From the NCBI GenBank assembly GCA_024698075.1, contig JAILRP010000047.1, forward strand, positions 1 to 32,310: DNA of 32,310 nt, written 5' to 3'. The translations under genes were made by a program, and so were the position numbers. The notes under the pieces are model-generated. The model was not told the origin of the DNA and ran no database searches. It saw nothing but the letters and a program-made list of their open reading frames with translations. The stretch comes from Lachnospiraceae bacterium. GTDB lineage: Bacteria > Bacillota > Clostridia > Lachnospirales > Lachnospiraceae. Numbering within the stretch: the stretch's first letter is position 1; each line of letters opens with the position of its first letter. Of the stretch, positions 1 through 32,310 are shown one piece after another.

Positions 1-1963
1 TATGATGGGCGAATATAGCTATCCGGATGATTTTGAAAACAAGATCAGAGTGATCGTAAGCCCCGAAAAGAAGACGATCAAATTCATCGATACCGGTCTT
101 GGTATGGACGCGGATGAAGTGGAAGAATACATCACACAGATCGCCTTTTCCGGCGCAACCGCTTTTATCGAAAAATACAAGGACAAAGCTAACGAGGACC
201 AGATCATCGGTCACTTTGGTCTGGGTTTTTATTCGGCGTTCATGGTAGCCGATGAAGTGCACATCGACACGCTTTCCTACAAAGAAGGCGCGAAAGCGGT
301 GCACTGGGAGAGCGACGGCAACGGTGAATATACGATCGAGGAAGGCAAAAAGGAAGGCGTCGGCACCGAGATCACGCTGTTCTTAAACGATGAGAGCACC
401 GAGTTCTGCAACGAATACCGCGCAAGAGAGATCCTTAAGAAATACTGTTCCTTTATGCCGGTGCCGATCTATCTGGAAAAAGAAGGCGCCGAGACCGAGT
501 ACGAGACCATCGATAAGGATCAGCTGACAGACAAGGACACCGTCATCGAAGAGATCCATGAAGACGCCAAGTACGAAGAGAAAGAGAACGAGGACGGCAA
601 GAAGGAAAAGGTTGAAGTGTCTCCGGCAAGAGACAGAGTCAAGATCGTGAAACGTCCGGTGGCTCTCAATGATACCACCCCGCTGTGGACGAAGCATCCG
701 AATGACTGCAAAAAAGAAGATTATCTTGATTTTTACAGAAAGGTCTTTCTGGACTACAAGGAGCCGCTCTTCTGGATCCACCTCAACATGGATTATCCGT
801 TCAACTTAAAAGGTATCCTGTATTTTCCGAAGATCAACATGGAATACGAGAGCATCGAAGGCACGATCAAACTTTACAACAACCAGGTCTTCATCGCAGA
901 TAACATCAAGGAAGTCATTCCCGAATTCCTGATGCTCTTAAAGGGCGTCATCGACTGTCCGGACCTTCCGCTTAACGTTTCAAGGTCGGCACTTCAGAAT
1001 GACGGTTTTGTCCAGAAGATCAGCGACTATATCACGAAGAAGGTCGCGGATAAGCTTGCGGGAATGTGCAAGACCGAAAAGGAGGAGTACGAAAAATACT
1101 GGGACGACATCAGCCCGTTCATCAAGTACGGCTGCCTGCGCGACGACAAGTTCTGTGAAAAGATGACAGACTACATCCTGTTCAAGGATATAGACGGGAA
1201 ATACATGACGCTTCCCGAGTGCCTCGAGCTTCCGGAGAAGAAGACGGAAGAAGCCACGGGAGAGGACGGCGAGAAGGTTGAAGCCGAAGTCGTTGATGAA
1301 GCGGCGGATGAGACTGATGGCGCAGAGGATACGGAAGAAGGGGAGAAAATCAGAAAGACCGTATACTACGTCACCGACATGCAGCAGCAGAGCCAGTACA
1401 TCAACATGTTCCGCGAACAGGGAATGGATGCGGTCGTGCTGACCCACAACATCGACCAGGCGTTCATAAGCCAGCTCGAGTCGAAGAACGAGGATGTAAA
1501 GTTCAAGAGGATAGATGCGGGCATAACCGATTCTTCAAAGGAAGAGACGGATGAGGCGGATGCAAAGCAGACCGAGAAGGATGAGAAGGCTCTTGCTAAG
1601 CTCTTCCACAAAGCCCTGTCGAACGACAAGCTGAACGTCAAGCTCGAGGCCCTCAAGAACGAGGGGATTTCTTCGGTCCTCACGGTTTCGGAGGAAACGC
1701 GCCGCATGCAGGACATGATGAAGATGTATGCTTCCGGCGGGATGGACATGGGAATGTTCGGAGGCGAAGGCGAGACGCTCGTGCTGAACAGCCGAAACGA
1801 CCTCGTAAAATACCTGCTTGAGCATAAAACGACGAAGGATGCGCAGCTTTTTGCCGCACAGCTCTATGACCTCGCGGTCATGTCCAACAGGCCTCTTTCC
1901 GCGGATGCGATGACAAAATTCATCGCAAGGAGCAATGAGATAATGATGAAGCTCGCGAAGTAA
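1..1963 (+). CDS. htpG: Molecular chaperone HtpG (Hsp90), 5' end outside window
   Basis: ATP-dependent cytosolic chaperone of the Hsp90 family. The reading frame is open at the left edge. The first visible residues already lie inside the GHKL ATPase domain: DTGLGM (the ATP-binding DxGxG region) and GHFGLGFYSAFMVAD (the glycine-rich lid) are clear. The family's opening region, with the ATP-site NASDA motif, is missing, so about 50-60 residues should lie before the window. The middle domain carries the typical LYFPKINMEYE and DLPLNVSRSALQ stretches, and the C-terminal dimerisation domain ends at a TAA. An acidic, low-complexity insertion at about residues 410-453 and a second Glu/Asp/Lys-rich stretch near 505-530 (numbered from the first visible Met) make it longer than E. 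coli HtpG. A strong terminator follows the stop. Identity is certain; the true start is not visible. Confidence 0.97.
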   Translation, partial: MMGEYSYPDDFENKIRVIVSPEKKTIKFIDTGLGMDADEVEEYITQIAFSGATAFIEKYKDKANEDQIIGHFGLGFYSAFMVADEVHIDTLSYKEGAKAVHWESDGNGEYTIEEGKKEGVGTEITLFLNDESTEFCNEYRAREILKKYCSFMPVPIYLEKEGAETEYETIDKDQLTDKDTVIEEIHEDAKYEEKENEDGKKEKVEVSPARDRVKIVKRPVALNDTTPLWTKHPNDCKKEDYLDFYRKVFLDYKEPLFWIHLNMDYPFNLKGILYFPKINMEYESIEGTIKLYNNQVFIADNIKEVIPEFLMLLKGVIDCPDLPLNVSRSALQNDGFVQKISDYITKKVADKLAGMCKTEKEEYEKYWDDISPFIKYGCLRDDKFCEKMTDYILFKDIDGKYMTLPECLELPEKKTEEATGEDGEKVEAEVVDEAADETDGAEDTEEGEKIRKTVYYVTDMQQQSQYINMFREQGMDAVVLTHNIDQAFISQLESKNEDVKFKRIDAGITDSSKEETDEADAKQTEKDEKALAKLFHKALSNDKLNVKLEALKNEGISSVLTVSEETRRMQDMMKMYASGGMDMGMFGGEGETLVLNSRNDLVKYLLEHKTTKDAQLFAAQLYDLAVMSNRPLSADAMTKFIARSNEIMMKLAK

Positions 1964-2033
1964 GAATGAAGCCGCGCGGACAGGATATACAGGCGGCCGG
2001 CACCTAAGGGGGCGTGGCCGGAGGCGGATCAGA

Positions 2034-2063
2034 AAACACAGGATGCACAGTCCTGTGTTTTTT
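2034..2063 (+). terminator. Rho-independent terminator of htpG
   Basis: A perfect 10-bp stem (AAACACAGGA at 2034-2043 with TCCTGTGTTT at 2051-2060), a 7-nt loop and a T run, 70 bp after the htpG stop codon. It separates htpG from the next transcription unit. Confidence 0.9.
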
Positions 2064-2093
2064 GTGTATACGTCACAAAAAAATAACAATATA

Positions 2094-2125
2094 TTGTATA
2101 TACTGCGGAGAAAATGTGGTAAAAT
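2094..2125 (+). promoter_or_regulatory. Putative promoter with extended -10 for the receiver-like gene at 2195
   Basis: TAAAAT at 2120-2125 is preceded by TGG, giving an extended -10 (TGnTAAAAT). The nearest -35-like hexamer, TTGTAT at 2094-2099, sits 20 bp upstream. That is too far for a classical promoter but tolerable with an extended -10. It lies just after the htpG terminator in an AT-rich stretch. Confidence 0.4.
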
Positions 2126-2194
2126 ATCATAGGCATTTTATGCCGCCGCGTTTATCGCATGACGGCTTTTTTGACTTACCGGCGGAAGGTTCAC

Positions 2195-3187
2195 ATGGAC
2201 AAGAGCATTTTGTATCTGCAGGCAAACGAAAGGATAGCGTCAAACCTTAAGGGAAGGTTCAACGATGAAGGCATAGAGTTCATCTATGCCGCTTCTGCCG
2301 CGCAGGCGTTCGAGCTGCTCTCCGAGAGGGAATTCTGCCTGACGCTTTCGGACGGATATATCCCGGACATGAGGGTGCATGATTTTGTCATGAAATGCTC
2401 GAGGGATTACCCCGACATGATCCTAAATGTCTGCATGGACCTGACCGACCCCAAGTATGTCCCCATGATCGTGAACGAGCCGTGCGTGCGCAAGGTCTTT
2501 CTGCCGCCCTGGAACATCGAAGACATAGTCGAGGGCGTCAAGGCTTCGATCGACGAGGCCTTCATACACAGGGACCTCATCCGGAGGATGACGGATCTGG
2601 AAAATGATGAAAGATCATTTGCGGAAATGGTGGAAAGGCTGAAAGCCTCGCTGCTGCGGCAGCAGTACAGCTATAACAAGATGGCGCCTTTCTTCAACAG
2701 GGTGCTCGACGCCTTTCTCAAGAGGAAGAATTTCGGGGAGGCATATGCCGCCTTCATGAGAAGGTCCTGCGATAAGATGCTGAGGCTTCAGACGACGGAA
2801 TATTTCAAGACGGCTGACCTCAAGAGGATCATATATGACAACATGACTGAGGCCGTCGGAGCCAACAGCGGAGTGACCGTCGGTGAGGTGAAGAGCTGCC
2901 TTTACGGTGAAGCCGGAAGGCATTCCATGGCGGACCTGACTTTCGCCCTGTGGCTTCTTGCCGTCATCGAGGGAAACAAATGTGACAGCGCCGTCCTGAC
3001 GGTGGACAGCCGCTATGTCACGAGCAAGAAGTGCGAGTATAAGCTTACCGTGACCGGGACCAAAAAGGCGGATATACCGATCGATATACAGCTGTTCGTC
3101 GCCAACATACTCGGACACATGATCGACGAATACCATAAATACGACACCGACGGAGGGTGGACGTACGAATTGCACATAACTCTGTAG
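2195..3187 (+). CDS. Protein with degenerate receiver domain and unassigned C-terminal region
   Basis: 330 residues. I start it at the ATG at 2195 because a GGAAGG ribosome site lies just upstream and the receiver fold begins at once (SILYLQANE). The ATG at 2159 in the same frame has no such site. Residues 1-120 follow the response-regulator receiver pattern: an Asp at position 53 (LSDGYIPDM) lies where the phospho-acceptor should be. However, the N-terminal acidic pair is replaced by QAN and the conserved Lys of the KP motif is missing (FLPPW). Phosphorylation by the usual chemistry is therefore doubtful. A helical segment follows at about 125-205. The C-terminal half, 206-330, matches no family I can name; its alternating strands weakly recall a degenerate kinase ATPase domain, but no N, G1 or G2 box is visible. 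It is probably a signalling scaffold. Confidence 0.75.
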   Translation: MDKSILYLQANERIASNLKGRFNDEGIEFIYAASAAQAFELLSEREFCLTLSDGYIPDMRVHDFVMKCSRDYPDMILNVCMDLTDPKYVPMIVNEPCVRKVFLPPWNIEDIVEGVKASIDEAFIHRDLIRRMTDLENDERSFAEMVERLKASLLRQQYSYNKMAPFFNRVLDAFLKRKNFGEAYAAFMRRSCDKMLRLQTTEYFKTADLKRIIYDNMTEAVGANSGVTVGEVKSCLYGEAGRHSMADLTFALWLLAVIEGNKCDSAVLTVDSRYVTSKKCEYKLTVTGTKKADIPIDIQLFVANILGHMIDEYHKYDTDGGWTYELHITL

Positions 3188-3189
3188 TT

Positions 3190-3198
3190 TGATAAAAT
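3190..3198 (+). promoter_or_regulatory. Putative extended -10 promoter for the PBP operon
   Basis: TGATAAAAT (TGn plus TAAAAT at 3193-3198) lies directly after the preceding stop codon. A weak TTGCAC at 3170-3175 has 17-bp spacing. The predicted start would leave only about a dozen untranslated bases containing GAGGAAG. Read-through from the upstream gene is also possible. Confidence 0.35.
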
Positions 3199-3217
3199 AG
3201 AGTTTTGAGGAAGTTAC

Positions 3218-5887
3218 ATGAATTACGGAAGAAGAGGGATAAAAAAACGCCAGAAGGCCATGAATTCACCGACTGCCAAGGTCGGCAAGTTCTGCGGTGT
3301 CAGCCTGTTCGCGGCAGTGATATTCGGTGCCGTGCTTGCGGGCACGGTGGGACTGTGCGCGGGCGTAGGCCTGTTCCGGGGCGTTGTAGACACCGCGCCT
3401 GACATTTCAAATGTCGATGTTGCGCCGGCCGGCTATTCCACGACCGTATATGACAGCGAGGGCAATCAGGTCACAAAGCTCGTTGCGGAAAATTCCAACC
3501 GTGTGTACGTAAAGCTCGACAAGATCCCACTCGACATGCAGCACGCCTTCGTGGCGATAGAGGATGAGAGATTTTATACGCACAACGGTATCGACATAAA
3601 AGGTATCATGCGTGCGGGTGTAAAGGCGCTCGGCGGCAACCTTCATCAGGGTGCTTCGACGATCACGCAGCAGCTTCTTAAGAACAATGTCTTCACGTCA
3701 TGGACCGAAGAGAGCAGCATGATAGACAAGTTCAAGCGTAAGTTCCAGGAGCAGTACTGTGCGGTCCAGCTCGAGAAGATAATGACGAAGGACCAGATAC
3801 TCGAGAATTACCTCAACACCATCAACCTCGGCCAGGGAACGCTCGGCGTGCAGGCGGCTTCGCAGCGGTACTTCGGCAAGAACGTTTCCGACCTCAACAT
3901 TTCTGAGAGCGCGGTCATTGCGTGCATCACACAGAACCCTTCAAAGTGGAATCCAATCTCGCATCCGGACAACAACGCGATAAGGCGCGAGGAAGTCCTT
4001 ACAAAGATGCGCGACCAGGGATACATAAGCGAGGCGCAGTTTGCCGAGGCAATGGCTGATGATGTATATTCGCGCATTCAGGTCGTAAATGAGAAGGTCG
4101 AGAAGAAGACCATATACACATATTTCGTCGATGAGCTTACCGAGCAGGTGCTCAATGACCTTCAGGAGAGCCTGGGCTATTCCTATACACAGGCATACAA
4201 TGCGCTCTACAGCGGCGGTCTGTCGATATTCACGACGCAGGATCCCGAGATACAGCGCATCTGCGACGAGGAGTTTGCCAATGAGGAGAACTATCCTCCG
4301 AATACCAGATACTATCTGAAGTACGAAGCTTCATACACTGATTCCGACAATGACGCCGTCAACTTCTCAACACAGTACTTCGAAAATCATTTCAAGGAAA
4401 AGAGAGGCAAGGGCTTTAACTGCATCTTTGACACTGAGGACGAGGCATATGCCGCCATAGAGGAGTTCAAGGCGGATGTCGAGGAGCCTGATTACAAGTT
4501 CATCACCGAATCGATCTCGCTGACGCCGCAGCCACAGGCAAGTGTCACGATAATCGAGCAGTCGACCGGAAATGTCAAGGCGATAGTCGGCGGACGCGGA
4601 GCCAAGAAGGCATCGCTTACATTAAACCGTGCAACGGATACGAAGCGCCAGCCCGGTTCATGCTTCAAGGTGCTTGCGGCTTATGCCCCCGCGCTTGACG
4701 CCGCGGGAAAATCACTGGCATCATCCCAGGTTGACGAGCCATACAGCTACGCGAACGGACGTCCCGTCAAGAACTGGTACAGCGGCTACAAGGGAATATG
4801 TACATACAGGTACGGGATCGAGCAGTCGCTCAATATCGTTGCGGTCAAGACAATAACGGAGATAACCCCGCAGCTCGGATTCGACTATCTCCTAAACTTC
4901 GGATTTTCGACCCTGGTGGAACGCAGGACCGAGAATGACGGCAGCATCTCATCGGACATCACGCAGGCACTTGCACTCGGAGGACTGACGGACGGTGTCA
5001 CGAACATGGAGCTTACTGCGGCGTTTGCGACCATAGCCAACGGCGGCACATACATCAAGCCCATGTTCTATACGAAGATACTCGACCATGACGGCAACGT
5101 GCTCATAGAGAACGAGCCCAAGACGAGGCGCGTGCTGAAAGAGACTACGGCATTCCTCCTGACGGATGCGATGGAGGATGTTGTCACGAAGGGTACCGGT
5201 GCGAGGGTCAACTTCGGCAACATGGCCATCGCCGGCAAGACCGGAACCACGACGAGCAACGTGGATGTCTGGTTCTCGGGCTACACGCCTTACTATACAT
5301 GCTGCGCATGGAGCGGATATGACAACAACGTCCACATGAACGGAAGCGGTGAGACGAACACCGCCAAGATCATATGGAAGGCTATAATGAGCCGCATACA
5401 CGAAGACAAGGAATACAAGTCCTTTACGATGCCCGAGGGCATCACCACGGCGACCGTATGCAAGAAGACGGGCGGACTGGTGACAGACATATGCCGTGCG
5501 GACGGATGTGCCGTGACCGAATACTTTGCAGCCGGAACGGTTCCGACGGAGCCGTGCACGAACCATTACGGAGACCTGTTCGACACTGGACTTGTCTGCG
5601 CGATGACGGGCAAGAAGGCAACGGCCACATGTCCGTATGCGTATGAAGGGCCGCCGACCGCGGAAGGTTTCTGTGAGCACAGCCTTATAAACGGTGTCAG
5701 CGCGCAGGATTATTACAACCTGATACAGGCACAGGCGGCAGCCGGGCTTCTGGGACTGCCGGCGCCGGCTCCCGATCCCAACGCTGCGGCAGACCCGAAT
5801 GCGGCGGCCGCACAGCAGCAGGCACTTCTTGACGCGTTAAATGCAGCCCAGCAGGCAGCAGCCGCACAGGCGGCACTTGGTCAGTGA
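3218..5887 (+). CDS. Class A penicillin-binding protein (glycosyltransferase-transpeptidase)
   Basis: Bifunctional peptidoglycan synthase that polymerises glycan strands and cross-links stem peptides outside the membrane; 889 residues. A short basic cytoplasmic tail is followed by one membrane anchor (about 26-55). The GT51 domain shows EDERFYTHNG (catalytic Glu 115) and QGASTITQQ (144-152). The transpeptidase domain has all three active-site motifs: SCFK (nucleophile Ser 481, Lys 484), SLN (537-539) and KTG (674-676). A Cys-containing region near 745-820 and an Ala/Gln/Pro low-complexity tail of about 45 residues end the protein, as in many clostridial PBP1A homologues. The ribosome site is GAGGAAG. 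It is followed after one base by the YigZ gene. It belongs to the PonA/MrcA group; which paralogue it is cannot be told from the sequence alone. Confidence 0.95.
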   Translation: MNYGRRGIKKRQKAMNSPTAKVGKFCGVSLFAAVIFGAVLAGTVGLCAGVGLFRGVVDTAPDISNVDVAPAGYSTTVYDSEGNQVTKLVAENSNRVYVKLDKIPLDMQHAFVAIEDERFYTHNGIDIKGIMRAGVKALGGNLHQGASTITQQLLKNNVFTSWTEESSMIDKFKRKFQEQYCAVQLEKIMTKDQILENYLNTINLGQGTLGVQAASQRYFGKNVSDLNISESAVIACITQNPSKWNPISHPDNNAIRREEVLTKMRDQGYISEAQFAEAMADDVYSRIQVVNEKVEKKTIYTYFVDELTEQVLNDLQESLGYSYTQAYNALYSGGLSIFTTQDPEIQRICDEEFANEENYPPNTRYYLKYEASYTDSDNDAVNFSTQYFENHFKEKRGKGFNCIFDTEDEAYAAIEEFKADVEEPDYKFITESISLTPQPQASVTIIEQSTGNVKAIVGGRGAKKASLTLNRATDTKRQPGSCFKVLAAYAPALDAAGKSLASSQVDEPYSYANGRPVKNWYSGYKGICTYRYGIEQSLNIVAVKTITEITPQLGFDYLLNFGFSTLVERRTENDGSISSDITQALALGGLTDGVTNMELTAAFATIANGGTYIKPMFYTKILDHDGNVLIENEPKTRRVLKETTAFLLTDAMEDVVTKGTGARVNFGNMAIAGKTGTTTSNVDVWFSGYTPYYTCCAWSGYDNNVHMNGSGETNTAKIIWKAIMSRIHEDKEYKSFTMPEGITTATVCKKTGGLVTDICRADGCAVTEYFAAGTVPTEPCTNHYGDLFDTGLVCAMTGKKATATCPYAYEGPPTAEGFCEHSLINGVSAQDYYNLIQAQAAAGLLGLPAPAPDPNAAADPNAAAAQQQALLDALNAAQQAAAAQAALGQ

Positions 5888-5888
5888 C

Positions 5889-6533
5889 ATGGCAGAATGG
5901 AAATGTCTTTATGAAGGCGGGACGGCTGAGACAGAAGAAAAAAAATCCCGCTTTATAGCAACGATAATGCCGGTCTCCTCGGAAGAGGAGGCCGCGGATT
6001 TTGTAGCCGGGATAAAGAAGAAATACTGGGACGCAAGACATAACTGCAGCGCATTCATCATAGGAGAGTCCGGACAGAGGATGAGGTGCTCCGATGACGG
6101 TGAGCCTGCGGGAACCGCGGGACGTCCCATGCTCGATGTACTTGCAAATGAGAAGATCACCGACGTTTGTGTTGTCGTTACAAGGTATTTCGGAGGAACG
6201 CTCCTCGGTACCGGCGGACTTGTCAGGGCATATTCCGCTGCGGTCAAGGCGGGGCTTGACAACTGCAGGACGGTGACTAAGATAAAAGGATTTTCGGTCA
6301 CGGTATGCTGTGATTATACGGACGGCGGCAGGCTGAGCGGAATGGCCGCACGGAAGGGATGGCATGTCCTCGACACAAAGTGGGAGAAAGATGTTTCCAT
6401 GACTTTCCTGACGGATGACTGCGGACAGCTGATAAAGGACGTGACTGATGCGACATCGGGAAGGGCATCCGTTTCCGAACCGGTTCCTGCGGTTTTCGGA
6501 GAACTTGACGGTAAGATGATAGTATTTTCCTGA
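5889..6533 (+). CDS. YigZ/IMPACT family protein
   Basis: 214 residues of the YigZ (IMPACT, UPF0029) family, a conserved bacterial protein of uncertain biochemical role; the eukaryotic relative IMPACT regulates translation through GCN1. The N-terminal domain contains the family signature CSDDGEPAGTAGRPML and VTRYFGGTLLGTGGLVRAY. The C-terminal domain of about 80 residues has the expected ferredoxin-like pattern. The ATG at 5889 is one base after the PBP stop codon (TGACATG). An in-frame ATG at 5841 lies inside the PBP gene and adds residues foreign to the family. No good ribosome site is visible, so translational coupling to the PBP gene is likely. Confidence 0.92.
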   Translation: MAEWKCLYEGGTAETEEKKSRFIATIMPVSSEEEAADFVAGIKKKYWDARHNCSAFIIGESGQRMRCSDDGEPAGTAGRPMLDVLANEKITDVCVVVTRYFGGTLLGTGGLVRAYSAAVKAGLDNCRTVTKIKGFSVTVCCDYTDGGRLSGMAARKGWHVLDTKWEKDVSMTFLTDDCGQLIKDVTDATSGRASVSEPVPAVFGELDGKMIVFS

Positions 6534-6583
6534 AGAGGAACAGAATGTCGGCTTATGCTGACGTGCACAACGGAGGACGGCCT

Positions 6584-7933
6584 ATGGATGAGAAGATGAC
6601 GATGGAAGAAGTTCTTCAGCTCGTTGAGGAAAAGCAGTATACCCGCCTTCGGGGGGAGCTTGCCGAATGGAACGAAGCGGATATCGCGTCTGTTCTTGAG
6701 GAACTGCCGCACGAGGAACTGATAAAGGTGTTCAGGATACTTCCGAAGGGGATAGCCGCCGACGTGTTCGCATTCCTTCCTGTCGAACTCGAACAGGACA
6801 TAATCACAACGCTTACCGACCGAGAGGCCGCGAACATCATAAACAACCTGATGGCCGATGATGCTGCGGACCTTATGGAGGAGATGCCGGCGGGACTCGT
6901 CAAGAAGCTGCTCGCCAACGCGGATCCCGAAGCAAGGCGTGACATCAACCACCTGCTCCGTTATCCCGAGGATTCCGCGGGAAGCCTGATGACGGTCGAG
7001 TTCGTCGACCTGAAGGAAAATCTCACGGTTCAGGAATGCATAGACCGGATACGGCGGATAGGCGTTGACAAGGAAACGATAGATACGTGCTACGTGCTCG
7101 ACCTTGGAAGGCATCTCATAGGAACGGTCTCGCTGAGGGACCTGCTGCTCAATCCTCCTGATGCCCATGTTGTCGAGTTCATGAATGAGAACGTCATATC
7201 GACGAACACCATGACCGACCAGGAGGAAGTCGCAAGGCTCTTCCAGAAATACGACCTTACGACGATGCCCGTTGTCGACAATGAAGGCCGCCTCGTCGGT
7301 ATCATCACCATCGATGACGTAGTCGATATCCTGCAGGAAGAGGTTACGGAGGATATCGAAAAGATGGCAGCTATCCTGCCGACCGACAAGCCGTACATGA
7401 AGACGAACACTTTCGAGACATGGAAGAAGAGGATACCATGGCTTCTCCTGCTCATGATAAGCGCCACCGTTACGGGCAAGATAATCACGCACTATGAAAA
7501 CGCGCTTGGTGCCTATGTCGTGCTGACAAGCTTCATCCCGATGCTCATGGATACCGGCGGAAATGCCGGAGGACAGGCAAGCGTCACCATAATCCGTGGA
7601 CTGTCACTTGACGAGATCGAATGGGGCGATATATTCAAAGTCATCTGGAAGGAGATCAGGGTTGCCGTCGTATGCGGACTGACCCTTGCGGTTGCCGGAT
7701 TTGCGAAGATCATGCTCTTTGACCATGTACAGATAATAGTTGCCCTCGTGGTATGCCTCACGCTTGTCGTGACGGTGTTCTTCGCCAAGATAGTCGGATG
7801 CTCGCTCCCCATGATAGCGCAGAAGATCGGCTTCGACCCTGCAGTCATGGCAAGCCCGTTCATCACAACGATAGTCGATGCCCTGTCGCTCCTGATATAC
7901 TTCCAGTTTGCGACCCGCATACTCGGCATATAA
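6584..7933 (+). CDS. mgtE: Magnesium transporter MgtE
   Basis: Magnesium-gated Mg2+ channel of the inner membrane, 449 residues from this start. Domain order is the usual one: an N-terminal helical superhelix (LPHEELIKVFRILP, MADDAADLMEEMP), two CBS domains (about 125-250) and a membrane domain with five helices from about 285. The membrane part contains the family motif PMLMDTGGNAGGQ and the ion-pathway Asp in TTIVDALSLL (residue 432). I prefer the ATG at 6584 because GGAGG lies 7 bases before it and the product then starts like other MgtE proteins. An upstream in-frame ATG at 6545 also has an acceptable site (GAGG, 6-base spacing) and would add 13 residues. It abuts typA downstream. Confidence 0.95.
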   Translation: MDEKMTMEEVLQLVEEKQYTRLRGELAEWNEADIASVLEELPHEELIKVFRILPKGIAADVFAFLPVELEQDIITTLTDREAANIINNLMADDAADLMEEMPAGLVKKLLANADPEARRDINHLLRYPEDSAGSLMTVEFVDLKENLTVQECIDRIRRIGVDKETIDTCYVLDLGRHLIGTVSLRDLLLNPPDAHVVEFMNENVISTNTMTDQEEVARLFQKYDLTTMPVVDNEGRLVGIITIDDVVDILQEEVTEDIEKMAAILPTDKPYMKTNTFETWKKRIPWLLLLMISATVTGKIITHYENALGAYVVLTSFIPMLMDTGGNAGGQASVTIIRGLSLDEIEWGDIFKVIWKEIRVAVVCGLTLAVAGFAKIMLFDHVQIIVALVVCLTLVVTVFFAKIVGCSLPMIAQKIGFDPAVMASPFITTIVDALSLLIYFQFATRILGI

Positions 7934-7975
7934 ATGGACCGGGCCCAAAAAATATACTTACAGCAGGAAACAGTT

Positions 7976-9814
7976 ATGAAGGAAAAAAGAGAAGACATAA
8001 GAAACATCGCCATAATCGCACACGTTGACCATGGCAAGACCACGCTCGTGGACGAGCTTCTGAAGCAGAGCGGCGTGTTCCGCGAAAATCAGGAAGTTGC
8101 GGAACGTGTGATGGACTCGAACGACATCGAGAGGGAGAGGGGGATAACGATCCTCTCCAAGAACACTGCCGTTTCTTACAAGAACGTCAAGATCAACATC
8201 GTTGACACGCCGGGCCATGCCGATTTCGGCGGTGAGGTCGAACGCGTGCTCAAGATGGTCGACGGCGCGATACTTGTCGTCGATGCATTTGAAGGAGTCA
8301 TGCCGCAGACGAAGTTCGTGCTCAAGAAGGCAATGAGCTTAAAGCTTCCCGTGCTCGTGTGCGTCAACAAGGTTGACAGGCCGGAGGCAAGATGCGAAGA
8401 AGTCGTTGATGAGGTGCTCGAGCTCTTCATGGACCTTGATGCCGACGACCGCCAGCTTGACTGCCCGTTCATATATGCATCCGCCAAGAACGGAATGAGC
8501 GGCACCTCGCCCGACAGTCTCGAAAAGACGATGATCCCGCTCTTTGATGCGATAGTCAATTATATCCCCGCGCCCGAGGGCGATCCCGAAAAGGGCTGCC
8601 AGGTGCTGATCAGCACGATAGATTACAATGAGTATGTCGGCCGAATAGGAGTCGGCAAGGTCGAGAACGGCACCGTCAGGATCAACCAGGAGGTTGTGAT
8701 CGTCAACCACCACGAACCCGACAAGCAGAAGAAGGTCAAGGTGTCCGCGCTCTATGAGTATGACGGGCTGAACAAGGTGAACGTCAAGGAGGCGACGGTC
8801 GGTTCCATAGTTGCCGTATCCGGCATTGCCGACATACATATAGGTGATACGATCTGCGACCCCGAATCCGTTGAACCGATACCTTTCCAGAAAATCTCTG
8901 AGCCTACGATATCGATGAACTTCATGGTAAATGATTCTCCGCTTGCGGGACGTGAGGGCAAGTTCGTGACATCCAGGCACATCCGCGAAAGGCTCATGCG
9001 CGAGCTCAACACCGACGTTTCGTTAAGGGTTGAGGAGACGGAATCCACGGACTGCTTCAAGGTCTCGGGAAGAGGAGAGCTCCATCTGTCCGTCCTGATC
9101 GAGAATATGCGCCGTGAGGGATATGAGTTTGCGGTCAGCAAGGCAGAGGTACTGTACCGACAGGATTCAAAGGGACGCAAGACCGAGCCGATGGAGATAG
9201 CTTATATAGATGTTCCGGAGGATTACGCCGGCTCCGTCATCGAAAAGCTGGGTTCCCGCAAGGGCGAGCTTCAGAACATGATGCCGATAACCGGAGGATA
9301 TACGAGGCTCGAGTTCTCGATCCCGGCAAGGGGCCTTATAGGCTACCGCGGTGAGTTTCTCACCGATACGAAGGGCGAGGGCATCATCAATACGATATAT
9401 GACGAATATGCCCCCTATAAGGGCGATATACAGTACAGAAAACAGGGGAGCATAATTTCCTTTGAAACAGGTGAATCCGTGACATACGGCCTGTTCCAGG
9501 CGCAGGAGAGGGGCATCCTCTTCATAGGCCCCGGAGAAAAGGTCTATGCCGGAATGGTCATCGGACAGACGGGAAAGACCGAAGATGTTGAGATAAACGT
9601 GTGCAAGAGCAAACATCTTACGAACACGAGGGCATCGGGCTCCGATGACGCACTGCGCCTGTCCCCGCCTAAGGTGCTGTCGCTTGAGCAGGCGCTCGAG
9701 TTCATAGATACCGACGAGCTTCTCGAGATCACACCCGAGTCGCTGCGCATACGCAAGAAGATACTGGATCCGACGCTGAGAAAGCGTGCAGCATTCGCAC
9801 AGAAGAACGCGTGA
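7976..9814 (+). CDS. typA: Ribosome-associated GTPase TypA/BipA
   Basis: Translational GTPase of the EF-G/LepA class that binds the 70S ribosome and helps 50S assembly and stress adaptation; 612 residues. The G motifs are intact: AHVDHGKT (15-22), [23 protein letters not shown] and SAKNG. Beta-barrel and EF-G III/V-like domains follow, and the BipA-specific C-terminal domain contains [14 protein letters not shown] and [10 protein letters not shown]. The start at 7976 has AGGAAA upstream. The in-frame ATG at 7934, touching the mgtE stop codon, has no ribosome site and adds residues not seen in the family. It is the last gene of the (+) run. Its 3' end carries a small tandem duplication, described separately. 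Confidence 0.96.
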
Positions 9815-9857
9815 GCACGGAAGAACGCATTCGCATAGAAGAAGAACGCATGAGCGC
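9791..9857 (+). repeat. Imperfect tandem duplication of the typA 3' end
   Basis: The last 28 bases around the typA stop (9791-9818, starting GCATTCGCA and containing AGAAGAACGC and TGAGC) recur at 9827-9857 with a 3-base insertion and a few substitutions. The second copy lies outside the coding region. It contains an in-frame-like TAG where the gene has CAG, so it is a decayed copy. Confidence 0.7.
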
Positions 9858-9869
9858 GTGACAGAAAAA

Positions 9870-9894
9870 CTGCCCGGGGATATATCCCGGGCAG
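9870..9894. terminator. Bidirectional terminator between typA and the surface-protein gene
   Basis: A 9-bp GC-rich stem (CTGCCCGGG with CCCGGGCAG) closes a short AT loop. On the (-) strand it is followed by TTTTTC, an ideal terminator for the 9927-13829 gene. On the (+) strand it is followed only by a mixed A/T tail, so it is weaker for typA. Confidence 0.85.
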
Positions 9895-9926
9895 CATTTA
9901 TTTACAGTATGTTTTGACGGAAGCAT

Positions 9927-12900
9927 TTACAGCGACACGTCCGCACTGTCATCAATGTTGAACGTGAAGGTCTTCGATCCGCCGTATCTGAAGCCGTAGC
10001 CGTTCTTTCTCAGCGTGATGGTAAGAGTTCCCTTGTTCTTGCCGGCGGTCACATTGTCCCCGTATTCCCATGTAAAATCAGTGGGGCCGAGCTCGACTTC
10101 ACCGTCAGTCTTGCTCTTTATCTTGATCTTTTCGACGGTGTCGAAGATCACCTGGCCGCCTGTGTAAGGAAGGGCGGCATTTTTGTCCGGCAGCGTATAT
10201 TCTATGCCGTACATGGATTTTTTCACCGTTGCCGATACTATGGTAACCTTCTCGTCATATACATCATATGTATCCGTAAGGCTGATGCCCGTTCCGAAAT
10301 CCAGGCCGGTATTTGCCGGAAGAGCCTTGTTCTTTATCTTCACATAAAATCCGCCGTGCAGATATTCATCGCTCGTTAGCTCCGCCGTGAACTGGTTTGC
10401 CTTCAGGGCCATCAGGCTGGCTCGGCCGTCGCGTGCCTCTTCCGGACTCTCATAATAGGACTGGTAGAGCTTGATCTGTGGCTTTGACGGGATTTTATTG
10501 TTCTTTTCAACCATCTGAGTTGCCATTACGGCATATATCGTTCCTATCGGTGCCGAATCTGAAACAGGTACCGTTTCGGTCTTTTTGCCGTATACCCTGC
10601 TGTAGCCTGAGGAACTGAGGCATTTTATCTTTGAGACATTCCTGACATTTACATTATAACTGCAGATGTTCCTGACGCTTCCCTTCAGCACCTTCCCATC
10701 GCCTGTGATGGAAAGCGAGGCAGTACGGGGACTCATATTATTAGTGGCCTCGAGCGTTATCGTTATGGAATCGCCATCTGCGTCTGTGATCTTATAAGTC
10801 TGTTTATTGCATACCATGTCACCGAGATAGTTGATCTTCGTATGTCCGGCCGCACCATATGTTACCCGGACATTTTCCGGCAGACCGCCGGCTACGTTAA
10901 ATGCAGTACTCGGATCGCATGCCACCTTGATAAGTCCGTTGTCAACAGCATGCTGCATGGTGTCGGGTTTACGCTTGAACTGAACCTTTGCAGCAGTTCC
11001 CCGGCTGACACCCGGACCTATAGGCAGGATAGAACTGCCGTAAGTCCCCGGCATCTTGTTGGGATAATCGGAAAAGGCCCTAACACCGTAATAGTCTTTT
11101 TTGGATCCGGTCGACATGTGCTTATCCCGTAATTCCTTTTTATAGTTATATAATACGTATGACCCGAGGGTGGATTTGTTAGAAGCACTGTAGTAACTGT
11201 CCAGTTCACCGGGGATCATCGATACAGGCATGTCGCTCGACGCGTCGGAACATTCACCGTTGCTGTTCGTTCCGTCAAATACCAGATCGGGGGCAATCAT
11301 CTTGAACCATTTAGGTTCGACATCTACACCGTTTATGCTGACGGTCTTGCCCGTATCCTTGGATCCGTAGTATCCGGAGCCCGCGATCGCATGGATGCTG
11401 ACTTTGTAGCTGTCTGCGACATAGATCTCGCCTTCATACCTGGGAATGACCGGTGAGGTGATATAAACATATGGGGCGGTGCCCGCATATCTTCCGATCA
11501 CTTCCGTATGTTCGGATCCTGTAAAGGTGACGGTGTAATCCACATTCTCAGTCAGTGTGTAGGCTCCAACCTTGACTGATATACCGAGGCTGTCCGATGC
11601 TCCGGTATAAATCTTTTTGGGTTCATAAGGAACCTTGATCTTCCTGATCGTTACGGCCGCGTTCGCCAGATCCTTGGCAGGGTCACTCACGATGAACTGG
11701 CAGTTGTAATAACTGCTGTCGTCATAGCTGCATACCGAAGGCCTTACGGTGCCGTCCTGGCCCTTGGGGCTGAACACAGAGCTCGATGTCTGTCCGAATG
11801 CATAGCCGCAGTAGTTTCCCAGGCCTCTTATGGCGATGAGGTATCGGCCATTCTGGTCGATATCAGTCAGGTTCGGACACCATATCTCCTGCCATTTGGA
11901 AGAATCATAACGGTAAACTTTTATCTCATAGTCTTTGCCTTTGGTCAGCTTCACAGGCTTGGAGGCATATCCGAAAGCAAGAGTGACTGTCGGATCGCTT
12001 ATGCCGGCAAGCTTTTTCTTGCCGCCCGTTGTCTTCAGGGTGTAAGTATGTTTAAGGCCGCTTACCTGCGCGATCGGATCCGATGCATTATGAACTTCCC
12101 CGAAATTGTAGGGCAGGATGTCAAAGAAGACAGTAGCCGAAAAACCTTTGTAGTTTCCGACGCCGGTGATGGTTGCTGAAGGGCGCTTCTTATCGTCTCC
12201 ATCCTTAAAAATGGAATTGTAGCGGCCATACGGATCTACCCTCATGGTGGATTCTTTGTTGTTCTTATATGTGACCTTATAGTCGGTGCCGTAGCGGAGC
12301 AGTACCTTCCGGTCAAAATCACCGAGATCTTCGTCGGCGAGATAGAATACACGGAGCTGGAGATCGTTTACGGTCGATTTCTTCGCAGAGTCCTTCAGTA
12401 CTTCAGCATCCGATACGTGCGCCCTGCCGTCATAATAAACCGCCGGGACCGCATCAATGAATATATTTTCCGAAACTGCCCTGTACTGCTGGGCGGTAAA
12501 GCAGTAGTCCTCTTTCTGGTATATGTAAAAATCGTTTCCGTCCTCCTTGAAATCAGGATCGACTGTCGTATAATAGTGTCCGTTCATCGTGACGGACCAT
12601 CCGTAGATAGTGCTTTTTTCAGCCAGTGCCATGATCTCGGACTTTTTGGACGCGCTCAGCATATCATTCAGCTTTTTGCCTGATATGCCGTCGTTATGAA
12701 GCAGATTGTTCAGTATCGAGTAATTCATTTTCCCGCCGGACGTTGCCCGGAACATTATGGCATATGTTGATTCCTCAACATATACATAGCCGATGGGCCG
12801 TACGGGAATGACATAGTTGTCCGCATATCCGGGTTCAAGACTGGCATCTGCCGGAACCTCCTGGAATCCAAGGCTGTCCATGTCGGCATCCGAAACATCC

Positions 12901-13829
12901 AGTATTATGTTTCCGCTCAGTACGTCAGCGGGGGCCGCGGAAAGCTCATCTGCATGCATGAACATTGAAGCTTCTTCATCACCGGAGCCTTCAGCCACTT
13001 TTATCTCCACCTTGGAATAGGCGTCATCCGCCTCTGTGATGACGATCTTCTCATCATCGGGCATTTCCTTTTCGGATACGGACGCATCACGTGACCTTTC
13101 GATATGGATCGTGATCGGTCTTTTCTCTATGGTTATGACAGCTGTCGCAACTGCCGGTTCGATCTCATCGCCCGATGCAAAAACAGCGGCAAGCACCTGC
13201 GTTCCTGCCGGGATATCGGAGAGAACATCTCCTTCTGGCCACAGGCCGGGATCGGCGGGAAGAGCTGCCTCATTCGTGCCTGCAGAATCATCATCAGTGC
13301 CTGAAAAACCATCCGCAGCAGACAGGTCTGTATAGAAACGGTAAGTGAACGTGACTGAATCCGTAACTTCTGTGCCGTCAACGGTATAGGAACTGCCAAA
13401 GAGCTTATCAAGGTTTCCGGTTTCGTTCGAACCGTCCTCGCCGTACATGATGTGGGCCTCTTTTACGGTAAGAGCGGATCCTTCCAAAAGATCATCCGAA
13501 GGATCCTGTCCGTCAGGAGAAGCATCATCGGAAGCGGGCAGGCCATCAGCCTCTTCCGGCTCTTCGGACGCATAACCATCCGACTCCTCCGATGGGAGGA
13601 TATCGGAATCTTCCGTATCGGAACCGCGGTCCGTATCAAAGGAATCCATATCAAAGGAATCCGGAACCAAGGGATCCGTATCGGTGACGGACTGTTCATC
13701 GGAAGAGGAGATATCAAAGACCTCGGATGAGGACGTCTCCTCTGCGGCAAATGCATCGACATGCATGGAAGTGCCGGTCATCACGAGCACAAGCATGCAG
13801 CTGATAAGGGACAGGAACTTCTTTTTCAT
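9927..13829 (-). CDS. Large secreted repeat protein (Ig/MBG-like domains), function unknown
   Basis: 1300 residues with a clear signal peptide (MKKKFLSLISCMLVLVMTG, cleavage likely after DAFAAE or just before it). An acidic Ser/Asp-rich spacer spans about 30-115. The rest is built of beta-sandwich-like modules. Several end in a 'GxGNYxG' strand pair typical of bacterial surface repeat proteins, for example ITGVGNYKGFSATVFF and AIRGLGNYCGY. The last module ends GSKTFTFNID at the C-terminus. There is no LPxTG sorting signal, no SLH domain and no C-terminal membrane helix, so the product is probably released or bound non-covalently. The ribosome site is GGAGGAAAC. It lies 68 bp after the BMP-like gene and may be co-transcribed or have its own promoter. 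No enzymatic motif is recognised. Confidence 0.85.
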   Translation of the reverse strand: MKKKFLSLISCMLVLVMTGTSMHVDAFAAEETSSSEVFDISSSDEQSVTDTDPLVPDSFDMDSFDTDRGSDTEDSDILPSEESDGYASEEPEEADGLPASDDASPDGQDPSDDLLEGSALTVKEAHIMYGEDGSNETGNLDKLFGSSYTVDGTEVTDSVTFTYRFYTDLSAADGFSGTDDDSAGTNEAALPADPGLWPEGDVLSDIPAGTQVLAAVFASGDEIEPAVATAVITIEKRPITIHIERSRDASVSEKEMPDDEKIVITEADDAYSKVEIKVAEGSGDEEASMFMHADELSAAPADVLSGNIILDVSDADMDSLGFQEVPADASLEPGYADNYVIPVRPIGYVYVEESTYAIMFRATSGGKMNYSILNNLLHNDGISGKKLNDMLSASKKSEIMALAEKSTIYGWSVTMNGHYYTTVDPDFKEDGNDFYIYQKEDYCFTAQQYRAVSENIFIDAVPAVYYDGRAHVSDAEVLKDSAKKSTVNDLQLRVFYLADEDLGDFDRKVLLRYGTDYKVTYKNNKESTMRVDPYGRYNSIFKDGDDKKRPSATITGVGNYKGFSATVFFDILPYNFGEVHNASDPIAQVSGLKHTYTLKTTGGKKKLAGISDPTVTLAFGYASKPVKLTKGKDYEIKVYRYDSSKWQEIWCPNLTDIDQNGRYLIAIRGLGNYCGYAFGQTSSSVFSPKGQDGTVRPSVCSYDDSSYYNCQFIVSDPAKDLANAAVTIRKIKVPYEPKKIYTGASDSLGISVKVGAYTLTENVDYTVTFTGSEHTEVIGRYAGTAPYVYITSPVIPRYEGEIYVADSYKVSIHAIAGSGYYGSKDTGKTVSINGVDVEPKWFKMIAPDLVFDGTNSNGECSDASSDMPVSMIPGELDSYYSASNKSTLGSYVLYNYKKELRDKHMSTGSKKDYYGVRAFSDYPNKMPGTYGSSILPIGPGVSRGTAAKVQFKRKPDTMQHAVDNGLIKVACDPSTAFNVAGGLPENVRVTYGAAGHTKINYLGDMVCNKQTYKITDADGDSITITLEATNNMSPRTASLSITGDGKVLKGSVRNICSYNVNVRNVSKIKCLSSSGYSRVYGKKTETVPVSDSAPIGTIYAVMATQMVEKNNKIPSKPQIKLYQSYYESPEEARDGRASLMALKANQFTAELTSDEYLHGGFYVKIKNKALPANTGLDFGTGISLTDTYDVYDEKVTIVSATVKKSMYGIEYTLPDKNAALPYTGGQVIFDTVEKIKIKSKTDGEVELGPTDFTWEYGDNVTAGKNKGTLTITLRKNGYGFRYGGSKTFTFNIDDSADVSL

Positions 13830-13849
13830 TTTGTTTCCTCCGGTTATTG

Positions 13850-13864
13850 GTTCAGAAAGTGAAC
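13850..13864. promoter_or_regulatory. Short inverted repeat upstream of the surface-protein gene
   Basis: GTTCA-GAAAG-TGAAC, a 5-bp inverted repeat about 20 bases upstream of the start codon of the secreted protein. It resembles the TGTTCA-N4-TGAACA palindrome at 18915-18930. It could be an operator or chance. Confidence 0.25.
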
Positions 13865-13897
13865 ATGACTATTGGCATCCTGTATAAAAGGACAGGC

Positions 13898-15088
13898 TTA
13901 TTCCACGGTGATAACATCTTCAAGGATGTAATGGAATGTGGGATAGGAACTGTCAGCATTTTCAATGTAGCCTTTCTTCAGGTCATAGGTATCGGAAGGA
14001 TCATCGGGATCAACGCCCGTATAATTGCCTTTGAAGACAAAATCAACGCGTCCGCGCTTGAACTGGCTGACTGCACTGCCCATGGCACGCTCGATCCCCG
14101 ATGCCGCGATCTGCATGTTAAGGTCATCCATTTCCACCCAGCCCTGATCGAATCCCGCTGAGACATCATTCCCGTGGATCTTTCCCGAAACAAAGGACTC
14201 TATTGGCTTGTTGGCCATTACCGCTTTAACGGCCGAGAGAACATACGGCTCCCAGCAGATCCTCGAGGTGATGAGAGACGTGGCGGGCGCGACGTCCGAC
14301 ATGCTCTGGTTGTATCCCACAAAATAGACTTCCTTGGTTTCGGCGGCCTCTTCGCATGCGATAGCCGGACCGATCGTGTCCGTATGCTGCGAGATGACTA
14401 CGCATCCTTCATCGATGAGATGCTGCGCGGCACTCTTTTCAAGTGCATAGCTGCTCCATGTACCCGTATAGCTGACACGCATTACGGCCTGGGAGACGAC
14501 GGAACGCACTCCCATCAAAAATGCGGTGTATCCGGAAATGACTTCCGAAGTGGGGAAAGCGGCAACGAATCCGACGACAGCCTCGTCATTTGTGATCGTC
14601 CCGTCAAGTATCATCTGCCTTAACTGGACGCCTGCGGCGATGCCGCTTATGTATCTGCCCTGGTAGGCCTCGCCCTTGAACGTATGGTAGTTCTCCGGCA
14701 CTGTCTCATTGCTCATGTCCATGTATGAGGTCTGGCAGAACTGTATGCTGGGATATTCGGGCGCGAGCTTCCTGACCAGTTCGCTGTATCCGTTGAAGAA
14801 TATTATGTCGCAGCCTTTTCCTGCCAGCTCCCTGAGAGGCTCCTCCATCTCATCATCCAATACGTTGCTGCATGTTAGGATATCCACCCGTTCGCCGTAT
14901 TCCTTTTCAAGTGCGTCTTTTGCGAGTGAAAAATTATAAGTATAAGGCGTGCTCTCGTCATTGTCATATATGAACCCGACGGTCAGATGCTCCCGGCCCC
15001 CGGTAAGGTTCATGAGCCTGAAGCTTAAAAGGAGGACACCCAATATGAACAGACAGGTTATGAAAGTCATTATATATACGCGCCTCAT
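13898..15088 (-). CDS. Membrane-anchored BMP/PnrA-like ligand-binding protein
   Basis: 396 residues. An N-terminal uncleaved-looking membrane helix (about 6-26; no lipobox) is followed by a periplasmic-binding-protein fold of the basic membrane protein (BMP, PnrA/TmpC-like) family. Recognisable family stretches are VGFIYD, GKGCDIIFFNGYSE, GEAYQGRYISGIAAG, VGFVAAFPTSEVISGYTAFLMGVRS, VVISQHTDT and VYFVGYNQSM. Relatives bind purine nucleosides for ABC uptake. Here no ATPase or permease gene is present. Instead the start codon overlaps the stop of the HD-GYP sensor gene by four bases (ATGA), so the two products are made together. I infer that it works as an extracytoplasmic sensing partner rather than a transporter component; the ligand is unknown. 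Confidence 0.85.
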   Translation of the reverse strand: MRRVYIMTFITCLFILGVLLLSFRLMNLTGGREHLTVGFIYDNDESTPYTYNFSLAKDALEKEYGERVDILTCSNVLDDEMEEPLRELAGKGCDIIFFNGYSELVRKLAPEYPSIQFCQTSYMDMSNETVPENYHTFKGEAYQGRYISGIAAGVQLRQMILDGTITNDEAVVGFVAAFPTSEVISGYTAFLMGVRSVVSQAVMRVSYTGTWSSYALEKSAAQHLIDEGCVVISQHTDTIGPAIACEEAAETKEVYFVGYNQSMSDVAPATSLITSRICWEPYVLSAVKAVMANKPIESFVSGKIHGNDVSAGFDQGWVEMDDLNMQIAASGIERAMGSAVSQFKRGRVDFVFKGNYTGVDPDDPSDTYDLKKGYIENADSSYPTFHYILEDVITVE

Positions 15089-18000
15089 TCCTTGCCTCCT
15101 TTCTCGTCATCACAGGCCTTATCGCCGGCTTTTTCTTCACCCTTGTCACCGCCGTCGGCATTCTCATCATCTTTATCATCACCGCCGGCCTTGCCGTCCT
15201 CCTGCATCTGGGCGGTCTGTATCTTCTTGTCCTCCTCGACGCGGCGTGCAAGCTCTTCCTCGGCATCGTGCCCGGCCTGCTCAATTTCCGCCCTCATCTT
15301 GGAGTAGATCGCTTCAAGGTCGATGATGCCCTTGTCTATCAGCCTGAAGAATGCATCAAGTGCATCCGGGTCGAACTGCGTGCCCCGTCCGCGTTTCATT
15401 TCGTTCATGACATAATCGGTGTCCATGTGGTTGCGGTAGACGCGGTTGGATGTCATCGCGTCGAACGCATCGGCCACGCCTATTATGCGGCCGAAGAGGG
15501 GTATGTTCTTGCCGGATAGGCCCTGGGGATATCCGCGCCCGTCGTAGCGTTCATGATGGAAGCGTGTTCCGTCCTCAACATGCTGGACAAGGGTAAAATC
15601 CTTCAGGATGTCGGCGCCCCTGTCCACGTGGGACTTCATCTGGACATATTCCTCGTCCGTCAGCCTGCCGACCTTATTGAGCACGCTGTCAGGAACGCCT
15701 ATCTTGCCTATGTCATGAAGCTGGGCGGCTCCGCGCAGGCTGGCAAGGTCCTTGCGCCTGTGCCACCATTTGAAGCAGTTCATTTCCTGCGCGATCAGCA
15801 CCGAATACTCCGCGACGCGCTGTGAATGCTGCCGTGTGCGGACGTCCTTGGCATCGACTGCGTTAGCTATGGCGGTTACCGTCTGGTTGGCCATGTTCAG
15901 TTTGATCTGCTGCTGGTTGAGCTGTCTTTGGACGATGAGCCATGTAAACCATATGATGATCAGCGACAGGAGCATCAGCATGTATACATGGAAGTACGTC
16001 TGCTCGTAGATCTCACCGGTCTTTATCAGTTCAAACTTGCGCTCCTCAAGCACACGGTCTCCCGAACTGTCGAGTATCGCAAGGTGGAACGTATAGCTGC
16101 CGGCAGGAAGGTTGACATAGATTATGTTGTTAAGATTGTTCTGCGGAACGATAGTCCACTGCGAATCATAACCTTCGAGATAATAACCGACATTGGGCTC
16201 CTGGATCGTGTAGTTCAGTATCTCCGGAGAGAGCTCTATCCTCTCGACACCCTGGCCTGCCGTTATGGCTCCGCGGCGGACCGGCGGCTGCACTACGTCG
16301 TCGAACATGACCGAGGCCAGCTGCATCCTGTAGGAGCGGACATCGCTGTTGTACTTGTCGACATCTATGATGTAAACGCCCGTGTCACAGGGAAGATACA
16401 GACTGCCGTTACCGTCGTAGTAGTTCCAGGAATTGGCGGTGAGTGAAGTTCCGAGCCCCCTTCTCGCATCGAGGAGTTCCCAGGCGATCTCTCCGTCTGC
16501 CACGAGCTCGTCGCGCTCGACTACATATATGCCGGCGGAAGACATGACAAAAAGAGTATCCTCATCCTTGACCCAGATGTCATAGTTATTGAAATAAGGG
16601 AACTTGTCCAGCACGAGTATGGTCCCATCCGGTTCGAGATAGCACAGGCTGTTGCTCGTGACTATGAAAACGCCTTCGGTTTTCGGATCCTTGATCGTGC
16701 GCAGGATGACGCCGCTGCTGAGCCCGTCATCGCGGTCCAGTATTTCGGAAACTTCGCCGTCCTTTATGATCGCAAGCCCGTCGCCGTCTGTGCCGGCAAG
16801 CACAGTTCCGTCAGAAAGCTCGGTCAGCGTCAGTATCATCGAATTGATGAGGCCGTCCTTGTTCTGTATCGTACGTACCACCTTATGGTCCCTGATATAG
16901 CTCATCCCGGTATCGCCGGCGGCGAGTATCGTTCCGTCAGAGAGTCCGGTCACGATCCTGGCGCGGTTCCCGAAGCTGCCTGTATCCGCGCTGTATGTCC
17001 AGGTGCTGCCGTCAGCGGCGTATTCGATCAGGCCGTTTCCGTATGTACATACCCACAGATGATCATCTTCATCAACATACATGCAGCGGATCCTCTTGCC
17101 GTCAAGTTCCGCGGTCAGGTCATTCTCTATCTGGTTGCGGCAGGCCCTGTCGACGACATCGAGACCCTTATCGGTGCCGATGTAGTAGTTGCCCTGCCAG
17201 TAGACAATGGTATTTACCACGCGGCGTTCCATGCCGATGGCACTGTAAACGTCCTTGAAGGGGGACTTGGCGAGACGAAGGAGCCCGAGCCTTGAAGACG
17301 TGAACCAGAAGTTCCCCTGGTAGTCATAGAGCATCTTGTCGATGGAATTGTTGAAACTGTTCGTATTGAGCAGATGATAACCGGCCTTGTCGATATAGGA
17401 GACGCCGTTGTCCGTGGAAATGAACAGGGTCCCGTCCTCAAGGTAGCTTAAGTTGTTGATGCTTGAGACGTCTGCGCATGTGATCACGCCGGTACGGCGA
17501 AAATCATCCCCGGAAATGTCATAGCTGTAAATGTGGTTGGTCGAGGAACCGACCATGAGCGTGCCGTCAGGCGCAAAGGCGCAGCAGTTGAAGATCTCCT
17601 GCTCATCGGGAAGCCTGACAGACGAAATGACGCTGCCGGCACCGATCAGGAAAAGGGTACCGTCAGTAGCGACCGCTGCGACATGGCCGTTCCGGTCAGC
17701 GGTTATGCTGTCCGTATATGTTACTTCATCAAGGGTGCTCACATCCTTGAGGCCGTTGTTCATGACAAGGACCTGCATGCTATTGGTCGTGCCTATATAA
17801 TAATATCCGTCTGTTGCGCGGATGATGTTCCTTACGGAATTGGATGGCAGTCCGCTTGACTGGTCGATCACGTTCACGACCTGTTCGCGTATCACTATGG
17901 ACAGCCCGTTGTCATTGGTGCCGATCCACAGGCGGCCTTCCTCATCGACGTAAAGGCAGTTGACGTTCTTTACCGAAGGATAGTCGTCAACCCATCGGAA

Positions 18001-18813
18001 TTCACGCCCGTTATAGCGGTACAGGCCTGCATATGTGCCTATCCAGAGCACTCCGTCATTTGTCTGGGCGATGTCATTGGCTTCGCCGCAGGGCAGTCCG
18101 TTGTTGCTGTTGTATACGCTCTGGACATAATCATTGTAGTCCGGAGCTTCTGCCCCGGAAGAGGGGGATGCGGCTTCGGCAGGAGTGGTGACCGCGAGCG
18201 AGAGGGCGAGCGAAAGGGCGAGTATAAGTGACGCACCCGCGCCGGGATCGATGCCTCCCGCATAGTTTCGGCTGCTGTAACGGCGGCGGATCAGGATCAC
18301 GATATAAACGATCGCGACTGTGACCATCTTGTCGGCAAATTCTATGGCAAGCTGGCCGAGGGTGCAGCATACGATAAGGGGCCATTCCTTGTTGAGAAGG
18401 TAATCCACAACGCCGTCGCCCCATGCGTTGCCCGTATAGCCTCCATCAAGGATCATGTCTATCGGCACTGAAACGGCAAGCGAAGAAAGAACCGCGATCG
18501 AAGCGGCCTTCATGAAGCCATAGAAACGGTCGAACCAGTTACGGTGGGCCGCTATGCCTATAATGATGCCGAGAGATATGCTCGTGAGGGAATATGCCGC
18601 CGACAGGCGGTTTATGACACAGTAGGCAAGGTTTCCCGTAACGCCCGTCATAGCGCCGCATACAGGACCTGCTATGCAGGCGCACAGCACGGTTCCGAGA
18701 GAATCGAGCCACAAGGGGAGGTTAAGCCGCACGGCGAAGAACTTTCCGCCCACATTGAGACACACACATAATGCTATAAACAGAACGATCTGCCAGTTTT
18801 TCCGGTTTTTCAT
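15085..18813 (-). CDS. Membrane sensor: ECF-S-like membrane domain, Reg_prop propeller, Y_Y_Y, HD-GYP
   Basis: 1242 residues. Residues 1-178 form a multi-helix membrane domain resembling the S component of ECF transporters (LWLDSLGTVLCACIAGPVCGAMTGV). A second hydrophobic stretch ending in TPAEAA (194-215) looks like a signal peptide. From about 228 to 820 there are repeated two-component-regulator propeller blades (DGVLWIGTYAGLYRYNG, EGRLWIGTNDNGL). A Y_Y_Y domain (about 860-940) and one membrane helix (about 950-970) follow. The cytoplasmic HD-GYP phosphodiesterase domain has HD at 1033-1034 (QLHDIGKIGVPD) and HHERYDGRGYP at 1086-1096, so it should hydrolyse c-di-GMP. The tail of about 60 residues is charged and low-complexity. 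A good promoter lies upstream (18848-18876). It is translationally coupled to the BMP-like gene. The likely role is adjusting c-di-GMP to an extracellular signal. Confidence 0.92.
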   Translation of the reverse strand: MKNRKNWQIVLFIALCVCLNVGGKFFAVRLNLPLWLDSLGTVLCACIAGPVCGAMTGVTGNLAYCVINRLSAAYSLTSISLGIIIGIAAHRNWFDRFYGFMKAASIAVLSSLAVSVPIDMILDGGYTGNAWGDGVVDYLLNKEWPLIVCCTLGQLAIEFADKMVTVAIVYIVILIRRRYSSRNYAGGIDPGAGASLILALSLALSLAVTTPAEAASPSSGAEAPDYNDYVQSVYNSNNGLPCGEANDIAQTNDGVLWIGTYAGLYRYNGREFRWVDDYPSVKNVNCLYVDEEGRLWIGTNDNGLSIVIREQVVNVIDQSSGLPSNSVRNIIRATDGYYYIGTTNSMQVLVMNNGLKDVSTLDEVTYTDSITADRNGHVAAVATDGTLFLIGAGSVISSVRLPDEQEIFNCCAFAPDGTLMVGSSTNHIYSYDISGDDFRRTGVITCADVSSINNLSYLEDGTLFISTDNGVSYIDKAGYHLLNTNSFNNSIDKMLYDYQGNFWFTSSRLGLLRLAKSPFKDVYSAIGMERRVVNTIVYWQGNYYIGTDKGLDVVDRACRNQIENDLTAELDGKRIRCMYVDEDDHLWVCTYGNGLIEYAADGSTWTYSADTGSFGNRARIVTGLSDGTILAAGDTGMSYIRDHKVVRTIQNKDGLINSMILTLTELSDGTVLAGTDGDGLAIIKDGEVSEILDRDDGLSSGVILRTIKDPKTEGVFIVTSNSLCYLEPDGTILVLDKFPYFNNYDIWVKDEDTLFVMSSAGIYVVERDELVADGEIAWELLDARRGLGTSLTANSWNYYDGNGSLYLPCDTGVYIIDVDKYNSDVRSYRMQLASVMFDDVVQPPVRRGAITAGQGVERIELSPEILNYTIQEPNVGYYLEGYDSQWTIVPQNNLNNIIYVNLPAGSYTFHLAILDSSGDRVLEERKFELIKTGEIYEQTYFHVYMLMLLSLIIIWFTWLIVQRQLNQQQIKLNMANQTVTAIANAVDAKDVRTRQHSQRVAEYSVLIAQEMNCFKWWHRRKDLASLRGAAQLHDIGKIGVPDSVLNKVGRLTDEEYVQMKSHVDRGADILKDFTLVQHVEDGTRFHHERYDGRGYPQGLSGKNIPLFGRIIGVADAFDAMTSNRVYRNHMDTDYVMNEMKRGRGTQFDPDALDAFFRLIDKGIIDLEAIYSKMRAEIEQAGHDAEEELARRVEEDKKIQTAQMQEDGKAGGDDKDDENADGGDKGEEKAGDKACDDEKGGKE

Positions 18814-18847
18814 ACGCCCATGTCTCCTTTTGTATACATACGTTATT

Positions 18848-18876
18848 ATTATAGCAACAGCCCAACTTCATGTAAA
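18848..18876 (-). promoter_or_regulatory. Promoter of the HD-GYP sensor gene
   Basis: Reading the (-) strand: TTTACA (18876-18871), 17-bp spacer, TATAAT (18853-18848). Transcription should begin near 18841, about 28 bases before the start codon. It faces away from the promoter at 18938-18966. Confidence 0.75.
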
Positions 18877-18914
18877 ACAGAAAAATGGAGAAAATACCGT
18901 CATGTCATGCCGAA

Positions 18915-18930
18915 TGTTCATTATTGAACA
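18915..18930. promoter_or_regulatory. Palindrome in the divergent promoter region
   Basis: Perfect TGTTCA-TTAT-TGAACA palindrome located 7 bases upstream of the -35 of the (+) promoter and 39 bases upstream of the -35 of the (-) promoter. No T run follows, so a terminator is unlikely. The position suits an activator or repressor site acting on one or both divergent units. Confidence 0.4.
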
Positions 18931-18937
18931 AATATGA

Positions 18938-18966
18938 TTGATATGATGTATTTTTTTCTTTATAAT
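18938..18966 (+). promoter_or_regulatory. Promoter of the CheX-like/dapAB/hisA/HD-GYP unit
   Basis: TTGATA (18938-18943), 17-bp spacer, TATAAT (18961-18966): a near-consensus sigma-A promoter. The predicted start near 18973 leaves a short leader with GGGGAGG and AAGGAG ribosome sites before the ATG at 18996. Confidence 0.85.
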
Positions 18967-18995
18967 ATGAATCTGGGGAGGCAGAAGGAGAAGAT

Positions 18996-19880
18996 ATGTT
19001 TGCTAACATTTTTGGGAATTATCTGGTCAAAAAGAAGATCATCACCGAGGAAGAATTCTTTGCCATCAAGATGCAGTTTGACCGCACAAGGGTCAAGCTC
19101 GGGCTCATCGCAGTGTCAGAAAAGCTGATGACCGAGGAACAGGCCGACGAGGTCAACTATAAACAGCAGATGATGGACAGGAAGTTCGGCGACATCGCGG
19201 TGTCCCTGGGATACCTCACCGAGATCCAGGTCGAGAGGCTTCTGACCCTCCAGGGCAACGAATATATGCGCTTCTGCCAGGCGGCGGTGGACAAGGAGAT
19301 CCTGACGCTCGACCAGATAGAGGGGGCGCTTGATTACTTCAAGAAAGAGAACGGATTTACCTTTGCGGATATCGAGAACATAAAATCAGGGGATGTCGAC
19401 CGCATACTTCCGCTATATCTTCCGGAGATGCCGGACGGGCCGTATACGGATCTCATGGCACTCACATTCCGCTGCATCAACCGCCTCGCATCCGACGACA
19501 TATCGATAAAGCGCGGATACAAGCCGCTCAGCTACAGGACAGGCGCCGTTGCGATGCAGGAGATCGTGGGTGACTACAGGGTGCTCACGGCATTCTCGGG
19601 CGATGACAAGGGTATACTGGCGATAGCGGAGGCGTTTGCCAAGCAGTTCTTTGACGGCGTGAGCGTAAATGCGCTTGACTCTGTCGGAGAATTCATTAAT
19701 ATATGTCACGGGCTGTTCGCGACCGAAAAGGGAGGCGAGGGCATGAACCTTAATCTCATGCCGCCGACGCTCTCAACTGAGCCGGTCGAGATCAACGGTT
19801 CGATGATAGTTGTGGTCCCGATCTTCATCAATCAGCAGCCGCTCGACTGGGTAGTCTGCCTGGGCGCACCGTCTGAATGA
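18996..19880 (+). CDS. MshEN-like repeats fused to a CheX-type phosphatase domain
   Basis: 294 residues, soluble. The N-terminal half contains four copies of a helical repeat of about 24 residues at roughly 5-27, 35-57, 63-86 and 92-115. The pattern is (K/R)hGxhhVxxxxhTxxQ, for example KLGLIAVSEKLMTEEQ and KFGDIAVSLGYLTEIQ. This is the pattern of GspE-N/MshEN domains, several of which bind c-di-GMP. The C-terminal half (about 145-290) follows the CheC/CheX/FliY phosphatase pattern and retains one ExxN motif, EFINICHG (Glu 232, Asn 235), used to dephosphorylate response regulators such as CheY-P. The gene heads a unit that ends with a receiver-HD-GYP protein. I infer a link between c-di-GMP and receiver dephosphorylation; c-di-GMP binding itself is not shown. 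Confidence 0.82.
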   Translation: MFANIFGNYLVKKKIITEEEFFAIKMQFDRTRVKLGLIAVSEKLMTEEQADEVNYKQQMMDRKFGDIAVSLGYLTEIQVERLLTLQGNEYMRFCQAAVDKEILTLDQIEGALDYFKKENGFTFADIENIKSGDVDRILPLYLPEMPDGPYTDLMALTFRCINRLASDDISIKRGYKPLSYRTGAVAMQEIVGDYRVLTAFSGDDKGILAIAEAFAKQFFDGVSVNALDSVGEFINICHGLFATEKGGEGMNLNLMPPTLSTEPVEINGSMIVVVPIFINQQPLDWVVCLGAPSE

Positions 19881-19922
19881 AATACAAATACATCTGAAGG
19901 ACATGAACGGAGGTTATGAAAA

Positions 19923-20807
19923 ATGTCGGTTTTTAAAGGAGCAGCAGTAGCGATTTGTACACCATTCCTTCCAAACGGGGATGTAGACTATGATAAGTTC
20001 AGGGAGCAGATTGAGTACCAGATCGAGAACGGTACCGATGCGATAGTCGTGTGCGGAACGACCGGTGAGGCATCCTGCCTGTCGCATGAGGAGCATCTCG
20101 ACTGCATAAAGTTCTGCGTTGAGGTCGTTGACCACAGGATCCCGGTCATAGCCGGAACAGGCTCGAACTGCACGGAGACTGCAATATACCTTTCACAGGA
20201 GGCGGAAAAGTACGGTGCGGATGCACTGCTCGTGGTAACGCCTTATTACAACAAGTCGACCCAGAGGGGTCTTATCGAGCACTTCACGATGGTAGCCGAG
20301 AGCGTCAGGCTTCCGATCATCCTTTACAATGTGCCGAGCAGGACCGGATGCAACATCATGCCTGCAACCGCTGCAGAGCTTGTGCACAACGTTCCCAATA
20401 TCGTCGGCATCAAAGAGGCGAGCGGAAACATATCACAGATCGCCAAGCTCATGAGCCTGTGCGGTGATGAGATAGAGCTTTATTCGGGCAATGACGACCA
20501 GATCGTACCGATACTCGCGCTCGGAGGAATCGGTGTCATCTCCGTCCTCTCAAACATCGCACCTATGAAGACACATGACATATGCCAGGCGTTCTTCGAC
20601 AACGATCCGAGACTTGCGGCCAAGAGGCAGCTTGATGCGATACCTCTGTGCAATGCGCTCTTCTGTGAGGTCAATCCGATCCCGGTCAAGAAGGCACTTG
20701 AGCTCCAGGGAAGGGACCGCGGCGTTCTCAGAAGGCCGCTTCGCGAGATGGAAGAGGCCAATGCCGAGACGCTTAAGGCAGCAATGGAAGAGTACGGGGT
20801 GCTGTGA
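19923..20807 (+). CDS. dapA: 4-hydroxy-tetrahydrodipicolinate synthase
   Basis: Condenses pyruvate with aspartate semialdehyde, the first committed step to diaminopimelate and lysine; cytosolic (beta/alpha)8 barrel of 294 residues, the normal length. Active-site residues are all present: Thr 46 and Thr 47 in CGTTGE, Tyr 109, Tyr 135 in LYNVPSRT, Arg 140 and the Schiff-base Lys 164 in GIKEASGN. The ribosome site GGAGG lies 8 bases before the ATG. It starts 42 bp after the CheX-like gene with no promoter visible between, and its stop overlaps the dapB start, so the two are co-translated. Confidence 0.97.
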   Translation: MSVFKGAAVAICTPFLPNGDVDYDKFREQIEYQIENGTDAIVVCGTTGEASCLSHEEHLDCIKFCVEVVDHRIPVIAGTGSNCTETAIYLSQEAEKYGADALLVVTPYYNKSTQRGLIEHFTMVAESVRLPIILYNVPSRTGCNIMPATAAELVHNVPNIVGIKEASGNISQIAKLMSLCGDEIELYSGNDDQIVPILALGGIGVISVLSNIAPMKTHDICQAFFDNDPRLAAKRQLDAIPLCNALFCEVNPIPVKKALELQGRDRGVLRRPLREMEEANAETLKAAMEEYGVL

Positions 20808-21562
20808 TGACGTCAATAATTCTTATCGGATGCAGCGGGCGCATGGGACGGATGATAGCAGATATCGTATCTTCCGACCCCGATGTTTCAATAGTGGCGG
20901 GAGTTGATGTAAGAGCCGACGGCACAGCTGGATTTCCCGTATATGAAAGCCTTGACGCGGTAAAGGAATCCGCCGATGCGGTCGTTGATTTTTCGAACGC
21001 GGCAGCGGTCGCCGCAGTGATCCGCCGGTGCACAGAGACAGGGGCTGCGCTCGTCGAATGCACGACCGGGCTTTCCGACGAGGTGCTCGCCCAGCTTGAC
21101 GAGGCCTCTTCGAAGATAGCTGTCCTGCGCTCCGCAAACATGTCGCTCGGCATCAACCTCATACAGAAGATACTCCGTGAAAATTCAGCAAAGCTCGCAG
21201 ATGCGGGCTTTGACATAGAGATAGTCGAAAAGCACCACAGGACCAAACTTGACGCACCCTCCGGGACCGCGCTCGCGCTTGCCGATTCGGTAAACGAAGG
21301 CCTGAGCGTCCGCAAGGATTACGTCTTTGACAGAAGCGGCAGGAGGATGGTAAGGCCCGATAGCGAGATCGGAATTTCCGCGGTGCGCGGAGGGACGATA
21401 GTCGGCGACCATGACGTCATATTCGCAGGTTCCGATGAAGTGCTGACCATAAGCCATACGGCATATTCAAGATCGGTGTTCGCCAAAGGTGCCGTAGAGG
21501 CGGCAAAGTTCATAAAAGGAAAGAGCGCCGGAAAGTACAGCATGAGCGACGTTGTGGGGTAA
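20807..21562 (+). CDS. dapB: 4-hydroxy-tetrahydrodipicolinate reductase
   Basis: NAD(P)H-dependent reductase acting directly after DapA; 251 residues. The dinucleotide-binding motif is GCSGRMG (8-14). The substrate-binding and catalytic stretch EKHHRTKLDAPSGTA carries the His pair at 143-144 and Lys 147. The ATG at 20807 shares one base with the dapA stop (TGATG). A GTG at 20804, one codon upstream, is also possible. No separate strong ribosome site is visible, which fits translational coupling with dapA. Confidence 0.96.
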   Translation: MTSIILIGCSGRMGRMIADIVSSDPDVSIVAGVDVRADGTAGFPVYESLDAVKESADAVVDFSNAAAVAAVIRRCTETGAALVECTTGLSDEVLAQLDEASSKIAVLRSANMSLGINLIQKILRENSAKLADAGFDIEIVEKHHRTKLDAPSGTALALADSVNEGLSVRKDYVFDRSGRRMVRPDSEIGISAVRGGTIVGDHDVIFAGSDEVLTISHTAYSRSVFAKGAVEAAKFIKGKSAGKYSMSDVVG

Positions 21563-21568
21563 GGGTTG

Positions 21569-22339
21569 ATGGATTTCAAGCCCTGCATAGACATACATAA
21601 CGGCAAGGTCAAGCAGATCGTAGGCTCAACGCTCTCCGACGAGTCGGGCGCGGCATCCGAGAACTTCATAAGCGACAGGAACGGCGCATATTATGCGTCG
21701 CTCTACAGAAGCTACGGACTTGAGGGCGGGCATGTCATAAACCTCAACAGGGCAGACAGTCCGTTTTATGATGCCTCAAGGCAGCAGATGTTTGATGCGC
21801 TTTTTGCATATCCGGGAGGGCTCATGGCAGGCGGCGGCATAAATGCGGACAACGCCGCTGAATATATCGATGCCGGCGCGAGCCATGTAATAGTCACAAG
21901 CTTCGTTTTTAGGGACGGAAAGATCGACAGGGAAAATCTTGCGCGGCTTAACGGGGCAGTGGGTCCGGAACACATCGTGCTTGACATGAGCTGCATATAT
22001 AAGGATGGCGCCTATATGGTCGCCACCGACAGATGGCAGAAGATATCGGACGAGAAGGTATGTCCGGAACTTTTTGAGTCACTTGCCGGATGCTGTGACG
22101 GTTTTCTCGTTCATGCGGTCGATGCGGAGGGAAGATCGTCGGGGATAGATGAGAGGCTGATCGGCATCCTTGCCTCTTCTCCCATAAGCATATGCTACGC
22201 CGGAGGGATATCATCCCTTGATGATATCAGAAAGCTTCGCGAAGCAGGCGGCGGCAGGGTTGATTTTACCATAGGCTCGGGACTTAAAATCTTCGGAGGG
22301 AGCCTTGGCATAGAGGAGATCATTGAATGTATACGGTAA
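21569..22339 (+). CDS. hisA: Eukaryotic-type HisA (ProFAR isomerase, HIS6-like)
   Basis: Isomerase of histidine synthesis converting ProFAR to PRFAR; 256 residues from the ATG at 21569. A TTG one codon earlier is an alternative. The sequence follows the fungal/plant HIS6 subtype rather than ordinary bacterial HisA: CIDIHNGKVKQIVGSTL at the start, YYASLYRSYGLEGGHVI, GGGINADNAAEYIDAGASHVIVTS, IVLDMSC and the C-terminal VDFTIGSGLKIFGG. The first catalytic Asp is residue 8 and the second lies in VLDMSC. It is 6 bases after dapB and overlaps the next gene by 13 bases. No other his genes are in the window. The subtype assignment rests on remembered family patterns. Confidence 0.88.
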   Translation: MDFKPCIDIHNGKVKQIVGSTLSDESGAASENFISDRNGAYYASLYRSYGLEGGHVINLNRADSPFYDASRQQMFDALFAYPGGLMAGGGINADNAAEYIDAGASHVIVTSFVFRDGKIDRENLARLNGAVGPEHIVLDMSCIYKDGAYMVATDRWQKISDEKVCPELFESLAGCCDGFLVHAVDAEGRSSGIDERLIGILASSPISICYAGGISSLDDIRKLREAGGGRVDFTIGSGLKIFGGSLGIEEIIECIR

Positions 22340-23448
22340 TGATAATCGATGACAACGATACCGAGCTTCTGGTGGCCAAGAAGGCGCTTGAGAGGCAGTA
22401 CCGTATCATCGATCTCAACAGTTCCAAGGCTGCTCTGCAGCGCCTCATAAAGTCAACGATCATGCCGGACTTCATCCTTCTTGATGTTGCCATGCCCGGC
22501 GTCAACGGATTTGATTTCATAATGCGTCTTAAAGCGAACGAGAAGACCAAGGGGATTCCCGTTCTGTTCATATCGGGCGACAAGGAGAACACAACGGAGA
22601 TGGAGGCCTACAGGCTCGGCGCCGTTGATTTTATCCGAAAGCCCATCATACCGGATCTCCTCCGTAAGCGCATGGAGCTTCAGGCGGACGTCCTCGAGTA
22701 CAAGACCCAGATGAGCCAGTACAATACGCAGCTGCAGCAGGCGGCGAGCTACCAGGCCAGGAATGCGATGAACCTGGAGTACTTCATCATCGGGATAATC
22801 ACGGACCTCATTTCGCAGAAGGACCCCTACACCGGCAAGCACTGCGTGTGCGTGTCCAAGTATATGGAGATCCTGCTCAAGGAGATGCTCCTGTCGGGCG
22901 TAAACTACGGCATTGACCCCAATGATTTTGAACTTATCCTCTTAAGCTCGAGACTCCACGACATGGGCAAGATTGGCGTTCCCGACGCCGTCCTGTCGAA
23001 AGTCGGCAAGTATACTCCCGAAGAGTTCGCGCTGATGAAATCGCATACCACGATGGCGGCCGACGCCATACAGAAGTATGCCTACCTTCTTCCAAACAAC
23101 AAGTTCCTTTACTATACTTTCCAGATGGCAAAATACCATCACGAGCGCGTTGACGGGAACGGATATCCCGAAAGGCTTGCCGGGGCGAACATCCCGATCC
23201 TGGCGAGGATACTGGCTGTCGCGGACGTATATGACGGCCTTGTTGCCGAGAGAAGCTACAAGAAGGCCAAGACACACGAGGAGGCCTACAACATAATCAC
23301 ACAGGGCGCGGGCGTTCAGTTCGACCCGCAGGTCGTGGCGGCATTCCAGCGCGTGCACATGGACATGCGCGATGCAACGCTGTCGATCGAAGCGCAGATC
23401 CAGCGGAATCTCGAGATGTCCGCACAGGTCATGAACAGGCAGAGATGA
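22327..23448 (+). CDS. Response regulator with HD-GYP c-di-GMP phosphodiesterase domain
   Basis: 373 residues, RpfG-type. The receiver domain (1-120) is complete: acidic pair Asp 8/Asp 9, phospho-acceptor Asp 53 (LLDVAMPG) and Lys 105 in RKP. After a linker helix, the HD-GYP domain has RLHDMGKIGVPD (His 211, Asp 212) and HHERVDGNGYP (271-281), so it should cleave c-di-GMP when activated. The start at 22327 overlaps the end of hisA by 13 bases and has GAGGAG 8 bases upstream. An ATG at 22339 would remove the first strand. It is the last gene of its unit, ending at a strong terminator. No histidine kinase gene is in the window. Confidence 0.95.
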   Translation: MYTVMIIDDNDTELLVAKKALERQYRIIDLNSSKAALQRLIKSTIMPDFILLDVAMPGVNGFDFIMRLKANEKTKGIPVLFISGDKENTTEMEAYRLGAVDFIRKPIIPDLLRKRMELQADVLEYKTQMSQYNTQLQQAASYQARNAMNLEYFIIGIITDLISQKDPYTGKHCVCVSKYMEILLKEMLLSGVNYGIDPNDFELILLSSRLHDMGKIGVPDAVLSKVGKYTPEEFALMKSHTTMAADAIQKYAYLLPNNKFLYYTFQMAKYHHERVDGNGYPERLAGANIPILARILAVADVYDGLVAERSYKKAKTHEEAYNIITQGAGVQFDPQVVAAFQRVHMDMRDATLSIEAQIQRNLEMSAQVMNRQR

Positions 23449-23453
23449 GAAAT

Positions 23454-23486
23454 AAAAAAGGAACCGATCATCCGGTTCCTTTTTTA
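23454..23486. terminator. Bidirectional terminator between HD-GYP and cold-shock genes
   Basis: GGAACCG at 23460-23466 pairs with CGGTTCC at 23473-23479. The stem is flanked by an A run on the left and a T run on the right, so it has a U tail in both directions. It serves the converging units ending at 23448 (+) and 23562 (-). Confidence 0.92.
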
Positions 23487-23561
23487 TAATCTCTGGATCT
23501 GTAACTCTTTCCCCTTTATAATCTATATATTATACAAACGAAAAGGCACACTTTTTGGAGA

Positions 23562-23759
23562 TTATAACTTTGTTACGTTTGTAGCCTGAGGGCCCTTCTC
23601 GCCGTTAACTACGTCGAACTCAACAGCTGCTCCCTCGTCAAGGGACTTGAAGCCTTCCATGTTGAGGCCTGAGTAGTGTACGAACACATCATTGCCCTGC
23701 TCGTCACAGATGAATCCGTAACCCTTCTGGTTGTTGAACCACTTAACTGTACCTTTCAT
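23562..23759 (-). CDS. Cold-shock protein (CspA family)
   Basis: 65-residue single OB-fold RNA/DNA chaperone of the CspA/CspB family. Both RNA-binding motifs are present: KGYGFI (RNP1, 12-17) and VFVHYS (RNP2, 25-30). The start MKGTVKWFN is typical. GGAGG lies 8 bases upstream of this ATG. A longer reading frame starting with a TTG at 23774 overlaps the ribosome site itself and is rejected. The leader can form overlapping hairpins, described separately. Confidence 0.96.
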
Positions 23760-23782
23760 CGATAGTACCTCCAAAATAAATG

Positions 23783-23810
23783 AAAAAAATCGCTACGGTG
23801 CGATGCACCG
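23783..23810 (-). promoter_or_regulatory. Overlapping hairpins in the cold-shock mRNA leader
   Basis: On the (-) strand, CGGTGC-ATC-GCACCG (23810-23796) forms a 6-bp hairpin at about the 5' end of the transcript. The overlapping alternative ATCGC-ACCGTA-GCGAT (23804-23789) is followed by seven T's, like a weak terminator. The two cannot form together. Confidence 0.4.
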
Positions 23811-23815
23811 AAAAG

Positions 23816-23844
23816 ATAGTAGCATATACGTTACCAAAAGTAAA
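23816..23844 (-). promoter_or_regulatory. Putative promoter of the cold-shock gene
   Basis: Reading the (-) strand: TTTACT (23844-23839), 17-bp spacer, TACTAT (23821-23816). Transcription would start near 23809, leaving a leader of about 50 bases. Confidence 0.55.
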
Positions 23845-23865
23845 TAAAAATTTGATAATCTGCCA

Positions 23866-24675
23866 TTACCTTCCGCAGAGCTCCCAGAATGCGACTGCGG
23901 AAGAGGCTGCGACGTTAAGGGAATCAACGCCGCCCTGCATCGGGATGACGGCGATATGGTCGCATCCGTCAAGTGTCTTTTGGCTGATCCCGGCGCCCTC
24001 CGCGCCAAATACCAGGGCCCTTTTTTCCGAAGACCTGAGCACCGGGTCGGTGACGGGGACCGCATTGTCCGCAAGCTCCATCGCTATGACCGAAAATCCG
24101 CCCTCATGAAGCAGAGAAATAGGATCGCATCCGGCCGGCACGTAAGTCCAGGGAAGCTGAAAGACCGTCCCCATCGAAACCCTGGTAGCTCTTCTGTAAA
24201 AAGGATCCGAAGAGCCGTGCGTGATCAGAACGGAGTCTATTCCGAGTGCCGCGGCGGAGCGGAATATGGCTCCGACGTTCGTGGGATTGACTATATCCTC
24301 AAGGACGGCAATGTAACGTGATGAACCTATAAGGCCTGCGGCATCGGGAAGGGCGGGCCTTAAAAAAGCCGCCAGCACGCCTCTTGTAAGGTTGAATCCC
24401 GTTATCCTGTTTATAACCTGAAGCGGTGCAGAAAACACATCGGCAGAGCCCGCACGCTCCAGGAGCCCTGCCACCTCAGGCCTTTCCGCCGCCCCATCCT
24501 CAATGAAGAATGACAGGATCTTAGCGCCGCGGTCCATGGCACGCTCTATCACCATCGGGGTCTCTGCGATGAATATCCCCGGGCCGGGCTCGTTGTAATG
24601 AACGAGCTGCGGTTCATTGTATCTCGTATATACCGACACCCTTTCGTCGCCGATATCATCTATTTTGATCAGCAT
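23866..24675 (-). CDS. TrmH/SpoU-family RNA 2'-O-methyltransferase
   Basis: SAM-dependent methyltransferase of the SPOUT class that methylates a ribose 2'-hydroxyl in tRNA or rRNA; 269 residues. An N-terminal substrate-binding domain (about 20-105) is followed by the knotted catalytic domain with all three motifs: NPTNVGAIFRS (130-140, catalytic Arg), LVFGAEGAGIS (221-231) and IPMQGGVDSLNVAASSAVA (244-262). GGAGG lies 10 bases before the ATG. It ends just upstream of the cold-shock promoter. The exact RNA target cannot be told from the sequence. A TATAAT at 24702-24697 on the (-) strand, with a poor -35, may be its promoter. Confidence 0.9.
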   Translation of the reverse strand: MLIKIDDIGDERVSVYTRYNEPQLVHYNEPGPGIFIAETPMVIERAMDRGAKILSFFIEDGAAERPEVAGLLERAGSADVFSAPLQVINRITGFNLTRGVLAAFLRPALPDAAGLIGSSRYIAVLEDIVNPTNVGAIFRSAAALGIDSVLITHGSSDPFYRRATRVSMGTVFQLPWTYVPAGCDPISLLHEGGFSVIAMELADNAVPVTDPVLRSSEKRALVFGAEGAGISQKTLDGCDHIAVIPMQGGVDSLNVAASSAVAFWELCGR

Positions 24676-24738
24676 CCGTCCATATCCTCCGCGTCAATTA
24701 TATACGTCCGGGCCGCTCATTCATACAGGATATGTAAA

Positions 24739-24766
24739 TTTTTCGAAAAACTTAAACGTTTAAGTT
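24739..24766. promoter_or_regulatory. Two adjoining CG-centred palindromes, candidate operators
   Basis: TTTTTCGAAAAA (24739-24750) overlaps by two bases the perfect 18-bp palindrome AACTTAAACGTTTAAGTT (24749-24766). Their centres are 13 bp apart. An AAACGTTT core with a central CG is typical of LacI-family operators. The site lies between the methyltransferase gene and the surface-protein remnant; no T run follows that would make it a terminator. Confidence 0.5.
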
Positions 24767-24781
24767 AACTTTGGCCGCATT

Positions 24782-25023
24782 ATGTGTTATGCAGTCTATA
24801 AGTCCGAAAGCGAGAAGCCGCCCATAGTATTCAGAAGCAGCAATACGGATGTTGTCAAAGTCATGACGGTGTATGACGGAAACGGGACTGCATACGGCAT
24901 GCTGGTCGGAAACAGGGAAGGCACAGCGACACCAAGGTCGCAGCGGTCAGGAACGGGCTTATCACGGCCAAGAGCGCAGCCGATGCAAGGACTGCCGTAA
25001 GCGTTACCGTTAAGAGCAGGCGG
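24782..25023 (+). pseudogene. Frameshifted remnant of an Ig-like (Big_2) surface protein gene
   Basis: The frame starting at 24782 encodes a stretch like half of a bacterial Ig-like group 2 domain (FRSSNTDVVKVMTVYDG, then LVGNREGTAT). After about 24925 it turns to nonsense. The other frame, from 24925, then reads SDTKVAAVRNGLITAKSAAD and AVSVTVKS, the characteristic end of a Big_2 domain. A deletion with frameshift has therefore joined two domain halves. There is no signal peptide and no ribosome site, and the second frame runs without similarity into the next gene's ribosome site. The remainder of the 24676-25154 gap holds the palindromes at 24739-24766 and the promoter at 25087-25115. Confidence 0.6.
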
Positions 25024-25086
25024 TCAGATGACGGGCCGTTTCATGGCCGGAAGATGACTGAAGTCCCCGGGATATCATTTTTGGAA

Positions 25087-25115
25087 TTGAAGAATCTGTC
25101 ACAAAAGCCTATAAT
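25087..25115 (+). promoter_or_regulatory. Promoter of the hydrogenase-chemoreceptor gene
   Basis: TTGAAG (25087-25092), 17-bp spacer, TATAAT (25110-25115). Transcription should start near 25122, about 33 bases before the ATG, with GGAGG 6 bases from the start codon. Confidence 0.8.
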
Positions 25116-25154
25116 AATCATATATATACTCTATGAAATACACGGAGGCGTATA

Positions 25155-27086
25155 ATGAGTCTTGTCAAAACGAATGATAACTGTATCGGATGCAACAGAT
25201 GCATAAGGGCCTGCAGCAGCATGGGTGCCAACATCGCCGTCGAGCGCGGGAGAGGAAACGTGATCGATGTAGACCCGGACAGGTGCATTGCCTGCGGGGC
25301 GTGCCTTGACGTGTGTGAGCACGGCGCAAGGGAGTTCATCGATGATGTTGACAGCTTCTTTGATGACCTTAAGAAGGGGCAGAAGATCTCGGTGCTCATA
25401 GCGCCGGCATTTCTGGCCAACTATCCGAGGGAATACGAGAAGTATCTCGGAATGCTGAAGAAGCTTGGCGTCAACAGGTTCATAAGTGTTTCATTCGGAG
25501 CGGACATAACGACATGGGGCTACATCAAATATATTACCGAAAATAAATTCTACGGCGGAATATCACAGCCGTGTCCCGCAGTTGTGGGCTATATAGAGCG
25601 TTATACTCCCGAGCTGATCCCTAAGCTGATGCCTGTGCAGTCACCCATGATGTGCGCGGCGATATATGTCAGCAAATACATGAAGGTGACTGACAAGCTC
25701 GCGTTCATAAGCCCCTGCATAGCCAAGAAGAATGAGATCGACGATCCGAACAACAAAGGCTATGTATCATACAATCTTACGTTTTCACATCTTGTGAAAT
25801 ACCTCAAGGAGCATCCCGTAAACGGGGCGCTTCCTTACAAGGATGAGATCGAGTACGGACTCGGATCCATATATCCGATGCCGGGCGGCCTCAAGGAGAA
25901 CGTATACTGGCTTCTCGGTGAGGACGCGCTCGTGCGCCAGATGGAAGGCGAGCACCACATGTACGAATACCTGAAGCGGAACAAGGACCTTCTCAAGAAT
26001 TCAAGGTCGCCGTATCTGTTCGTTGATGCGCTCAACTGTACGAACGGATGCCTGTACGGTCCCGGAACGGAGGCACGTGCATCGATGAATGAGGACGTGT
26101 TCATGACCATCCAGAGGATCAAGGCCGAGAGCAAGAACGAGTCCAAGAAGTCCGCATGGGGAAGGGGCCTGACTCCGGCCAAGAGGCTTGAGGCACTCAA
26201 CAAGCAGTTCGCAGACCTGAACCTGAATGATTTTCTGCGCAAGTATACCGACAGGAGCGCGGCCTGCACTTATAAGGTTCCGACCGAAAGGCAGCTCGAG
26301 GACATATATGCGCAGATGAAAAAGGACACTGCCGAAAAGAGGAAGATCGACTGCGGATGCTGCGGATACGGCTCATGCCACGATATGGCCGTTGCGGTAT
26401 TCAATGGGTTCAACCATATATACAACTGCGTCCACTACATCAAGGACATGGCGTATGAAGAGAAGGACAAGGCAGTCGGGCTGGCCGATGAAGTACAGCG
26501 CACTCAGGATGAGATGAGGGAGAAGAAGCTTTCACTTGCGGATGAGATCAGTGAGAACTTCGGCATCCTTACCGCCTCCATATCACAGATAGAAGAGGCG
26601 AGTGCCGACAACGCACATCAGACAGCCGGAATATCCGATGACATGGATGAGGTTGAAAACTTTGCATCTGACCTCAAGGAAGTCCTGAACAACATCGAAG
26701 GCTATCTGGTCAATCTTGATGCCAACAACAAAGAAGTCATAGCGATCTCGTCACAGACCAACCTGCTCGCTCTCAATGCTTCGATCGAGGCGGCACGTGT
26801 CGGCGAGGCAGGCAAGGGATTTGCGGTCGTTGCCGATGAGATCAAGAAGCTGGCTGACGATTCCAAGATGACCGCCGATGACAGCAACAAGAACAACAAT
26901 GACATAAAGGTTACCATAGAGCATCTCGTCGAGGAGGCATCAAAGCTCAAGGATATCGTGGACAGGGTAAATGCCAGGGCCACGAGCCTCGTGGCATCCT
27001 CCGAGGAGGCTACGGCATCAATCGGTGTCGTAAAGGAGACCACGGGAAGCGTGGAGCAGTCGCTCAAACAGATACTCGAACACTGA
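25155..27086 (+). CDS. [FeFe]-hydrogenase-like sensor fused to a methyl-accepting signalling domain
   Basis: 643 residues, no membrane segment. Two 4Fe-4S motifs (Cys 10, 13, 16, 20 and Cys 44, 47, 50, 54) lead into an [FeFe]-hydrogenase H-cluster domain. All four H-cluster cysteines appear present: Cys 140 (SQPCP), Cys 188 (SPCIAKKNE) and Cys 295/299 (NCTNGC). The proton-relay Cys of catalytic enzymes is Pro 139, and the two usual H-site Met residues are Ser 186 and Leu 293. These changes point to a sensory rather than hydrogen-producing enzyme. A further CGCCGYGSC cluster motif (400-408, with Cys 425) follows. From about 440 there is a coiled coil with the chemoreceptor hairpin tip ([18 protein letters not shown], then [15 protein letters not shown]; about 531-565). 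It is a single-gene unit between its own promoter and tandem terminators. The likely role is reporting hydrogen or redox state to a CheA-like kinase, which is not in the window. Confidence 0.9.
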
Positions 27087-27097
27087 ACAGGAACCGG

Positions 27098-27119
27098 GGG
27101 CGGATATTCCGCCCTTTTT
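27098..27119 (+). terminator. First terminator after the hydrogenase-chemoreceptor gene
   Basis: GGGCGGA (27098-27104) pairs with TCCGCCC (27108-27114), followed by TTTTT. A 7-bp GC-rich stem placed 11 bases after the stop codon. Confidence 0.9.
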
Positions 27120-27123
27120 ATGC

Positions 27124-27153
27124 GGACAGGAGGCTTGCCCCCTGTCCTTTTTT
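27124..27153 (+). terminator. Second, tandem terminator overlapping the next promoter
   Basis: GGACAGG (27124-27130) pairs with CCTGTCC (27141-27147), followed by six T's. The last T's belong to the TTGACA -35 box of the next promoter. Confidence 0.85.
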
Positions 27154-27180
27154 GACACATCTGCCGTTTGATAGTAAAAT
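27152..27180 (+). promoter_or_regulatory. Promoter of the EIIC-LytM-bactofilin-receiver-lysozyme operon
   Basis: Consensus TTGACA (27152-27157), 17-bp spacer, TAAAAT (27175-27180). Transcription should start near 27187, about 70 bases before the first start codon. Confidence 0.85.
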
Positions 27181-27190
27181 AATTCTGTAT

Positions 27191-27208
27191 GTGTGCATTT
27201 TTGCACAC
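27191..27208 (+). promoter_or_regulatory. Palindrome at the transcription start, candidate operator or 5' hairpin
   Basis: GTGTGCA-TTTT-TGCACAC, a perfect 7-bp inverted repeat a few bases after the predicted transcription start. It could be a repressor site blocking the promoter or a stabilising hairpin at the mRNA 5' end. Confidence 0.5.
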
Positions 27209-27233
27209 GTCCCGAATAATCTGAGAAAGGGAG

Positions 27234-27248
27234 CCGGGATCTTCCCGG
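27234..27248 (+). promoter_or_regulatory. Hairpin between the ribosome site and start codon of the EIIC gene
   Basis: CCGGGA-TCT-TCCCGG lies between the only good Shine-Dalgarno sequence (AAGGGAG, 27227-27233) and the ATG at 27258, which are 24 bases apart. Folding the 15-base hairpin would leave 9 bases, a normal spacing. Confidence 0.5.
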
Positions 27249-27257
27249 ACGCATACC

Positions 27258-28316
27258 ATGAAGAAAGTACTGAACTATATTTTTATCGATGGCCTGTCAG
27301 GAATGACTCTTGGTCTTTTTGCGACACTTATCATAGGAACGATAATCAAGCAGGTCGGGTCCTATATACCCGGAGCCATCGGGACATATCTCATCATCAC
27401 GGGACAGGTTGCATCGAGCATTACCGGAGCCGGGATAGGCTGCGGCGTTGCGGCCAAGTTCAGGGAGAAGCCGCTTGTCATATTTTCATCGGCAGTCTGC
27501 GGCATGATCGGTGCATTTGCCGCCAATATAATCGCCGGCACGCTTTTTGTCGACGGAGTCATCTGCTATAAAGGCCCCGGAGAGCCTCTCGGTGCATATA
27601 TAGCTGCGCTTACCGGAATCACGGTGGGACGTCTTGTGGCAGGAAAGACAAAGCTTGACATACTGCTCACACCTTCCGTCACGATACTGTCGGGAGCAAC
27701 TGCGGGCCTGCTCTTGGGACCGCCGATCTCGGGCTTCATGACATGGCTCGGTGCGGTAGTCAACTGGAGCACGGAGCGACAGCCCCTGCTCATGGGCGTG
27801 CTTGTTTCGGTCATCATGGGAATGATACTGACACTTCCGATAAGCTCCGCAGCTCTCGGGCTCATACTCAACCTGTCAGGTCTTGCAGCGGGCGCGGCGA
27901 CGGTCGGATGCTGTGCCAACATGATCGGATTCGCTGTCGCATCATTCCGTGAGAACGGATGGGGCGGACTGTTCGCTCAGGGCATCGGGACGAGCATGCT
28001 GCAGGTTCCGAACATAATGAAGAAACCCATCATATGGCTTCCGGCAGTGATCAGTTCGGCCGTACTCGGACCGGTCGGAACGCTGGCATTTCATATGACG
28101 AACAACGCAACCGGATCCGGAATGGGGACCAGCGGACTGGTCGGACAGCTCATGACCTATCAGGACATGGCTGCCACAGAGCCGCCTTCCTCAGTCATTT
28201 TCAAGATCCTTCTGCTGCATTTTGTGGCACCGGCCATACTGTCCCTCGGCATTTCGGAGTTCATGAGAAGGCGCGGGTGGATCAAATCGGGAGACATGAA
28301 GCTTGATCTTGAATAA
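27258..28316 (+). CDS. PTS-type EIIC membrane protein (PTS_EIIC_2 family)
   Basis: 352 residues, a multi-pass membrane protein with about eight to ten hydrophobic segments and the glycine-rich loops of the PTS_EIIC_2 family, for example [40 protein letters not shown] and [16 protein letters not shown]. Relatives are annotated as PTS sugar transporter subunit IIC. No EIIA, EIIB or sugar enzyme gene is nearby, so transport by the classical phosphotransfer route is uncertain; a regulatory or non-PTS role is possible. The first codon is ATG at 27258 and no upstream in-frame start exists after the stop at 27222. It heads the final operon and overlaps the next gene by 14 bases. Confidence 0.85.
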
Positions 28317-29076
28317 GAAAGAAACTAAAACCAAACGGGCGGATACCAAGAAGCAGACGACAGGCTATACGCTACTGCTCATCCCCAATTCCTCGGACTC
28401 CGCAAGGACTGTCGAGATCACCTATGACAGGCTCTTAAAGCTCCTTACCGGTGCCGTGGCTGCCGCGATCATAGTAGTGGGGCTCCTGTGCTCGGTCATG
28501 GTGCATAACCGCAAGCTGCGCGCATCACTTACCGATGCCGAGGCATCGGTGGGAAAGCTCCGTGAGACGAACGCGCACCTTGAGACCACGATAGATACCC
28601 TGAACGAGCAGATAACTGCCGACCAGGAGGCTTTCTCAAAGATCGAGGATACGATCAACAAGAAGGAAGAAGAGGAAGAGGAGGCTGCCGAAAAGGCGGC
28701 CGTTCCGAACGAGATACCCATTAAGAACGCCAACGCGATACTTGTCGAGGACCCGTACAAGGACTCCGAGGGCGGCCAGACCATGGGCATAGTATTTTCG
28801 ACGATAAAGGGTGCGGCAGTCGCCGCAACGGCGGACGGCACAGTCACCCATGTGGATTCGGATGAAGAAAATCCTTTCTATACACGGGGCATCGTCATAG
28901 ACCACGGGAACGGATTCACGACCTATTACAGGATGAACGGAGACGTCTCGATAGAAGAGGGCACGTTTGTCTCCAAAGGCGATGTCATGGCGGTTCTCGA
29001 GGATGACGGATATGTAGCTTACGAGATAAAGTCGGACGGGACTTTCATAGACCCGAGGACGATGATAGAGGAATAG
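28303..29076 (+). CDS. Membrane-anchored LytM/M23-like protein lacking catalytic residues
   Basis: 257 residues. A basic cytoplasmic region is followed by one membrane helix (48-67), a coiled coil ending in a Glu run (70-130) and a LytM/M23-like domain (160-252). The fold pattern is plain (ADGTVTHVD, GIVIDHGNGFTTYY, VSKGDVMAVLEDDG). However, the zinc ligands are gone: the HxGxD region has no His, the YAHL motif is YYRM and the HxHFE motif is VAYEI. It should therefore not cut peptidoglycan. Inactive LytM proteins such as EnvC and NlpD activate amidases or act as scaffolds. Translation must start at a TTG: an in-frame stop at 28297-28299 excludes anything earlier and no ATG or GTG lies before the helix. 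GGGAG is 9 bases upstream of the TTG at 28303. A bactofilin gene follows after 21 bases. Confidence 0.85.
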   Translation: MILNKKETKTKRADTKKQTTGYTLLLIPNSSDSARTVEITYDRLLKLLTGAVAAAIIVVGLLCSVMVHNRKLRASLTDAEASVGKLRETNAHLETTIDTLNEQITADQEAFSKIEDTINKKEEEEEEAAEKAAVPNEIPIKNANAILVEDPYKDSEGGQTMGIVFSTIKGAAVAATADGTVTHVDSDEENPFYTRGIVIDHGNGFTTYYRMNGDVSIEEGTFVSKGDVMAVLEDDGYVAYEIKSDGTFIDPRTMIEE

Positions 29077-29097
29077 GATCTTAATCGGAGGCCGGAT

Positions 29098-29622
29098 ATG
29101 TTTTTCAAGGATGACAACAAGGTAAAGATCAACCAGAATTCAATATCGACTTTTATAGGTGCGGACACGAAGGTAGAGGGGACCATAATCACGCACTCCT
29201 CGCTCCGCATCGACGGGACCGTTGTAGGCGGCGTAGTCGCTGACGGCACCGTTGTGCTTTCGCAGAGCGGTGAGATACAGGGCAATACGATCGCGGAAAA
29301 CATCGTTGTCGCGGGTGTCATAGAGGGCAACATAACCGTAAAGGACAAGACGAACATCGAGCCCACGGGCGAGGTGTACGGAGACATAAGCACTTCGAAG
29401 ATACTGATCGATGAGCAGTCGGTCTTCCAGGGCAAGTGCAACATGAACGTTGACCGGACAAAGACCAAGAAGGGAAGGCTCCGGCTCAAGGATGCCCCGA
29501 AGGAGCCGGCAAAGGCCGCCAAGCCTGAGGCAAAGCCGGCCGAGAAGACTGAAGCGAAGAATGCGCCTGAGCCTGCACGCAAAGAGGAAAAATCGGCGCT
29601 TAAGGTCGAGACTTTGGAATAG
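29098..29622 (+). CDS. Bactofilin
   Basis: Polymer-forming cytoskeletal protein of the bactofilin (CcmA/BacA) family, 174 residues. The central beta-helix (about 18-120) shows the repeating pattern THSSLRIDGTVVGGV, SGEIQGNTIAENIVVAGVIEGNI and NIEPTGEVYGDIST. The N-terminus is short (MFFKDDNKVKI), and the tail from about 122 is rich in Lys, Ala, Pro and Glu. Bactofilins assemble into membrane-associated filaments that position cell-wall enzymes, and they are often encoded next to M23 peptidases. Here the neighbour is the inactive LytM protein, which fits a shared complex. GGAGG lies 6 bases before the ATG. Confidence 0.95.
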   Translation: MFFKDDNKVKINQNSISTFIGADTKVEGTIITHSSLRIDGTVVGGVVADGTVVLSQSGEIQGNTIAENIVVAGVIEGNITVKDKTNIEPTGEVYGDISTSKILIDEQSVFQGKCNMNVDRTKTKKGRLRLKDAPKEPAKAAKPEAKPAEKTEAKNAPEPARKEEKSALKVETLE

Positions 29623-29636
29623 ACTGTGGAGCAGCA

Positions 29637-30869
29637 ATGACCGAGCTTAGGGTGATCATAATCGATGAAGACAGGGAGCGCCGCGAGAAGGTGGCCAAGC
29701 TTCTTCCTGAGTATATGGACGCCGTCCCCACCGGAACCGGGGAGGGCGCGATCGAGCGCATCAAAAGGGATGCCGAAGGGAAGCTTCCGGACCTTGTGAT
29801 ACTGTGCGGTGACGATACAAAGCATTTCGGCCTGTATGTGTTTGACTGGATGGTCAACAGGTCGGGCGATTCCGACATCGCCGCGATACCTGTCATCGTG
29901 CTGACTGATGATGAATTCTCCGATGCGAGCCTTGAGTTTCTCGAGATCGGGGATGTCATGTTCTATGAAGGAGAGATCGAAGAGGGCGGCCTGTTCTCAG
30001 CCGTGAGCGGCATGATGGACGAGGCCGATTTTCGTCCGGAACCGGTTGAGCCTTCCTACGAGGAGATGCGCAGCATCGACAGGCTGATGGGCTGCAGCGT
30101 TCCCGCCCCCGGTGACGAACAGAGGGCCGTGGTCCTCGATATGGAAACGAGGATCGAAAATCTTGAGGCGGCGCTCGTGCGCGGCAGGAAGCGTGCCGAA
30201 GACATCAGGACACTCCTTACGGCCGCACAGCAGATGAAGTGTGACAAGGGGGACGGTTCTTTTGACACATTTTCAAAGAGTGACAAGGGGGACGGTTCTT
30301 CTGACACAGTTTCAAAGAAAACGGCAGGCGCTTCCTCATTTCTTAAAAAAGCCCGTGAGAAGGCAGAAGCAGGGGATGCGGTCGGACGCCTGAAACAGAG
30401 AGCGATGGAAGATCCGGGATCGGCGCTCGGAGCGCAGGGCACGGTCAGGATGGAAGACAGGCCTGCGGAGCCCGCAAAACCGGTCCATGCACCGGACGAG
30501 AAGAAGACCGTCGTAATAGTTGATGACGACTTAAAGACCAGGAAGCTGTGTTCACTCTTCCTGACACAGAAATATAATGTGATCGCGTTTGATTCGGGGA
30601 TCAAGACGGTTGACTTTTTCATAAGGAACAGGGTCGACCTGCTGCTCATAAACCCCGTGCTCGAAGGAATGAGCGGGCTGTCGACGGTCGCGAGCATACG
30701 CATGCATCCGGGAGGAACTGAACTTCCGGTGATGTTCATAGTCGGCGACAATTATACGGGAGACCGGGCAAGGCTGTATGCGGACAACGTTGTGGGCATA
30801 CTGAACAAGCCGATCAAGCAGGGCGTGATAGCACAGGCAGTTGAAGGATTTTTTGAGGGCAGGGCATGA
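29637..30869 (+). CDS. Double receiver-domain protein, both domains lacking the phospho-acceptor Asp
   Basis: 410 residues, with no DNA-binding or enzymatic output domain. Receiver 1 (about 1-130) begins VIIIDEDRE but has Cys 57 where Asp is expected (LVILCGDD). A linker of about 150 residues contains a helix and a 13-residue tandem repeat encoded at 30240-30317. Receiver 2 (about 290-410) keeps the acidic pocket (VVIVDDD) and the Lys of LNKPI, but has Asn 339 in place of the acceptor Asp (LLLINPVLEGMSGL). Neither domain should be phosphorylated in the usual way, suggesting constitutive or structural protein-protein contacts. It starts 14 bases after the bactofilin stop and overlaps the next gene by four bases (ATGA). 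Confidence 0.88.
   Translation: MTELRVIIIDEDRERREKVAKLLPEYMDAVPTGTGEGAIERIKRDAEGKLPDLVILCGDDTKHFGLYVFDWMVNRSGDSDIAAIPVIVLTDDEFSDASLEFLEIGDVMFYEGEIEEGGLFSAVSGMMDEADFRPEPVEPSYEEMRSIDRLMGCSVPAPGDEQRAVVLDMETRIENLEAALVRGRKRAEDIRTLLTAAQQMKCDKGDGSFDTFSKSDKGDGSSDTVSKKTAGASSFLKKAREKAEAGDAVGRLKQRAMEDPGSALGAQGTVRMEDRPAEPAKPVHAPDEKKTVVIVDDDLKTRKLCSLFLTQKYNVIAFDSGIKTVDFFIRNRVDLLLINPVLEGMSGLSTVASIRMHPGGTELPVMFIVGDNYTGDRARLYADNVVGILNKPIKQGVIAQAVEGFFEGRA
30240..30317 (+). repeat. Two tandem 39-bp repeats inside the receiver-protein linker
   Basis: Copies at 30240-30278 and 30279-30317 share the core GTGACAAGGGGGACGGTTCT followed by T(T/C)TGACACA and TTTCAAAG. Each is 13 codons long and encodes DKGDGS..DT.SK. 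The ends of the core, GTGACAA and TTGACAC, are imperfectly complementary, so each copy can form a hairpin. The core resembles short dispersed repeats seen in clostridial genomes. Confidence 0.85.
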
Positions 30870-31546
30870 AGAAGAGGATCCTTATCGTAGATGATGATAT
30901 CATGACGCTCAAGATACTGAAGAAATATCTTGAGGATACGTATGATGTGGTGACCGAGAATGCGGGATACCGTTTCATCGAAAAGATGACGAGCTATGAG
31001 GCTGACATGATACTTCTGGACATAGAGATGCCGGTGGTCAACGGCCTGCAGGTTTTTGATGCCCTAAGGGCCAATCCGGAGATGAACGGCGTGCCGGTCG
31101 TGTTCCTGTCGGGGATGTCAAACCCGAACCTCGTGCGCGAACTGATGGGAAAAGGAGCGGCGGGCTATCTCGTCAAGACCACGCCGAAGAGCGAGCTCCT
31201 TGCCAGGCTCGAAAAGATATTCAGCGAGGGGATAGGCAGGATGCCGACGTCGGTGCTGATACTCGACAGCGACATCGATACCCTCAGGAAGATGCGCACG
31301 ATCCTGACTGACAGCGACTTCAGGGTCAAGGCGGTCAGGTCGACGATGGAGGCTGCCGAATACATCATGGCCCACCGGCCTAACGTTTTCATCATAGGCT
31401 CGGACCAGTCCGGCGCAAAGCCGCAGGAAGTGTACGATTCTCTCGAGAGCGAGATCAGGAGCTGCCAGGTGGTGCCGATCCTCATCGGGGAGGATTTTTT
31501 CGCAACCGAGCTCATTGACAGGGTGAAGGCCGCACTGAGGGAATGA
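30866..31546 (+). CDS. Double receiver-domain protein with one canonical receiver
   Basis: 226 residues. Receiver 1 (1-120) is complete: VDDD at 8-11, phospho-acceptor Asp 52 (LLDIEMP), conserved Ser in FLSG and Lys in YLVKTTP. Receiver 2 (about 128-226) starts LILDSDID, but its acceptor position is Gly in VFIIGSDQSG and no KP motif is present, so it is degenerate. There is no output domain. It is translated in coupling with the preceding double receiver (ATGA overlap). A plausible design is that the one active receiver conveys a phosphorylation signal to the assembly formed by the others; no kinase gene is present. Confidence 0.9.
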   Translation: MKKRILIVDDDIMTLKILKKYLEDTYDVVTENAGYRFIEKMTSYEADMILLDIEMPVVNGLQVFDALRANPEMNGVPVVFLSGMSNPNLVRELMGKGAAGYLVKTTPKSELLARLEKIFSEGIGRMPTSVLILDSDIDTLRKMRTILTDSDFRVKAVRSTMEAAEYIMAHRPNVFIIGSDQSGAKPQEVYDSLESEIRSCQVVPILIGEDFFATELIDRVKAALRE

Positions 31547-31570
31547 TCATAAATGATAAGGGGATAATAA

Positions 31571-32310
31571 GTGGGAGAAGAACAGGAGATTTACAGGGAA
31601 ATGGCCCCGCCGCCCAGAAGGCGGCGCAGGAGACGCACCGGCACCATGATCGTTGTGGCTCTCATCGGATTTCTGGCCGGATTCGTCGTGGGGGCAGTGC
31701 TGATCGGAAGCAGGAGCGCGAAGGAAACCGCCGCGGTACAGGAAGAACTGGCCAAAGTCATTGAAGAGCAGAGCCATATAAACGTTACAAACGTGTATGT
31801 GCCCGAGCGGGATATAAAGGAGGGGAACCTTGCCCTCAATTCATACAAGCAGGAGAACTTCCGCATAAGCGACGGGTTCATGGCTTATTTTGATGATGAC
31901 GGAAACAAGATCAGCCATCTCGGATGTGACCTGTCGTATCACAATTCAAGCGTCAATTTTGAGGAGCTTGCGGCTGCGGGATGTGAGTTCGTCATGCTGC
32001 GGTGCGCTTACCGCGGCTATTCCGAGGGCGGCATCATGAAGGATGAGAAGTTCGACGAATACGCGTCGGCCGCCGAAGAGGCGGGGATCGCGGTCGGCGT
32101 ATACTTCTTCACGCAGGCGCTTACCGTCGAGGAGGCGGAGGAGGAGGCCGAGTACACGCTCCGCCTCATAGAGGACCATAAGATATCATATCCGGTCGCA
32201 TTCGATACCGAGTACATAGATGACGAGAGCGCGAGGACCAACAAGACCGAGCTGACCGATGAACTGCGGAGCGAGATCTGCACCGCATTCTGCGAAAAGA
32301 TCAGAGAAAA
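31571..32310 (+). CDS. Membrane-anchored GH25 lysozyme-like muramidase, 3' end outside window
   Basis: At least 246 residues; the frame is open at the right edge. I start it at the GTG at 31571, which has AAGGGG 7 bases upstream; the ATG at 31601 in the same frame has poor spacing. The cytoplasmic end has PPP followed by seven Arg, then a membrane helix (about 26-46) and a coiled linker. The GH25 (Chalaropsis-type lysozyme) domain begins near 116: GCDLSYHN (Asp 120), FVMLRCAYRGYSEGG, AGIAVGVYFFTQAL and the catalytic-type FDTE (Asp 212, Glu 214). It should hydrolyse glycan strands of peptidoglycan while tethered to the outer face of the membrane. It lies 24 bases after the receiver gene, and no promoter was seen between them. 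Confidence 0.9.
   Translation, partial: MGEEQEIYREMAPPPRRRRRRRTGTMIVVALIGFLAGFVVGAVLIGSRSAKETAAVQEELAKVIEEQSHINVTNVYVPERDIKEGNLALNSYKQENFRISDGFMAYFDDDGNKISHLGCDLSYHNSSVNFEELAAAGCEFVMLRCAYRGYSEGGIMKDEKFDEYASAAEEAGIAVGVYFFTQALTVEEAEEEAEYTLRLIEDHKISYPVAFDTEYIDDESARTNKTELTDELRSEICTAFCEKIRE

Follow-up and report, generated by a model that had tools for sequence, protein, structure and literature searches.

A probable cytosolic chemoreceptor with a HydS-type [FeFe]-hydrogenase module as its input in a Lachnospiraceae bacterium

The window, a stretch of 32,310 nucleotides from a Lachnospiraceae assembly (2.49 Mb in 105 contigs, 94.3% complete), carries a forward-strand gene, reading from ATG to TGA at 25155-27086, whose 643-residue product joins an [FeFe]-hydrogenase H domain to the signaling domain of a chemoreceptor. 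We posit, with a probability of about 0.6, that this protein is a chemoreceptor of the cytosol that takes its input from a catalytically detuned HydS-type module, senses hydrogen or redox state and signals to CheA. In the mechanism that we propose, the H site, or the redox state set in the neighboring 4Fe-4S clusters, would respond to hydrogen or to the hydrogen/ferredoxin redox poise; the signal would then reach the coiled coil by way of the C-terminal 4Fe-4S domain, and the tip of the coil would bind CheW/CheA and alter kinase activity and hence swimming. What travels from the H domain to CheA along this path could be a conformational change rather than electrons, by analogy with TamHydS, in which H2 induces secondary-structure changes that are not driven by reduction of the C-terminal cluster (PMC13104023). 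The proline that replaces the proton-relay cysteine should cut the site off from protons and make turnover slower, which would be expected of a sensor. The sequence itself shows the cofactor ligands, the pocket lysine, the lost relay cysteine and the intact tip of the protein, and the chemotaxis, flagellar and hydEFG genes of the genome; binding of the [2Fe] part, hydrogen as the signal and control of CheA are inferred.

Pfam places a Fer4 dicluster at residues 9-58 of the window protein, Fe_hyd_lg_C at 77-303 (E 3.4e-30), the FeS model PF04060 at 397-426 (E 7.2e-6) and MCPsignal at 530-640 (E 2.6e-20), with no PAS match, and a membrane helix is not expected, because the highest 19-residue Kyte-Doolittle mean is only 1.18. 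The preliminary description, made from the sequence without database searches, had reported this assembly of two 4Fe-4S motifs, an H domain with four ligand cysteines and a chemoreceptor tip, without a membrane helix, and Pfam, motifs and hydropathy bear it out; its further CxCC...C motif is C400-C403-C408-C425, and its reading of the H site holds as well, with P139 at the relay position, both methionines replaced (S186, L293) and the lysine and glutamate of KKNE kept (K191, E194; Table 1). None of the best 25 of 81 NCBIfam matches to the protein reaches its cut-off; the highest-scoring are the hydrogenase models for group B1, at 142 bits against a threshold of 450, and for group A, at 95.8 bits against one of 405.95. 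The solved structures closest by sequence are hydrogenases over residues 3-239 and chemoreceptors over residues 498-628, and the AlphaFold model (mean pLDDT 81.7, mostly >85 to residue 440, with confidence reduced at 231-250, 301-330 and in the coiled coil) matches solved [FeFe]-hydrogenases in Foldseek (best E 7e-17). Neither the model of the full protein nor that of the coiled coil alone, a single helix over residues 2-219 of 220, turns at the tip, a point against the proposed reading; the single helix is taken as a limit of shallow single-chain prediction, not as evidence. A scan of the window with a single pattern found no sigma-28-type promoter.

Table 1. The hydrogenase-chemoreceptor gene and its flanking signals, in window coordinates
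Feature	Position	Strand	Basis
Whole gene: HydS-type H domain / FeS / MCP fusion, 643 aa	25155..27086	+	ORF and translation; aligned with 56 full-length relatives
Ribosome-binding site GGAGG	25144..25148	+	Sequence
Sigma-70-like promoter TTGAAG-17-TATAAT, upstream of the gene	25087..25115	+	Consensus scan, 10/12 matches; 3 sites in the region vs 2.5 in shuffles
Terminator-like stem, then T run	27095..27111	+	Consensus scan; 2 sites vs 2.0 in shuffles
4Fe-4S motif 1, C10-C13-C16-C20	25182..25214	+	Invariant in 57/57 rows
4Fe-4S motif 2, C44-C47-C50-C54	25284..25316	+	Invariant in 57/57 rows
[FeFe]-hydrogenase H domain PF02906, residues 77-303	25383..26063	+	Pfam, 105.9 bits; Foldseek to solved hydrogenases
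L1 SQPCPA: C140, H-cluster ligand; P139 replaces the proton-relay Cys (CpI C299)	25563..25580	+	
L2 SPCIAKKNE: C188, ligand; S186 replaces M353; K191 = K358; E194	25710..25736	+	
L3 LNCTNGC: C295 and C299, ligands; L293 replaces M497	26031..26060	+	
C-terminal 4Fe-4S motif Cx2Cx4Cx16C (C400, C403, C408, C425)	26352..26429	+	PF04060; four Cys invariant in 57/57 rows
Chemoreceptor coiled coil, MCPsignal at residues 530-640, no membrane helix	26430..27083	+	Pfam, hydropathy
Putative CheA/CheW-binding hairpin tip, E545 at the tip, then 98 residues	26736..26852	+	Tip kept in 57 rows; compared with the genome's other MCPs
Methylation-like site, +72 from the tip Glu	26991..27020	+	Motif scan; E/Q at 617 in 44/57 and at 618 in 39/57 rows

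Relatives were sought in a family sample of 299 genomes, 111 of which have a match at E 1e-30 or better. Alignment A1 comprises the window protein and 56 full-length chemoreceptor-type relatives; it omits L031, L033, L044 and L046, whose frames are broken or truncated, as well as L068, L074, L077, L079 and fragments, with L068, L077 and L079 being included in alignment A2. Its 57 rows and the 57 carrier genomes discussed below, among which the window's own genome is counted, are different, overlapping sets, some genomes giving two rows. All 57 rows match both PF02906 and PF00015, so the fusion is not due to chance and the domain order first noticed in one protein recurs across the family; PF04060 is matched in 50 of them at E 0.001. 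The twelve accessory-cluster and four H-cluster cysteines are invariant and the pocket residues invariant or nearly so. Together with the phylum-wide counts below, these alignments indicate that the chemoreceptor-type H-domain architecture is widespread and tightly conserved.

Residue positions were carried over from published enzymes by motif and MAFFT alignment, and L094 was counted as chemoreceptor-type in the residue counts and the tree on the strength of its alignment to residue 606. Among 58 chemoreceptor-type rows, proline at the relay position, serine at the M353 site and leucine at the M497 site each occur in 57, and K358, which we take to be the cyanide partner in the H-cluster pocket, is kept in every one; the relay position is also Pro in all six kinase-type rows. 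Replacement of C299, M353 and M497 is described for sensory enzymes (PMC8163306, PMC10055695). At these three sites the group A rows (n=5) have C, M and M, and the group B rows (n=4) C, G and M; the PAS-type rows (n=12) have Cys (11/12), Gly (12/12) and N or S, and the D-like rows (n=4) A, S or T, and N. By Pfam, 25 other relatives include seven with GGDEF and EAL domains, six with histidine-kinase domains and nine with the PAS model PF00989. In the seven GGDEF/EAL rows three of the four ligand cysteines are always kept and the fourth in six, the pocket has decayed, and K358 (K191) survives in only two; that the pocket is strict in chemoreceptor-type rows and decayed in these relatives supports the sensor reading.

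The tree (76 rows, 422 columns), whose root was placed on group A by choice, gathers 49 rows into a single branch with 100/100 support; one of them has no output, and the others end in chemoreceptor, kinase or GGDEF/EAL domains. This clade, with the window protein, lies apart from the group A (100/100), B-type (98/95), D-like (100/100) and 12-row PAS-type (100/98) rows; the order of the D-like branch and the 49-row clade is unsafe, because the program warns that long branches meet at that join. Five changes are needed to account for kinase output inside the clade and one for GGDEF/EAL output, counts from which gain and loss are indistinguishable; the proteins with kinase output lie among those with chemoreceptor output, and output type therefore does not follow ancestry. 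Tree placement and residues agree with the preliminary assignment of the H domain to the sensory, HydS-like proteins rather than to group A: the group A features TSCCP, MPC and M497 are absent, and the window protein has the two N-terminal 4Fe-4S motifs, the four H-cluster cysteines, the lost C299, the replaced M353 and M497 and the Cx2Cx4Cx16C motif of HydS groups C and D, the last being called the unifying feature of these groups (PMC13104023), together with the conserved hairpin tip sequence of the MCP family.

A protein of this kind is not without precedent. The preliminary description, which gave PAS or kinase-type domains as the usual outputs of sensory hydrogenases, needs amending on this point: HydDB has listed an [FeFe] group C2, "Chemotactic (putative)", since 2016 (PMC5037454). 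In that class, too, an [FeFe] H domain putatively senses H2 and acts through methyl-accepting chemotaxis proteins. By HydDB's class description, the window protein, with PF02906 and PF00015 on one chain, is a further member of this known putative kind, whereas its tree clade mixes kinase and chemoreceptor outputs. TamHydS (group D / M2e; PMC8163306, PMC13104023, PMC11803613) likewise has two N-terminal 4Fe-4S motifs, an H domain and Cx2Cx4Cx16C, and shares the changes M353 to Ser and M497 to Leu; unlike it, the window protein adds a chemoreceptor domain and has Pro at the relay position, where D-like rows, which lie outside its clade, have Ala. The label D-like is itself tentative: it reflects the fit of the C-terminal motif to the TamHydS residue numbers of PMC13104023 (E392 and D393 in 4/4 rows, D403 in 3/4) rather than a named reference sequence, and at the M497 site these rows do not have the Leu that TamHydS is reported to carry. 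TmHydS (group C / M2f; PMC10055695, PMC8163306) has the same cluster set, a sensory proposal and altered C299, M353 and M497, but its output is PAS, and PAS-type relatives, with their Cys and Gly at the first two sites, form a separate branch. Closer to home, the genome's PAS-input receptor L012, also of putatively cytosolic type, has the same tip and a coiled coil of similar brevity, in which 91 residues follow the tip Glu (98 in the window protein), but uses PAS domains as its input.

Nor is the architecture confined to this family. A phylum sample of 398 genomes yielded 124 with a match at E 1e-40. Among its 17 new, best-scoring loci (L237-L253), to which the motif counts apply, the tip pattern occurs in 14 of the best H-domain proteins, spanning ten families beyond the window's, and two of the remaining three match the chemoreceptor model; with at least ten other families involved, the chemoreceptor output is no novelty. 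All 17 proteins carry xQPCP, (S or G)PCxxK, LNCxxGC and Cx2Cx4Cx16C. In a whole-protein profile search of genome contigs the chemoreceptor tip acted as a search pattern, so only the first three of 80 loci (L113-L115), which alone match most of the query, were used; the best named match, L113, is from a Lachnospiraceae bacterium, and L115, a Bacteroidales record of which one open frame was used, matches at 31% over query residues 8-623. We offer a bolder view as a speculation with the odds against it: the clade marked by xQPCP, SPCxxK, LNCxxGC and Cx2Cx4Cx16C would be a separate sensory branch in which the H domain passed from enzyme to receptor. In some lineages this receptor would work without HydE, HydF and HydG, and so either lack the usual [2Fe] cofactor or obtain it by some other route, and the output would have been exchanged between chemoreceptor and kinase several times.

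On the output side, binding of CheA and CheW by the hairpin tip is general knowledge of MCPs, and CheW is expected in any genome that has chemoreceptors. All 57 carrier genomes have CheW, as compared with 105 of 242 others (Fisher 3e-18) and 27 of 54 genomes whose relatives are not classed as chemoreceptor-type (Fisher 4e-11), values that overstate the association because kinship is ignored. The 54 include four genomes with doubtful or partial matches (G029, G285, G087, G249), all with CheW, which were not placed among the carriers and without which the count is 23 of 50. Thus the chemoreceptor output proposed in the preliminary description is found only together with CheW, a result that says, at the level of gene content, that the domain would be kept only where it is able to function as one. 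G101 has a divergent second copy (L078), on a long branch in the tree, at a distance of ~4.4 kb from two CheW genes; at this locus (L203, 5848-7821) a response-regulator-like gene and the two CheW matches follow within ~6 kb downstream.

In the window protein 98 residues follow the tip Glu, as against 155-163 in 12 of the genome's 13 other receptors; seven of these 12 have a methylation-like site at +114, six of them also at +121, and the exception is the PAS-type receptor with 91 residues. With a post-tip arm about six heptads shorter, the protein may not join the arrays of the 12, a point against our preferred reading. Members from other families have 81-98 residues (14 proteins), so the short arm is a family trait, suggesting separate cytosolic arrays.

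Neither a che nor a hyd operon is seen in the window, as had been stated, although a CheX-like gene lies at 18996-19880 (+; residues 185-260 match PF13690 at 28.5 bits, just above the threshold of 27, and the N-terminal part is long); by eye, a gene that begins much like this one occurs near the homologue in L213. The chemotaxis and maturation genes are elsewhere in the genome. Its flagellar-chemotaxis run on contig 22 includes FliA, CheB and FlhA over NCBIfam cut-offs, CheA and CheD as best matches below their cut-offs, and CheC and FlhB recognized by eye; HydE, HydF, HydG and a TM1266-type regulator are grouped on contig 15, and each of them exceeds its cut-off. There are 14 chemoreceptor-domain matches, the window's included, and three CheW matches, the third of which is on contig 35. 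The three H-domain matches are the window protein, a catalytic-type group A hydrogenase with TSCCP and MPC motifs that adjoins a NuoF-like subunit, and a sensory paralogue, L056 (contig 13, 7277-9820, -), with H domain, FeS, GGDEF and EAL; the decayed pocket and mostly kept cluster cysteines of its sub-branch of seven suggest a 4Fe-4S-only input to cyclic-di-GMP control. Also in the window, a 1242-residue protein with a beta-propeller (Reg_prop, Y_Y_Y) and an HD domain (15085-18813, -) adjoins a Bmp-family lipoprotein-like gene (13898-15088), and the two look like a ligand-to-c-di-GMP sensor pair. The surroundings of the window's response-regulator genes are otherwise housekeeping-looking.

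The maturases complicate the picture. Of the 57 carriers, 31 have a detected HydE, 32 a HydF and 27 a HydG; 27 have all three, six some and 24 none, and 19 of these 24, which include G116, G022, G157, G135 and G242, are at least 94% complete. Carriers are no richer in HydG than other genomes (27/57 vs 105/242; Fisher p 0.66), and a HydG protein search of the 30 HydG-less carriers gave hits in six of them, at 23-32% identity, and none in the other 24. These counts speak against a simple hydrogen-sensor reading; the protein may respond to redox state or some further signal with no [2Fe] part involved. An H-domain-derived redox or gas sensor that holds 4Fe-4S clusters only, including a cubane on the H-cluster cysteines, and reports ferredoxin poise, oxygen or another small molecule to CheA is possible, if improbable: at E 0.001, 23 of the 24 carriers without HydE/F/G lack a HydG match (the last has one at 5e-5), two of them (G233, 100% complete, and G255, 99%) have no other PF02906 match at 1e-5 either, and the proline at the relay position would suit such a sensor. 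Against this, the pocket residues that in known enzymes serve the [2Fe] part differ by no more than one or two rows between the 24 rows from maturase-less genomes and the 33 others, although the GGDEF/EAL relatives exemplify how it fares under relaxed constraint; catalytic-type [FeFe] hydrogenases whose motifs are intact persist in several carriers that lack HydEFG (e.g., L221-L224), so that the missing maturases may reflect a wider gap and not a peculiarity of this protein; and in G151 (72% complete) hydE, hydG, hydF and the chemoreceptor-type HydS gene stand in a row (L197; G151:C25:1-5854) with gaps of 16, 210 and 19 bp, the HydS gene lying 19 bp behind hydF. Absence of HydG alone, tried as a sign of a cofactor-less sensor, was weakened by the kept catalytic-type hydrogenases and the equal pocket conservation. 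Either the maturases were lost both often and recently, or they are absent from these sequences, or another route exists; N runs in the loci checked (only 10 N in L210 and 100 N in L171) do not obviously explain the gap. HydG gaps are not new: Clostridium genomes that encode hydrogenases but show no HydG are reported in an acetogen survey (PMC9431212).

Two further alternatives concern what the protein does rather than what it binds. The fusion could act on CheA but not on swimming, controlling gene expression or cyclic-di-GMP through a non-motility phosphorelay; the coiled coil shorter than in 12 of 13 other receptors, the kinase and GGDEF/EAL outputs within the same clade, and the response regulators of the window (22327-23448, 29637-30869 and, by eye, 30866-31546, all +), one with an HD domain, would fit this, but the only CheA-type protein found via its CheW domain and two of the three CheW matches sit among flagellar genes, and we consider it unlikely. 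Unlikelier still is a working hydrogenase that uses its coiled coil for assembly only: all H-cluster ligands are present, but the near-universal loss of the relay cysteine, the conserved tip and the presence of CheW in every carrier argue against it. A detuned HydS-type module that signals to CheA thus remains our preferred reading.

A survey by eye of the nearest three genes on each side, with the gene located in 19 of 20 loci, gave two further arrangements. In G116 (L198, 3515-9093) a CHASE2-cyclase gene, a group-B-type hydrogenase and the chemoreceptor-type HydS gene adjoin, the hydrogenase lying 290 bp upstream of the latter; in G108 (L202, 6182-10162) two differing chemoreceptor-type HydS genes stand in tandem, 87 bp apart. 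At the other loci no hydrogenase or che neighbor was seen, save this tandem copy and the response-regulator-like gene of L203, and the scarcity of such neighbors counts against the preferred reading.

The literature available to us, consulted in extracts, terms the role of sensory [FeFe] hydrogenases putative or unclear, and in these extracts a gut survey counts them among those needing further study (PMC12578642), PMC9431212 discarded its own C2 hits by its validation checks, and H-cluster motifs were hardly detectable in C1 proteins of another phylum (PMC11406978). Our literature search met no experiment on a chemoreceptor-type HydS in the portions of text that it covered, nor did it meet there the residue signature, the output exchange or the maturase puzzle, which we regard as new here. 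Taxis toward or away from hydrogen, or a redox equivalent, would matter to fermenters that depend on hydrogen-consuming partners. Since the H domain is here joined to the best understood bacterial output, CheA, the question of whether sensory hydrogenases signal becomes directly testable, and the carriers without HydE, HydF and HydG allow a second test, of whether a pocket of this kind has any need of the [2Fe] cofactor.
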